Positions 1 through 64,000 of a stretch of 64,000 nucleotides of DNA are shown here, one piece after another. The position numbers were made by a program, and so were the translations under genes. A model generated the notes under the pieces. It did no database searches. It was given only the letters and a program-made list of their open reading frames with translations, and was not told the DNA's origin. Source of the stretch: Prochlorococcus sp. AG-402-I20. GTDB lineage: Bacteria; Cyanobacteriota; Cyanobacteriia; PCC-6307; Cyanobiaceae. Within the stretch, counting starts at the first letter, position 1. The number at the start of each line of letters is the position of its first letter. The stretch lies in NCBI GenBank assembly GCA_003216975.1, contig QCHY01000003.1, positions 1 through 64,000 on the forward strand, in the 5' to 3' direction.

Positions 1-52
1 GCATGAAAATTCAGTTTGATATAAAATATTTATTATTATATCAACAATCAGT

Positions 53-2128
53 TTGGAGCCAACGAGCCATAAGGCAAGGTTATTATTTAATCAACAGAAA
101 TACAATGAAGCTATAGATGCCTGCAAAGAGATATTAGAGATAGAAAGTAACTCGCCTGAAACTTTAATCATAATTGGGAAATCAATGTTAGCCATGGGAG
201 AAGTGGAAAGCGGACGTTCTTATTTAAAAAAAGCTCTTAATAACAATCCTAATGACTTTGAAACGATTAAAGATCTTGGAAATTCATTTCAAAAAGAAGG
301 TGATATAAAAACAGCAAAAAGTTTCTATCAAAAAGCAATTACAATCAATCCATCTTTCGCACCTGCACTAACAAACCTAGGAACTCTTGAACTAGAACTG
401 GGCAACACTCAAGAGGCATTATCTCTACTTTTGACTGCAGTTAAAGCTGCACCTTCCCTTGCTCCAGTATGGGGCAACTTAGGTAATGGTTACTATCAAA
501 CCAACAAACTTGAGGAATCAGAACTTGCGTATAAAAAAGCAATCGAAATTAATCCTAATAACTTCCATTTTCATTTCCGACTTGGAATCGTTTTAAAAGA
601 TAGAGGAGAAAAACAAAAGGCAGAAATCTCAATCAGAAATGCAATTTCTCTTAATCCTAGTTTTATTCAATCTCACTTAATTTTATCTACAATTTTATTT
701 GAAATTGATCAAATCAAAGAAGCTGAAATCTCAATCAGAAATGCAATAAGTCTACAACCCGACCATGCAGAAGCTCATTCAAATCTCGGGAGTATATTAA
801 AAAAGAAAGGTGAATTTAAACAGGCTGCAATCGCAACAAGAAGAGCGATTGAGATTAATCCTACTAATTACATGTTCCATTCAAATCTAGGTGCTATTTT
901 AAAAGACCTTGGTCAACTAGATGAAGCAAAATTATCAGTAAATAATGCTATAAAAATTAATCCAAAGGATCCTGATTCAAATTATAATCTAGGAACTATC
1001 TTACTTGAACTTACAGAATTAGAACAAGCAAAAATTGCAACTCAGAGAGCCATTGACTTGAAACCTGATTTTGCATTGGCATATATGAATCTCGGAAGAA
1101 TCTTATTAGAGCTTGGTAAATCTGAAGAAGCTGAAATCCCAACACGGACAGCGATAAAATATCAAGCTAATAATGTAGAAGCTAAATTCAATCTTTCAAC
1201 AATACTTTTAAAATTAAAGAAATTCAAAGAAGGTTGGGAACTTTATGAATATAGATGGGAAGGTGACAACACAGGTATTGGTAAAAAATTAAAGACTACC
1301 AAGCCCGAATGGAATCCTGATAAAATCGGAACAATATTAATATGGGGAGAACAAGGTCTTGGAGATATATTTTTATTTTGTACACTAATTCCAGATTTTA
1401 TAAATAAAGTAAATAGATTTATATTCAAAATAGACCAAAGATTAATCCCGTTATTTAAAAGAACATTTAATGAAGAAATAAAGTTTGTTCCTAATACTGA
1501 GTTGATCAGTGAAAATGAATATGATTTTCAACTACCTATTGGATCTCTGCCCAAGTATTTTCGTAACTCACTGTCTGCTTTTAAAAATTCAAAAATACTT
1601 GAACTTAAGGTAAATCAAGAAAAATCTGATTATTTCAAAGATAAATTATATGATTATGAAAATCGAAAAATTGTAGGAATATCGTGGAAAAGTATTTCAA
1701 AACATAGCGCTATCAGTAACTTTTCTCTAGAAACATTTTTAACAGGTATTTACTCTCCAAACATAACATTTCTTTGTCTACAGTATGGAGAGGTTCAAGA
1801 AGAGATAGATAATCTTCAAAAAAAATATGGAATCAAGGTTGTTAAATTAGATGAAGTAGATCTATTTAATAATATTGATGATCTTGCATCATTAATGAAA
1901 GCTTGTGATGAAATAGTTTCAATTGATACTAGTTTAATATATCTAGCAGGTCTTTTAGCAATCAAAAGTTATGTACTAGTCACTAAAAATTGTTTCTGGT
2001 GTAATGGCGTTGATGATGATAAAAGCTATTGGTTTTCATCGATCACATTCTTTAGGCAAAGTATATCCGGAGAATGGGAACAAGCCCTAAATAAAATTAA
2101 AAATATTTTGAGACTATCTGAAAAATAA
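53..2128 (+). CDS. TPR-repeat protein with C-terminal glycosyltransferase-like domain
   Basis: The 691-residue product has about eleven tetratricopeptide repeats over roughly residues 8-390, with the usual NLG, EAE and INP spacing. It ends in a domain of about 290 residues that opens with GWELYEYRW and has a GEQGLGD motif near residue 431. This arrangement is typical of TPR proteins fused to a heptosyltransferase (GT9/GT-B)-like domain, so a role in moving sugars onto surface polymers or proteins is likely; the acceptor cannot be told. The start is TTG at 53; a stop at 17-19 limits the frame and no upstream ATG exists. Two adjacent repeats share a 23-nt identical stretch exactly 102 nt apart, a sign of recent TPR duplication. 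The gene converges on kdsA with an 18-nt gap. Confidence 0.8.
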   Translation: MEPTSHKARLLFNQQKYNEAIDACKEILEIESNSPETLIIIGKSMLAMGEVESGRSYLKKALNNNPNDFETIKDLGNSFQKEGDIKTAKSFYQKAITINPSFAPALTNLGTLELELGNTQEALSLLLTAVKAAPSLAPVWGNLGNGYYQTNKLEESELAYKKAIEINPNNFHFHFRLGIVLKDRGEKQKAEISIRNAISLNPSFIQSHLILSTILFEIDQIKEAEISIRNAISLQPDHAEAHSNLGSILKKKGEFKQAAIATRRAIEINPTNYMFHSNLGAILKDLGQLDEAKLSVNNAIKINPKDPDSNYNLGTILLELTELEQAKIATQRAIDLKPDFALAYMNLGRILLELGKSEEAEIPTRTAIKYQANNVEAKFNLSTILLKLKKFKEGWELYEYRWEGDNTGIGKKLKTTKPEWNPDKIGTILIWGEQGLGDIFLFCTLIPDFINKVNRFIFKIDQRLIPLFKRTFNEEIKFVPNTELISENEYDFQLPIGSLPKYFRNSLSAFKNSKILELKVNQEKSDYFKDKLYDYENRKIVGISWKSISKHSAISNFSLETFLTGIYSPNITFLCLQYGEVQEEIDNLQKKYGIKVVKLDEVDLFNNIDDLASLMKACDEIVSIDTSLIYLAGLLAIKSYVLVTKNCFWCNGVDDDKSYWFSSITFFRQSISGEWEQALNKIKNILRLSEK

Positions 2129-2146
2129 ATATTGAAAATTAAACAT

Positions 2147-3013
2147 TTAGTCAGTGATGGATATCCGCGGGAATGATTTGGTTAATGAGTCTAGCTGCTT
2201 TAATTGATCTATGAGATCCTCCAAATATCGTAATGGCAATGCACATGGTCCGTCGCAGAGAGCTTGACTTGGATTAGGATGTGTCTCTAAGAAAAGACCT
2301 GATATTCCCATAGAGATTGCTGCTCTAGCTAGTCCAATCAACTGAGAACGTCTACCTCCAGAGGTCGCAGCACCTGCATCTCTACATTGCAATGAGTGAC
2401 TGACATCGAAAATTATTGGTACATCATCACATTGATTCTTCATTACTTCAATGCCAAGCATATCAACCACTAAATTGTCATAACCAAAGGATGTTCCTCT
2501 CTCACAAATTAATAGCTTATTGTTGCCGAACTCAATAAATTTATTTAATACATGCACCATTTGAGACGGGCTTAAAAATTGGGATTTTTTAATATTAATT
2601 ATACATTGCGTAGAAGCAATAGACTTAATCAGATCAGTTTGACGTGCTAAAAAAGCTGGTAATTGAATTACATCACAAACATTAGATACAATTTTGGCTT
2701 GTTCAGAAGTATGGACATCAGTAACTATTGGAATTTGTAATGTTCTTTTTATTTCATCAAGAATCTCTAGACCTATTTCAATTCCTGGACCTCGAAATGA
2801 ATCCAATGTAGATCTATTAGCTTTATCAAAAGATGCCTTAAATACTAGTGGAACATTCAATCTATGACATACTTCTTTAAAGTGTGCAGACGTTTCTAAT
2901 GCTAATGCTCTAGATTCAATAACATTTAAACCTCCAATGAGAATAAAAGGTTTACTGTTAGAAATTACAAAATTAGATAATCTTATTTCATTCGAAACCT
3001 TTAACATATTCAT
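2147..3013 (-). CDS. kdsA: 3-deoxy-8-phosphooctulonate (KDO-8-P) synthase
   Basis: This enzyme condenses arabinose-5-phosphate with phosphoenolpyruvate to give KDO-8-phosphate in the cytoplasm. The 288-residue length is normal. Family motifs are clear: GGLNVIES (27-34), KASFDKANRS then FRGPG (about 59-75), TDVHT, CERGTSFGYDNLVVDM and FDVSHSLQ. Asn30 occupies the position that is Cys in metal-dependent enzymes and Asn in the E. coli enzyme, so this is predicted to be the metal-independent class. It is the last gene of the minus-strand KDO set and is separated from kdsC by 145 nt, so it may have its own promoter. Identity is firm; what the KDO is used for is not shown here. Confidence 0.95.
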   Translation of the reverse strand: MNMLKVSNEIRLSNFVISNSKPFILIGGLNVIESRALALETSAHFKEVCHRLNVPLVFKASFDKANRSTLDSFRGPGIEIGLEILDEIKRTLQIPIVTDVHTSEQAKIVSNVCDVIQLPAFLARQTDLIKSIASTQCIINIKKSQFLSPSQMVHVLNKFIEFGNNKLLICERGTSFGYDNLVVDMLGIEVMKNQCDDVPIIFDVSHSLQCRDAGAATSGGRRSQLIGLARAAISMGISGLFLETHPNPSQALCDGPCALPLRYLEDLIDQLKQLDSLTKSFPRISITD

Positions 3014-3158
3014 TCAGCATTTATAACAAGTTAGCACAAACTTCAAAAAAAACTTGAATAAAAGAATCTTAAAATCGTTATTAACATATAGTTTCAATTC
3101 TCACTTCGATACATAATTCTAGTGAATAAGAAAACAAAGCTTTTAATAAAATTAAAAT

Positions 3159-3698
3159 TTACGCTAATATTCTTTCCGACATTTCCCTTGCGACACCCAT
3201 TCCGCCATTACTTTTCAAAAGTAAATCAGCATAAGATATAAATTCCGGCGAGGAATCTCTAGGACCTATAAGAAGAGATACAATATCCTTGACAACAATA
3301 TCATTAATATCATCACCTATAAATGCTGTGTTAATCGGACTAATTTGTAACTGATTCTGCAATTTTGTTAATGCATTCTTTTTATTTTGAATACTAGTTA
3401 AACAATAGTTTACATCAAGAGATTTTGCTCGTAAAAGAGTACTTTTCCCCTCACCACCACTAATAAAAGCTATGATTATATTTTCTTGTTGTAATTTTTT
3501 AATCCCAATTCCATCTCTAACATTAAATTCTCTAGTTATTTCACCATCACTATTAATAAAAATATTTCCTCTTGTAAGAACTCCATCAACATCAAAAACT
3601 AATAACTTAATTTTTTTTAGTTTTCTTTTATTTAAAAACCATTTTATTTCCATAGTCAATTCAGATAGTTTAAATAAGTAGCTAACAATTCTATTCAT
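3159..3698 (-). CDS. kdsC: KDO-8-phosphate phosphatase (HAD family)
   Basis: This gene removes the phosphate from KDO-8-phosphate. The 179-residue protein is a compact HAD hydrolase without a large cap: the DxD motif lies in FDVDGVLT (Asp36 and Asp38) and motif IV is GDDIND near residue 128. These sequences and the length match KdsC. The ATG at 3698 overlaps the kdsD stop codon (ATGA), and a strong GGAGG ribosome binding site (3705-3709) lies inside the end of kdsD, so the two are probably translationally coupled and this start is preferred. Met16 is a less likely alternative. A generic HAD phosphatase is possible on motif alone, but the neighbours kdsA, kdsD and kdsB make the assignment strong. 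Confidence 0.92.
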   Translation of the reverse strand: MNRIVSYLFKLSELTMEIKWFLNKRKLKKIKLLVFDVDGVLTRGNIFINSDGEITREFNVRDGIGIKKLQQENIIIAFISGGEGKSTLLRAKSLDVNYCLTSIQNKKNALTKLQNQLQISPINTAFIGDDINDIVVKDIVSLLIGPRDSSPEFISYADLLLKSNGGMGVAREMSERILA

Positions 3699-4696
3699 TT
3701 AAATCCTCCATTGACAAGATCATGTAAAAGTAAATAACCAATAATCTCATTAAAGTTATTCCGCTTTTGGACTACGGGTAATGATGTAATAGCTTGATTC
3801 TTATCATTGATCTCCATCAACTTTAAGGCATCAATAGCAAGCATATCTTTATGAGTTGTTATTGGGTCATTAGTCATTAAATCAGAGGCTTTTAAAGAAT
3901 ACCAATCACTAGAATTATTATTATCTAGAGCCCTGCGAAGATCACCATCAGTTATGACTCCTAAAAGGTGATTATCGTAAATATTATTAACAACATATCC
4001 ACAACCTGCCGCATTTTTAGTTATCAGGTCCACTAGTTCTTTCAAGGAGCTATCTGGGGTCAATAAATTAAATTGTGAGCTTGGTATCATAAAGTTTCCA
4101 ACAGTAAGATTCAGTCTCTTTCCAAGTTCTCCCAAAGGATGATTTAAAGCAAAATCTTGATGTGATATCCCTCTTAACTCCATCCATACAGCTGTTAAAG
4201 CGTCTCCAATCGCTAGAGCTACAGTAGTACTTGCCGTGGGGGCAAGGTTTAAAGGACACACTTCTCTATCGACGGTGGAAAGTAAGAAACAGTGGCTAGA
4301 TTTGGCAAGTGAAGACTTTGGGTCACCAATAATAGAGATCAAAGTAATTTCTCTTTTCTTGAAATGCGGGACGAGAGTCAATAATTCTTGAGTTTCCCCA
4401 CTGTTAGAAATCAAAATACAGATATCACCTTTAGAAACAACCCCGATATCACCATGAAGTGCATCAATTGGATTCAAATAGATGGACATCAACCCTACAG
4501 AGGAAAATGTTGAAGCTATTTTTCGAGCCACTATGCCACTTTTTCCGACACCAGTTAAAATTAATTTGCCATTATTTAATGCACAACTTTGTATATAATT
4601 TAATGCTTTTTCAACCTGAAAGTAATCAATATTATTTGCACAATTCTTAATTGCTAAGGCTTCTATTTCAAGACATTTTTTAAAAGACTTATACAT
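3695..4696 (-). CDS. kdsD: Arabinose-5-phosphate isomerase (SIS plus two CBS domains)
   Basis: The product interconverts ribulose-5-phosphate and arabinose-5-phosphate, the first committed step to KDO. The 333-residue protein has an N-terminal SIS sugar-isomerase domain (about 30-170) with GVGKSGIVARK and NPIDALHGDIG, followed by a tandem CBS pair (about 205-330) with GVITDGDLRRAL. This is the full-length KdsD/KpsF/GutQ architecture. It overlaps kdsC by four bases and is preceded by kdsB with a 24-nt gap, so it belongs to the same transcript. KpsF-type paralogues serve capsule rather than LPS and cannot be told apart by sequence alone. Confidence 0.95.
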   Translation of the reverse strand: MYKSFKKCLEIEALAIKNCANNIDYFQVEKALNYIQSCALNNGKLILTGVGKSGIVARKIASTFSSVGLMSIYLNPIDALHGDIGVVSKGDICILISNSGETQELLTLVPHFKKREITLISIIGDPKSSLAKSSHCFLLSTVDREVCPLNLAPTASTTVALAIGDALTAVWMELRGISHQDFALNHPLGELGKRLNLTVGNFMIPSSQFNLLTPDSSLKELVDLITKNAAGCGYVVNNIYDNHLLGVITDGDLRRALDNNNSSDWYSLKASDLMTNDPITTHKDMLAIDALKLMEINDKNQAITSLPVVQKRNNFNEIIGYLLLHDLVNGGFK

Positions 4697-4720
4697 CTCA
4701 CTTAAAAATAGAAAATAATT

Positions 4721-5560
4721 TTAATGTTCTACATTATTAAAGTCAAGTTCCTTCTGTGATAATTTATAATTAATTGCTTGTAAATCATCAAAAGTATCAA
4801 TAGAATAATTATCTGATTTAACTAATTTCGTTTTAATCTGATAACCAGCTTCTAAAAATCTTAACTGCTCTAGAGACTCTAATTTATCTAATTTTGAAGA
4901 AGAAATTTTTGACCACTTCGCAAGAAGACTAGCCTTATAAGCATAGATTCCAATATGTCCATAAAAATTTGAGAAATTAGACCATTCCTTAGGATCTTTC
5001 CCGCTAATAAAAGGAATCGTTGATCTTGAAAAATAAAGTGCATTATTATCAGATCTAATTACTACTTTGACTTTATTATGATTATGAATTTCGTTAGCTT
5101 TCAATAAGTATATAGGCGTTAAAATATCAAATTCATCTCCCAAGATCATTGATTCTTGAGCAATTTCAGAAATAATTTTTGGATCAATAAATGGTTGATC
5201 TCCTTGAACATTTATAATCAAAGTTTTGTCTAGAACATTTTTAGGTATGTCGTGAATTAGTTTATATTTATTGTTATAAAACATATAAACTAATTCATGA
5301 ATAACTGAAGCAATCCTATCTGTCCCAGACGTACATGTTGATGGAGTTTGTATTACATTAATATTCCAAGATTGAGATAAATTACAAATCTTTTCAGAAT
5401 CAGTACAAAGAACAACTCCTGTGGCTTCTGGAACCAACTTGCAACGATCTATGACATTTTTCAAAAGTGGCTCTCCGCCAATATTAGCAAGGATTTTTTC
5501 AGGTAATCTTGAAGAGTTTAATCTCGCAGGTACTGCTATTAAACATGTCTCAAATGTCAT
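4721..5560 (-). CDS. kdsB: 3-deoxy-manno-octulosonate cytidylyltransferase (CMP-KDO synthetase)
   Basis: This enzyme activates KDO with CTP to CMP-KDO, the donor used by KDO transferases. The N-terminal nucleotide-binding motif ARLNSSRLPEKIL (about 11-23), VLCTDSEKI, INVQGDQPFIDP and the late RFLEAGYQIK segment are characteristic of KdsB. The length of 279 residues is somewhat longer than the roughly 250 of the E. coli enzyme; an extra stretch between the SGTDRI and NVQGDQP motifs accounts for much of it. It sits 16 nt downstream of the radical SAM gene and 24 nt upstream of kdsD. With kdsD, kdsC and kdsA it gives a complete four-step route. No KDO transferase is visible in this window. Confidence 0.95.
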   Translation of the reverse strand: MTFETCLIAVPARLNSSRLPEKILANIGGEPLLKNVIDRCKLVPEATGVVLCTDSEKICNLSQSWNINVIQTPSTCTSGTDRIASVIHELVYMFYNNKYKLIHDIPKNVLDKTLIINVQGDQPFIDPKIISEIAQESMILGDEFDILTPIYLLKANEIHNHNKVKVVIRSDNNALYFSRSTIPFISGKDPKEWSNFSNFYGHIGIYAYKASLLAKWSKISSSKLDKLESLEQLRFLEAGYQIKTKLVKSDNYSIDTFDDLQAINYKLSQKELDFNNVEH

Positions 5561-5576
5561 AGTTACTTATAAAGAT

Positions 5577-6434
5577 TTAAGTTAAATATTTATTCCAAGC
5601 TTGTTGATGAAACTTCCCAAAAATAAGTCCATCTGCATCACAGTTTACACATGGAAAACCTGCACATGAACGGCCCTGTGATAATTTTTTTCTATAAAGA
5701 TTCATTTTCTTTCCAAACCAAATATTTTTTATACTGTCAGAGAAAATATTTCCAAATTTTAACTTTTTATACCAATCTTGAACACATAGTAGTACATCTC
5801 CATTCCAGTCAATAGTCAATGAATAATGTGGATATGCGCAGGTCCTTTGGGGTTCATTCATAGCTTTATCATGACTCAATATACCAGCCCTATTAGTTAA
5901 TTTTATGCCATATCCTTCCTCTTCACTAAACCATCTATTTCTAATACTATATAATTTAGTTGTAACTTTTGCTTCTTTCATTAGTTTAGAAAACTTTGGT
6001 ATCTGATGCGGTCCATCATAAGCACTTATTACTAGTTGAGAAAGACCAGATTCATACAATTTAGTAACTAAATCTATTTTTAATAGATCTCCATTAGTGA
6101 CAATTTCAACATGTGAAGCCTTAGACAGATGATGTACAATCTCAGAGAGATTGGGATGAGCTAAGGGTTCACCATAACCACATATATTGATAATTCCATT
6201 AAAACCAATCTGAATTAAATCATCTGCAATCTTTTCAGATAAAGAAACACTCATATAGAGATGCTGATTAGGATAAATGCTTGGATCATACCTAGGGCAA
6301 AAAGTACACTTTCTATTGCAATACTCTCCAGTGTTTAAATCGATAAATGATGGAATTGGACCATCTTCAGAAAGAGTAATATTATCAATTAAAGGTCTTT
6401 TCCTATCTAAATTATCAAGTAACGTCTTTTCCAT
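5577..6434 (-). CDS. Radical SAM / SPASM-domain enzyme of unknown substrate
   Basis: The 285-residue protein has the radical SAM cluster motif CNRKCTFC (Cys39, Cys43, Cys46), a GYGEP motif of the SAM-binding fold, and a C-terminal SPASM-like region with CAYPHYSLTIDW, DVLLCVQDW and a CAGFPCVNC cluster, which would hold one or more auxiliary iron-sulfur clusters. SPASM enzymes modify peptides, but many relatives lie in polysaccharide clusters and their substrates are unknown. Here it is the first gene of the KDO transcript, 16 nt before kdsB, which suggests it acts on a sugar intermediate or a surface component. The substrate is inference only. The gene reads away from a 349-bp divergent intergenic region. 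Confidence 0.85.
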   Translation of the reverse strand: MEKTLLDNLDRKRPLIDNITLSEDGPIPSFIDLNTGEYCNRKCTFCPRYDPSIYPNQHLYMSVSLSEKIADDLIQIGFNGIINICGYGEPLAHPNLSEIVHHLSKASHVEIVTNGDLLKIDLVTKLYESGLSQLVISAYDGPHQIPKFSKLMKEAKVTTKLYSIRNRWFSEEEGYGIKLTNRAGILSHDKAMNEPQRTCAYPHYSLTIDWNGDVLLCVQDWYKKLKFGNIFSDSIKNIWFGKKMNLYRKKLSQGRSCAGFPCVNCDADGLIFGKFHQQAWNKYLT

Positions 6435-6783
6435 TTTTCGAATCAGCTCAAAATAGAAACATCAATTTTTTCGTCTTTTCATAAGAATGAAAAAGATGAC
6501 ACCCCTTAGAATTATCTAATAAATAGAATTTAATTTTAGCCTAGATTGCATTAATTGGAGGATTTTATCAACATACGTAACGTTGTACATATAAGAACTT
6601 GCTTGCTTACATAAGCACAAAATTTATTAAACACTGAATGCCATACAAGTTGTATAATTAGATTAATCCAAAAAATTTAATTCAGAATCAGTAAAACTCT
6701 TAAGAAAGATATATCTAGTCTTTAATTAAAAGACGATTTGAAAACAACTATTAATATGTATTTAGATCAAATAAAAAGTCAAA
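6435..6783. promoter_or_regulatory. 349-bp divergent intergenic region, candidate promoters
   Basis: This AT-rich gap separates the minus-strand KDO transcript from the plus-strand aminotransferase, so promoters for both directions must lie here. A TATAAT hexamer at 6653-6658 could be a -10 element for the plus-strand gene, but no convincing -35 is visible. A near-perfect inverted repeat at 6718-6734 (GTCTTT, 5-nt centre, AAAGAC) lies 50 nt before the aminotransferase start and could be an operator or a leader hairpin. A second imperfect hairpin, TTTTCAT-AAGA-ATGAAAA, lies at about 6475-6495. I found no ORF, RNA gene or riboswitch that I can support here. Confidence 0.4.
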
Positions 6784-7881
6784 GTGTTTAAAGACTTCAT
6801 AAACAAAAATCCAATTGAACGTAAAAGAATTTACGAAACAAGAAATTTAGAAAATGGCCTAAGATGCAATAGAAATGAAAGAGTAGAGACTTGGGATAAA
6901 GAATTTATTGAAAAGCTTACATCTGGTATTTCTCCGATTGATCATACAATCTATCCTGATCTCAGTCCTCTGTATAAAGCTATAAGTAAATATGAAGATA
7001 TTGATCAGTCTAAAATACTTATAGGTTCAGGAATTGATGGATTAATAAAAAATATATTCGAAACATATACTACACCCAACATGAATATAGGTTTAATAAG
7101 TCCAACCTATGCAATGTATTATATTTATGCAAATGCTTTCAAAACTAATATCGAATATGTGACCTATGATCTTGAAACTTTTAGACTGAATAAAGAAAAA
7201 CTATTTAAAATCATAAGCAAAGTAAGTCTTATATTTATTCCCAACCCTAATCAACCAATAGAAGATAACATCAATAATGAAATAATTTATAGTTTAGCCA
7301 AGGAATGCTTGATCAATAATACTCTATTAGTTATTGATGAGGCATATTATGGATTTGGATGTTCAACAGCTAAATCTTTAATAAATAAATTTGAAAACTT
7401 ATTAGTTCTTAGAACATTTTCAAAAGGTTTTGGTATGCCAGCAATAAGAGTAGGATATATGATGGGAAATGAAAAGACAATAAAACTTATCTCTCAAAAA
7501 AGATTGGCATATGAGACAACATCACTCTCAGCACATATTGCTATAAAATTATTAGACAATATAAGCTATATCAATACATATAATGATTCAATAGTAAAAT
7601 CAAGAGAATTAATTTTCCAAGAAATACTAAAATTAGGTTTTAGAGCAAATTCAGAAAATTCTAATTATATTTTAATTGATTTAGTTAATGAATCAAGGAA
7701 AAACAGTTTAAATGAAAAACTCATAGGTAAAGAAATATATGTTAAAAATAAAATAGATTTATGGGGATTAGATAGCATTCATAATTTTAACACCGAAAAC
7801 TATATACTTGCTACGATTGGTCCTTATCCAATCATGCAGCCATTGATGAATATTCTTCGTGAATTCAGTAATGAAAATTAA
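6784..7881 (+). CDS. HisC-like class I/II PLP aminotransferase
   Basis: The 365-residue product is a fold-type I PLP aminotransferase of the histidinol-phosphate aminotransferase branch: PNPNQP in the substrate region, VIDEAYYGF, and the PLP lysine in FSKGFGMPAIRVGY (Lys214). It starts with GTG at 6784. A true HisC has a conserved N-pocket and normally sits in the core genome. This copy lies in a surface-sugar island and its NPNQP replaces the more usual NPNNPTG, so it probably transaminates another substrate such as a keto-sugar, or makes an amino-acid-like decoration. Related genes also occur in phosphonate and cobamide pathways (CobD-like), but no such neighbours are seen. The exact substrate is unknown. 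Confidence 0.8.
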   Translation: MFKDFINKNPIERKRIYETRNLENGLRCNRNERVETWDKEFIEKLTSGISPIDHTIYPDLSPLYKAISKYEDIDQSKILIGSGIDGLIKNIFETYTTPNMNIGLISPTYAMYYIYANAFKTNIEYVTYDLETFRLNKEKLFKIISKVSLIFIPNPNQPIEDNINNEIIYSLAKECLINNTLLVIDEAYYGFGCSTAKSLINKFENLLVLRTFSKGFGMPAIRVGYMMGNEKTIKLISQKRLAYETTSLSAHIAIKLLDNISYINTYNDSIVKSRELIFQEILKLGFRANSENSNYILIDLVNESRKNSLNEKLIGKEIYVKNKIDLWGLDSIHNFNTENYILATIGPYPIMQPLMNILREFSNEN

Positions 7882-7889
7882 ATTTAAAT

Positions 7890-7919
7890 TGTTTAGGTGA
7901 AATCTAATTTCATTAAACA
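7890..7919. terminator. Stem-loop between convergent genes, possible two-way terminator
   Basis: An inverted repeat lies between two convergent genes: TGTTTA and TGAAAT pair with ATTTCA and TAAACA around a CTA loop, with small mismatches between the two stem halves. Position between two 3' ends suggests a bidirectional terminator. Neither side has a clean T-run. Confidence 0.45.
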
Positions 7920-7936
7920 GAAATCTTAACATAAGA

Positions 7937-8932
7937 CTAAGATATAATTTTTCTCAACTCAAATACTCTTGCTTGAAATGCATCTAAGAAAATAATCCTT
8001 TCATATGGCAATCTAGTAGAAATAAATCTAGTTGGTCTAAACATACTCATTCGAAAAATATCTTTTATTTTTCCTTCTAAATTTATCATTAACAATGCAT
8101 TACCTGTTCTTGTAGTTACCACAAAATTCTCATCATTCCACCAGCAAACATCATTGATATATCCATTATATTTCTCAAAACCATTTAAATTAAGTAAACA
8201 AGAAGGCAGCCTACGCTGCAATCTAAATAAACTTTGGGGTATTATTATTTCATTTAAGATTTGAACCGAAGGTACTAATTCATCACCATTTGCAGAAAAA
8301 TCTATTGATAATAGATATACTCGCCCTGGACGATTTGTCCAGCCTCTACTGGTCAAAAGTACTTTATTATTAAAAACTGGAGAAAATCTATATGGATAAA
8401 ATACTTCCAAAATCTGAATAATTCTACTACTTTCACCTTTTAATTGAACTAACTTGATAGTTGAATCTCGAAAACAACTTACCAAAAGATATTCATTGTT
8501 AATCCATAAACAATCATATGTACTAGAAGTATCTAAATCAATCTCCTTTACAATATTATCTTGATATAAAAAAGGATTGCCTTTTAAATTTCCTAAAAAT
8601 ATAGTTCCATTTGGTGATTTTTGAAAGGAAGTTGGGAAAAAATCATATATGGGTAATTGAATAATATCTATATCATTTTTCTTAGATATTATTATTGGAG
8701 GTGATGAATCCTGACATCCTATTAAAACATTTTCAGAATCTAAATAAATAGCAATATCAGGTTTAAGATTATCCAAGATTACTGTCTTAATCAAATTATA
8801 ATTTTCTAAGGAAAAAAAATGTACACAACTTTTTGAAGTTACTGGTAAACATATTTCCGAACCTTTATGTATGTCTGCGGAATAGATATTAGAACTATCT
8901 TCTAAATTAAATAATGAATTCAAAGACAGCAT
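7937..8932 (-). CDS. Beta-propeller-like protein of unknown function
   Basis: I do not recognise this 331-residue protein. It has no signal peptide or membrane segment. Short strand-rich modules recur at roughly 40-50 residues (for example ENVLIGCQD, GTIFLGNLKG, EYLLVSCFRD, KVLLTSRGW, NFVVTTRTG), as expected of a six- or seven-bladed beta-propeller. A cytoplasmic sugar-binding, lactonase-like or scaffold role is possible. It is the last gene of the minus-strand rfbC-DegT-rfbA-rfbB run, 45 nt after rfbB, so it is probably co-transcribed and may act on the same dTDP-sugar or its product. Function is not established. Confidence 0.65.
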   Translation of the reverse strand: MLSLNSLFNLEDSSNIYSADIHKGSEICLPVTSKSCVHFFSLENYNLIKTVILDNLKPDIAIYLDSENVLIGCQDSSPPIIISKKNDIDIIQLPIYDFFPTSFQKSPNGTIFLGNLKGNPFLYQDNIVKEIDLDTSSTYDCLWINNEYLLVSCFRDSTIKLVQLKGESSRIIQILEVFYPYRFSPVFNNKVLLTSRGWTNRPGRVYLLSIDFSANGDELVPSVQILNEIIIPQSLFRLQRRLPSCLLNLNGFEKYNGYINDVCWWNDENFVVTTRTGNALLMINLEGKIKDIFRMSMFRPTRFISTRLPYERIIFLDAFQARVFELRKIIS

Positions 8933-8977
8933 TAGATTTTAAAAGATGTAAATAGAAATTATCATATCAGGTATATA

Positions 8978-10048
8978 CTAAATATTTATAATATCTTTAG
9001 CAACTTTTTTACACCAATTTAGATTGTCTAAATACCACTTTATAGTTAGATCTAAGCCATCTTCAAGACTATATTTTGGAAACCAATTCAGTTCTTCTTT
9101 AATTTTCTTATTACTAATTGCATATCTTCTATCGTGGCCCAAACGATCTTTGACATATTCTTTAAATCGACAATGGGGTTTATTTAACTCATTATACTTA
9201 TCTAGTTTCGAGCACAGTAAATCAACAATCTCATTATTAGTTTTTTGCTGCTCTCCACCAATACAATATGTGCTTCCAATTTCTCCATGTAAAGCAACCA
9301 ATTCAAGAGCAGAAATATGATCCTCAACAAAAATCCAATCACGTATATTCTCACCATCTCCATAAATTTTAAAATTCTTTTTTAATGAAGAATTTAATAT
9401 TGATAGTGGTATAAATTTTTCAGGAAACTGCCAAGGCCCATAATTATTACTGCAATTTGTGATTATAGACGGAAAGCCATAAGTATGGTGAAATGAATTC
9501 ACTAGATGATCACTAGCAGCTTTACTTGCTGAATAAGGACTCCTTGGATCATAAGGGCTTGTCTCAGTAAATAGTCCTTGTTCTCCAAGTGATCCAAACA
9601 CCTCATCAGTACTTATATGAATGTATTTAAAAACATTTTTTCTCTCCCAAGATAAAGATTCCCAATGTGATTTCAAAGATTCCAATAAATTAAAAGTACC
9701 AATTACATTACTTTCAAGAAAAGTTCGAGGTCCATTGATAGATCTATCAACATGGCTTTCAGCAGCAAGATGAAAAACCAAGTCAGGGTCAATTTCAAAT
9801 ACAGCCTTTTTTATTTCTTCATAATTAATTAGATTAATCTGAAAAAATTTATATCTAGTAAGGTTGATTTTCTCATCATTTATTAACTGATTAATTCCTG
9901 TTAAGTCACTTGCATAGCCAAGTTTGTCTAAATTAAAAATATTAATATTAGTTGTTTTTAGCAACTTTCGTATTAAAGATCCACCAATAAAGCCTGCACC
10001 ACCAGTAACAAGAATATTCTTTATACCACTTTTATTATAAAAACTCAT
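8978..10048 (-). CDS. rfbB: dTDP-glucose 4,6-dehydratase
   Basis: This short-chain dehydrogenase converts dTDP-glucose to dTDP-4-keto-6-deoxyglucose, the branch point for many deoxysugars. The NAD-binding motif GGAGFIGG lies at about residues 16-23, followed by HLAAESHVDRS, STDEVFG and the catalytic YSASKAA tyrosine/lysine pair, and RNYGPWQ-type segment (NCSNNYGPWQFPEK). The length of 356 residues is usual for RmlB. It follows rfbA by 82 nt on the same strand. In the absence of rfbD, its product probably goes to the aminotransferase and C-methyltransferase encoded nearby instead of to rhamnose. Confidence 0.95.
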   Translation of the reverse strand: MSFYNKSGIKNILVTGGAGFIGGSLIRKLLKTTNINIFNLDKLGYASDLTGINQLINDEKINLTRYKFFQINLINYEEIKKAVFEIDPDLVFHLAAESHVDRSINGPRTFLESNVIGTFNLLESLKSHWESLSWERKNVFKYIHISTDEVFGSLGEQGLFTETSPYDPRSPYSASKAASDHLVNSFHHTYGFPSIITNCSNNYGPWQFPEKFIPLSILNSSLKKNFKIYGDGENIRDWIFVEDHISALELVALHGEIGSTYCIGGEQQKTNNEIVDLLCSKLDKYNELNKPHCRFKEYVKDRLGHDRRYAISNKKIKEELNWFPKYSLEDGLDLTIKWYLDNLNWCKKVAKDIINI

Positions 10049-10130
10049 ACATATAATGATGAGATTTTTTTATTCTAAACCATGTTGAAAACGAATCAAT
10101 AACAAAGTAATTTTCATAGAGAAAAAGCTA

Positions 10131-11039
10131 TTAAAAATTACTTTCTAAAAGTTCTAAAAGATATTTACCATATCCACTCTTCATAAGAGGAATAGACAGT
10201 TTAATTAGTTGGTCATTACTGATCCATTTATTTCTCCATGATATTTCTTCAGGACATCCTACTTTTAAACCTTGTCTTCCCTCTAAGGTCCGAATATAAG
10301 ACCCAGCCTCTAATAATGAATCAAAATTACCCGTATCAAACCATGCTAACCCTCTTCCCATTAACTCAACAAATAAACTTTTTTCCTCCAGATATAGTTT
10401 ATTCAAAGAAGTAATTTCTAACTCTCCACGTGAAGAGAAATCCAACTTACTAGCTTTCTCAATAACAGTATTATCATAAAAATATAAACCAGTAATTGCA
10501 TAATTACTACTTGGTCTATCAGGCTTCTCCTCAAGACTTGAAACTGATCCACTGGAATCAAATCCAACAACCCCATACTCTTTTGGATTTCGTACTGAAT
10601 AAGCAAAAATAGTACTCCCTTTGATTCGATTATTTGCAGAGCTTAAAAGAGTAAGTAAATCATTACCGTGAAATAAATTATCCCCAAGTGCTAAAGCAAG
10701 ATGACTATCACCTAAAAACTCTTTTCCCAAAAGAATAGCCTGCGCAATACCTTCTGGCTTATTTTGAATAAGGTAACTTAATTTAATTCCCCATTGATTT
10801 CCATCTCCCAATAATCTCTTAAATAATTCTTGATGTTCTTGCGTAGTAACAATAAGAACATCTCTAATTCCACAAAGCATTAATGTACTAAGTGGATAAT
10901 ATATCATTGGTTTATCATATACAGGCATTAATTGTTTACTTATTGCTGAAGTCAGTGGTTTGAGTCTATTTCCTAATCCCCCAGCGACAATGATAGCTTT
11001 TCTATCAATATTTGATACATTACTGATTTTTTTTTTCAT
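10131..11039 (-). CDS. rfbA: Glucose-1-phosphate thymidylyltransferase
   Basis: This enzyme couples dTTP and glucose-1-phosphate to dTDP-glucose, the first step of the dTDP-deoxysugar route. The 302-residue protein has the sugar nucleotidyltransferase signature GGLGNRLKPLT (about 20-30), KQLMPVYDKPMIYYPLS and ALGDNLFHG, all typical of RmlA; the usual GGSGTRL is varied here to GGLGNRL. Its ATG directly abuts the stop codon of the upstream DegT aminotransferase gene, so the two are almost certainly translated from one transcript. The identity is strong. Confidence 0.95.
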   Translation of the reverse strand: MKKKISNVSNIDRKAIIVAGGLGNRLKPLTSAISKQLMPVYDKPMIYYPLSTLMLCGIRDVLIVTTQEHQELFKRLLGDGNQWGIKLSYLIQNKPEGIAQAILLGKEFLGDSHLALALGDNLFHGNDLLTLLSSANNRIKGSTIFAYSVRNPKEYGVVGFDSSGSVSSLEEKPDRPSSNYAITGLYFYDNTVIEKASKLDFSSRGELEITSLNKLYLEEKSLFVELMGRGLAWFDTGNFDSLLEAGSYIRTLEGRQGLKVGCPEEISWRNKWISNDQLIKLSIPLMKSGYGKYLLELLESNF

Positions 11040-12158
11040 TTATCTATCTCTAAAATATTTTTTCACCCAATAAATTACATATTCAATATCTTGGTCGTTC
11101 ATAGCAGGATGACAAGGTAGACTTATTAACTTCTTCCACTCTATATCGCAAACTGGATATTCTCTATCATTCATTTTTCTAACAATATTGTATAAGTATA
11201 AAGGTTTAAAGTGAACACTTGTATGTATCTTTTTAGACGATAGATAATCAATTAAATTATCACGCGATTCGGCAGGAACTCTTGCACAATAATATTGACA
11301 AGTTTCGCTCCAAGCTGGAGGATCTATAACATCAGAAAGTTCCTTGTTATATATACTTTGTATCTTTCTTCTCAATTCTAAATGGGCAGGAAGTTTTTTC
11401 ATTTGTTCCAAACATAAAGCTGCCATTAAATCAATCATGTAACATTTATATCCCAAAATGTCTACTTCATAATCCCAAGAATATCCTGGCTTTCCTGTTA
11501 AATTATCTTCTTTGTTTACTCTTGAAAAAGTACTTGTAATTCCAAGCCAAGTCATAGAAACTAATCTTTCATATAAATCTTTATCATTAGTTGTAATCAT
11601 GCCGCCATCTCCGCAAGGCATTGTTTTGACCGCTTGAAAAGACCAAACCGCTATATCTCCTTTAGATCCAGCTCCAGGTGAATAACAACTATGTGCACAA
11701 TCTTCAAGAATAAATCCATCAAAAAATTGTCTAATTTCATCAATAGGGGCAGGTACGCCTGCATGATTAACAGCAATAATCGCTTTAGTATTAGGTCTGA
11801 GGTGTTTACGAACGTCATCAGGACATATATTTAAATCCTCTTTCCTTACATCGACGATATTAGAAGTACAATTATTCCACAAAGGCACAACAGCAGTTGT
11901 CATAAAGGAAATAGCAGGATTAATAATATCAACATCTTTTATTCCAAGTGCCTTGAAAACCAAATCTTGACCATGGGTAGCACTAGTTACAGCAACGGCA
12001 TATTTTGCGCCAACCATACGAGCAAATTCCTCTTCAAATTGAGCAACCTTTGGCCCTTTTCCCCACCACCCACTCTCAATTGTTTCCGCAATTGCTCTTA
12101 TTTCTTCTTCACCACCCAACGGTCTTAATACCGGCAATACGCTTTGTCTTATTTCCAT
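11040..12158 (-). CDS. DegT/DnrJ/EryC1/StrS-family sugar aminotransferase
   Basis: This 372-residue PLP enzyme belongs to the family that transaminates nucleotide-linked keto-sugars. The N-terminal GGWWGKG-like segment (SGWWGKGP, 29-36), TSATHG, the PLP-contacting Asp153 in LEDCAHS and Lys178 in SFQAVKTMPCGDGG mark the family. Its gene lies between rfbC (18-nt gap) and rfbA (no gap), so the likely substrate is a dTDP-4-keto- or 3-keto-6-deoxyhexose made by RfbB with or without RfbC. The attacked carbon cannot be told from sequence alone. It replaces the rfbD that would be expected in a rhamnose operon. Confidence 0.88.
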   Translation of the reverse strand: MEIRQSVLPVLRPLGGEEEIRAIAETIESGWWGKGPKVAQFEEEFARMVGAKYAVAVTSATHGQDLVFKALGIKDVDIINPAISFMTTAVVPLWNNCTSNIVDVRKEDLNICPDDVRKHLRPNTKAIIAVNHAGVPAPIDEIRQFFDGFILEDCAHSCYSPGAGSKGDIAVWSFQAVKTMPCGDGGMITTNDKDLYERLVSMTWLGITSTFSRVNKEDNLTGKPGYSWDYEVDILGYKCYMIDLMAALCLEQMKKLPAHLELRRKIQSIYNKELSDVIDPPAWSETCQYYCARVPAESRDNLIDYLSSKKIHTSVHFKPLYLYNIVRKMNDREYPVCDIEWKKLISLPCHPAMNDQDIEYVIYWVKKYFRDR

Positions 12159-12176
12159 CTAGAAAATTTATTATTT

Positions 12177-12707
12177 CTAAATTTTAGGGCATTCTTCGAA
12201 TTTTTTGGCTTGCTCAACATCTTTTTTGGAAAGGATTGGCAGCTGATCGAATGGCCAGTCAATACCAATAGTTGAATCATTCCAAAAAAGAACTTGTTCT
12301 GATGACTGATCATAATAATCAGTTACTTTGTAGTGAAAATCTGCCATATCTGACAATGTATAAAAACCATGAGCCATTCCTGGAGGTGCCCATAATTGTA
12401 ATTCTGGTCTATCTAACTTAATTCCAAACCAATTAGAGAAAGTTGAAGATTTTTCGCGCATGTCAACAATCACATCATAGACAGAACCAGAAATACACCT
12501 GATCAACTTTCCTTGACATGTTGGAGACACTTGATAATGCAAACCTCTTAAGACCCCTCGTTTTGATCTCGTATGATTATCTTGAACAAAATGTGGCAAA
12601 AGAAAGTCTTTTTCATTCCAACTTTCTATAAAAAACCCTCGGCCATCCTCATACTTGTCAACCTCAATTAAAAAGGCTCCATCTATCGAAGTTTTTTTAA
12701 CTTTCAA
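12177..12707 (-). CDS. rfbC: dTDP-4-dehydrorhamnose 3,5-epimerase family protein
   Basis: The 176-residue cupin protein epimerises dTDP-4-keto-6-deoxyglucose at C3 and/or C5. The family motifs are present: DGRGFFIESW (21-30), the catalytic histidine in RGLHYQ (His57), PPGMAHGF and a VTDYYDQ segment with the active-site tyrosine region near residue 130. Length is close to the usual 180 residues. It is the first gene of the minus-strand dTDP-sugar run. Some relatives only epimerise C3 or C5 or act as C-5 epimerases in amino-sugar pathways, so the final stereochemistry is uncertain. It diverges from the C-methyltransferase gene across an 82-bp gap. Confidence 0.92.
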   Translation of the reverse strand: MKVKKTSIDGAFLIEVDKYEDGRGFFIESWNEKDFLLPHFVQDNHTRSKRGVLRGLHYQVSPTCQGKLIRCISGSVYDVIVDMREKSSTFSNWFGIKLDRPELQLWAPPGMAHGFYTLSDMADFHYKVTDYYDQSSEQVLFWNDSTIGIDWPFDQLPILSKKDVEQAKKFEECPKI

Positions 12708-12789
12708 AGTAATTGATATTTATCTAATCATAACAAAATAGCGTAAATTATAAAAAAGCTATAATAGACCTGATACTGAATAAATTAAA

Positions 12790-13878
12790 TTGGATAATAT
12801 TTACAAAAAATACATATATTGTCCTATATGCAAAAGACCAATGCAATTAAAGCAAAAGGTAAAAGGACCTTTGATTATTTATTCAAAAAACATAACTTTA
12901 AAAGAATTCAATATATATGCTTGCAAGAAGTGTGAACTAGCAATAAATAATGACTATGAAGAGATTGATTTTGCCAACATCAAATATAATAATAATAAGA
13001 ATTTAATAGTAAATTTCAATGACAAATTAATTGAAGAGCATATAGTTACATGCAGCAAAGAATATCTAAATGAAGATGTAAGACTTATTGAAATAGGATC
13101 TGGATCAAGAATCGGTTTACTATCTAATTTACAACAACGAATAGGTTGCCAAGGATTAGCAATTGATCCAACATATGATATTGATTTCACCAAAAATATT
13201 CATGAAAAAATTAAATACTATGGAAAAATTGAAGATATTCCCAAAACAAATTCACAAAATATTTTAATTGCGCGAAATATCATTGAGTACATGACTCCTG
13301 AAGATCTTTCAGATACTTTAGACCTAATCTTTAAAGAAGATGGTTTAATTTTCCTAGAAATTCAGCCTATCAGTAATAAAAACTGGGGAAGTATATTTAC
13401 ATTTTCTGAGTACAGAACATTTTATTCATTACGTGCTCTAGATAAATTAATTAATAATAAAGACAAACAAGTAAAATGGCTTTCATCTAGTCATATCTTC
13501 GGTGAGAAAAGAACTTTTTTATCAGGATTTATAAGTAATCAAAGGCAACAAAAAAATATAAATTACTACAATAGTATCAACGAACTTTGTGAAGAAATTA
13601 AAAATATTGAAGTTGATCGAAATATAGTTCTCTGGGGTTCAGGAGGAAGATCACTAATGTTTCTATATAATGAAGGAAGGAAAATAGTTAATACAATAAT
13701 AGATCCATCTGAAGAAAGGCAAGGTGTATATCTTCCAGATTTTGATTTAATTAAAAGTCCTTCTGCAATACAAGAAAAAGATAAAATTATTATCCTAAAC
13801 TCACGATATTTAGATTGGATACAAAAAAATGTTCCACAAAGCTGCTCTTTCTTCATACTAGCTTGTAATGATTCATAA
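12790..13878 (+). CDS. Three-part SAM-dependent sugar C-methyltransferase
   Basis: The 362-residue protein has the architecture of the TylC3/NovU type of sugar C-methyltransferases: an N-terminal zinc-binding part with two CxxC pairs (Cys11/Cys14 and Cys45/Cys48), a central class I methyltransferase fold with glycine-rich EIGSGSR (101-107), and a C-terminal Rossmann-like part with VLWGSGGRS (about 281-289). Members add a methyl group to a carbon of a dTDP-4-keto-deoxysugar. The gene diverges from rfbC, which fits that substrate. The start is TTG at 12790; no ATG in frame precedes the CPIC motif. The catalytic His/Glu pair cannot be placed by eye, so the exact reaction is inference. Confidence 0.75.
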   Translation: MDNIYKKYIYCPICKRPMQLKQKVKGPLIIYSKNITLKEFNIYACKKCELAINNDYEEIDFANIKYNNNKNLIVNFNDKLIEEHIVTCSKEYLNEDVRLIEIGSGSRIGLLSNLQQRIGCQGLAIDPTYDIDFTKNIHEKIKYYGKIEDIPKTNSQNILIARNIIEYMTPEDLSDTLDLIFKEDGLIFLEIQPISNKNWGSIFTFSEYRTFYSLRALDKLINNKDKQVKWLSSSHIFGEKRTFLSGFISNQRQQKNINYYNSINELCEEIKNIEVDRNIVLWGSGGRSLMFLYNEGRKIVNTIIDPSEERQGVYLPDFDLIKSPSAIQEKDKIIILNSRYLDWIQKNVPQSCSFFILACNDS

Positions 13879-14004
13879 AATAACCAATTAGCTTTTTAAA
13901 AAACGTTTTTCTAATCAAAATGAATATTTAGAATTAAAAGCATAAAGATATATTTATATATGCAAGATGTTATAATTTAATAAGAAATTAAAGTAATTTT
14001 ATTT

Positions 14005-15369
14005 ATGAACAAGATCGCTATTATTGGTCGAGGTTCATTAGCATTGTTAACTACATTAGAAATTCATAAAAAATTTAAAAACGCAGAATTATATCTTTAC
14101 GGAGAACATGAAGAATTTTCAGCATCCTACGCAGCAGGAGCAATGATCAATATTTTAAGTGAAATTGATTGTTTCAATATTGATCACCCATTAAGTCATT
14201 GGAAGCTCCATAACAGGTCTAAAGCAATAAAAGCTTGGGATGAGTTAAATAAATCATTATTTAAAGACGGTATAGTGGATAAATCTATAATCAAAGGGAC
14301 TGGAACAGAAATATCAATTAGTGCAGACTCAGAAAATATAGTGGAAAAGAATTCATTTCAAGCCATTAATAATGCGGCATCTAGCTTTAATATCTCTATA
14401 CATCAAAATGAAAAACTACCAAATACCTTATTTATCGAAGACGAAAAATCAGTGGATAGTAAGTTTCTTTTAGAAAGTATTGAAAAATATTTACTAAAGA
14501 ATATAAACTTTATAACTAAAAATATTGTTTCTATTTATAAGTGTCCCGATGAGAAGCTAGTTCTCAAAGATTCTAAAAATGAAGAAACAATATTCGATAA
14601 AGTTATCATTGCATGTGGAGCATGGTCCGAAAAGTTGATAGATGCATCAAAAAATATTAATAAGCCTAAAATTAAAAGTTTTTTCGGAGTCGGATCTGCC
14701 TTACTGATCAAGTCAGAAATGCCGTACTTAGATAGCCCAACAATCAATAAGGTTATAAGGACACCAAACAGAGGCGGAACATGTGGTATTCACGCCTTAC
14801 AACGAGAAGATTCAATTTATATTGGTGCATCCAGTCATGTTACAAATTTACCTTTAAAATATCCAAAGTGTTCGAGCATACATAATCTTATTGAAGGTTC
14901 CGAAACTCTTTTAAGTCTTGATACATATCAATTAGGTTTTGAAATAGTGACGGGTTATAGACCTATAACTTCAGATACTGTTCCAATTATTGGATCATTA
15001 GCAAAAAATCTATTTTGTATTTATGGGACAAAAAGAGATGGATTTACCTGGGCACCTTTCTTCTCAAAATGTATAGCCAATCAGCTAAATGGAGAGATCA
15101 ATAACGAATGGACAGAACTATTAAAGTTATGTTCACCAGAACGAAGTTTGATTTCCGCTGGTGACGTTGAAGAATGTATTGAGTCTTTTATCTTAAATAA
15201 GAAATTTGAATACCATCAACATAACAAAAATCTCAGTGTGAATCAGCTTAAGAAATTCAAAGAAATTGCACAAATAACTCATCAGAGATTCAACCAAAAT
15301 CAAGCATTAACGCTTGGCCTGAATCCAGAATTAATTAATATTCTTTATTATACTAATCAATCTATATAG
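14005..15369 (+). CDS. FAD-dependent oxidoreductase (DAO family)
   Basis: The 454-residue protein opens with an FAD-binding Rossmann motif, IAIIGRGSLALL, where GRGS (8-11) varies the usual GxGxxG. A second FAD segment, VIIACGAWSEKL, lies near residue 202, and GYRPITSDTVPIIG with YGTKRDGFTWAPF near the C-terminus matches D-amino-acid oxidase/glycine oxidase relatives. A C-terminal part of about 80 residues is not recognised. Substrates in this family are amine or amino-sugar-like molecules or hydroxyacids. It starts with ATG at 14005, 126 nt after the methyltransferase gene on the same strand, so it may be separately transcribed. No signal peptide is seen. The substrate is unknown. Confidence 0.75.
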   Translation: MNKIAIIGRGSLALLTTLEIHKKFKNAELYLYGEHEEFSASYAAGAMINILSEIDCFNIDHPLSHWKLHNRSKAIKAWDELNKSLFKDGIVDKSIIKGTGTEISISADSENIVEKNSFQAINNAASSFNISIHQNEKLPNTLFIEDEKSVDSKFLLESIEKYLLKNINFITKNIVSIYKCPDEKLVLKDSKNEETIFDKVIIACGAWSEKLIDASKNINKPKIKSFFGVGSALLIKSEMPYLDSPTINKVIRTPNRGGTCGIHALQREDSIYIGASSHVTNLPLKYPKCSSIHNLIEGSETLLSLDTYQLGFEIVTGYRPITSDTVPIIGSLAKNLFCIYGTKRDGFTWAPFFSKCIANQLNGEINNEWTELLKLCSPERSLISAGDVEECIESFILNKKFEYHQHNKNLSVNQLKKFKEIAQITHQRFNQNQALTLGLNPELINILYYTNQSI

Positions 15370-15485
15370 ATTATTTTACCTAATAAAGGATATAATTACA
15401 GTGTTAAATTTTTTATTACTTTTTAAATTAATTAAATTCAATATAATACATCAAAGAAGCTTTTAAGTACTTTTAAAATAGCATC

Positions 15486-15941
15486 ATGAGCAATATAACT
15501 GTTATAAAACACTCTCTTGGAGCCCCTTTGTTTCGAATCTTAGGACTTGGTCCAAATATGATGCCTGTTAATGCTTTAAATCAACTTAAAATACTTCTCC
15601 AAGAAAATAGTTTCTGGGCAATAAATAGAGAAATAAAAGATTTAAAAATAATGCTGGCAAATAGTGATATTGTGATAACTATATGGAAGAATAATCAACT
15701 AATTGGATTTGGAAGAGCAACTAGCGACTGTATATATCGAGCTGTATTATGGGATGTGATAATTGCCGAGAAATATCAACAACATGGTCTAGGAAAATTA
15801 TTAGTACACACTTTATTAGATGATCATACTATTAAAAATGTAGAGAGAATATACCTCATGACAACAAACTGCAAAGACTTTTATGAGAGTTGTGGCTTTA
15901 AAAATATTGACAACCAATTTCTACTCATTAAAGAGACGTAA
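15486..15941 (+). CDS. GNAT-family N-acetyltransferase, Ycf52-like
   Basis: The 151-residue protein has a single GNAT fold. Motif A reads QQHGLGKLLV (from about residue 98), preceded by the LWDVIIAEKY strand, and a FYESCGF motif near the C-terminus. LWDV followed by a Q/R-x-x-G-x-G/A loop and FYxxxGF resembles the cyanobacterial and plastid Ycf52-type acetyltransferases, which modify protein or amine substrates, more than sugar O-acetyltransferases. It lies between the FAD oxidoreductase and tRNA-Gly. It may be the first core gene beyond the island, or an island gene that N-acetylates an amino sugar. Context does not settle this. Confidence 0.7.
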   Translation: MSNITVIKHSLGAPLFRILGLGPNMMPVNALNQLKILLQENSFWAINREIKDLKIMLANSDIVITIWKNNQLIGFGRATSDCIYRAVLWDVIIAEKYQQHGLGKLLVHTLLDDHTIKNVERIYLMTTNCKDFYESCGFKNIDNQFLLIKET

Positions 15942-16058
15942 CTTTTGTATATAAAACAAAATTCAAAATAATTACTAATACTCACAAACTAAATTTGATT
16001 AAAGCCATATCTGTTTTTGAAAGTTTTAAAAATTCTAGATTCCTTTTTATTTACAAAA

Positions 16059-16130
16059 AGCGGATGAAGAGATTCGAACTCTCGACATTCTCCTTGGCAA
16101 GGAGATGCTCTACCACTGAGCTACATCCGC
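16059..16130 (-). tRNA. trnG: tRNA-Gly (GCC anticodon)
   Basis: Read on the minus strand, the 72-nt sequence folds as a cloverleaf: acceptor stem GCGGATG paired with CATCCGC and discriminator U, D arm with GCTC/GAGC, anticodon loop TTGCCAA in a TCTCC/GGAGA stem, and TTCGAAT in the T loop. The anticodon GCC decodes GGC and GGU. No CCA is encoded. Its 3' end faces the surface-glycan island, which is the usual side for integration next to a tRNA gene. Confidence 0.97.
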
Positions 16131-16180
16131 ATGAAGAACACAAATTTACTTCTTAAGCATGCCTCACTAGGGTTGCGATG

Positions 16181-16203
16181 GTCAATTCTTTTTTTTAATT
16201 GAC
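16181..16203. terminator. Perfect 7-bp stem-loop after ribH
   Basis: GTCAATT and AATTGAC form a perfect inverted repeat around a CT-rich (CTTTTTTTT) loop, 8 nt beyond the ribH stop codon. It lies between ribH and the tRNA, both on the minus strand. There is no T-run after the stem, so it may be a weak terminator or RNA 3'-end stabiliser. Confidence 0.4.
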
Positions 16204-16211
16204 AAAATAAA

Positions 16212-16688
16212 TTAACTCATAGCTTTCATTAGAGAGCCCATCTCTAGAGCTTGTAAAGCATAACTCCAACCAAGATTATTCTTAATTCCTGCTCTTTCCA
16301 GTGCTTGCTGCATCGTGTCAGTTGTTAAGACTCCAAATATGATCGGCACTCCTGTTTCTCTTGAGACAGTAGCAATTCCTTTACTTGCCTCAGCTACTAC
16401 AACATCAAAATGAGGAGTATCACCTCGTATAACTGCACCCAAAGTAATTACAACATCATAATTATCTTTTTTAGCAAGTACTTGTGAGACAATTGGTAAT
16501 TCAAAGGCACCTGGAACCCAGGCTATATCGAGCTGTTTACTCGACTCTGCAACATCAATTCCATGCCGAGAAAGACAATCTAGACAGCCGCTTAGTAATT
16601 TAGTTGTAATTAAATCATTAAATCTAGCTATAACAATAGCTACTTTTAAAGAAGATGATTGCTCAAAAGTACCTTCTATAATCGCCAT
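16212..16688 (-). CDS. ribH: 6,7-dimethyl-8-ribityllumazine synthase
   Basis: This enzyme makes the lumazine precursor of riboflavin from 3,4-dihydroxybutanone phosphate and the ribitylamino-pyrimidine. The protein shows [20 protein letters not shown], the [14 protein letters not shown] active-site region and the [17 protein letters not shown] segment of lumazine synthases. I chose the ATG at 16688, giving 158 residues and the usual MAIIEGTF beginning; the open frame extends 10 codons further to 16718, but those residues do not resemble the family. It lies 106 nt downstream of the PsbZ-like gene on the same strand. Identity is firm. Confidence 0.95.
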
Positions 16689-16794
16689 TTTATAAAGGCT
16701 AAATATACCTAATAACACTAACCTCTTTCGAGTAAATTTAAAACATCGAATTTAATATTTGATCTATATAAAACTTCTATTTAAACAATTTTTC

Positions 16795-17055
16795 TTACAC
16801 ACTCATTTGATGGGTGATGTATTCACCAACTAAAGCTTGAAGCAGTACCAAATGGAACCATACCCCTGCAAGGATCTCGATCTTTTTGATGTTGGGATTT
16901 CTATTATCCTCAGGATTGGCTTGGGTCATGTAAAAAACAGGAACACCAATGACCAACAACAAAGAAGAGAACAAAAGAGCGTTCGCAACGATTGAATTAA
17001 TAGCCAGCATAGTTGAAGCTACAGAAAATTTCTCAATATTCAATAATTCTCCCAT
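16795..17055 (-). CDS. psbZ: PsbZ-like photosystem II protein (Ycf9)
   Basis: The 86-residue product has two hydrophobic helices (about 20-41 and 62-80) and the segment LLLVIGVPVFYMT, close to the VLVVGVPVAFA signature of PsbZ, which binds near the antenna proteins of photosystem II. Typical PsbZ has about 62 residues; this one is longer at the N-terminus. An internal ATG at 17010 would give 71 residues and is a plausible true start, since it begins just before helix 1. The first helix, the polar loop NPEDNRNPN and the second helix fit the family. Placement between ribH and mutS agrees with my recollection of Prochlorococcus gene order. Confidence 0.75.
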   Translation of the reverse strand: MGELLNIEKFSVASTMLAINSIVANALLFSSLLLVIGVPVFYMTQANPEDNRNPNIKKIEILAGVWFHLVLLQALVGEYITHQMSV

Positions 17056-17147
17056 GTAAGGGTTTTTTTGACTTATTCCTCTTAATATTTGTAGTGAGGC
17101 TTCACATGCAAAAAAAATTAATTCTTCTAATATGCATTGATTGAACA

Positions 17148-19910
17148 GTGAGCAATTACATGGCTGCCAGCCAGAACCCCATTCAAGGCAGTCTTTTTGG
17201 AGAAAATGAACAGAGCGATATCAATGAAACTGAACAACTTAATATTTCAAAAATATCAAACGAAAATCTTTCAAATCAACAACTTACAGATGACGCATCA
17301 CTAAGACCACGTACTAAAAAGACTTCTCAACATCAACATCCAATCATCAATCTAGATGAATTTTCTGAAGCGGAAGTTGAAGAGCCCAAATGGTCACATC
17401 ACAACTTGCCAAAAATTGATGATCTCACGCCTGCATTAAGACATTATGTCGAATTAAAATTAGAAAATCCTGACCGAGTGCTGCTATATAGGCTTGGTGA
17501 TTTCTTCGAATGTTTTTTTGAAGATGCAATCACACTTTCACGACTTCTAGAAATCACACTCACAAGTAAAGAAGGTGGTAAAAAAATTGGCAAAGTCCCA
17601 ATGGCAGGCATCCCTCACCATGCATCTGACCGTTATTGCACAGAACTAATTAAAAAAGGTTTATCAATTGCTATTTGTGATCAACTTGAAGCCGCTCCAT
17701 CAAAAGGTAATAAATTAATAAAAAGAGGCATAACTAGATTAATAACTCCTGGGACTATTCTTGAGGAAGGAATGCTAAGGGCTAAACAAAATAATTGGTT
17801 AGCTTCTGTTCTTCTAGAATCAAATTCTAAGCAAGAAGTTGTTCACTGGTCTTTAGCAAAGCTAGATGTTAGCACCGGTGAATTTCTTGTACAAGAAGGT
17901 ATAGAAGCAAATAATTTACGTCAAGAATTGATTAAACTAAAAGCAGCAGAGGTTATATCAGAAAAACAATCAATCTCAAATAAAAACTGGTATGCAGGAT
18001 TAATAGAAATAACGGAATTCAATCAAACATCTTTTTCTAAGTTAGAAGCAAAGACAACGATTAAAAATCATTATTGTATAAATAATATTGATGGATTAGG
18101 TATTCCGTCACATTCACTATCAATTAGAACAGTTGGAGGATTAATCGCATATTTAAATAAAACTCATCCAAATATTAATGACAACTTTAAAAATGGAATA
18201 AAGACAAATATATGTATTGATTTCCCTCATATGAAAAATAATGAAGCAGGACTAATTATAGATAATCAAACAAGAAGAAATTTAGAACTTACTTCAACTC
18301 AAAAAAATGGGCAATTTCATGGCTCATTGCTATGGGCAATTGATAAAACAATAACTGCGATGGGGGGAAGATGTATTAGGAGATGGATAGAAGAGCCTTT
18401 AACAGATCTTTATTCAATAAAAAACAGACAAAAAATAATTGGCTTACTAGTTGAATCAACGAGCTTAAGAAAAAATATCCGAAAAATATTGAGAGCTATG
18501 GGTGATTTAGAACGACTCTCAGGAAGGGCTGGTGCACAACAAGCAGGAGCAAGAGATTTAGTTGCGATAGCTGAAGGTATTAAACGTTTACCTATCATCA
18601 AAAAGTATCTTAATGACCCAATATTTAATGAAACAAAATATTTTGAATCTATAATTAATATAGATAAAGACTTAATAAACCTTGCATCAAAAATAAATAA
18701 TGAAATCATAGATAATCCTCCCCTTAGTCTTACTGAAGGAGGTCTGATTTATGATGGTGTAAATCCTATACTTGATGGACTTCGAAATCAACTTGATGAT
18801 CATACTTCATGGTTAAGATCTCAAGAACTAGAAGAAAGGAAAAGCAGCAATATCAATAATTTAAAACTTCAATATCACCGATCCTTTGGATACTTTTTTG
18901 CTGTAAGCAAAGCAAAGTCTATCAATGTCCCAAAACATTGGATCCGAAGACAAACCTTAACTAATGAAGAACGTTTTATCACACCAGGGCTAAAAGAAAG
19001 AGAAGGAAAAATTTTCCAAGTCAGAGCAAGAATATCACAACTTGAATATGAACTTTTTTGTAAAATTAGAATTCTTGTAGGAACTAAGTCAAACATTATT
19101 AGAAAAGCCGCAAAAGCAATTTCTTACTTAGATGTTTTATCTGGACTAGCCGAACTAGCTGCTACAAACAACTACATTCAACCTAAAATAGTTGATAACC
19201 AAGATGAAAAAGATTCAAGAAAATTATGTATTGTTGATGGTCGTCATCCTGTGGTTGAGCAAATTCTAGTTGATAAAGTTTTCGTTCCTAATGATATCGA
19301 GCTTGGCGATAAAACTGATCTAATAATTCTTTCAGGGCCAAATGCTAGCGGCAAGAGTTGTTACTTAAGACAAATAGGACTATTACAAATCATGGCTCAA
19401 ATCGGTAGTTGGATCCCTGCTAAATCTTGCACTTTAGGAATTGCCGATCAACTTTTTACACGCGTTGGTGCAGTGGATGATCTAGCAGCAGGCCAATCAA
19501 CTTTTATGGTTGAGATGATTGAAACAGCATTTATTCTTAATAAGGCAACTGAAAATTCATTAGTGCTATTAGATGAGATTGGACGAGGAACTTCAACTTT
19601 TGATGGTTTATCTATTGCTTGGTCAGTTAGCGAATTTTTAGCAAAAAAAATAAAAAGTCGAACAATCTTTGCAACTCATTATCATGAATTGAACCAAATT
19701 TCTGAATACATAGAAAATGTAGAGAATTATCAAGTTCTAGTTCAATATAAAAATAATTCACTTTCATTTCTTCACAAAGTTGAAAGAGGAGGGGCAAATA
19801 AAAGTTATGGAATTGAAGCTGCTCGACTTGCTGGAGTACCCAAAGAAGTAATCAATAACGCAAAGAAAATTCTAAATAATCTTGAGCAAAGCAGTTCTAA
19901 TACTATTTAA
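17148..19910 (+). CDS. mutS: DNA mismatch repair ATPase MutS
   Basis: This protein recognises mismatched or looped bases and starts repair. The 920-residue chain has the MutS domain I beginning near residue 90 with DLTPALRHYVELK and the mismatch-contact motif LGDFFECFFEDA, the lever and clamp regions, and a C-terminal ABC ATPase with Walker A GPNASGKS (about 730) and LLDEIGRGTSTFDG. The first 80 residues are polar, low in complexity and probably disordered. The GTG at 17148 gives MSNYMAAS; an ATG at 17160 is an alternative that starts at MAAS. The 3' end overlaps the cobH stop codon on the other strand. Confidence 0.97.
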   Translation: MSNYMAASQNPIQGSLFGENEQSDINETEQLNISKISNENLSNQQLTDDASLRPRTKKTSQHQHPIINLDEFSEAEVEEPKWSHHNLPKIDDLTPALRHYVELKLENPDRVLLYRLGDFFECFFEDAITLSRLLEITLTSKEGGKKIGKVPMAGIPHHASDRYCTELIKKGLSIAICDQLEAAPSKGNKLIKRGITRLITPGTILEEGMLRAKQNNWLASVLLESNSKQEVVHWSLAKLDVSTGEFLVQEGIEANNLRQELIKLKAAEVISEKQSISNKNWYAGLIEITEFNQTSFSKLEAKTTIKNHYCINNIDGLGIPSHSLSIRTVGGLIAYLNKTHPNINDNFKNGIKTNICIDFPHMKNNEAGLIIDNQTRRNLELTSTQKNGQFHGSLLWAIDKTITAMGGRCIRRWIEEPLTDLYSIKNRQKIIGLLVESTSLRKNIRKILRAMGDLERLSGRAGAQQAGARDLVAIAEGIKRLPIIKKYLNDPIFNETKYFESIINIDKDLINLASKINNEIIDNPPLSLTEGGLIYDGVNPILDGLRNQLDDHTSWLRSQELEERKSSNINNLKLQYHRSFGYFFAVSKAKSINVPKHWIRRQTLTNEERFITPGLKEREGKIFQVRARISQLEYELFCKIRILVGTKSNIIRKAAKAISYLDVLSGLAELAATNNYIQPKIVDNQDEKDSRKLCIVDGRHPVVEQILVDKVFVPNDIELGDKTDLIILSGPNASGKSCYLRQIGLLQIMAQIGSWIPAKSCTLGIADQLFTRVGAVDDLAAGQSTFMVEMIETAFILNKATENSLVLLDEIGRGTSTFDGLSIAWSVSEFLAKKIKSRTIFATHYHELNQISEYIENVENYQVLVQYKNNSLSFLHKVERGGANKSYGIEAARLAGVPKEVINNAKKILNNLEQSSSNTI

Positions 19911-20539
19911 TTTTCAGCAGCTCTTAATAAGGCATTGGTCGCAGCTGCCGCTAAAGAAGCTCCTCCTTTAGAACCATCCAAGAGAATATATGGACAGTCA
20001 CTTTTCAATAATCGGCTTTTACTCTCGGAAACACCAATAAATCCTACTGGCATTCCAATAATTAAACTGGGTTTTGTATGGCCAGCTTCAACAAGATCTA
20101 ATAAAGAAATTAATGCTGTTGGCGAACTCCCAATGACAACAAATGGAGCATTCAATAAGTTCTCTTTCTCCTCAAAATCCAACCAAATATTTCTCATGCC
20201 AATTGCACTTCTAGTAGTCAAAGTTGAGTCAATGGTAGTAGGAGCCATACTTAAAATACATTGAACATCTGAATTTAAAGTCCTTTTTGCCATGGGAGAT
20301 ATTGCGGCCTTTGCCATGTAAGTATCGGTTAAAATCTTCGAACCATTTTGTAGTGCATTAATCGCGCTCTCACAAGCACAGGGACTAAACCTGATGCGCG
20401 ACTGCAAGCTAAAGTCACCACTAGAATGAATAATGCGTTCTAAAATCGATTGCTGAACCTTATTAAGTCCTGTAATACCTAGTTTTGATCTAATATACTT
20501 AACACTTTCTAGAAAAATTGGATGCTCTGGTGTTTTCAC
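19907..20539 (-). CDS. cobH: Precorrin-8X methylmutase (cobH/cbiC)
   Basis: This enzyme shifts a methyl group to convert precorrin-8 (or its cobalt form) to hydrogenobyrinate in cobalamin biosynthesis. The 210-residue length fits. The catalytic histidine lies in ERIIHSSGDF (His38), and the family-specific GMPVGFIGVSESK segment near residue 165 binds the corrin. Prochlorococcus makes pseudocobalamin de novo, so the gene is expected. The stop codon shares the TTAA at 19907-19910 with the mutS stop, so the two genes converge with a 4-nt overlap. Good family match. Confidence 0.93.
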   Translation of the reverse strand: MKTPEHPIFLESVKYIRSKLGITGLNKVQQSILERIIHSSGDFSLQSRIRFSPCACESAINALQNGSKILTDTYMAKAAISPMAKRTLNSDVQCILSMAPTTIDSTLTTRSAIGMRNIWLDFEEKENLLNAPFVVIGSSPTALISLLDLVEAGHTKPSLIIGMPVGFIGVSESKSRLLKSDCPYILLDGSKGGASLAAAATNALLRAAEN

Positions 20540-20597
20540 TGTTAATTACTTTAGCTAATTTAAGATCAAAATCTTTTTAACAACATATCTCTAAGTA

Positions 20598-21626
20598 ATG
20601 CCAATACATTTAATATGGGGGGATGATTATGAAGCCTGTAACAGGGAAATAGAAGAAATAATTCAAAAAATTATTGATCCATCATGGAAGAGTTTTAATT
20701 ATAGTCAAATAGATGGAAGTGATCTAAAACAATCTCTAAGGGCACTTGAAGAGGTCCAAAGCGCTCCTTTAGGATGCGGAGGCAGAGTTGTACTAATTAG
20801 AAGAAGTCAATTTTGTAACGGATGTTCTACTGAGCTAGGGAATAAACTTGAACAATCAATCAAATTAATTCCTGATAATACACATCTAATATTAAATAAT
20901 TCAAATAAACCAGATAAAAGACTAAAAACTACTAAATTAATAGAAAAAAGTATACAATCAAATAGCTTTTCTAAAGAAAAAAGTTTTACTCTTCCTCTCC
21001 CATGGGATATCAATGGGCAAAGGAACTTAGTAAAAAATATTTTAAATCGATTAAATCTTAAAATGAATTCTGAAACAATTGATTTAATCGTAGAAAGTAT
21101 AGGTAATGACAGTTCCTTAATTTATACTGAACTACAAAAACTCACATTGTTATCAGAAGCACTTAATGAATCATCAAATGCAAATGAACCACAAGAAATC
21201 TCAAAAGAATTAGTCAAAAAGATAATTCAAAATAATTCCACTAATGCCTTAGAAATTGCGAATTTACTGATTAAAGGAGAAAGAATTATGGCTTTAAATA
21301 AAATTCAATCATTACTTAAAAATGGAGAGCCAGCTTTAAGGTTGATTACAACTTTAACTGGTCAATCAAGAGGATGTCTTTGGGTACATCTATTAGATTC
21401 ACAAGGAAATCAGGACATCAAAGAAATAGCCAAACTTGCTGGCATTGCCAATCCAAAACGGATTTTTGTAATCCGCAAACAAATTCAAGGTAAATCGTTG
21501 GAAGCATTACTGGAATTGATGAAAAAACTTTTAAAAATCGAAGCCTCCATCAAATCAGGAACCAATCCAATCGATTCTTTTAAAGATAATCTGCTAACAG
21601 AAAGTAAAATTTTGACTAATAACTGA
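20598..21626 (+). CDS. holA: DNA polymerase III subunit delta
   Basis: The 342-residue product is the wrench subunit of the clamp loader, which opens the sliding clamp. It starts with PIHLIWGDDYEACNREIEEI, the usual N-terminal nucleotide-fold start of HolA, and shows the expected helical C-terminal domain with the ALRLITTLTGQSR segment and IANPKRIFVIRKQ. The ATG at 20598 is well placed. It is followed by lysC after 27 nt. Cyanobacterial HolA is divergent from E. coli, but the length, the domain order and the motif at the start support it. Confidence 0.88.
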   Translation: MPIHLIWGDDYEACNREIEEIIQKIIDPSWKSFNYSQIDGSDLKQSLRALEEVQSAPLGCGGRVVLIRRSQFCNGCSTELGNKLEQSIKLIPDNTHLILNNSNKPDKRLKTTKLIEKSIQSNSFSKEKSFTLPLPWDINGQRNLVKNILNRLNLKMNSETIDLIVESIGNDSSLIYTELQKLTLLSEALNESSNANEPQEISKELVKKIIQNNSTNALEIANLLIKGERIMALNKIQSLLKNGEPALRLITTLTGQSRGCLWVHLLDSQGNQDIKEIAKLAGIANPKRIFVIRKQIQGKSLEALLELMKKLLKIEASIKSGTNPIDSFKDNLLTESKILTNN

Positions 21627-21653
21627 AATAATCAATAAGTTAACGAGAGTTCA

Positions 21654-23420
21654 ATGACCTTGCTGGTTCAAAAATTTGGCGGCACCTCTCTTGGAAACAT
21701 TGAGCGAATAAAAGCTGTCGCGCAACGAATTAAATCAAGTAAAGAACAAGGACATGATCTGGTGATTGTTGTTTCTGCAATGGGAGATACAACTGATGCA
21801 TTAACACAACTCGCCTCAGAAATTACTATTGATCCCCCTCATCGAGAGATGGATATGCTCCTATCAACTGGAGAGCAGGTTTCAATTTCATTATTGACAA
21901 TGGCCTTAAAAGAATTGGGAATACCAGCAATCTCCTTAACTGGAACCCAAGCAGGAATTATCACAGAATCAGCTCATGGACGCGCAAGAATACTCGAGAT
22001 AAGAACAGAACGAATCAAAAACCTCTTAGATCAGGGTCAAACCATTGTCATAGCTGGATTCCAAGGAACCAGTCTTGGGATAGGAGGAATTGCTGAAATC
22101 ACAACACTTGGAAGAGGAGGATCAGATACTTCTGCAGTTGCTTTAGCAGCATCTCTTGAAGCTGAAAAATGTGAAATTTATACCGATGTTCCTGGTGTGT
22201 TAACAACTGATCCAAGAATTGTTAAAAATGCACAATTAATGAAAAATATTAGTTGTGATGAAATGTTAGAGCTGGCGAGCCTTGGAGCTGCCGTTTTGCA
22301 TCCTCGAGCAGTGGAAATAGCAAGAAATTTCGGAGTCACTCTTGTGGTGAAGTCAAGTTGGGACAATCTCGATGGAACGACTCTAACTAGTAAAAAGAAT
22401 CATGTTTTTGCAAAAGGTGGGATAGAACACCGAAGTCCTGTTGATGGATTAGAAGTTGTTGAGCATCAAGCAGTCGTAGCTCTATCTAATATTCCAGATC
22501 GTCCAGGAATTGCTGCTGAGCTTTTTGAATCTTTATCAGAAGGAGGTGTAAATGTGGATCTCATTATTCAAGCAACACACCAAATTAACTCTAACGATAT
22601 TACTTTTACTGTTGCAGAAAATGAATTAGATAATGCACACGCTCAATGTAAAAAACTGATTAATAATTTTGGGGGTGAAATATCTTCTCAAAAGAGTCTG
22701 ACTAAACTAAGTATTTACGGAGCTGGGATCATGGGCAGACCTGGAATAGCATCATCGCTATTTCAAACTCTATCTGATTCTGGTATTAATATACGACTTA
22801 TAGCAACCAGTGAAGTTAAAGTAAGCTGTGTTATTGATGCAGAATTAGGGAAAAAAGCTTTACGTAGTGTTGGAGAAGTTTTCAAGCTAAATGAGAAACA
22901 GATCACTCTTAATCCTATGCAAGAAAATAACAACGAGCCAGAGGTAAGAGGAATAGCTTTAGATAAAGATCAAATCCAAATTAGCGTTAAAAATGTTCCA
23001 GACAAGCCAGGTACAGCTTCTACAATATGTTCCACATTAGCTGAAAAAAATATCAGTTTAGATACAATAGTTCAATCAGAAAGAAAGCATAAGGATAACA
23101 CTAAAGATATTAGTTTTACATTAAAGAAAAATGATAGAAGCCTCGCTAAATATACTTTAGAAGAATTGATATCAAATTGGAAGGGGTCAAAACTCGAAGA
23201 AGGAGAATCCATAGTCCGAATTAGTGCAGTAGGATCTGGAATGCCTTTCACAAAAGGAACAGCCGGTAAAATATTTAGATCATTAGCAAATCAAAAAATA
23301 AATATAGAAATGATCGCCACAAGTGAAATAAGAACAACGTGTATTATCTCAGAAAAATATGGTGAAAAAGCTTTAAATGAAATTCATTCTTGCTTTAGAT
23401 TAGGAAACAATGAAAGCTAA
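21654..23420 (+). CDS. lysC: Aspartate kinase with four ACT domains
   Basis: This kinase phosphorylates aspartate, the first step to lysine, threonine and methionine. The 588-residue chain starts with VQKFGGTSLGN, the kinase signature, and the kinase domain runs to about residue 250. The rest holds four ACT-type modules in two pairs, with paired starts such as VALSNIPDRPGIAAELFESL and LSIYGAGIMGRPGIASSLF, typical of cyanobacterial monofunctional enzymes and fitting feedback control by lysine and threonine. A GAG-rich ribosome site (CGAGAG) precedes the ATG at 21654. It is longer than most single-pair kinases of about 400-450 residues. Confidence 0.95.
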   Translation: MTLLVQKFGGTSLGNIERIKAVAQRIKSSKEQGHDLVIVVSAMGDTTDALTQLASEITIDPPHREMDMLLSTGEQVSISLLTMALKELGIPAISLTGTQAGIITESAHGRARILEIRTERIKNLLDQGQTIVIAGFQGTSLGIGGIAEITTLGRGGSDTSAVALAASLEAEKCEIYTDVPGVLTTDPRIVKNAQLMKNISCDEMLELASLGAAVLHPRAVEIARNFGVTLVVKSSWDNLDGTTLTSKKNHVFAKGGIEHRSPVDGLEVVEHQAVVALSNIPDRPGIAAELFESLSEGGVNVDLIIQATHQINSNDITFTVAENELDNAHAQCKKLINNFGGEISSQKSLTKLSIYGAGIMGRPGIASSLFQTLSDSGINIRLIATSEVKVSCVIDAELGKKALRSVGEVFKLNEKQITLNPMQENNNEPEVRGIALDKDQIQISVKNVPDKPGTASTICSTLAEKNISLDTIVQSERKHKDNTKDISFTLKKNDRSLAKYTLEELISNWKGSKLEEGESIVRISAVGSGMPFTKGTAGKIFRSLANQKINIEMIATSEIRTTCIISEKYGEKALNEIHSCFRLGNNES

Positions 23421-23427
23421 AAATATA

Positions 23428-25464
23428 TTATTTACCAACTAATCTATGCCGTAATTTTTTTATACGATCTCTCAGAATTGCAGCCTTTTCAAAATCTAGA
23501 TCTTTAGCGGTTATTTTCATTTTAGATTCTAATTTTTCAATTAATTCAGGCAAAGATTCTAAGGATAAGGCGCTATCGGAATCTTTAGAACTATGATCTA
23601 TTAACTTATCTGCAATCTCAACAAAATCATCTGAATTTCCATCTTGATTTAACCTCCGGGAAAGCTCTAAAAAAGAAAGAATTGAATTATTTGCTTTTTT
23701 ACCTGCTGGTTTAGGAGTTATACCATTCTCGATATTGTAACTATTTTGTATTTCACGGCGTCTTGCAGTCTCACTAATAGCCTTTGCCATAGAATCAGTC
23801 ATTTTATCTGCATATAGCAAAGCTAAGCCTTCAATATGCCTTGCGGCTCGACCAATTGTTTGTATCAAAGACCTTTGAGCTCTTAAAAACCCTTCTTTAT
23901 CTGCATCAAGAATTACCACAAGAGAGACTTCCGGTAAGTCTAAACCTTCTCTTAGAAGATTGACTCCGACTAATACATCATATTCTCCCAGTCGTAAGTC
24001 TTGAATAATTTCAATCCTCTCTATTGAATGAATCTCTGAATGTAAATAGCGAACTCTTATTTTATTGTCAGATAAATAATCTGTAAGATCTTCAGCCATT
24101 CTTTTCGTGAGAGTTGTTACTAATATCCTTTGATTTTTTGATGCCCTTTTTCTAATTTCGACAAGTAAATCTTCAACTTGACCATGAGTTGGACGGACTT
24201 CAACTAAAGGGTCAAGAACACCTGTAGGCCTTATAACTTGCTCAACTATATTGCCTGTACTTTGAGACAATTCCCAATCCCCTGGTGTCGCACTGATAAA
24301 AACAGTTTGTTTTGCTTTATTCCAAAATTCTATATCCTTTAAAGGACGATTATCAGCTGCACTTGGAAGTCTAAAACCATGATCTATTAAAACTTTTTTT
24401 CTAGCTTGGTCACCATTATACATAGCTCTTAATTGAGGACAAGTAACATGACTTTCATCAATAAGTAATAACCAGTCTTTAGGGAAATAATCAATTAAAC
24501 ATTCTGGGGCAGAACCAGGTTCTCTTCCAGATAAGTGAAGAGCATAATTTTCAACACCATTACAATATCCAACTTCTTTTAACATTTCTAAATCATAAAT
24601 TGTTCGTTGTTCTAATCTTTGAGCCTCAAGTAATTTACCCTCTTGATTAAGAAATTCTAATCTATCTTTTAGTTCTTGCTTTATTGCTTTAATTGCAGAG
24701 TCTAATCGATCTTTTGGCGTTACAAAATGTTTAGCTGGATATATATTAATTGAGTCAAGTTTATTTAATATTTCACCAGTAGTAGGATCGACATAGCTAA
24801 TACTTTCAACTTCATCTCCAAATAATTCCAATCTAACAAGTCTGTCATCATATGCTGGGCCTATTTCTAATACATCTCCTCGAACTCTAAATCTACCTCT
24901 ACTGATTTCTATATCATTACGTGTATATTGATTTGAAACTAATGATCTAAGACAAGATCTTAAATCAATACTTTGAGAAACTTGAAACTTTACAGAAGCT
25001 TTTAAATATTCACTTGGTATTCCCAATCCATAAATACAACTAATTGAGGCAACGACTATGACATCATCTCGTTCGAATAAAGATCGAGTCGCAGAGTGGC
25101 GTAACATATCAATTTCTTCATTTATTGAAGAAGTTTTTGCTATGTAAGTATCACTAACTGGAACATAAGCTTCTGGCTGATAATAATCATAATAAGAGAT
25201 AAAATATTCAACAGCATTATCAGGGAAAAATTCCCTTAATTCATTACATAATTGAGCTGCAAGTGTTTTATTATGTGCTAAAACTAACGCTGGCCTACCA
25301 GTTTTTGCTATCAAATTAGCTATCGTAAAAGTCTTTCCAGTTCCAGTTGCACCTAATAAAGTTTGGAACTTTTCTCCATTATTTACCCCTCCGACGAGTT
25401 CTTTAATAGCTTCCGGTTGATCGCCTTTTGGAACATAAGGTGCTTGAAGTTTATATTCAGGCAT
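23428..25464 (-). CDS. uvrB: UvrABC system protein B
   Basis: UvrB is the damage-verifying helicase of nucleotide excision repair. The 678-residue protein has Walker A GATGTGKT (about 40-47), the [11 protein letters not shown] beta-hairpin region, the DESHVT box, the helicase motif QTIGRAARH and a C-terminal UVR domain ([20 protein letters not shown]) for UvrC contact. It is complete and typical in length. It lies tail-to-tail with lysC (7-nt gap) and starts at an ATG at 25464. Confidence 0.98.
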
Positions 25465-25556
25465 ATTCTTATAAAATGATAAATAAAGAGAAATTTATTA
25501 ATTCCATATTCTTAAAATTTTGATCAAGAAAGTTTAAAATTAGCTCCTAAAATTTA

Positions 25557-26333
25557 TTAATTAATCGCGGGAACCAATTTAAAAGAATCTAAAGCCTGAC
25601 GAAGACCTTTGACGGTAGCAATCATAGCTAATTCACTATTCAATTTATTGACAGCTGAACCAATGCCAACACCACTTGCTCCAACTGATATAGCCATTGG
25701 AACAGTAACCTCAGACAGTCCAGAAGCGCAAATCACAGGGACATTTTGATGATTCCCCTTTAAAGCAGCGCAAATAGCGAAAGTTCCAGCCAAAGTAGGA
25801 GTCGCTTTTTCTATTAAGCCTAAAGTTCCAGAACTAATAGGATGAGAGCTAGTCCCTCCCTCTGTCTGAATTAAGTCAACCCCTATATCCACAAGATCTA
25901 ACGCTAATTGCGCTTGACTATCTAAAGGCAAGGTATGAGGAACAGTTACTGACAAAACAACTTCAGGCAAAAGGTGTCGAGATTCAACCGCTAATGAAAG
26001 CACTTCATCAGCGGAGAAAAAACGCCCATCTGGATAAAAAGTATCAAAGTTTCCAATCTCAATAATTGTGGCTCCTGCATTAACTGCTTGAGGAAAAAGT
26101 TTTGGTTCTACCGAACTTACACACACAGGAATGTTTGAAGCCGCAACAGCTAGTTCTACTAATTTTGGTTCACAAGCAATGTCCAATAAATCAGCATTCC
26201 CAATACCTGCAGCTTTCGAAATTAGAACTACTGATTCTGGATTAAAATTATTCAAACCAGTAATCACTTTCAATAAAGATCTATTTTGAATACTCTTTTG
26301 AAGTGAAACTGGCAATTTCTGCAAACGTGTCAT
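25557..26333 (-). CDS. ycf23: DUF561 family protein (Ycf23-like)
   Basis: The 258-residue soluble protein has the look of a TIM-barrel phosphate-binding fold: repeated alpha/beta units and IEIGNFD, VDLIQTEGG, and a C-terminal CASGLSEVTVPMAISVGASGVGIGSA glycine-rich phosphate loop. These segments fit the DUF561/Ycf23 family of cyanobacteria and plastids, whose function is unknown. It diverges from tilS across an 85-bp gap. I assign it by family appearance, so the symbol is tentative. It could instead be called simply a conserved hypothetical protein. Confidence 0.75.
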   Translation of the reverse strand: MTRLQKLPVSLQKSIQNRSLLKVITGLNNFNPESVVLISKAAGIGNADLLDIACEPKLVELAVAASNIPVCVSSVEPKLFPQAVNAGATIIEIGNFDTFYPDGRFFSADEVLSLAVESRHLLPEVVLSVTVPHTLPLDSQAQLALDLVDIGVDLIQTEGGTSSHPISSGTLGLIEKATPTLAGTFAICAALKGNHQNVPVICASGLSEVTVPMAISVGASGVGIGSAVNKLNSELAMIATVKGLRQALDSFKLVPAIN

Positions 26334-26418
26334 AAAAACATCAACTATTAATCTGATTGTGACACTGACTCAGCAAAAGAACTAAAAAAATGCGCATAGA
26401 GCTCTGAAACCAAAGCAA

Positions 26419-27444
26419 ATGTCACAATCTACTGAAAATGACAGGTCTTGGAGCAAATGGCATCTGCGTTTGCACAAAAAACTGAAGCAAAATAAATCTT
26501 TGCTTCCGAGTAACTCCACCCTTCTTTTAGCTATATCTGGTGGGCAAGATTCGATGGCCCTTCTAAAATTAATTATTGATTTAAAAAGGCTTTATAAATG
26601 GCAAGTAGAAATCTGGCATGGAGATCACCAATGGCATAACAAATCAGACAAAATCAAAGAAGAGCTAAAACTTTGGTGTCTTAATAAGAAAATATCCTTT
26701 CACTCTGATAAAGCAAATAAAAAAGAAGTAGCTAATGAAGAAAAGGCAAGAAACTGGAGATATCAAAACTTGATAAAGAAAGCTAAATTACTATCATCAA
26801 AAAATACATATTTTCCATGTACAAGAATATTAACTGGTCATACAGCTACTGATCGTGCAGAAACAATCATTATGAACTTAGCTAGGGGAGCCGATCTGAT
26901 TGGACTTAGCACGCTTAAAGAACAAAGACCTTTAAAGAATAATTTAGAATTAGCCAGACCTCTACTTATTTTTAATAGAAACGAGACCCTTGAAATTTGC
27001 AAAGAGTTTAATTTACCCACTTGGATTGATCCTTCAAATGAAAACATTAATTTGACGAGAAATAAAATTAGAAAAGAAATTTTACCAATTTTAAATTCAA
27101 TCTATAAAGGCGCAGACTCAAGAATAGCCTCTGTAGCTAAAAGACTTGAAAGTTATAATGAAGACCAACAGTGCTTAGCACAAATAGCAATAGAATTTTG
27201 CCAAGGAGAACACAACAATTCACTCTCAAGAAACAAACTAATCGATTTAACAAACTCGACTAGAAAAATAATACTTACAAATTGGTTAAAAATGTTAGGA
27301 GTAAAACGAGTAACAGCTTTGCAAATCGAAAATATAAATACAAAAATATCTGAAAAGAACTCACATGTAACTATCCATCTTCATGGCGACATCCTCATAG
27401 GATTGGACAAAGAAACTATTTATATTGCAAACAAAACTAATTAG
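26419..27444 (+). CDS. tilS: tRNA(Ile)-lysidine synthetase
   Basis: This N-type ATP pyrophosphatase changes the wobble C of a CAU-anticodon tRNA-Ile to lysidine, which is essential for reading AUA. The PP-loop is [12 protein letters not shown] (about 43-54), followed by the [10 protein letters not shown] motif and [15 protein letters not shown]. The 341-residue length is shorter than the E. coli enzyme and is usual for cyanobacteria; the C-terminal domain after about residue 230 is small. Starts at ATG 26419. It converges on rnj with a 20-nt gap holding a hairpin. Confidence 0.93.
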
Positions 27445-27462
27445 AAATTATTAATCTTCATT

Positions 27463-27481
27463 GATCAGCTGATTGCTGATC
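27463..27481. terminator. 7-bp stem-loop at tilS/rnj junction
   Basis: GATCAGC and GCTGATC form a perfect inverted repeat around TGATT, over the rnj stop codon and 18 nt after the tilS stop codon. No T-run follows on either strand, so it may be a weak terminator or coding coincidence. Confidence 0.3.
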
Positions 27482-29414
27482 TGCGTCGTCTTGTTCTTCC
27501 AGTTGGCATTTCCTCAGAAATAGATTCGCTATTTGTTTTTTGTTCTATCTGTGAACTTGTCTCTTTATTTGTTAGAGATGCATTAGTTGGTTTAGGCGCT
27601 TTATCAGCACTTTTCTTAACTACTTGTCGTGAGTCTGGCTGTTGATCAAGTTGAGGCTTATAGGCTCGAGTACCACCAGGAGCAGGTTGAACAAGACAAA
27701 GAATTAATGGTTCAGCTTGAACCTCCCTTCTCAATCGTCGAGATAATCCTGATTCAACCTCTCTTTGCAAACCAATCCAATCGACCTCAACTGATTTACC
27801 ACCTGTCTTAAGAACAAGCTGTTTCCATCGATTTTCTAATACCCAATTAATCTCTCTTTCTGTCCAATTAACCATTGTTTTAGCATCAACATTAGTAATA
27901 ACACCGCGAAGATTCACTCTTGGTGGTGCAACCATTACTCCATCAGTGCTTATTGGAGTAAGAACAGTGATAACTCCATCATCAGCTAGTTGCTGTCTTT
28001 CTTTTAAGACTCGGGTATCCACAACGCCTGTTCTCGAAGAATCGAGTAATTCCACTCCTGATTTAACTGGAGATCCTTGAATCAGAGAATCAGGTCTTAA
28101 TTCAGCAACATCACCATTTTCCATCACCAATACATTTTCTGGATGCACCCCCATTGATACAGCAGTTTTCCCGTGAAGAACTTGCATTCTGTACTCCCCG
28201 TGCACAGGTATGAAATATTTGGGTCTAGTTAATCCAAGCATCCATTTTTGATCTTCTTGGCATCCATGTCCTGAGACATGGATACCCTTATCTTTTCCAT
28301 AAATAACTTTTGCACCCAACTTTATTAATTTATCAATCGTATGCATTACGGAAATAGTATTTCCAGGAATAGGACTAGCTGAAAAAATTACAGTATCACT
28401 GGTTTTCAACTGAACATGTTGATGCTCTCCTCTAGCAATACGACTCAAAGCAGCCATTGATTCTCCTTGGCTACCTGTCATCAATAAAAAAGTCTCTCTA
28501 TCAGGCAAATCTCTGATCTGTTTGATAGGGAAAAATAAATCATCCGGAAAACGCATATATCCCAATTCTCTTGCTTTACCGACAACATTCAGCATTGAAC
28601 GGCCTAGTAAGCCGACTTTTCTACCGTTTTTCATTGCCAACTCTAAAAGCATCGCAACACGATGAGTAGAACTAGCAAAAGTAGTAACCATAACTCTGCC
28701 TTCAGCAGTAGCTATATATCTATCTAAGTTTGGAAAAACAGAATATTCAGAAGGCGTGAATCCTGTAACTTCAGAGTTGGTGGAATCAGATAGAAGACAA
28801 AGAACGCCTTTATCTCCATAATGAGCCATTCTTGCTAAATCAGCAGGCTGTCCATCCGGTGGAGTATGGTCAAACTTAAAATCACCAGTAAAAAATACTA
28901 CTCCAACTGGAGTTGTTACCGCGAAAGAATAACTATCAGAAATTGAATGTGTGTTTCTTACAAATTCAACTGAAAAGTGTTGTCCAACTTTGATAACTTC
29001 TCTTGGTCCACATACTTGTATTGTTGTCCGATCAGCAACTCCTGCCTCCTCCATTTTCCCTCTAAGCATAGACATAGCAAGGGGAGGCCCATAGACAATT
29101 GGGATATTAAAGCTCTTTAAATGATGAGAAATACCACCAATATGATCTTCATGTCCATGAGTTACTACCAAACCTCTTATTCGACTTTGATTTTCACGCA
29201 AATAAGTAGTGTCTGGCATAACAACATTGACCCCATGCATTCCATCAGTTGGGAACGCCAGACCAGCATCAAGAATCATGATGTCGTCACCATATTCAAA
29301 GACACAAGTATTTTTTCCAATTTCTCCCAGGCCGCCTAAGGGAATAATCCTTAAACAAGGCGATTTGGGTTGATTATTTTTTGAAGCTTGAGAATTCATT
29401 GCACTTGATGTCAT
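27465..29414 (-). CDS. rnj: Ribonuclease J
   Basis: RNase J is a metallo-beta-lactamase-fold enzyme with 5'-3' exo- and endonuclease activity in mRNA decay. The metal site HGHEDHIGG lies near residue 85, with further MBL motifs (GDFKFDHTPPDG, CHGCQEDQKW-like HGHG region) and the beta-CASP block with HVSGHG and PVHGEYR near 400. The 649-residue length is longer than B. subtilis RNase J1 (about 555); the last 100 residues are polar and end in TGRTRRRRS, probably disordered and RNA-binding. It follows dapA by 73 nt on the same strand. The identity is firm. Confidence 0.95.
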   Translation of the reverse strand: MTSSAMNSQASKNNQPKSPCLRIIPLGGLGEIGKNTCVFEYGDDIMILDAGLAFPTDGMHGVNVVMPDTTYLRENQSRIRGLVVTHGHEDHIGGISHHLKSFNIPIVYGPPLAMSMLRGKMEEAGVADRTTIQVCGPREVIKVGQHFSVEFVRNTHSISDSYSFAVTTPVGVVFFTGDFKFDHTPPDGQPADLARMAHYGDKGVLCLLSDSTNSEVTGFTPSEYSVFPNLDRYIATAEGRVMVTTFASSTHRVAMLLELAMKNGRKVGLLGRSMLNVVGKARELGYMRFPDDLFFPIKQIRDLPDRETFLLMTGSQGESMAALSRIARGEHQHVQLKTSDTVIFSASPIPGNTISVMHTIDKLIKLGAKVIYGKDKGIHVSGHGCQEDQKWMLGLTRPKYFIPVHGEYRMQVLHGKTAVSMGVHPENVLVMENGDVAELRPDSLIQGSPVKSGVELLDSSRTGVVDTRVLKERQQLADDGVITVLTPISTDGVMVAPPRVNLRGVITNVDAKTMVNWTEREINWVLENRWKQLVLKTGGKSVEVDWIGLQREVESGLSRRLRREVQAEPLILCLVQPAPGGTRAYKPQLDQQPDSRQVVKKSADKAPKPTNASLTNKETSSQIEQKTNSESISEEMPTGRTRRRRSAIS

Positions 29415-29487
29415 GGAAAAATTTATGTAAAAAAACTTGGTTGTTACCTAAATGAAAGTTAGATCCATTCGGAACTAAAGGAATAGA

Positions 29488-30396
29488 TCAAATTAATCTC
29501 ATTGAAGAGAGTATCTTCAAGAGTTCTTCTTTCATTTCGCTGTTTAAAGAGACTAAAGGACTTCTAGGAGGTCCAACAGACCAACCAATTAATTGAAGAG
29601 CCGTTTTAACAGGAATAGGATTTGTAGTTGCAAACAGGGATTTAAAAAGAGGTTGTAATGTCTCGTGCAAATAAAGTGCCTCAGAATATTTACCTTTTAG
29701 AAAACTTTCTATGATTTTTTTCAACTTTGGACCAACCAAGTGACTTGCAACACTAACCACACCTACTGCTCCTACTGAAAGCATTGGTAAAAGCAAAGCA
29801 TCATCACCGCTATAAATAGCTAAATCTGATCCACAATAGTTTCTTAATTGAGTCACTTCCTCTGTTGTGCCACTTGCAGCTTTAAAACTGACTACATTAC
29901 TGCAATCCATAAGCTTACTTACAATACTAGGCGATATCGAACAGCCTGTCCGCCCAGGGATGTTATAAAGCATCAAAGGTAACTGTGGTGCTGCTTCAGC
30001 GATAGCGCGAAAATGAACTTCTAATCCTTCTTGCGGAGGTTTGTTGTAATAAGGAACAACAACTAATGCACCATCTGCTCCTGAATTAGCTGCTTCCTTC
30101 GTAGCTTCAATTGCCTCAGAGGTCGAATTACTTCCCGTTCCAGCCAAAACTTTCGCGCTAGAGCCTAAGGAATTTCTGACAGTTTCTAGCATCTTTTGTT
30201 GTTCTTGCCAAGTTAAAGTTGGAGACTCTCCTGTCGTTCCGCAGACAACGATGCCATCTGACCCTTGATCTACTAAATAATTTGCCAAATCACCAGCAAG
30301 ACCATAATCTACGTTCCCATTTTCATCAAAGGGTGTAACCATTGCGGTTAATATTCTTCCAAAAGGGGCTGGTGATAATAACGCTGACTTACTCAT
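29488..30396 (-). CDS. dapA: 4-hydroxy-tetrahydrodipicolinate synthase
   Basis: DapA condenses pyruvate with aspartate semialdehyde in the lysine/diaminopimelate pathway. The 302-residue protein has GTTGESPTL, the [11 protein letters not shown] segment with the catalytic tyrosine, YNIPGRTG, and the Schiff-base lysine in [11 protein letters not shown]. Its ATG at 30396 overlaps the asd stop codon by four bases (ATGA), so the two are translationally coupled. Product of the upstream gene is DapA's substrate. The identity is firm. Confidence 0.97.
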
Positions 30397-31427
30397 GATT
30401 TTGTTGGAATTAGAAGTTCAGCAATTTGAACAGCATTGAGTGCGGCCCCTTTGCGGATTTGATCTCCACATAGCCATAGCTCCAAAGCGTTGGGGTTACT
30501 TATGTCCTGCCTTATTCGACCAACGGATATTGAGTCTTTTCCGGTTACATCTTCTGGCATCGGAAAACGATTCTTTTGCAAATCCTCAAGTATCTCCACT
30601 CCTGGTGCAGATTCCAAAACCTCATATGCTTCCTTTACTGGGAAAGGGTTTGTAAATTCAATATTTACAGATTCAGAATGCGCTCTTAAAACTGGAACTC
30701 TGACACATGTTGCAGTCAAAGAAAGCTCGGGGTTTCCAAGAATCTTTCGAGTTTCATTAACCATTTTCATTTCTTCCTCACAATACTTATTTGATTGCAA
30801 AGATGAATTATGCAAGAAAAGATTAAATGCCAAAGAATAAGGAAGAACTTTACTTTTTGGAGTTCCTCCATCTAATACTTCTTGACTTAATTTTTCTAAT
30901 TCTTCCATTGCCAGTGCACCTGCACCACTGGCGGATTGATAAGTTGAAACAACGATTCTTTTAATAGGAATATGTCTGTTCAATGGAGATAAAACCAACG
31001 CTAGTAAAATAGTTGTGCAATTAGGATTAGCAATTAAACCTTTGTGCTTAATTACATCGGTGGGATTTACTTCTGGTACAACCAAAGGGACATCCTCGTC
31101 CATTCGAAATGCACTTGAATTGTCAATCATTAAAGCTCCGGAGCTTTGAATTTTATCTTTCCATTTACGGGATATTGAACTACCAGCTGAGGCTAAAACT
31201 AAATCCACATTGTCAAAACTATCTTGAGTTGTCTCTTCAACTTTCAAATCAGTCCCACAAAAGCTCTGAATCTCCCCTGCTGAACGATGTGAGGCCAATA
31301 AAACCAATTTTTTAATAGGAAAAGATCTCTCTTCAACCAAAGACAATAATTCTTTACCTACAGCTCCGCTCGATCCAAGGATCGCAACTGTTAGAGGTCT
31401 ATCTGGAAGAAGAAACTGTGGGTTCAA
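30393..31427 (-). CDS. asd: Aspartate-semialdehyde dehydrogenase
   Basis: This NADP-dependent enzyme reduces aspartyl phosphate to aspartate semialdehyde, feeding lysine, threonine and methionine synthesis. The 344-residue chain starts with [15 protein letters not shown] (NADP fold), and has the catalytic cysteine in NPNCTTILL (about 136) and [15 protein letters not shown] near 242. It is complete. It is the first gene of asd-dapA-rnj and diverges from tig across a 151-bp gap, where a promoter must lie. lysC lies in the same window but in a different unit. Confidence 0.96.
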
Positions 31428-31578
31428 ACTTGATAAAAAGAAATAAAAGGTTTAACAAAAAATTTTTCTTATTGGAAAAATCAACAAATAACAAATTTTT
31501 CGATGCTTTTTAGGCCACAATAGCTTTGGAAGTGAATTAACGCTTTCTTAGTCAACCAAATTTGAGAATTCCGTTTCA

Positions 31579-32997
31579 ATGAGTGCTGCCAAATTAAAAG
31601 TAAAAACCAGCTCAAAACCCAATAGCAGAATTGCTGTAGAGGTAGAAGTTCCCTCAGATCGATGCAAAAATAGTTATAACGAAGCTTTAAGCAAACTCAG
31701 CAGATCTATATCAATCCCAGGGTTTCGCAAAGGCAAAGTCCCAAAAGCAGTAGTAATGCAGCAACTAGGAGTCAAAAGAATTCAGGCTTCTGCACTGGAA
31801 TCACTATTACAAAAAGTATGGACTGAAACACTAGATCAAGAGGGAATTGAACCTTTATGTGAGCCTGAACTTGAAGATGGTTTTGAAACTATTTTAGAAA
31901 ATTTCAACCCTGAAAAAATTCTGACATTAAAATTTGAAACTGATATTGCACCTGTTCCTACTCTAAAAAAATCTTCTGGCCTAACTGCTGAAGTAGAGAA
32001 TTTAATCTTTGATCCAAAAAAAGTAGATGAACTTATTGAGCAATCCCGAGCTCAACTTGCAACTAAGGTCCCAGTTAGTGGTCGTGCTGCAAAAAAAGGA
32101 GATATTGCACTTGTAAGCTTTAAAGGGAATTTCTCGGATGATGGAAGCGAAATTGAGGGGGGCAGCGCAGATTCAATAGAAATAGAACTTGAAAAGGGCA
32201 GAATGATCCCTGGTTTTATTGAGGGTGTGATTGGAATGAATATCAACGATGAAAAAATATTAAAGTGTGAATTTCCTAAGGATTATCATCAAGAAAATGC
32301 CAAAGGTAGAAAAGCTGAATTCCGGGTCAGTTTGGAAGATTTAAAAGTTAAAGAATTACCAGAACTAAATGACGAATTTGCAAAGCAAGCAAGTGATAAA
32401 GAAAATATGACTGACTTACGCGCAGATCTTGAAAAGAGGCTGAAAGAGGATACTGATAGACAACAAGCTAAAAAGCTCCAGGACTCACTGCTTGACGTTT
32501 TAGTCAAAGAACTAGAAGTTGAACTACCAAAAAGTCTTATTGACCAAGAAATTCGAATAATTGTTGAACAAACAGCGCAAAATTTCGCTCAGCAGGGAAT
32601 TGACGTCAAATCAATGTTTACTCCAGATCTAGTTAAATCACTAATGGAGTCTTCAAAAGGCGAAGCAGAGAAAAAGCTTCGTCAAAAACTTGCTTTAAAT
32701 GCTTTAGCTAAGGCTGAAGAAATTAAAGTCTCACAAAAAGAAATCAATTCAAAACTAAAGGAAGTTGAAGCTGAGATGAAACTTTCAAAAGAAAAAAATA
32801 TCGATAAAGATCGTCTCAAAGAAGCTATTAATGATGACTTGTTACAAGAAAAATTATTTGTTTGGCTTGAAGAAAATAATACAGTTGTAGTAAAAGAGCC
32901 AGAAAAAACCAAAGATCAAAGCAAGGAAAAAAGTTCTAGAAAGAAAACAACCAAAACAAATAAAGAAAATAAAAGTTCTAAAACTCCCAAATCCTAG
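31579..32997 (+). CDS. tig: Trigger factor
   Basis: Trigger factor is a ribosome-associated chaperone and peptidyl-prolyl isomerase. The 472-residue protein has the N-terminal ribosome-binding signature SIPGFRKGKVPK (about 47-58), a central FKBP-type domain (about 170-250; IPGFIEGVIGM), and a helical C-terminal arm. The end is a lysine- and serine-rich tail (last 35 residues) that is probably disordered. The gene starts the conserved tig-clpP-clpX order. ATG at 31579. Confidence 0.96.
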   Translation: MSAAKLKVKTSSKPNSRIAVEVEVPSDRCKNSYNEALSKLSRSISIPGFRKGKVPKAVVMQQLGVKRIQASALESLLQKVWTETLDQEGIEPLCEPELEDGFETILENFNPEKILTLKFETDIAPVPTLKKSSGLTAEVENLIFDPKKVDELIEQSRAQLATKVPVSGRAAKKGDIALVSFKGNFSDDGSEIEGGSADSIEIELEKGRMIPGFIEGVIGMNINDEKILKCEFPKDYHQENAKGRKAEFRVSLEDLKVKELPELNDEFAKQASDKENMTDLRADLEKRLKEDTDRQQAKKLQDSLLDVLVKELEVELPKSLIDQEIRIIVEQTAQNFAQQGIDVKSMFTPDLVKSLMESSKGEAEKKLRQKLALNALAKAEEIKVSQKEINSKLKEVEAEMKLSKEKNIDKDRLKEAINDDLLQEKLFVWLEENNTVVVKEPEKTKDQSKEKSSRKKTTKTNKENKSSKTPKS

Positions 32998-33040
32998 TTT
33001 CTACACATAGATTAAAAGTACTAGCTATCAAAAGTTCAAG

Positions 33041-33697
33041 TTGATTGAAGCAAGACAAAATCATCCCATTAATAGTTTGTGGAACAACTCCTGTCTATTT
33101 TCTGGTCCAGGGATTCTCCCAACAGTAATCGAACAATCAGGGCAAGGAGATCGTGCATTTGATATTTACTCGCGCTTACTTCGTGAAAGAATCATTTTTC
33201 TAGGAACCGATGTGAACGATCAAGTCGCTGATGCATTGGTGGCTCAAATGCTTTTTTTAGAAGCTGATGATCCAGAAAAAGATATTCAGTTGTATATCAA
33301 TTCTCCTGGAGGATCTGTAACTGCGGGATTAGCCATCTATGACACTATGCAGCAAGTCAGTCCGGATGTCATAACAATTTGCTACGGCCTTGCAGCAAGC
33401 ATGGGAGCTTTTCTTCTCTCTGGAGGAACGAAAGGTAAAAGACTTGCATTGCCCAATTCAAGAATCATGATTCATCAACCTCTTGGTGGAGCTCAAGGTC
33501 AAGCTGTGGAGATTGAAATTCAAGCAAAAGAAATTCTCTACTTAAAAGAAACCCTTAATTCACTGTTAGCTGAACATACTGGTCAAAATATTGAGAAGAT
33601 TTCAGAAGACACTGATCGAGACCACTTTCTTTCTCCCCAAGAAGCGGTTGAATATGGCCTGATCGACAAAGTAGTTTCCAGTCTCAACTCCATATGA
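33041..33697 (+). CDS. clpP: ATP-dependent Clp protease proteolytic subunit
   Basis: This serine protease forms a barrel with ClpX. The 218-residue protein has the catalytic serine in [11 protein letters not shown] (about 125), the histidine in [13 protein letters not shown] (about 150) and the aspartate in [10 protein letters not shown] (about 198), so it is an active ClpP, not an inactive ClpR. The only start I can support is TTG at 33041, giving [11 protein letters not shown]; the frame has no ATG before the conserved PTVIEQ segment. It lies 43 nt after tig and 105 nt before clpX. Confidence 0.95.
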
Positions 33698-33802
33698 ATC
33701 ATTAAGGAAAGCTGACAAGGCATCAATCCTCAATAATCCTATGAATTGAGACTGAATAAAATTCATTATCGGTCTATCTAACCTGTGTTTTTTTAGAGCT
33801 CG

Positions 33803-35158
33803 ATGGCAAAATTTGAGGCCCATCTTAAATGCTCCTTTTGCGGCAAAGCCCAAGATCAGGTGAGGAAACTCATTGCTGGTCCAGGAGTATACATATGCGA
33901 TGAATGTATCGACTTGTGCAATGAAATTTTAGATGAAGAACTAATTGATAATCCAACTCATCCAAGAAGTGGACAAGACCAAAGCCGTAAAGCGAAAACT
34001 GCTTCCACCACAGCTAAACCCGCACCAACTTTGGCTTCCATACCAAAGCCCATTGAAATTAAAAAATTTTTAGATGCTCAAGTAGTGGGGCAAGAACCAG
34101 CTAAAAAAATATTGTCAGTTGCGGTCTACAATCACTACAAAAGACTTGCATGGAAAGGTGACGGATCTGGCGAGACTGATTTAACAGCAACAAAATTACA
34201 AAAATCTAATATTTTATTAATTGGCCCAACTGGATGCGGAAAAACATTACTTGCTCAAACATTAGCTGAAATGCTTGATGTTCCATTTGCCGTTGCTGAT
34301 GCAACAACTCTTACTGAAGCTGGATATGTTGGGGAGGATGTAGAAAATATTCTTTTACGTCTACTCCAAAAAGCAGATATGGATGTTGATTTAGCACAAA
34401 GAGGAATTATTTACATTGATGAAATTGATAAAATTGCCAGAAAAAGTGAAAACCCATCCATTACCAGGGATGTTTCTGGAGAAGGCGTGCAGCAAGCTCT
34501 TCTGAAAATGCTCGAAGGTACTGTTGCTAATGTGCCTCCTCAAGGAGGTAGAAAGCATCCTTATGGTGATTCTATTCAAATTGATACAAGCCAAATACTC
34601 TTTATCTGTGGTGGAGCATTTGTCGGTTTAGACGAGGTACTACAAAAAAGACTTGGAAAAAATTCGATTGGTTTCATACCCAATGAAAATAGAGCCAGAA
34701 GCAAATCTAATCGAGATCGTATTGGTGCAGACTTAATTAATGATCTTGAGCCCGACGATCTTGTGAAATACGGGCTAATTCCTGAATTTATTGGAAGAAT
34801 GCCTGTTAGTGCAATATTAGAACCATTAAATGCTAAAGCTCTTGAATCTATTCTTACAGAACCAAGAGATGCCTTGGTAAAACAATTTAGAACTTTATTA
34901 AGTATGGATAATGTAGAACTTTCATTTGATGAAGATGCTGTTACAGCAATTGCTCAAGAAGCTTATAAAAGAAAAACTGGAGCTAGAGCTTTACGAGGAA
35001 TTGTTGAAGAAATCATGCTGGATCTTATGTATAGCCTTCCATCCCAAACTAAGATTAAAAATTTCAATGTAACAAAGAAAATGGTTGATGAAGTTACAGG
35101 TGGAAAAGTTGTTCCTCTTTTATCGAATGAAAAAAGAATTGTTAAAGAGTCTGCGTAG
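33803..35158 (+). CDS. clpX: ATP-dependent Clp protease ATP-binding subunit ClpX
   Basis: ClpX unfolds tagged proteins and feeds them into ClpP. The 451-residue protein has the N-terminal zinc-binding domain CSFCGKAQ...CDECIDLC (8-36), Walker A GPTGCGKT near residue 140, Walker [13 protein letters not shown], the pore loop GYVGEDV and the [15 protein letters not shown] region. A linker of about 30 residues rich in T, A, K and P follows the zinc domain. Start is ATG at 33803. It is complete and typical. Confidence 0.98.
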
Positions 35159-35262
35159 CCTGAATAAATGTTTTGAATACCTTTATCAAATTTAATTAGA
35201 AAAGTTATAAGATTTTCAAAAATTAAATTAGTCAAATATTTGATGAATGATTTTCAATTGTG

Positions 35263-35276
35263 AATATGATCATATT
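35263..35276. promoter_or_regulatory. 14-bp perfect palindrome upstream of dnaX
   Basis: AATATGATCATATT reads the same on both strands. It lies in the 153-bp gap between clpX and dnaX, 36 nt before the preferred dnaX ATG. A dimeric regulator could bind here, or it may be chance in AT-rich DNA. No promoter boxes are clear around it. Confidence 0.3.
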
Positions 35277-35311
35277 AAGCAAGATTAAATTCATACATAT
35301 TTTAATTGCAA

Positions 35312-37009
35312 ATGAGAAAGACATATGAGCCATTACATCATAAATATCGCCCAACAAGCTTTGACGAGCTTGTTGGGCAAAGCCCAATTACATCTACATT
35401 AAAACAGGCATTAATCACTAATCGAATTGCCCCTGCATATATATTTTCTGGACCTCGTGGAACAGGTAAAACATCAAGCGCAAGAATTTTTGCAAAATCA
35501 TTAAATTGCTTAAAAAGTGAAAAGGCTACAACGGTGCCATGCGGTCAATGTGAACTATGTAAAGGGATTAACTCTGGCAATGCATTAGATGTTATTGAAA
35601 TTGATGCAGCTTCCAATACAGGTGTTGAAAATATTCGTGAATTAATAGAAAGGTCTAGATTTGCTCCTGCAAAAGCTCGCTGGAAAGTTTATGTAATAGA
35701 TGAATGCCATATGCTTTCAACTGCTGCTTTTAATGCACTTCTAAAAACCTTAGAAGAGCCCCCTCGTCAAGTCGTATTTATTCTGGCCACAACAGATCCA
35801 CAACGTGTATTACCGACAATTCTAAGTAGATGTATGCGCTTTGATTTTAGAAGAATAGGCCTAAATGATCTAGAAAGTCATTTAATGAGTATTGCTAAAA
35901 AAGAAGGAATTATGATAAATGAAGAAGCAATATCCTTGATTTCAAAGCATTCCCAGGGAGGGTTAAGAGATGCGGAGAGTTTGCTGGATCAAGTCAGCTT
36001 ACTTCCTCCACCAATAACTCAATCAAACATCATTAATCTGATAGGAGCGGTACCAGAAGAAGAACTAATAATCTTAGCTAAATCTTTAATCAATAAAGAT
36101 CCAAATTCTATTTTAAATATTTGCAATCGCCTGATTAACAAGGGGAAAGAGCCAATTGGTATTTTACAAGGAATAGCTTCTATATTAAGAGACTTAGTGG
36201 TCACAAAAGTGACAAATAAACCATCTAATTTATGCAATATTTCTCAAGAAAATAGTGAAAACCTAAAAGACTTAGCAACGTCTACTAATATTGATCAAAT
36301 ACTTACCTTACAGGCTAAATTAAAAGGCTCAGAAAACTATATAAGAAATAGTCATCAGCCACAATTATGGCTAGAAATTCATTTACTTGGAATGCTATCA
36401 GATGAATATTCCAAAGAGAATAACCCCATAAAAGAATCGTCTGTTAAAACAAAAAGAGTAGATAATAATGAAACAAAAAACTCAGATATTTTATCAGAAA
36501 AAATAAGTCCAAATCTAGCCAAAGAAGTAATAAAAAAAACAGCTTTTCGAGATGAAACAAAACCTAATGAAACTTTAAATCTTGATGATGTGTGGGAAAA
36601 AGTCATCGCAATGTTAGAGCTTCCTTCAACAAAAATGCTACTTTCACAACAGGCTAAATTGATAAATTTGAACTCAGATTCTGCTGAAATAGCAATTTCA
36701 GAAAAGTGGATAAATATGATTCAAAGTCGAAAAAATCTGATTGAAGATGCTTTTTATAAAGCCAGAGGATCATCAACTAAAGTTCTTTTCATACAACAAA
36801 AAGATAACTTTCCTAAACCTATAAAAGATGTCAAAACTCTTCAAAAAATAGAACAAAACAGTGAAGTTAAAATTGAAAGAATTCCAAATAAAAATATTTC
36901 CAAAGAGGAAACAATAGAATCAAAAAATAATTTAGAGGAAAATACAATTGATCAAAAAGCCAAGCAATTTGCAGACTTCTTTAATGGAGAAATTGTTAAT
37001 CTTGAATAA
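35312..37009 (+). CDS. dnaX: DNA polymerase III subunits gamma/tau
   Basis: DnaX is the ATPase of the clamp loader. The protein begins RKTYEPLHHKYRPTSFDELVGQ, then Walker A GPRGTGKT (about 50), a CGQCELC zinc module, Walker B VIDECHMLS and the SRC arginine-finger motif. The AAA part ends by about residue 360; the remaining 200 residues are a charged, poorly conserved tau-like tail. The open frame can begin at TTG 35306, but ATG at 35312 is the better start, giving 565 residues. A separate frameshifted gamma product is not evident from the sequence. Confidence 0.95.
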   Translation: MRKTYEPLHHKYRPTSFDELVGQSPITSTLKQALITNRIAPAYIFSGPRGTGKTSSARIFAKSLNCLKSEKATTVPCGQCELCKGINSGNALDVIEIDAASNTGVENIRELIERSRFAPAKARWKVYVIDECHMLSTAAFNALLKTLEEPPRQVVFILATTDPQRVLPTILSRCMRFDFRRIGLNDLESHLMSIAKKEGIMINEEAISLISKHSQGGLRDAESLLDQVSLLPPPITQSNIINLIGAVPEEELIILAKSLINKDPNSILNICNRLINKGKEPIGILQGIASILRDLVVTKVTNKPSNLCNISQENSENLKDLATSTNIDQILTLQAKLKGSENYIRNSHQPQLWLEIHLLGMLSDEYSKENNPIKESSVKTKRVDNNETKNSDILSEKISPNLAKEVIKKTAFRDETKPNETLNLDDVWEKVIAMLELPSTKMLLSQQAKLINLNSDSAEIAISEKWINMIQSRKNLIEDAFYKARGSSTKVLFIQQKDNFPKPIKDVKTLQKIEQNSEVKIERIPNKNISKEETIESKNNLEENTIDQKAKQFADFFNGEIVNLE

Positions 37010-37024
37010 ATAAAAATAACTTAA

Positions 37025-38341
37025 TTACGAACCATTATGGTCAGTTTTCTCCCAAATCAAAGTCTTTGGAAATAATGACATTTTAAGAACTATAAATGGT
37101 ATAACAATAAACCAATGTGCAAGGTAAATTGTTGCTCCAAGTATATTAATAAAATTAGGCGAGGGTAATTTTGGACCTTCACTATTTTGAGAACATCCTT
37201 TCCAAAAAGCTAAACCAGAAATACTAAATGCAACTATGGATAAAGGCCAATACAATGGCCTCTCTAATAAAATAATTGAAACAATAAAGTCTATAAATGA
37301 TACAACTGGTAAAACATATTGCAATAAGAAAAAACAAGATAAATCTATTTTTTTAACCTTTGATATGCGTTTTGAAATCAACAAGGGCCAATAATCGAAA
37401 AACCTTTGCAAACCACCCTCAGCCCATCTTTTTCTTTGTCGAAATAAAGCCGACAATGTTTCTACAGCTTCCTCCTGAATAGGAGGATCCCAGCTTATTA
37501 AGATTGGAGATCGCGTTAATAAAAACCGGAAACTTAAATCTAAATCATCAGTAATAGTTTGTTCATTAAATCCTCCACAGGATTCTAGAACTTTTCTATT
37601 AATTAATTGACCATTACCCCTTAATTCCGAAACACCTCCACTAGCAAGTCTACCTCTTTGAATAACAGCATCCATTGCCATCTCCATTGCTTGATACACA
37701 GCAATTTGATTAAATTCACAATTCACAACTGATTTTCTTAATTGCACACCAGACCATCCACCATGCAAAGCAAGAGCTATTGCTCTAAGTAATACATTGC
37801 TCTGTAATTGTGCATCAGCATCAAGAATAAATAACCATTCTCCATCCGTTTTATTCAATACAGAATTCAGAGCTCCTGATTTACCACCACCACTCATCAA
37901 TGGACGACTTAAAACATTTATTTTAGAAAAACTAGTACGAAATTTTTGTAATAAATCAGGTGTTCGATCTTGACTGCCATCATCAATTATCCAGAGAGAA
38001 AGCTTATCCTCGGGATATTCAATTGATAAAAGTCTTGAAACTAATCGCTCTATTACATTTTCTTCATCACGTGCTGCCACCAACACATCAACTTTAGGAA
38101 GAGTTTCAAAAAATTTTTCATCTTTAATTAGATAATCTTTTGGTAATTGATAATTGTCCCTGCGATCTCTTAAAACAACTCTTAAGCCATAACCGCCCAG
38201 TAAAACAGCCAAAGTAATTGCAGGGAATAAATTCTTGCTAGGCTCCAAAAAATGAGGAACAATTCCTGCCAAAACGCAGCAAATCAAAAACAATATTGAT
38301 TTAGTACGTCGGTTTTCTCCACTGATTTTGGCTAAAGCCAT
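37025..38341 (-). CDS. Membrane-bound family 2 glycosyltransferase
   Basis: The 438-residue protein has two N-terminal membrane helices (about 17-60), a GT2 catalytic domain with VDVLVAARDEENVI, IIDDGSQDRTPDLL, a DADAQ nucleotide-binding motif and the QRKRWAEGG motif (QxxRW) typical of processive or membrane-linked GT2 enzymes, then about three C-terminal helices (310-430). It would add sugar units to a lipid or polymer at the inner membrane. Sequence alone does not give the sugar. It converges on dnaX with a 15-nt gap and is preceded by the SpoIID-like gene by 45 nt on the same strand. Confidence 0.88.
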   Translation of the reverse strand: MALAKISGENRRTKSILFLICCVLAGIVPHFLEPSKNLFPAITLAVLLGGYGLRVVLRDRRDNYQLPKDYLIKDEKFFETLPKVDVLVAARDEENVIERLVSRLLSIEYPEDKLSLWIIDDGSQDRTPDLLQKFRTSFSKINVLSRPLMSGGGKSGALNSVLNKTDGEWLFILDADAQLQSNVLLRAIALALHGGWSGVQLRKSVVNCEFNQIAVYQAMEMAMDAVIQRGRLASGGVSELRGNGQLINRKVLESCGGFNEQTITDDLDLSFRFLLTRSPILISWDPPIQEEAVETLSALFRQRKRWAEGGLQRFFDYWPLLISKRISKVKKIDLSCFFLLQYVLPVVSFIDFIVSIILLERPLYWPLSIVAFSISGLAFWKGCSQNSEGPKLPSPNFINILGATIYLAHWFIVIPFIVLKMSLFPKTLIWEKTDHNGS

Positions 38342-38386
38342 GGAGTAATCCTTTTATCAACTAACGACTCTAAGAGGCTTTCATCA

Positions 38387-39940
38387 CTAAGGCAAAAATC
38401 CATATTTAGTTTTTGGATAATAATGGGAAAGAATTTGCTTGGGAGTCCATCCATTTTTCGCTAACTCTATAGCGCCAGACTGAGACATTCCCGCTCCATG
38501 GCCAAAACCTCCGCCAGAAAAAAGCCATTTACCTTCTTTAATTTCTTTAACAACAAATAATGTGCTTGGTAATTGTCTAAGGACACGTCGAATGTCATCA
38601 AGTTTAAGGAAAATTTCTGAGCCAGTCTTTCCATTAATTTTCAACGAAGTAACTCTCCCACTACTTCCTCGACTTACAACCTCAATTTTTTGTGGGTCAA
38701 AAAAACTGCTAACTTTTTGAGATTGATTGAGCTGTTTAGAGATCTGGGACGACTTTAGCGTTCTTTCCCATCTGAAAAGTGGATGATCAGAACCAAAAGC
38801 CTCAGACTTAGAGAATAAAAAAGATTGCAAATGTTTTTCATTGGATAGAGGTAAATCAACCGTACTAGTCCACTTTTTTGGTCCATCCAAGCGCGTTTGC
38901 AAATAAGGAACTTTATTCATTGACCACGCTTCATCTACAGAGGCCATTACTCCGCCATTTGTCGCGTGATAAACGGTATTTATAGGCTTTTTATTCCAAA
39001 TGAGAATTTTGCCAGCAGTGCTTTTTATAGCCGTTTTAATTTTTTGATTCGCTTTAGATGGATCCTTGTAAACCTGACATTGAGTATCACTACAAAGATT
39101 GTATCCATCAACTTTAAACCTATGGCTATTAGCCACAGCCCATGTTCTAGCTAAGACTGCCTGCGCTGCTAGTGCTGCTTCAGGAGAGCTGGCGCCAATT
39201 TCATAAGGAACTACCCCGTTTAAATATCTCTCAATAGGGACATGCTCAACTAATGTCCAACTTCCATATGCATCTGCCTGGATAGAAAATGGACCCATAT
39301 ATATTCCGTTCTCCCAGCGCAACCCATCAGGGGCTTGCAAAGAAATTGGACCTTTGAGACCAATGTTTCCATGATTTCCATGTAAATAAGGAAACACTTT
39401 CTTTGAAACACGTATTTTTTGATAAGTCGTCTTTATCGATGCGGGCATCTCGCTATCTGCTGACACCCAAACCTCCCAATCCAACGGATGAGCAATTGTT
39501 GATTCAATACCTTTATCTTTTAAATCATTTGCCAATTTTTCAGCTGACTCGAAACTTGCAAAGGGACCAATTTTCTTTCGAACAAATACTTTTGGATTTA
39601 ATAATTGTTGTGCTCGCCAACCAATATTAATTTCTTTACCCTTTCTAATAATCCCATCAGAATCTTTCAAAACCAAGTTTCTGCCATTACTTACAAGCCT
39701 CAATAATGGTGAATTATGATCATTAATTATTTCCTTACCTAAGTATGGCTTAATCCCAACAAGCAAAACATTTTTTTCTAAACTAATTAAAGGCGTCTCG
39801 GGGGGTACCTGATGAGTTGCAAAAAACTTAACTTTGCGAGGATTCGCAATACAAACTTGATTTGAATAATGCACACCAATCAAGAGAACCAAACCCAAAA
39901 TAAAAAAACGCTTTTGATCCTTTAAATAACTTTTAATCAC
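38387..39940 (-). CDS. SpoIID/LytB-domain protein with SPOR-like repeat
   Basis: The 517-residue protein begins with a hydrophobic segment (about 10-28) acting as a signal anchor, so it is exported to the periplasm. Around 120-155 is a SPOR-like unit (KIGPFASFESAEKLANDL). The C-terminal 300 residues are a SpoIID domain: VPIERYLNGVVPYEIG, AARTWA-type ALAAQAVLARTWA and the ending GGGFGHGAGMSQSGA. Family members bind or cleave peptidoglycan as lytic transglycosylases. The cyanobacterial version is thought to act on the cell wall. It probably shares a transcript with the GT2 gene downstream. Confidence 0.88.
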   Translation of the reverse strand: MIKSYLKDQKRFFILGLVLLIGVHYSNQVCIANPRKVKFFATHQVPPETPLISLEKNVLLVGIKPYLGKEIINDHNSPLLRLVSNGRNLVLKDSDGIIRKGKEINIGWRAQQLLNPKVFVRKKIGPFASFESAEKLANDLKDKGIESTIAHPLDWEVWVSADSEMPASIKTTYQKIRVSKKVFPYLHGNHGNIGLKGPISLQAPDGLRWENGIYMGPFSIQADAYGSWTLVEHVPIERYLNGVVPYEIGASSPEAALAAQAVLARTWAVANSHRFKVDGYNLCSDTQCQVYKDPSKANQKIKTAIKSTAGKILIWNKKPINTVYHATNGGVMASVDEAWSMNKVPYLQTRLDGPKKWTSTVDLPLSNEKHLQSFLFSKSEAFGSDHPLFRWERTLKSSQISKQLNQSQKVSSFFDPQKIEVVSRGSSGRVTSLKINGKTGSEIFLKLDDIRRVLRQLPSTLFVVKEIKEGKWLFSGGGFGHGAGMSQSGAIELAKNGWTPKQILSHYYPKTKYGFLP

Positions 39941-39984
39941 AACAAAAATCTCCTTCCATCAACAATTTAATAATTTTGGGTTGG

Positions 39985-40000
39985 CTTAAGTGAGCTTAAG
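39985..40000. promoter_or_regulatory. Inverted repeat in rpmI leader
   Basis: CTTAAG-TGAG-CTTAAG forms a 6-bp stem with a 4-nt loop, 34 nt before rpmI. L20 autoregulates rpmI-rplT by binding an RNA leader in other bacteria, so an RNA hairpin here could matter. The stem is short and I cannot show an L20-like fold. Confidence 0.25.
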
Positions 40001-40033
40001 GACGTATTCTTATACACTAATTATGCTTTATCA

Positions 40034-40231
40034 ATGCCAAAGCTCAAGACCCGCAAAGCTGCTGCAAAGCGGTTCAAAGCAACAGGCACTGGCAAGTTCA
40101 TGAGACGTCGTGCTTTTCACAATCACTTACTCGACCATAAGAGTCCTAAATTAAAAAGGCACCTTAAAACAAAAGCAGTCGTAGACGAACGTGATGCAGA
40201 AAACGTAAGTCTTATGCTTCCCTATTCTTAA
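40034..40231 (+). CDS. rpmI: Ribosomal protein bL35
   Basis: The 65-residue basic protein of the large subunit starts [20 protein letters not shown], the bL35 signature, and ends with a typical helical tail; the length is normal. ATG at 40034 is the natural start. It is followed by rplT after 54 nt, the universal rpmI-rplT pair; infC, which precedes the pair in many bacteria, is absent here. Confidence 0.98.
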
Positions 40232-40285
40232 GACTACTTAAAGAACATTTTACTAATTCAATTTCTTGATTTCTGATTATTAATT

Positions 40286-40633
40286 ATGGCACGCGTTAAA
40301 AGAGGTAATGTTGCTAGAAAACGTAGAAACAAAATCCTTCGTCTAGCCAAAGGATTTAGAGGAGGAAATGGAACTCTTTTCCGAACTGCCAATCAAAGAG
40401 TAATGAAAGCGCTTTGTAACGCTTATAGAGATAGAAGAAGAAGAAAGCGTGATTTCAGAAGACTTTGGATAGCAAGAATCAATGCAGCAGCAAGATTAAA
40501 TGGATTAAGTTATAGCAAATTTATGGGAGGCTTAAAAAAAGCAGAGGTAAAAATCAACAGAAAAATGTTAGCTCAATTAGCAGTTACAGATCCTAAAACA
40601 TTCACAAATATTGCAGTTACTTCAAAAAGTTAA
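40286..40633 (+). CDS. rplT: Ribosomal protein bL20
   Basis: The 115-residue product is highly basic and begins [20 protein letters not shown]. The [22 protein letters not shown] core and the globular C-terminal half of bL20 are intact. It binds 23S rRNA early in assembly and may repress its own operon. The start at 40286 gives the normal length. Confidence 0.98.
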
Positions 40634-40778
40634 ATACGCTTGAATAGCATTTTCCTGCTTTAAATATATGAATGATTAATTAAGATAAAAGAATACAGAA
40701 GAAATTCCAAAAATTTACTATATGCTAATAATAAATAATTACTATAAATTCAATAAATTAGTTTTTAAGTTTTAGACG

Positions 40779-41336
40779 ATGATAGTTAATCTTCCTCAAA
40801 CTTATTTAATAGGACTCTGTTTGCTTTTAGTGATTATTGCTATTTTAGTAGGAAGACAACTATATAAAGTAAGAAAAGATGAAATAAAGCTAATCAAATT
40901 AGAGAAAGAAGATTCAAATACAAAAGAAAATTCAGCTAAAATGTATGAATTAGCATCTGTTCAATTAAAAAAAAGATTGTATCCTCAAGCCACATCAACT
41001 TTAAAACAAGCCTTAAAGAAACTTGATGGTGAACCACAAGAAGCTAAAGCACTTATAGAAAATGCATTAGGCTTTGCTCTGGCTGCTCAAAATGACTTTA
41101 AATCAGCAGTGATTCATTATAAAAAAGCATTAATTGCAAAATCAGAATATCCAGTTGCACTCAATAATTTAGGTTTTGCTTATCAACGTTTACTGAAAGA
41201 AGATGAAGCTTATAAAAATTATCAAGAGGTTTTAAAGCTTGATCCTAATAATAAAACTGCTATCTCTCAGATTAAAAGACTTGAACGTATAATCGGAAAA
41301 GATAAAGATCAATTATTGAACAAAAAAGGTTTCTAA
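40779..41336 (+). CDS. Membrane-anchored TPR protein, Ycf37-like
   Basis: The 185-residue protein has one N-terminal membrane helix (about 8-28) then a short charged linker and about three TPRs (residues 50-165), including KALIAKSEYPVALNNLGFAYQRLLKEDEAYKNYQEVLKLDP-type periodicity. This layout matches Ycf37, a thylakoid protein that helps assemble or stabilise photosystem I. Other TPR anchors share the layout, so the assignment is tentative. It lies between rplT and thiG on the same strand, 29 nt before thiG. Confidence 0.6.
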   Translation: MIVNLPQTYLIGLCLLLVIIAILVGRQLYKVRKDEIKLIKLEKEDSNTKENSAKMYELASVQLKKRLYPQATSTLKQALKKLDGEPQEAKALIENALGFALAAQNDFKSAVIHYKKALIAKSEYPVALNNLGFAYQRLLKEDEAYKNYQEVLKLDPNNKTAISQIKRLERIIGKDKDQLLNKKGF

Positions 41337-41365
41337 TTCAATCTTAATTCATCATATTTTTAATC

Positions 41366-42172
41366 ATGAAAAAAACAAATCAATTTCTTAAAATAGGAAA
41401 TAAGGAATTTACAAGTCGACTACTTGTTGGAACTGGTAAATACTCATCCATTGCAATAATGCAAAAAAGCCTAGTAAATACAAAATGTGAAATAGTTACC
41501 GTCGCTGTCAGAAGAATTCAAGGACTAGAGACTGGACACAAAGGATTAATGGAATCAATAGACTGGAAAAAAATATGGATGCTCCCAAACACAGCAGGAT
41601 GCTCAAATGCTGAAGAAGCTATTCGGATAGCACGACTTGGAAGAGAGTTAGCCAAGTTAGCAGGTCAAGAGAATAATAATTTTGTTAAATTAGAGGTTAT
41701 TCCTGACAAAAAATATTTATTACCCGACCCAATTGGAACTTTAAAAGCAGCAGAACAATTAGTTAAAGAAGGATTTACTGTTCTTCCATACATAAATTCC
41801 GATCCATTAATTGCAAAACAACTTGAAGAAATTGGATGTGCAACGGTTATGCCTCTTGGTTCCCCCATTGGATCTGCTCAAGGCATAAAAAATTCAGCAA
41901 ACATTGCCATGATTATCGAAGAATCTCGAATTCCAATAATTATTGACGCAGGTATTGGCGTCCCTAGCGAAGCAGCTCAAGCACTGGAAATGGGTGCTGA
42001 TGGGGTTTTAATCAATAGTGCTATTGCACTAGCTAAAAACCCAATTTTAATGGCTCAAGCCTTTTCTAAGGCTACTGAAGCTGGCAGAGATGCTTATTTA
42101 GCTGGAAGGCTCCAAGAGAACCTACTTGCCAATCCAAGTTCTCCATTAGATGGAGTTATTTCAAAAGATTAG
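41366..42172 (+). CDS. thiG: Thiazole synthase
   Basis: ThiG forms the thiazole ring of thiamine from 1-deoxyxylulose-5-phosphate, dehydroglycine and ThiS-thiocarboxylate. The 268-residue TIM-barrel protein shows [23 protein letters not shown], the [16 protein letters not shown] segment, the PLGSPIGS phosphate loop and [28 protein letters not shown]. All are hallmark segments. It is complete, starts at ATG 41366 and is probably transcribed with the TPR gene before it. No TPP riboswitch is visible upstream. Confidence 0.96.
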
Positions 42173-42221
42173 AGTAATTCGTTAAAAATTAGTAACGTAA
42201 TAGGGTAAGAAACAAAAAAAC

Positions 42222-42389
42222 ATGTCAGTCACTAGAGAAAGTCAAGGCAGACTTAACGTTTTTGCAGATGAACCAAAAATTGAAATACTTACAAAAGAAA
42301 GCAGTGGCAACAAAGGTTCTTGGCTTTTTACCCTCGCTGGAGTTATCCTTGTAATTGGGCTTATCGCATATTCTTTAACAATCAAGTGA
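42222..42389 (+). CDS. psb34: Photosystem II assembly protein Psb34
   Basis: This 55-residue ORF is short. It reads MSVTRESQGRLNVFADEPK, then a polar linker, then one hydrophobic helix (about 34-53) ending in K. The N-terminal GRLNVFADEPK block matches the GRLNNFAxEPK signature of Psb34, a small single-helix thylakoid protein found with PSII assembly intermediates (the ssl1498-type family). It lies 49 nt after thiG and 56 nt before the GTG of sqdB, on the same strand. No strong ribosome binding site is visible. Confidence rests on the signature, the membrane helix and codon-length fit. Confidence 0.85.
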   Translation: MSVTRESQGRLNVFADEPKIEILTKESSGNKGSWLFTLAGVILVIGLIAYSLTIK

Positions 42390-42445
42390 AACCCTTGTAG
42401 TAGCTTGAATAATATGAGCATTTGCTCTGTCTTTCGGAGTTTAGA

Positions 42446-43645
42446 GTGAAAGTTTTTGTTCTTGGTGGTGACGGCTTCTGCGGATGGCCTTGTGCAGTAA
42501 ATCTTGCTGACAAGGGTCATGATGTTTTCATCGTGGATAATCTCAGTCGTCGAAAAATCGATATAGACCTTGAAGTTGAATCCTTAACTCCAATCACAAG
42601 TATTGGTGAAAGGATTAAAGCTTGGTCTGAGATAGGTGGAAGACCTATCCAATTTATTCATTTAGACCTTGCCTCTGAATATCAAAAGCTTTTAGATCTT
42701 TTGATAGAAGAAAAGCCTGATTCAATAATTCATTTTGCTGAACAGCGTGCTGCTCCATATTCCATGAAAAGCAGCGCTACAAAGAGATATACAGTTGATA
42801 ACAATGTCAATGGTACTCATAATCTCCTAGCCGCAATTGTTGAATCTCAATTAGATATTCACATTGTTCATCTTGGGACAATGGGTGTTTATGGCTATGG
42901 GTCTCACAGAGGCGCGACCATTCCTGAAGGTTACTTAAAGGTTGAAGTCCCTCAACCAGATGGCAGTCGTTTTGAAGAAGAAATACTACATCCAGCCAGC
43001 CCTGGCAGCGTTTATCACATGACAAAAACGCTTGATCAATTGCTTTTTCTGTACTACAACAAAAACGATCAGATCAGAATCACCGATCTTCACCAAGGAA
43101 TTGTTTGGGGAACTAATACTGATGTCACAAGCCGTGACCCAAGACTGACTAATCGATTTGACTATGACGGTGATTACGGAACAGTATTAAATCGGTTTTT
43201 AATGCAAGCTGCCATTGGATATCCGTTAACAGTCCATGGTACTGGTGGACAAACAAGAGCTTTTATTCATATTCAAGATTCAGTAAAATGTGTTCAGCTG
43301 GCACTGGATAACCCTCCCGAAAAAGGTGAAAGAGTGAAAATTTTCAACCAAATGACAGAAAGCCACCAAGTTGGGGAATTAGCTAAAAAAGTAGCCTCTC
43401 TCACTGGAGCAAAAATTAATTATCTTCCCAACCCAAGAAACGAAGCTGTCGAAAATGATTTAATAGTTGATAATCGATGTTTTATTGAGCTTGGATTGGA
43501 TCCCACAACACTAGATAACGGACTTTTAGAAGAAGTTGTTAATGTCGCAAAAAAATTCTCCAATCGTTGTGATTTAAAACGAATACCTTGTGTATCTGCA
43601 TGGACATCTACTCAAGCAAAAGCAATCAATAAATCCTCAACGTAA
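42446..43645 (+). CDS. sqdB: UDP-sulfoquinovose synthase
   Basis: SqdB makes UDP-sulfoquinovose from UDP-glucose and sulfite for the thylakoid sulfolipid SQDG. The extended short-chain dehydrogenase fold starts with VKVFVLGGDGFCGWP and has the catalytic YHMTK motif and DLHQGIVWGT. I chose the GTG at 42446 because a GGAG ribosome site lies just before it and the next residues are the beginning of the fold; the frame could also open at TTG 42422, adding eight residues. The result is 399 residues. It is followed 30 nt later by sqdX. Confidence 0.95.
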   Translation: MKVFVLGGDGFCGWPCAVNLADKGHDVFIVDNLSRRKIDIDLEVESLTPITSIGERIKAWSEIGGRPIQFIHLDLASEYQKLLDLLIEEKPDSIIHFAEQRAAPYSMKSSATKRYTVDNNVNGTHNLLAAIVESQLDIHIVHLGTMGVYGYGSHRGATIPEGYLKVEVPQPDGSRFEEEILHPASPGSVYHMTKTLDQLLFLYYNKNDQIRITDLHQGIVWGTNTDVTSRDPRLTNRFDYDGDYGTVLNRFLMQAAIGYPLTVHGTGGQTRAFIHIQDSVKCVQLALDNPPEKGERVKIFNQMTESHQVGELAKKVASLTGAKINYLPNPRNEAVENDLIVDNRCFIELGLDPTTLDNGLLEEVVNVAKKFSNRCDLKRIPCVSAWTSTQAKAINKSST

Positions 43646-43675
43646 CTAGTACACAATCTTGAAAATACACTTTCA

Positions 43676-44824
43676 GTGAAAATAGCTTTCTTTACAGAAA
43701 CTTTCCTACCCAAAGTGGATGGGATAGTCACGCGTCTAACTAAAACAATTGAAAATTTAGTTACCTCAGGTGATGATGTTATCGTGTTTTGTCCAGAAGG
43801 CTGTCCATCCAGCTATATGGGTGCACAAGTAGTAGGTGTCCCCGCGATGCCATTACCCTTATATCCAGAACTGAAATTAGGGCTGCCTGGTCCAGGTGTA
43901 TCAGATGAATTAGAAAACTTTAAACCCGACCTTATACATGTAGTTAATCCTGCTGTACTTGGATTAGGTGGTATTTGGCTAGCTAAAACAAACGATATTC
44001 CCCTTGTAGCTAGTTACCACACTCATTTACCTAAGTATTTAGAACACTATGGGATGGGAATGTTAGAGCCGCTTTTATGGGAGTTACTAAAAGCTGCTCA
44101 TAATCAAGCAACTCTAAATCTCTGTACTTCCACTGCGATGGTGCAAGAACTCTCAGAAAAAGGAATTCAAAATACAGCCTTATGGCAAAGAGGAGTGGAT
44201 ACAGATATTTTCAAACCAGAACTAAGAGACAAACAAATGAGAAAGCGTCTGTTAGGAAATTTTAATGATGAAGGATCTTTACTGATATATGTCGGAAGAC
44301 TATCAGCAGAAAAACAAATTGAAAGAATTAAACCAGTACTTGAATCACTACCAAGCGCTCGACTAGCTCTTGTTGGAGATGGTCCATATAGACAACAATT
44401 AGAAAAAATTTTCCAGGGAACCTCCACTACATTTGTGGGATATTTAAGCGGGAATGAATTAGCAAGTGCTTATGCATCTGGTGATGCTTTCTTGTTTCCA
44501 TCAAGTACAGAAACCCTAGGATTAGTTCTTCTAGAAGCAATGGCTGCTGGTTGCCCAGTCGTGGGAGCAAATAAAGGTGGAATCCCAGATATCATTTCCG
44601 ATGGAGAAAATGGATGTTTATACAATCCGGATGGAGAAAATGATGGAGCTTTAAGTCTAATTGAGGCTACAAAAAAATTATTGGGCAACGAAGCAGAACG
44701 CATAGAAATGAGAAAAGCAGCTCGTGCAGAAGCTGAGAGATGGGGATGGGCAGGAGCTACAAAACAATTGAGAAGTTATTACAAAGACGTACTGGAAACA
44801 AGCAAATCAAATGTTGCTGCTTAA
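43676..44824 (+). CDS. sqdX: Sulfoquinovosyltransferase (sulfolipid synthase)
   Basis: SqdX transfers sulfoquinovose from its UDP form to diacylglycerol, completing SQDG. The 382-residue GT-B protein begins with IAFFTETFLPKVDGIVTRL and has the GT4 signatures YVGRLSAEKQIERI and PSSTETLGLVLLEAMAAGCPVVG, with the EX7E pair. It starts with GTG at 43676 and follows sqdB, its pathway partner, with a 30-nt gap, so the two probably form an operon. Sulfolipid helps such phosphate-poor-ocean cells save phosphorus. Confidence 0.96.
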   Translation: MKIAFFTETFLPKVDGIVTRLTKTIENLVTSGDDVIVFCPEGCPSSYMGAQVVGVPAMPLPLYPELKLGLPGPGVSDELENFKPDLIHVVNPAVLGLGGIWLAKTNDIPLVASYHTHLPKYLEHYGMGMLEPLLWELLKAAHNQATLNLCTSTAMVQELSEKGIQNTALWQRGVDTDIFKPELRDKQMRKRLLGNFNDEGSLLIYVGRLSAEKQIERIKPVLESLPSARLALVGDGPYRQQLEKIFQGTSTTFVGYLSGNELASAYASGDAFLFPSSTETLGLVLLEAMAAGCPVVGANKGGIPDIISDGENGCLYNPDGENDGALSLIEATKKLLGNEAERIEMRKAARAEAERWGWAGATKQLRSYYKDVLETSKSNVAA

Positions 44825-44827
44825 TTT

Positions 44828-45088
44828 TTATGCCGCATGAGGAGGTGGAGTAGGTGAATCAAATGATTGTAAAGGTAAAACTAAAGTTGCCCATGTAGAA
44901 AGTTTGGCTGGTCTTTGTTTCTTAGGTTGACGAACCCCAAATGGAACTCTAACTACATTCGTTCCAGCAACTTGTAAAAGTTCTCCTTTATTTAAAACAG
45001 ATTCAAAACAATTAGAAAAAGAAGGCAATGAAAAATCATCTTTCTTTTTCATTTGATCTGGAAGATCAAAAGATGTTTTTTTGTTCAT
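44828..45088 (-). CDS. Small conserved-type hypothetical protein
   Basis: The 86-residue product has no recognisable domain. It has a charged N-terminus (KKTSFDLPDQMKKKD), a middle with VAGTNVVRVPFGVRQPKKQRPAKLS and ends in a proline run PTPPPHAA. No signal or membrane segment is seen. The 3' end lies 4 nt from the sqdX stop codon, so the two genes converge, and 125 bp separate it from gcvP. Codon use looks like a real gene; the function is unknown. Confidence 0.6.
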   Translation of the reverse strand: MNKKTSFDLPDQMKKKDDFSLPSFSNCFESVLNKGELLQVAGTNVVRVPFGVRQPKKQRPAKLSTWATLVLPLQSFDSPTPPPHAA

Positions 45089-45155
45089 TTGGTCCCCATA
45101 TAATTTAAAGCTGCGGCAAAAATTAATAGAAAAATTTGCAAATCAGCCCAAAGAT

Positions 45156-45171
45156 AACCAATTATTTGGTT
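45156..45171. terminator. Weak stem-loop downstream of gcvP
   Basis: AACCAA-TTAT-TTGGTT makes a 6-bp stem in the 125-bp gap beyond the gcvP stop codon. No clean T-run follows in the gcvP direction. It could terminate gcvP or be chance. Confidence 0.3.
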
Positions 45172-45213
45172 TTCGTTTGAAATTTACCTAATAAAACAAG
45201 TTTTAACCAGTCT

Positions 45214-48144
45214 TCAAATGGAATTAATATCTTCTAAATCTTGAACTGAAGGACAACTACATATCAAATTCCTATCTCCATAAGCATTATTAATACGTGA
45301 AACTGATGGCCAAAATTTATATTTTTCTTGATCAGGCAATGGATAAGCTGCTTCTTTACGAGAATAAGGTCTATCCCAATCATCCGATGTAACTGTTTTT
45401 AAAGTATGTGGAGATTGTTTTAAAGGATTATTAATAGGATCAAACTTTCCTGATTTTATTTGTTCAATTTCTTCTCTTATTCCAATCATCGCATTACAAA
45501 AACGATTTAATTCAGATAAACTTTCACTCTCTGTAGGTTCAACCATCAAGGTTCCAGCAACAGGCCAACTGATTGTTGGTGCATGAAATCCATAATCCAT
45601 CAATCTCTTAGCAACATCCTCAACTTCAATACCTAAATGACTTTTTAAAGGTCGTAAATCTAAGATACATTCATGGGCTACTAAGCCATTGGGATCTTTA
45701 AATAAAACAGGATAATAAGGATCAAGTCGTTTTGCTAAATAATTAGCGGAAAGGATTGCTATTGAACTTGCTTTGCGTAACCCATCCTTACCCATCATTC
45801 GAATGTACATCCAACTGATCGGCAATATTCCAGCGCTGCCAAATGGGGCTGCAGAAACTGCCGAAATGGCCTTTTTGCCTCCACACTTAACAATTGAATG
45901 TCCAGGAAGATAAGGAACCAAATGACCTGCAACAGCTATGGGACCTACTCCTGGGCCTCCTCCTCCATGAGGAATGGAAAAAGTTTTATGCAGATTTAAA
46001 TGGCAAACATCTATACCATAAAATCCAGGCCTGCAAATACCTACTTGAGCATTCAAATTTGCACCATCCAAATAGACTTGACCTCCCTCTTGATGAATAA
46101 CTTGGCATATTTCACGAATATTTGGCTCAAATACTCCATGAGTTGAAGGGTAGGTAACCATTAATGCAGCCAAATTCTTTGAATGAATCTTTGCTTTATT
46201 TCTCAAGTCTTCCAAATCAACATTGCCGTATTCATCGCATTTAACAGAAACAACTTTAAAACCAGACATGACTGCACTAGCTGGATTGGTACCGTGCGCA
46301 CTTGTTGGAATCAAGCAAATATTTCTATGCCCCTCTCCATGAGACTGATGCCACGAACGTATTACAAGCAAACCAGCAAATTCTCCTTGGGAACCTGCAT
46401 TTGGCTGAAGAGAAACTCCCTGAAAACCAGTTAAAGCAGACAGCCAACTTTCAAGGTCATTAATTATTTCCTGAAATCCAGCCAATTGAGCTTGAGGAGA
46501 AAAAGGATGTATAGAAGAAAACTCACTCCATTCAATGGGTAAAAGTTCCGCAGCTGCATTCAATTTCATTGTGCAACTCCCTAGAGGAATCATCCCTTGC
46601 ACAAGAGAAAAATCTTTCGACACTAATAAATGTATGTATCTCATTAAATCAGTCTCACTTTGATATTGATTAAATACCGATTGTTCAAGCCAAGGTTTTT
46701 CACGAAGTGGGATATCTAATAGTGGATGATTTTGATTCATCAATTTAGAAATATGGTTAACATTTTTGCCTTTAACTTCTGCAAGTATTTGATACAATTT
46801 ATCAATTTCTTGATCGCAAGTTAATTCATCAAAAGTCACACCAAAACCCTTGGCTTTTTCAATAGTTGATCCAATAGGAAGAACTCTCAAGTTATATCCT
46901 TCTTTAGAAGCTGATTGAATAACTTTTGATGCTTCTGGACAATAGATATCAATACTATCAAACCCAGAATATCTCTCTAAAGGATATTCCAAATTACTGA
47001 TAATATATTCAAAATCTGATCTATATTTAAGGATCTTTTTTGCAATTTGTTTCAGACCATTTGGACCATGATGAACTGCATAAAAGGAAGAGATAATAGC
47101 CAACAAAACTTGAGCTGTACAAATGTTACTTGTTGCTTTATCTCTTCGAATATGTTGCTCTCTTGTTTGAAGGGCAAGCCTCAAAGCTTTATTACCATCT
47201 ACGTCGACTGATTGACCGACTATCCTCCCAGGTATTTGTCTTTTATATATTTCTTTAGTTGCAAAAAAAGCTGCATGTGGTCCACCACATGCAATAGGTA
47301 CTCCAAATCTTTGCGCACTTCCAACCACAATATCTGCACCAAATTCACCCATTGGTTTAATCAAAACTTGAGCCAAGGGATCGATTGAAATTGTTACAAT
47401 TGCATCACATTTATGTACCTGATTAATTATTGAAGTTGGATCCCAAATACGACCATTTTTTCCAGGTAACTGAATAAGTATTCCAAAGACATTATTATCA
47501 ATTTCAAAATTATTATTATCAAAGAACTCAAGTACAATTCCAAGTGGTTCACATCGAGTTTTTAATACATCATATGTTTGAGGCAAAATTTCTTGATCTA
47601 CTAAAAATTTAGTAGCATTTTTATTTTTCCTAACAGCCAAACTCAAACTTATTGCCTCAGCTGCCGCAGTTGCTTCATCAAGTAAAGATGCATTTGATAT
47701 GGGCAAACCTGTTAATTCACTTATTAAGGTCTGAAAATTAAATAAGGCTTCTAATCTGCCTTGGGAAATTTCTGCTTGATAAGGAGTATAAGCTGTGTAC
47801 CAATTGGGATTTTCTAGAACATTTCTTTGTACAACAGGAGGTATAACGGTCGAATGATAACCCAAGCCAATCAACGATCGATTTTCAATATTTTTCCTTG
47901 AAATTATATTGATTTCTTTTAACGCTTCATTTTGATCACAACCACATGAGATAGAAACACCATTGTTTTCTGAATCAAAGATTTCATTAGGAATTACTGA
48001 AGATATAAAATCTTCCAAATTTTCAAAGCCAAGATGTTGAAGCATAAAAGCTTCATCTTCGCTGGTTGGACCTAAATGGCGAGACTTAAAAGTGAAATCC
48101 TTTAATTCTTCTTTTGACATGAGCTTGTTCTCAAGCACAAGCAA
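45214..48144 (-). CDS. gcvP: Glycine dehydrogenase (decarboxylating), P protein
   Basis: The P protein decarboxylates glycine and passes the aminomethyl group to lipoyl-GcvH, a photorespiratory and one-carbon step. The 976-residue chain is the full fused alpha-beta form. The PLP lysine lies in [18 protein letters not shown] near residue 715, with [13 protein letters not shown] and the C-terminal CSCPSV end. The start at 48144 adds MLVLENKL before a better-looking internal ATG nine residues in. gcvH lies 77 nt upstream on the same strand, so the two are probably co-transcribed. No glycine riboswitch is visible. Confidence 0.97.
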
Positions 48145-48221
48145 GTTAAGCTATTGGAAGGAAGGCCACTGTAGAGAAAAATTTTCTGATTTGTTGTAAG
48201 AAAAAATTTTTAAGTGAAATT

Positions 48222-48608
48222 TTACGCAGCAATTTTCTTTGAATAAGTTTCAGAATCCATAAGTTCTTCTAATTGATCAGGGTTATCAGGACGAATTATT
48301 AATAACCATCCTTCACCATGAGGATCGTTTTGAAGTTCCTCTGGACTTGCCAATACAGAATTGTTTCTATGGACAATTTCTCCACTAAGTGGTGCATACA
48401 TATCTTCTACAGCCTTTACTGATTCCACTGAACCAAAGCTTTCGCCTTTGGATATAGAAGTCCCTTCATCTGGTAGATCAACAAAAACGATATCTCCTAA
48501 CTGATCTACTGCAAATTCACTGATGCCAATTCGAACTAATGCATCATCAGCAAAAGCATATTCATGACTGTCAGCGAAACGAAAATGATCTGGGAAGGAA
48601 AAAGCCAT
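48222..48608 (-). CDS. gcvH: Glycine cleavage system H protein
   Basis: GcvH carries the lipoyl arm between the P, T and L proteins. The 128-residue protein has the ESVKAVEDMYAPLSGEIV motif with the lipoylated lysine near residue 64, and the DLPDEGTSI and GEGWLLII segments. It is complete. It precedes gcvP by 77 nt and follows the PLP lyase-like gene by 20 nt on the same strand, suggesting one transcript for all three. Confidence 0.97.
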   Translation of the reverse strand: MAFSFPDHFRFADSHEYAFADDALVRIGISEFAVDQLGDIVFVDLPDEGTSISKGESFGSVESVKAVEDMYAPLSGEIVHRNNSVLASPEELQNDPHGEGWLLIIRPDNPDQLEELMDSETYSKKIAA

Positions 48609-48628
48609 TGCGTCAAAACGAAAAACGC

Positions 48629-49930
48629 TTAATCATTCTGGGGCAATTTGATCAATCCTGCCTGAAATAAATTGGATAATGCATGAATCAAAGCAATTTT
48701 GACATGAGAACGATGAGATCCTCCTTGAATAAATAGATCAAATGGAGGTTTCATCGGAGCATCAGCAGAAAATTCACTCGTACTACCATCAATGAAAGTT
48801 CCTCCAGCCATAACTAAGGTATTTTCATAACCTGGCATTGGAGCAGGTATTGGATCGAGAAAAGATCCAATGGGTGATTTTTCCTGAAAAGACCTACAAA
48901 TAATTTGTAAAATTTCTGGATCGCCTATTCTTACTACTTGAATCAAATCAGTTCGGATAGAACCTGGGGTTGGCAACACTTGGAAGCCCAATTCACTAAA
49001 CGTAGTAGCAATAATCTCAGCACCAATTAAAGCCTCTGCAACCATTTGGGGTGCAAGAAAAAGTCCTTGTAAAATTGTCCTATTTAAGTCAAAAGTAATA
49101 CCACTCTCAGATCCAATACCTGGAGCAGTCAAGCGACAACATGCTTTATCCACCAAATCAGCTTTACCGGCAATATATCCACCAGTAGGAACAATAGTTC
49201 CCCCTAAATTTTTTATTAAAGAACCTGCTATCAAATCTGCCCCTACTGATGTTGGTTCCTTAATTTCGACAAATTCTCCATAGCAATTATCAACAAAACA
49301 AATACAGTTAGGTTGGATTTTATGACATAAATAACAAATGTCTTTAATAACCTCAATACTCAAAGATGGACGCCATGTATAACCACAACTTCGTTGTATG
49401 AAAATTAATTTTCTAGGTATTTGTAAAGCTTGTTCTAAAGCTAAGAAATCTATTTTTCCATCATTATTTAATGATATCTCTTCATAATTAATACCAAATT
49501 CAATCAAGGATCCTTGACCATTCCCCCGCAATCCAATAACTTCTTCAAGTGATTCGTAGGGACGTCCAGTAACAGATAACAAATCATCTCCTGGTCTTAA
49601 GACACCAAACAAAGATGATGTAATGGCATGCGTACCGCTAACAAACTGAAGTCTTACCGCTGCTTTTTCAGCTTCTAAAACATCTGCAAAAATTTTATCA
49701 ATTTTTTCTCTCCCTAAATCTCCATGTCCATATCCTGTTAACGATGCAAAATGTTGGACATTTAGATGAGAGTCAGAAAAAGCTTTTAATACTTTTTCTA
49801 ATTTAAATGTGATACTGTCAGTCTTTTCTTGAATTGATAAGTATAATTTTTTTTCTATATTATCAACAAAATTTTTAGCGGATTTTTTTAACATATGATT
49901 TTCAATTAAGCATAAAGAAGTTTTATACAA
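48629..49930 (-). CDS. PLP-dependent lyase-like protein (methionine gamma-lyase/aluminium-resistance family)
   Basis: The 433-residue fold-type I PLP protein belongs to the family labelled methionine gamma-lyase-like or aluminium-resistance proteins. The GHGDLGREK segment, FVSGTHA, IKDICYLCH, and the likely PLP lysine in GSLIKNLGGTIVPTGGY are typical. The reaction in cells is unproven; some members may cleave amino acids with a sulfur side chain. The open frame starts with MYKTSLCLIENHM; the ATG 12 residues in is an equally likely start. It abuts the 244-residue gene upstream (no gap) and precedes gcvH by 20 nt. Confidence 0.82.
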   Translation of the reverse strand: MYKTSLCLIENHMLKKSAKNFVDNIEKKLYLSIQEKTDSITFKLEKVLKAFSDSHLNVQHFASLTGYGHGDLGREKIDKIFADVLEAEKAAVRLQFVSGTHAITSSLFGVLRPGDDLLSVTGRPYESLEEVIGLRGNGQGSLIEFGINYEEISLNNDGKIDFLALEQALQIPRKLIFIQRSCGYTWRPSLSIEVIKDICYLCHKIQPNCICFVDNCYGEFVEIKEPTSVGADLIAGSLIKNLGGTIVPTGGYIAGKADLVDKACCRLTAPGIGSESGITFDLNRTILQGLFLAPQMVAEALIGAEIIATTFSELGFQVLPTPGSIRTDLIQVVRIGDPEILQIICRSFQEKSPIGSFLDPIPAPMPGYENTLVMAGGTFIDGSTSEFSADAPMKPPFDLFIQGGSHRSHVKIALIHALSNLFQAGLIKLPQND

Positions 49931-50665
49931 TTAATCTGAAAAAATAATCTCTAATTTTTCTTGATCTTTAAGTAATAAGCCTCTTTGCCGAAGATTCTCC
50001 AAAAAGTCATCTGCACCTTGCAAATTATTGGTATTTAACAATTTATTAGTTGCATGTAAATCTAGCAATTCACCATCAAGTTCCTCCGCTGTGTAATCTT
50101 TTAAACCCGCCATAACTGCTTCAAATCTGTCTCTTCGTTGCTTTTTGCTTACTGGATATGCTGCCATTACTTGTTCTCTACACATTCTCCATGACCTTCC
50201 TTTACATAAATAGTCAGCCAACGCAGCACTTAGCACAGGGGCCTCAGCTTCCTCAATAAACCAATCAAAGGAGGAAGGTAAAGACGCTAAACCAACAAAA
50301 ATCTCAAAAAAGTCACCTGCAGAAAGGGGATTATTGTCATTTCCTTCAACAGCGATAGCTGATTCTTGAAGCGATCTATGCAACTCAGGATAAACGCTCA
50401 ATATTTGACTTTCTATATTTTCTAACCCTCGAGAAAGTACTTGATTTACTTTCCCTAAAGCAAAAAATACTTCAGGGCTTGGAGATACAAGTTTTCCATT
50501 TCGTAGATTTGAGATTTGAGAACTATGAACCCTTCCTAGATCCAAACATTCAGCCAAAGCAGGAAGCACTTTATGAGACCAGCCATTGCGCTCATGCCAT
50601 ACATGCACTAGATGAGCCATCGCTCTTCTACCTGCAGTCAATTGGTCCCGAAAGCTAGAGGTCAC
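49931..50665 (-). CDS. Helical protein with HTH-like N-terminus, unknown function
   Basis: I do not recognise a named family. The 244-residue protein is all-helical and has an N-terminal stretch (about 30-65) with CLDLGRVHSSQISNLRNGKL that resembles an XRE-type helix-turn-helix. The rest (about 80-240) has no motif I can name. There is no signal peptide. It is the first gene of the run toward gcvP and diverges from desC across 79 bp. It may be a regulator of that run or a conserved cyanobacterial protein. Confidence 0.65.
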   Translation of the reverse strand: MTSSFRDQLTAGRRAMAHLVHVWHERNGWSHKVLPALAECLDLGRVHSSQISNLRNGKLVSPSPEVFFALGKVNQVLSRGLENIESQILSVYPELHRSLQESAIAVEGNDNNPLSAGDFFEIFVGLASLPSSFDWFIEEAEAPVLSAALADYLCKGRSWRMCREQVMAAYPVSKKQRRDRFEAVMAGLKDYTAEELDGELLDLHATNKLLNTNNLQGADDFLENLRQRGLLLKDQEKLEIIFSD

Positions 50666-50711
50666 AAATCACATTCAAGATTGATAGATAGGCCTGATTA
50701 GGATCCTTATC

Positions 50712-50724
50712 GTATATTATATAC
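50712..50724. promoter_or_regulatory. Inverted repeat upstream of desC
   Basis: GTATAT-T-ATATAC is a perfect 13-nt inverted repeat with one central base, 20 nt before the desC ATG, in the divergent promoter region with the HTH-like gene. It contains TATTAT and TATA elements that may serve as -10 boxes, so it could be a promoter overlapped by an operator. Confidence 0.35.
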
Positions 50725-50744
50725 AACAAGTAGACAGATCACTA

Positions 50745-51674
50745 ATGGTTTCTAGTTTGATCGAGGCTTCGGCTCCATTAAAAAAACCAGTTGCTGCCGA
50801 TAAAGCTATCGCTGCATCAAAGAAACTACAAGGGCATGTACCAAGACGAATTCATAATCAAAGGGCTAGAAAAAGATGGGGAACAGTCATATTCATGTTC
50901 ACAATTCATGCTTTAACTATATTTACTTTACAGGCTAAATTTTGGAGTTGGCTAGCTTTTTCTGGATTTATTTTCTTATATTGGGTAACTGCTTGTTTGG
51001 GAGTAACCACTGGATATCATCGTCTGCTTTCTCATCGTTCTTTTCAAGTTCCGAAATGGCTTGAAAGATTTTTTGCAACTTGTGGAGCTTTGAGTTGCCA
51101 ACATGGACCAATTGATTGGGTTGGTCTTCATAGACATCACCATACTTTTTCCGATACTGAAGCTGATCATCATGACAGCAACAAGGGATTTTGGTGGAGT
51201 CATATGGGATGGATGTTTGAAGATGTACCTGCCATGAAAGCCGTTCCAAGACTTTCTGGAGATTTAATCAAAGATCCTTACTATCGCTTCTTAAATAAAA
51301 ATTTTTTACTTTTGCAACTCCCATTAGGCGCGACGCTTTATTTAATTGGCCAATCAGCTGGCGTTGGAGGATGGGCAATGGTTCTTTGGGGAATTCCTCT
51401 AAGATTGGTTTTTGTTTATCACATAACTTGGCTAGTTAATTCAGCAACTCATTGTTGGGGTTCTATTGCATATGAGAGTGGAGATAATTCCAAAAATAAT
51501 AAATGGGTGGCAGCGCTTACATTTGGAGAAGGCTGGCACAATAATCATCATGCTTTTCCTAATTCAGCTAAGCATGGCCTTCAACGAAATCAAATAGACC
51601 TAACTTGGCAACACATACGTTTTTTGAAAGCAATTGGTTTAGCTAAAAAAATTAGACTCCCTGTCGCGTCGTAA
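50745..51674 (+). CDS. desC: Acyl-lipid delta-9-type fatty-acid desaturase
   Basis: This membrane di-iron enzyme inserts a double bond into lipid-bound acyl chains, keeping membranes fluid. The 309-residue protein has the three histidine boxes HRLLSH, HRHHH and HNNHH, each flanked by hydrophobic segments (two N-terminal and two central helices). Spacing of the boxes fits the delta-9 subfamily. The first 40 residues are a variable hydrophilic tail. Start is ATG at 50745. It is followed by rplI after 43 nt. Confidence 0.92.
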   Translation: MVSSLIEASAPLKKPVAADKAIAASKKLQGHVPRRIHNQRARKRWGTVIFMFTIHALTIFTLQAKFWSWLAFSGFIFLYWVTACLGVTTGYHRLLSHRSFQVPKWLERFFATCGALSCQHGPIDWVGLHRHHHTFSDTEADHHDSNKGFWWSHMGWMFEDVPAMKAVPRLSGDLIKDPYYRFLNKNFLLLQLPLGATLYLIGQSAGVGGWAMVLWGIPLRLVFVYHITWLVNSATHCWGSIAYESGDNSKNNKWVAALTFGEGWHNNHHAFPNSAKHGLQRNQIDLTWQHIRFLKAIGLAKKIRLPVAS

Positions 51675-51717
51675 TATTACTAACAACAATTAAATAGTAT
51701 TAATTCATTTTTATTCC

Positions 51718-52176
51718 ATGGCTAAGCGAGTTCAAGTTGTTCTAAACGAAGACATAAAAAGTCTTGGCAATGATGGTGACCTTGTTGAGGTTGCTCCTGG
51801 CTTTGCAAGAAACTTTTTATTACCTAACAAAAAAGCATTACCAGTTACTCCAACTGTTTTAAAACAAGTTGAGCACAGAAGAGCAAAACAAGCAGAAAAA
51901 GAAGCTGCTAAAAAACAAGAAGCTATTGATTTCCAAACAGCTCTTACAACAATTGGAAGATTTACTGTCAAAAAACAAGTAGGAGAAGATGGAGTCTTAT
52001 TTGGAACAGTGACAAATGGAGATGTAGCAGAAGTTGTAAAAGAAGCTACCAAAAAGGATATAGACCGTAGAGACATATCTGTCCCTGAGATACATGGTGT
52101 TGGGAAATACAAAGTGCAAATCAAGCTTCATAACGAAGTAAATGCTGAGATAAACCTTGAAGTTACAAGTTACTAA
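51718..52176 (+). CDS. rplI: Ribosomal protein bL9
   Basis: The 152-residue protein begins [37 protein letters not shown], the bL9 N-terminal domain, followed by the long connecting helix with repeated Lys/Ala and the C-terminal domain. Normal length. It is followed 57 nt later by dnaB, the rplI-dnaB order common in cyanobacteria. Confidence 0.97.
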
Positions 52177-52233
52177 TAGTTGCATCTTTGCCTGAACAAG
52201 CCAAAGTAGGTGTCCTTGTCCAAAAAGCAATAA

Positions 52234-53652
52234 ATGATCAGCACCCCCTCTTCAAATAACGGGGATTTTTCAAAACAAGGTAGAGATTTTGGAGCTTTTC
52301 AAAACTCCAATATTGAAAAGCCTCGTTTTGAAGCTCAACCTGACCAAATACCACCACAAAATTTGGAAGCAGAAGAATCTGTTCTTGGTGGAATTTTATT
52401 GGATCCTGATGCGATAGGAAGAATAGCTGATTTGCTACAAGTTGAAGCTTTTTACACATCTGCTCATCGAGAAATATATAGAACAGCATTAATGCTTCAT
52501 AGCCAAGGCAAGCCTACAGATTTAACAGCAATGAGCGCTTGGCTTGCGGATACAAATTCTTTAGAAAAAGTGGGAGGCAACAATCGATTAGTTGAACTGG
52601 TTGAGAGGGTTACATCTACAGCCTCAATCGAACAAGTTGCTAAATTAATCAGCGACAAATTTTTGCGCAGACAATTAATTAAATCTGGAAATGATGTTAT
52701 CAAATTAGGCTTTGATCAAAGCCTTCCAATGGAAGATGCCATTGATCAAGCTGAACAAAAGATCTTTGCTATTAGCCAAGAGCAACCATCCAAAGGTTTA
52801 ACACCTACTGCCGAAATTCTTACAAGTACTTTTAATGAAATAGAAAGTAGATCACTTGGTACATCCGTGGCAGGCATACCTGTAAATTTTTACGATCTGG
52901 ATGCAATGACACAAGGTCTACAGAGGAGCGATCTAATAATTGTTGCAGGAAGACCAGCAATGGGAAAAACTTCAATTGTTCTCAATTTGGCTAAAAACGT
53001 AGCTCAACTGCATGACCTACCTGTTTGTATATTCAGTCTTGAGATGAGTAAAGAACAACTAACTTACAGATTGCTATCAAGCGAGGTAGGCATCGAAAGC
53101 AGTCGATTGAGAACGGGACGTTTGCAACAAGATGAATGGCCATTACTTGGTCAAGGTATTAATACACTTGGTCAATTACCAATCTTTATTGACGACAAAC
53201 CAAATTCAAGTGTTCTTGAGATGAGGTCCTTATGTCGTCGCCTAATTGCTGAACAAGATAAAGAGCTGGGACTAATTGTGATTGATTATCTACAACTAAT
53301 GGAAGGTACTTCGCCCGACAATCGAGTTCAAGAAATCTCAAAGATCACTCGAGGTCTGAAGGGTATGGCAAGAGAACTTAAAGTCCCTGTAATTGCTTTA
53401 TCTCAATTAAGTAGAGGAGTTGAATCAAGAACCAATAAAAGACCAATGCTTAGCGATCTGCGTGAATCTGGCTCAATAGAACAGGATGCGGACTTGGTTC
53501 TAATGATTTATAGGGATGAGTATTACAATCCAGAAACAACTGATAGAGGAATTACAGAAGTTATCGTGACAAAACACCGAAACGGACCGGTTGGAACAGT
53601 TAAATTACTCTTTGAACCCCAATTCACTAGATTTAGAAATCTTGCTGCTTAA
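52234..53652 (+). CDS. dnaB: Replicative DNA helicase DnaB
   Basis: DnaB is the hexameric helicase that unwinds DNA at the replication fork. The 472-residue protein has the N-terminal domain from PQNLEAEESVLGG (about 42), then the RecA-like motor with Walker A GRPAMGKT (about 239), the VIDYLQLM Walker B region and SDLRESGSIEQDAD. No intein interrupts it, although dnaB carries inteins in some cyanobacteria. Starts at ATG 52234. It lies between rplI and mnmG. Confidence 0.97.
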   Translation: MISTPSSNNGDFSKQGRDFGAFQNSNIEKPRFEAQPDQIPPQNLEAEESVLGGILLDPDAIGRIADLLQVEAFYTSAHREIYRTALMLHSQGKPTDLTAMSAWLADTNSLEKVGGNNRLVELVERVTSTASIEQVAKLISDKFLRRQLIKSGNDVIKLGFDQSLPMEDAIDQAEQKIFAISQEQPSKGLTPTAEILTSTFNEIESRSLGTSVAGIPVNFYDLDAMTQGLQRSDLIIVAGRPAMGKTSIVLNLAKNVAQLHDLPVCIFSLEMSKEQLTYRLLSSEVGIESSRLRTGRLQQDEWPLLGQGINTLGQLPIFIDDKPNSSVLEMRSLCRRLIAEQDKELGLIVIDYLQLMEGTSPDNRVQEISKITRGLKGMARELKVPVIALSQLSRGVESRTNKRPMLSDLRESGSIEQDADLVLMIYRDEYYNPETTDRGITEVIVTKHRNGPVGTVKLLFEPQFTRFRNLAA

Positions 53653-53686
53653 TTCTTCGAACATTAAATTCCTAAATGCTTAATTG

Positions 53687-55657
53687 ATGATTACCAAAGA
53701 ATCTTCAAATGAAAGTTTTGACGTAATTGTTGTAGGCGGTGGTCATGCAGGCTGCGAAGCTGCGCTGACTTCAGCAAGATTAGGATTGAATACAGCTTTA
53801 TTTACACTCAATTTAGATCGAATCGCATGGCAACCATGTAATCCCGCAGTAGGAGGACCAGCTAAAAGTCAATTAGTCCATGAAGTTGATGCGCTAGGAG
53901 GGGTTATTGGAAAATTAGCCGATTTAACAGCTCTTCAAAAAAGGGTCCTTAACGCAAGCAGAGGGCCAGCAGTTAGAGCATTGAGAGCACAAACAGATAA
54001 GCGGTTATATGCACATGAAATGCTGAAAATCCTTCAAAATACGCCAAATTTAAAAATCAGAGAGGCAATGGTTACTGGGCTAGAAATTGAACATTATCCC
54101 AATCAGATTAAAAAAAACACAAAAGGAATTCAAGAAAAAATTGGAGTTATAAAGGGAGTTAAAACCTATTTTGGAAGCGTTTTTCATGCGCAAGCAGTTG
54201 TACTAACAACAGGAACCTTTTTAGGAGGCAGGATTTGGATTGGCAATCAATCCATGAGTGCAGGTAGAGCAGGAGAACAAGCCTCTGAGGGGTTAACTGA
54301 AGAATTACAAAAATTAGGTTTTAGTACTGATCGTTTAAAAACAGGGACCCCTGCTCGCGTAGATAGACGAACTATTGATCTTGCCTCCCTAGATGAGCAA
54401 TTAAGCGATGCCTCAGATAAATTCTTTTCTTTTGATCCTCTTTCGTGGAAAAGTGGAGAACAAATGAGTTGTCATATCACGCGAACAACAAAAGAAACTC
54501 ACAAACTTATTAAAAATAATCTTCATTTAACTCCAATTTATGGAGGTTTTATTGATAGTAAAGGTCCAAGATATTGCCCATCAATTGAAGATAAAATTGT
54601 ACGTTTTGCTGACAAAGATTCACACCAAATTTTCTTGGAGCCCGAAGGTAGAGATACTCCAGAAATGTATGTACAAGGTTTCTCAACTGGACTGCCCGAA
54701 AACTTACAATTACAACTTTTAAGAACTCTTCCAGGTTTGCAAAAATGCGTAATGCTTCGACCTGCTTATGCAGTTGAATATGACTACATACCAGCCACAC
54801 AATTAGAAGGAACACTAGAAACAAAAAGAATAAGGGGTTTATTTAGTGCAGGTCAACTCAATGGAACAACAGGATATGAAGAAGCAGCGGCACAAGGTTT
54901 AGTAGCCGGTTTAAATGCTGCAAGATTAGTCAATAATAAAGAAGGAATTATTTTTGAAAGAGAGAGTAGCTATATAGGAACTATGATTGATGATTTAGTT
55001 ACAAAAGATTTAAAAGAGCCTTATAGAGTATTAACTAGTAGAAGTGAATATCGATTAATTTTAAGGGGTGATAATGCAGATAGACGTTTAACACCAATCG
55101 GTTACAAATTAGGATTAATTGATGAAAGAAGGTGGAACATTTTTAATGCTAAGCAACAATTAATCGATGAAGAAAAAAAAAGATTAGAGAAAGAGCGTAT
55201 TAAAGAAACTGATATATGTGCAAAAGAAATATATTCCTCAACTGGAACATCTATTAAAGGTTCAATAACACTAGCAAATTTCCTGAGAAGAACAAATATT
55301 CACTATAAAGACCTAATAAATTATAAATTAGCAAATAAAAGTATTCCCTTAGATGTTGAAGAAGGAGTTGAAATAGATATTAAATATACTGGTTATTTAG
55401 AAAGACAAAAAGCTCAAATAAATCAATTAAAACAGCAAAGTAAAAAATTATTACCAAAAAATTTAAATTACAATGATATAGAGACACTATCTAAAGAAGC
55501 GAGAGAAAAATTAACAATTTCTCAGCCAAAAAGTCTTGGTCATGCTGCTCAACTTCCCGGTGTGAGCAAAGCAGACCTCACTGCTCTTCTTGTATGGTTA
55601 AAAATAGAGCAAATGAAAAAAGCTGAAAGAAAAGATCCACTTCCAATAAAAAGCTGA
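53687..55657 (+). CDS. mnmG: tRNA uridine 5-carboxymethylaminomethyl-modification enzyme MnmG
   Basis: MnmG (GidA), with MnmE, modifies the wobble uridine of several tRNAs using FAD. The protein has the N-terminal FAD motif [13 protein letters not shown], the [15 protein letters not shown] segment, TGTFLGG and the [18 protein letters not shown] region. The open frame starts at TTG 53684, but ATG at 53687 is preferred, giving 656 residues. It is complete. The downstream chorismate lyase gene starts 5 nt later, so the two may be translated together. Confidence 0.96.
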
Positions 55658-55662
55658 TAACA

Positions 55663-56250
55663 GTGAATTCACATCAATCTCAATTACCTTCCCCTGCAGT
55701 GATTTGGAAAGCCTCGAAAGAAAATGTTCTCTCAGGGAAAGGAAATCATAAACTCTCTGGAGCATGGCAATTAATGCTATTGGGGGATGGCAGCCCAACC
55801 AGACATCTCAAGCTTTTAACAGGGCATGAGGTTGCCATAAAAGTCATATCCATGGAAATGGAAAATAATGATCAAAATGGAGTCCCAGAGGAAGTCAATG
55901 AACTAGAGCCTCCTTTGCTACGAAGACAAGTTTGGCTTACATGTGGAAACTTAACCCTGGCATGGGCGGAAAGCTGGTGGAATTATCAAGAAGCAGAAAA
56001 ACATCTGCACAATAAGGATCAACCAATCTGGAAAAGCTTGACCCAAGGACGCTCAGAGCTTTTTAGAGAAGTTGATGGCTTGGGATTAGTTAATGCCAAT
56101 TGGCTGAAAGCAGAATTTCAAGAAGATGGTCCTTTTTGGAGTAGGCATTATCGATTTTTTCGCCAACAAAAAGAATTAACTGTAATTAGAGAAGTTTTCA
56201 GCCCAAAGTTAGAAAAATGGTTAGGACCAATACCAAGAAAGGCTTTTTAA
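55663..56250 (+). CDS. Chorismate lyase, plastoquinone route (Ycf21-like)
   Basis: The 195-residue protein belongs to the DUF98/chorismate pyruvate-lyase family, which makes 4-hydroxybenzoate for plastoquinone in cyanobacteria and red-algal plastids (sll1797/ycf21). The long VWLTCGNLTLAWAESWWN segment, LLRRQ and the flanking GWWQ-type charged stretches fit the family. It starts with GTG at 55663. It follows mnmG by 5 nt. The plastoquinone role is inferred from the family, not from its neighbours. Confidence 0.75.
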   Translation: MNSHQSQLPSPAVIWKASKENVLSGKGNHKLSGAWQLMLLGDGSPTRHLKLLTGHEVAIKVISMEMENNDQNGVPEEVNELEPPLLRRQVWLTCGNLTLAWAESWWNYQEAEKHLHNKDQPIWKSLTQGRSELFREVDGLGLVNANWLKAEFQEDGPFWSRHYRFFRQQKELTVIREVFSPKLEKWLGPIPRKAF

Positions 56251-56256
56251 CAACAA

Positions 56257-56790
56257 CTAGTATTTTCTTCGACTAGATCTTGGTATGTTTTTTCTTCTTT
56301 GAGGAGTTCGCTCATCTTGAAAAGAATCGTTTAACTCGGGTGCATTTTGCTTAGGTTCAATATCTTTTCTTGCCCACTTATTTAATTTAAAAGATTGATC
56401 ATCTGGCCATTCATCCAGTTCGCCTGAATTGCTTCTCCTGCCTTGAATCTGAGGTGGTAAGGCTTTAGGAGCTCTCAAGGAAATAGCTGTTAAGGGTCTT
56501 TTTGTATTGTTTATGCTTTCTCGAATCGGTTCATCATCTAAATCTTCATTATCCAACCAATCGTCTTCATCTTCAAAAAACCAATCAATTTTCTCTTCCA
56601 TCCAACGACCAAATTTTTCAAAATTTGCTGAAGTCTCTTTATCTTGCCACCCTCCCCTTCTCTGACCAGGGCGATTACCTGCAACACCATCTACAACCTG
56701 TTTCCCAGTTTGTATCCATTGATCCATTCTGCGATCAAGAGGTGCTCGAGATCGCTGTCGAATTAGATGACGATTGTTATAGGAGCTCAT
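56257..56790 (-). CDS. Charged low-complexity protein, unknown function
   Basis: I do not recognise this 177-residue protein. It is very polar, with an arginine-rich start (RHLIRQRSRAPLDRR), an acidic cluster FFEDEDDWLDNEDLDDE near 80-96 and a basic end PQRRKNIPRSSRRKY. No membrane helix or signal is seen. It is probably disordered in part and could bind RNA or protein. It converges on the chorismate lyase gene with a 6-nt gap and is preceded by the SprT-like gene by 79 nt on the same strand. Confidence 0.55.
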   Translation of the reverse strand: MSSYNNRHLIRQRSRAPLDRRMDQWIQTGKQVVDGVAGNRPGQRRGGWQDKETSANFEKFGRWMEEKIDWFFEDEDDWLDNEDLDDEPIRESINNTKRPLTAISLRAPKALPPQIQGRRSNSGELDEWPDDQSFKLNKWARKDIEPKQNAPELNDSFQDERTPQRRKNIPRSSRRKY

Positions 56791-56869
56791 CTTTTAAATT
56801 TAACTCTTTCAAACCAACAAGTGAATCTCCGTAAAGATGAAATTTTTCAAAAATTAAAATTAAAGCCCA

Positions 56870-57433
56870 CTATAGAAAAATTTTTCTATTACGTTTAGAA
56901 AAAGGTTCAAATTCAAGTAAGCATTTTTGATCCCATCGACCTCCAAAATAATTGTTACAACAACTTCGACAGGCAGCACCTCTAACAATACGCCGATAGC
57001 TAAAAGTTCTTTCACATGAAGGGCAAGTTGCCACCCATTTTGGAGTTTTTTTTGTTAACGGAAACGAATGACGAACTGTTACTTGGAAATCCGTTTGAGC
57101 AGAATTGATCTCTGCCATACGTTGATGAAAATTAGGCCCATGAGCTTCCTCAACTTTCAGAATGAGGTCAATCCAGGCATGAATCATTTCGTGGCACAAG
57201 GTACTCATCAATGCTTTGTGAGGAAGATGTTCCAATACTGGTCTAGACAAAATTATTTCACTAGCTTTAATTCCGAAGAAATTCGTTTTACTTCTATAGA
57301 TCCCAGCCGTAGTGCGCATGCGGCCATCACTCCAACGAAGAGAGACTCTGGGAACTCCCTTCTCGAGCAAAGAGTTCTGAAAATATTGTCTGTTTAATTC
57401 AAGAAATAATGGTAAAACAGGTATTAAAGACAT
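56870..57433 (-). CDS. SprT-like zinc metalloprotein
   Basis: The 187-residue protein has the SprT/WLM-type zinc motif HEMIHAWID (His near 81 and 85, Glu82) and a later His in AHGPNFH (about 101-107), consistent with HExxH plus H coordination. A C-terminal treble-clef-like part has CPSCERTF and CRSCC. Human SPRTN relatives cleave DNA-protein cross-links; bacterial members are not well characterised. It diverges from the 140-residue gene across a 118-bp gap. Confidence 0.82.
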   Translation of the reverse strand: MSLIPVLPLFLELNRQYFQNSLLEKGVPRVSLRWSDGRMRTTAGIYRSKTNFFGIKASEIILSRPVLEHLPHKALMSTLCHEMIHAWIDLILKVEEAHGPNFHQRMAEINSAQTDFQVTVRHSFPLTKKTPKWVATCPSCERTFSYRRIVRGAACRSCCNNYFGGRWDQKCLLEFEPFSKRNRKIFL

Positions 57434-57551
57434 TGAGGCCGAGAACTCGTTAGCATTATTATTCCGATAACATTCTGTCTAACTATCAATAACAAACAAG
57501 CTAATCTCATGGCTAATAAGTCAGAATCTTTAACTAAACGGAATTCAAAAA

Positions 57552-57974
57552 ATGGATAGTGCTCTTATCAAAGCAATTGGATTAAAAGCTCTTTTGGTTG
57601 GAGTTGGCGCACTTCTCCTGTTTTGGACTTTTAACGCAATCAAACTCGTCATAAGTGCTAGAGGCATTAATCCTCTTGTAAAAAAGTTTTTTGATCAAAT
57701 TGCAGCTGGCCGAATAGATGGGGCTTATAGACTTACGACAAAAGCTTATAAAACACATGTCAATAGACAAGATTTCATCAAATTTTTGGGTAGCTTGCAA
57801 TTAAATCGATATAGAAACTTAAAGTCAGGGCGACCAAGAATAGAAGACAATCAAATAATGCTCACACTAAGCTTGAAATCAGAAGATAAGAAAAATGAAA
57901 TGCCGCTGGACTTCACTTTTATTAAAATCAACGAGAATTGGCAAATAGATCGCATTGCGAAAGCCAATACATAA
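57552..57974 (+). CDS. Small membrane-anchored DUF4864-like protein
   Basis: The 140-residue protein has one N-terminal hydrophobic helix (about 10-30) and a soluble part of NTF2-like appearance, VKKFFDQIAAGRIDGAYRLTT then VNRQDFIKFLGSL and a final strand NENWQIDRI. This is the shape of DUF4864/DUF4878-type periplasmic proteins of unknown role. The assignment is by appearance. It is followed by ligA after 18 nt on the same strand. Confidence 0.65.
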   Translation: MDSALIKAIGLKALLVGVGALLLFWTFNAIKLVISARGINPLVKKFFDQIAAGRIDGAYRLTTKAYKTHVNRQDFIKFLGSLQLNRYRNLKSGRPRIEDNQIMLTLSLKSEDKKNEMPLDFTFIKINENWQIDRIAKANT

Positions 57975-57989
57975 TGAAGCGAAATGTGA

Positions 57990-60065
<2,076 letters not shown>

Positions 60066-60083
60066 AAATAATTAGAATTTAAA

Positions 60084-60242
60084 ATGTATAAGAATCCAAT
60101 CTTTTCTTTAATCAAAACAGAATGTGGACGCGCAAAATATGAAATACTCGCCTCTAAAAAAGGTATATTTAATCGCATAAGACTTTATTGGTTTATCGTA
60201 TTTGCAGCGATTAAAGATTGGAATTTAAAAGCTGATGATTAA
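60084..60242 (+). CDS. Small basic protein of 52 residues, unknown
   Basis: This short ORF starts with ATG 18 nt after ligA. It reads MYKNPIFSLIKTECGRAKYE and then KGIFNRIRLYWFIVFAAIKDWNL with a hydrophobic C-terminal stretch (about 35-46). It is basic and may lie at the membrane. It ends 5 nt from the TVP38-type gene on the other strand. The regular spacing after ligA supports a real gene, but I recognise no family. Confidence 0.55.
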   Translation: MYKNPIFSLIKTECGRAKYEILASKKGIFNRIRLYWFIVFAAIKDWNLKADD

Positions 60243-60247
60243 TTTAG

Positions 60248-60862
60248 TTATTGAGAATTCTGATTTAGTATTCTTGTTGAACGTAAAACTAAAATAACAA
60301 CTAAAATAGTCGACAAAATACTAATTAAGCTCCAAATAAATGAACTAGTATCAGATCTTCCTGATAATACTTCACCAAAATTTGAAACTTTGAGTGCTAA
60401 AGAACCTAAACTGCAATATAAAATTGTGCCAGGTAAAATACCAATCATTCCAAAAGTAAAATCACGGACCTTTACCTTACTCAAGCCATATGTAAAATTA
60501 AGTAAACCAAATGGAAAAAGAGGAGAAAGCCTAGTGAGAAGAATGACTTTTATACCCTCACGTTGAACAGCTTTCTCCATTATTTGAACTTTTGGAAAAT
60601 TTGAGACTTTGTTTTGAGCCCATTCTTTTAAAAAAGTTCTCCCTAAATAAAAAGTTAGATGAGCTCCAATAAAAGCACCTAGAAAAACAACCAAACTTCC
60701 AAGCCAAGTGCCATAAAGAAAGCCAGACAACATGGAAAGCCATGAGCCTGGCAACAAACAAGACACCCAAAAAATATACACCAAAGCAAAAACCAAAATT
60801 CCAAAAGGGCTACTGAAAAAAGGAATGAAATTATTAATCAGAGTTTCTAAGTTGTAAGACAT
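60248..60862 (-). CDS. TVP38/TMEM64 (DedA-like) membrane protein
   Basis: The 204-residue protein has about five hydrophobic helices and the TVP38/DedA segment RLSPLFPFGLLNFTYGLSKVKVRDF, with GxxxGT motif FGMIGILPGTILY. The family is linked to lipid flipping and membrane homeostasis. It lies 16 nt downstream of valS on the same strand, so it probably shares its transcript. Substrate unknown. Confidence 0.87.
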   Translation of the reverse strand: MSYNLETLINNFIPFFSSPFGILVFALVYIFWVSCLLPGSWLSMLSGFLYGTWLGSLVVFLGAFIGAHLTFYLGRTFLKEWAQNKVSNFPKVQIMEKAVQREGIKVILLTRLSPLFPFGLLNFTYGLSKVKVRDFTFGMIGILPGTILYCSLGSLALKVSNFGEVLSGRSDTSSFIWSLISILSTILVVILVLRSTRILNQNSQ

Positions 60863-60878
60863 AGATAGTTTAAAGATT

Positions 60879-63680
60879 TCAATCCAATCCCATTAAACGC
60901 TCTTTGACTAGGCGTACTTGCGCTTCTGACTCCGTTAAGTTTGCTCTACATTCCTCAACAACCTCTTTGGGAGCTTTATCAACAAAATTCTTATTTGCTA
61001 GACGTCCAGAGAAACTTTCTATGTCCTTTTGTGCTTTATTTAAATCTTTTTCAAGCCTTGACCGTAAAGAAGCTATATCTATCAATCCTTCAATAGGAAG
61101 AACCACCTCTAGCTCTCCACTTACGCCTGCTAAAGCTTTCATAGAAGGTAATGATTTTGCTTCCTCTGGAGATAATATTTGGACTTCCTTAGCCTTAGTC
61201 AAAACAGCAATATCATTGATTGATGTTTTGAGAGTATTTTGCAAAACTTCCTTCCCAGAGACCAACATGACAGGAACTTTTTGAGAGGGTTTCAATCCAG
61301 CAACTGCTCGTAAATTGCGAATCAATCTGATAGATGCAAATAAATCAGAGAAAGAACTCTCTAAATCAATATTCAAGTCTTCTTCATTTAATTTTGGCCA
61401 AGGCTGCAAAGCTAGAAATTGATCTTCAGTTAAACCTGTTAATCCATGCCAAAGCTCCTCTGTCAAATGAGGCATAAGAGGATGAAGCATAATCAAAAGA
61501 TCACTTAAGACTTTATATAAGATGCTTTTCGCTATTTTTTGATCTAACAATTCATCCGGAGAAAGGTTTGCTGCACTATTCAATCTTCGTTTAATTAGTT
61601 CTAAATACCAATCACAAAAATCATTCCACGCAAATTCATACAATCCCTTAGCTGCCTCTCCTAAAGCATAATTTTCATATCGATTAGCAGTCTCACGATT
61701 CACTCGAGCAAGTCTTGATAAAATCCACTTATCTGATAATTGCAACTTCGATAAATCATATTTCTCCCAATTTTCATAATCTTGATCCTCAAGATTGATA
61801 AGAGCAAATCTAGTTGCATTCCAAAGCTTGTTAGCAAAATTTCTAGAGGCCTCAACCGTTGCAGATGTTTGATTTTTACGATCAAAGTCAAGACGTATAT
61901 CTTGTCCAGCACCGGCAACTTCACGAACAAGAGCAAACCTCAAAGCATCAGTTCCATACCTTTCTATTAGTAATAACGGATCAATACCATTTCCTGCACT
62001 TTTACTCATCTTTCGATTTTGCTCATCTCTAACAAGTCCATGAATATAAACGTCAGAAAATGGCATCTTCTCAGTAAAGACTCCAGCCATCATTGTCATT
62101 CTTGCTACCCAAAAGAAAATAATGTCAAATCCAGTTACTAGGGTATTTGTGGGATACCAACGTTGAAAATCAGGATGAGCTTCATCAGGCCAACCTAATG
62201 TGGAGAAAGGCCATAATCCGCTAGAGAACCATGTATCTAGAACATCTTCATCTTGCTCAATTTTGACTGAATCTCCATATTGTTCACGTGCTAATTTTCT
62301 AGCTTCATCTTCTGTTCTAGCGACAATATACGGTGTTTCATTTACAACTTTATTATCTGTTTGACTAATCACAAACCAAGCCGGAATGCGATGTCCCCAC
62401 CATAATTGTCTACTAATACACCAATCTCTGATATCAGTTAACCAATCTCGATAAACTTTTGACCATCTATTAGGAATAAATTTAGGTTGTCCTTTCTCAA
62501 AAAAACCAGAACAACTGTTTGCTAAAGGATCCATTTTGACAAACCACTGAGTTGACAACAATGGCTCTACTGGTACTTTCCCTCTGTCAGAGAAAGGGAC
62601 ACTATGTTTATAAGCTTCTATTTTGGTTAAAAGACCAATCTCCTTTAAAGAATCAATAACAGCTTCACGAGCTTCAAAACGATCCAAGCCTTCAAATTGA
62701 CCTGCATTGTGATTCATTGTTCCTTTTTTAGTCATGACTGTTATTTGAGGTAAGTCATGTCTCTGACCTATATCAAAATCATTAGGATCATGCGCTGGAG
62801 TAACTTTGACACATCCAGTTCCAAAATCTTTATCTACATGAGGGTCTCCAATAATGGGAATAGTTCTGCCAACTAACGGCAAAGTCAGTTGCTCCCCAAT
62901 GAGATCTTTATACCTTTCATCTGATGGATTCACAGCAACTGCGACATCACCAAGCATCGTCTCAGGACGTGTAGTCGCTACTTCTAAGTAACTAATTTGT
63001 TTCGTACTTGATACAGATGATGTGACTAATGGATATCGAAAATGCCATAGATGTCCATCTACTTCTTTCATTTCAACTTCTAAATCACTCACAGCCGAAC
63101 CAGAGGCAGGGCACCAATTCACTAAATATTCTCCTCTATATATCAATCCTTTTTCATATAAACGAACAAATGCCTCAGAAACAGCTTTACTCAGGCCCTC
63201 ATCCAATGTAAATCTCTCTCTACTCCAGTCTACGGAATATCCTAAACGCTTTAATTGGTCAACAATTCTTCCACCACTTTTTTCTTTCCAATCCCAAGCT
63301 TTTTCCAAAAAGGAAGCTCTACCAAGATCACGACGATTTTTGCCTTCTTCCTTTAGTTGTCTCTCGAGAATAGTTTGAACCGCAATTGAGGCATGGTCTG
63401 TTCCTGGAAGACAAAGAACATTATTTCCTTTTAATCTCTTATACCTAACAACTGTATCGATTAAGGCAGTATTAAAAGCATGCCCCATATGCAGACTACC
63501 TGTGACATTTGGGGGAGGAATAACTACGGAGAATGGATCTCCAGGGGCTGATGGATCAGGTTTAAAAGCTCCTTTTTCTTCCCAAGCTTTCTGCCAGCGA
63601 TTTTCAGTACCAACTGGATCATATGTTTTAGGAAGCCCTGAGGCTTCAGATGATTTCGTAGTGTTTGCCCGCTCTATCAC
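60879..63680 (-). CDS. valS: Valyl-tRNA synthetase
   Basis: ValRS charges tRNA-Val and edits mis-activated threonine. The 933-residue class I enzyme has the HIGH-type motif [13 protein letters not shown] (about 55-67), the editing domain with [15 protein letters not shown], the KMSKS motif [13 protein letters not shown] near 550, the anticodon domain and a C-terminal coiled-coil arm ending [12 protein letters not shown]. The start at 63680 is natural. It is followed by the TVP38-type gene after 16 nt. Confidence 0.98.
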
Positions 63681-63753
63681 AGAAAAAAAATGTGTTTAAT
63701 TTAATTTACTCATTCTCGACAAAAGTTTTACATCATTCTTGCTTTTCCTAAAT

Positions 63754-63993
63754 TCAAATGTCACTTTTCAAGTTCCAAGGAATCGAAACTATTGAGTCAT
63801 GCCTTTCCCATGCAGCCGAAGATAAAGAAACCTTTTCATTTAAACCAATCGTTTTTAAGGCTTGAACTATGTCGATATCATTTATCACCTTATCTACAGC
63901 TATGGGCATTATCAAAACTTGCGCTTCTGCAGGATCAGCCATCACATGTAATGATAAATCCTCTAAAGCCCTTTCAAAAAATATTTTTCTCAT
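63754..63993 (-). CDS. Hypothetical protein, 5' end near or beyond window edge
   Basis: The 79-residue frame ends 73 nt before valS on the same strand. It starts at an ATG at 63993, but the open frame continues to the window edge without a stop, so the protein may extend beyond it. It has an ERALEDLSLHVMADPAEAQVLIMPIAVD segment and a WERHDSIVSIPWNLKSD end. I recognise no family. It could be a core gene placed before valS in the same unit. Confidence 0.5.
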   Translation of the reverse strand: MRKIFFERALEDLSLHVMADPAEAQVLIMPIAVDKVINDIDIVQALKTIGLNEKVSLSSAAWERHDSIVSIPWNLKSDI

Positions 63994-64000
63994 TCGACTT

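Follow-up and report, generated by a model that had tools for sequence, protein, structure and literature searches.

A radical SAM gene of Prochlorococcus sp. AG-402-I20 that heads a run of Kdo genes appears to encode a BtrN-type twitch enzyme which, together with an adjoining PLP aminotransferase, would replace one Kdo hydroxyl by an amino group, the resulting amino-Kdo then being activated by KdsB. We assign this reading a probability of about 0.6. The gene lies in a stretch of 64,000 nucleotides (contig QCHY01000003.1, positions 1 to 64,000), referred to below as the window. The relevant features are:

2147..3013, reverse strand: kdsA, Kdo-8-phosphate synthase (TIGR01362 and NF003543 above cut-off)
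3159..3698, reverse strand: kdsC, Kdo-8-phosphate phosphatase (TIGR01670 above cut-off)
3695..4696, reverse strand: kdsD/kpsF, arabinose-5-phosphate isomerase type (TIGR00393 above cut-off)
4721..5560, reverse strand: kdsB, CMP-Kdo synthetase (NCBIfam NF003952 and TIGR00466 above cut-off)
5577..6434, reverse strand: radical SAM gene, product BtrN-like and of the twitch type, predicted to be a sugar-alcohol dehydrogenase
6435..6783, no strand: intergenic spacer that separates the radical SAM gene from the divergent aminotransferase gene, no ORF of at least 100 aa
6784..7881, forward strand: HisC-like (class I/II) PLP aminotransferase (Pfam Aminotran_1_2 3.7e-30, HisC-type fold)

As can be seen, the radical SAM gene is located 16 nt upstream of kdsB, the distance given in the original prediction, and the run continues with 24 nt between kdsB and kdsD, a 4-nt overlap of kdsD and kdsC and 145 nt between kdsC and kdsA. 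The gene had also been placed at the head of a KDO transcript; it is the first gene of the kdsB-D-C-A run, while co-transcription is plausible, judging by the spacing only. The divergently oriented aminotransferase gene had been overlooked. Its product retains the invariant catalytic lysine, Lys214, and belongs to Aminotran_1_2, not to the DegT type. Promoter-like matches in the region between the two divergent genes (6435-6783) are no commoner than expected by chance. Further along the window, rml-type sugar genes are present at 8978-12707, and two frames of the sugar cluster, at 7937-8932 on the reverse strand (331 aa) and at 12790-13878 on the forward strand (362 aa), have no Pfam or NCBIfam match.

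The radical SAM gene has an intact reading frame for 285 amino acids, with Pfam matches to Radical_SAM (7.7e-11, residues 34-148) and to the SPASM model (4.8e-13, residues 199-258). The CxxxCxxC motif predicted at residues 39-46 is confirmed as C39-x3-C43-x2-C46, and all three cysteines are invariant in an alignment of 31 sequences. The only C-terminal cysteines that are invariant among these relatives are C199, C217, C262 and C265, which brings the invariant cysteines to seven overall. These four align with the C-terminal cysteines of BtrN and are predicted to suffice for a single auxiliary cluster, which is also the number in BtrN. A full SPASM protein, with two auxiliary clusters and some seven C-terminal cysteines, was considered and rejected on this count, and the earlier SPASM label is therefore corrected to twitch (truncated SPASM). 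Residues N181 and R182 of an NRxG stretch are invariant or nearly so across the 31 relatives, and R182 is aligned with Arg152 of BtrN, which we take to be an active-site residue.

BtrN was the best PDB match both for the single sequence (phmmer, 3e-19) and for the 31-sequence profile (3e-44, the next structure following at 1e-7). The AlphaFold2 model (mean pLDDT 82, pTM 0.85, with residues 176-195, the NRxG stretch included, below pLDDT 50) also retrieved BtrN first in a Foldseek search (2e-16, TM 0.73-0.83 on BtrN length), and the second-best protein was SpeY, likewise a twitch radical SAM dehydrogenase. With the CxxxCxxC motif, the four auxiliary cysteines and BtrN nearest to it in both sequence and fold, the protein is, as far as sequence and modelled structure can tell, a BtrN-type twitch protein with one four-cysteine auxiliary cluster. 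It is predicted to remove two electrons from an alcohol and so to oxidise it to a carbonyl. At the threshold used, it is the sole match in its own genome (1.70 Mb, 92% complete, the window being contig C3).

Loci related to the window come from Prochlorococcus genomes. Among 400 genomes of the family, the radical SAM enzyme was present at an identity of at least 70% in five, the window's own included, and in all five its gene is followed directly by kdsB on the same strand. Since two of the five (G173 and G196) are near-identical (95%), they amount to about four lineages. An aminotransferase adjoins the radical SAM gene in every case: it is HisC-like (class I/II) in the window and of class III in the other four, where it is found directly upstream of the radical SAM gene (two of the four enzymes were scanned and assigned to Aminotran_3, and the other two align with them). 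The window's genome holds three relatives of the class III enzyme, at 29-31% identity in frames of 425-441 aa elsewhere, none of which is close. The window's radical SAM protein is 70-72% identical to those of the other four genomes and groups with them in a tree with 100/100 support, whereas identity is just 32-48% for KdsB, KdsA, KdsC and KdsD. The radical SAM enzyme has thus changed little among genomes that differ in their kds genes and in the class of their aminotransferase.

KdsA was found in 164 of the 400 genomes, which makes the radical SAM enzyme an accessory to the kds genes, not part of their core. A congener (G233) carries the same kdsB-D-C-A run (KdsA 64%) with neither a radical SAM nor an aminotransferase gene in its kds cluster, and the pair is therefore best regarded as an add-on. 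The remoter cyanobacterial copies, at 31-36% identity, are not beside kdsB.

Phage contigs from IMG/VR carry the radical SAM enzyme at 42-50% identity. In three marine phage contigs (L064, L067 and L070; 45-47% identity), KdsB is encoded immediately upstream of it, and the genes for a class III aminotransferase and for KdsA lie no more than 1.7 kb and 4.4 kb away, respectively. When the phage enzymes were clustered at 90%, all 14 close lineages (HMM score >230) had an aminotransferase gene within 1.7 kb, of class III in eight and HisC-like in six; among lineages scoring lower the link is looser. The reverse scans gave a similar picture. The class III query retrieved eight contigs, seven of them already known from the radical SAM search and the eighth (L116) with another radical SAM gene adjacent. 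With the HisC-like query at a score of at least 145, a radical SAM gene was nearby in 25 of 26 contigs, some of them near-identical and several with weak radical SAM matches (45-74 bits); in 24 it lies within 4 kb, the other being L130, where the frame is intact. The last of the 26 (L141) has a PhyH oxygenase gene instead. For more distant phage HisC-like aminotransferases, a radical SAM or PhyH gene was nearby in four of 37 contigs. A viral search with the window's aminotransferase as a single sequence gave no match, and the phage homologues were found by the alignment-based search. Since the HMMs were partly built from the same loci and contigs can be near-identical, these counts are evidence of linkage and should not be read as a formal probability.

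Several further genes were noted at these and related loci. A small methyltransferase with weak similarity to NodS (METHYLTRANSFERASE) recurs by the pair (L064:8905-9555, L070:8861-9511, L133:6458-7093 and L021:11558-12214), in phages and once in Prochlorococcus (G261); it may N-methylate the amine. In L067 a nearby gene encodes a GT29 sialyltransferase-type protein (2e-16), as would suit a product activated with CMP; the corresponding proteins of other contigs have no clear Pfam match. A second, divergent KdsB-like cytidylyltransferase is encoded in the same neighbourhoods at L018:1182-1913 and L020:15977-16714, the former above the NF003952 cut-off, and may activate another ulosonic acid. 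Distant BtrN-like proteins are encoded near genes of the nucleoside phosphorylase superfamily (PNP_UDP_1) at L022:9752-11441 and L023:9539-11894, whose products could remove 5'-deoxyadenosine; L022 also carries a NeuB gene. Campylobacter phages MW074125, OP654737, MK408758 and FN667789 encode radical SAM proteins of about 31% identity, two of which are annotated as "BtrN protein".

A different oxidising enzyme adjoins the aminotransferase in another genome, G278 (L111, G278:C16; 4737-6557 and 8914-11001). Its kds cluster includes a HisC-like aminotransferase 37% identical to that of the window, preceded by a gene for a PhyH-type oxygenase, and has no radical SAM match; the oxygenase looks like an alternative oxidation step. 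The cluster also encodes a short protein matching just part of KdsD. PhyH genes beside the aminotransferase were also seen in phage contigs L134 and L141. Swapped oxidising enzymes and swapped aminotransferases are what a module that oxidises and then aminates predicts. One may extend this, tentatively and at well below even odds, to a modular cassette common to marine cyanobacteria and phages. It would be composed of a BtrN-like radical SAM or a PhyH enzyme, an aminotransferase of class I/II or class III and, in many cases, a NodS-like methyltransferase, and would provide cell surfaces with (N-methyl-)amino-Kdo in place of Kdo. If so, phage receptors would perhaps be altered.

The original prediction suggested that the enzyme may make a modified octulosonic acid or attach another group and named co-occurrence with kdsB as a check, homologues without any link to kds genes or polysaccharide clusters being taken as evidence to the contrary. 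Linkage to kdsB holds for the five close orthologues and the three phage contigs; further out, in phages and other cyanobacteria, the BtrN-like family usually keeps the aminotransferase and is often found without kds genes, so that the counter-evidence named then is in part present. The proposal of a modified sugar gains support and can be narrowed to a predicted amino-Kdo, since an aminotransferase is always present where the linkage of the radical SAM gene to kdsB holds.

The wider family also bears on the strongest alternative, in which oxidation and amination by the pair concern some other sugar of a surface polysaccharide, and the kds genes are neighbours only because they serve that polysaccharide too. 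For most phage copies accompanied by a HisC-like aminotransferase, no kds gene lies in the vicinity, as such a role would have it, and the window itself holds the rml-type sugar genes noted above; such a phage pair can act on another substrate or else rely on host Kdo. Against this, the radical SAM gene and kdsB are directly adjacent in all five close genomes and the three phage contigs, in surroundings that otherwise differ, and the aminotransferase relative of G278 is likewise inside a kds cluster. We therefore consider this alternative unlikely. Less likely still, the enzyme would only oxidise, or epimerise, Kdo and the aminotransferase would be unrelated to it. The divergent orientation in the window means that the layout does not force co-transcription, and the neomycin C epimerase NeoN, which acts in aminoglycoside biosynthesis, is a radical SAM enzyme as well (PMC10991966). 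This improbable reading is at odds with the near-universal linkage of the two genes among close relatives in both search directions; moreover, an additional cysteine near residues 257-258 is not kept in the phage copies, and so is not the general hydrogen donor that an epimerase would need. A peptide-modifying SPASM maturase placed near kds genes by chance would account for the SPASM-type C-terminus and for weak NCBIfam maturase matches, far below cut-offs, but is highly improbable given the absence of the full SPASM cysteine set, top structural matches that are cyclitol and sugar dehydrogenases, and neighbours that are sugar genes.

In the amino-Kdo pathway that we favour, the substrate would probably be free Kdo, supplied by KdsD, KdsA and KdsC, as the gene linkage suggests. 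A 5'-deoxyadenosyl radical would abstract the carbon-bound hydrogen at a hydroxyl-bearing carbon, the auxiliary [4Fe-4S] cluster would accept the second electron to give a carbonyl, and the adjoining PLP aminotransferase would convert the carbonyl into an amine. We infer that both steps precede that of KdsB, which would activate the product, probably 8-amino-3,8-dideoxy-Kdo, with CTP. The position C8 is favoured because Kdo8N is a natural sugar made by a Kdo 8-oxidase followed by an aminotransferase, and because class III aminotransferases usually yield terminal amines. Our confidence in C8 itself falls a little short of even: BtrN oxidises its substrate at a secondary alcohol, which counts against this position. 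The HisC-like aminotransferase of the window might act on an internal ketone in preference to a terminal aldehyde. A comparison of KdsB residues revealed none marking amino-Kdo specificity that separated pair-linked from unlinked enzymes.

As for the destination of the sugar, the window has all the Kdo genes (2147-6434), but Kdo transferases of the WaaA (PF04413) and KpsC/S (PF05159) types were not found in its 92% complete genome (G000), and the marine Synechococcus LPS that has been analysed is reported to be without Kdo (PMC4515613). The sugar therefore probably enters another surface polymer. Among the papers searched, none joins radical SAM enzymes with kdsB and an aminotransferase, or with ulosonic acids and an aminotransferase. 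What is new here is an enzyme of a known, BtrN-like kind, with aminotransferases, in a pathway for which that literature reports no radical SAM step. If correct, the prediction would mean that two unrelated enzymatic routes lead to amino-octulosonic acids and that a radical SAM enzyme takes part in Kdo metabolism, the first such case as far as the literature searched shows; kds genes in picocyanobacteria would also gain a concrete role. To judge by the phage copies, this surface-sugar chemistry is carried by viruses as well.

Among characterised enzymes, the closest is BtrN, the 2-deoxy-scyllo-inosamine dehydrogenase of butirosin biosynthesis (PDB 4M7S/4M7T), with which the window's protein has in common the twitch fold, the CxxxCxxC motif, four auxiliary cysteines and the NRxG arginine. 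The BtrN pathway also uses an aminotransferase, BtrS, which belongs to another class. BtrN differs in its cyclitol substrate and antibiotic pathway, and identity in the structural alignment is 22-25%. SpeY (PDB 7WZV), of the spectinomycin pathway, is a radical SAM dehydrogenase too, with 17-18% identity and a TM-score below that of BtrN. The predicted logic, in which Kdo is oxidised, transaminated and then passed to KdsB, is shared with KdnB and KdnA of Shewanella, KdnA being a DegT-type sugar aminotransferase that acts after KdnB. Kdo8N occurs in Shewanella, and the first step is catalysed by the Kdo 8-oxidase KdnB, an iron-containing alcohol dehydrogenase (PMC5125639). The window's protein is a radical SAM enzyme, not a KdnB-type (iron-containing type III) alcohol dehydrogenase, and the two Fe-ADH matches of the genome sit on other contigs. 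The KdnB and KdnA families match neither protein described here, and the window's pair would be their non-homologous counterpart.
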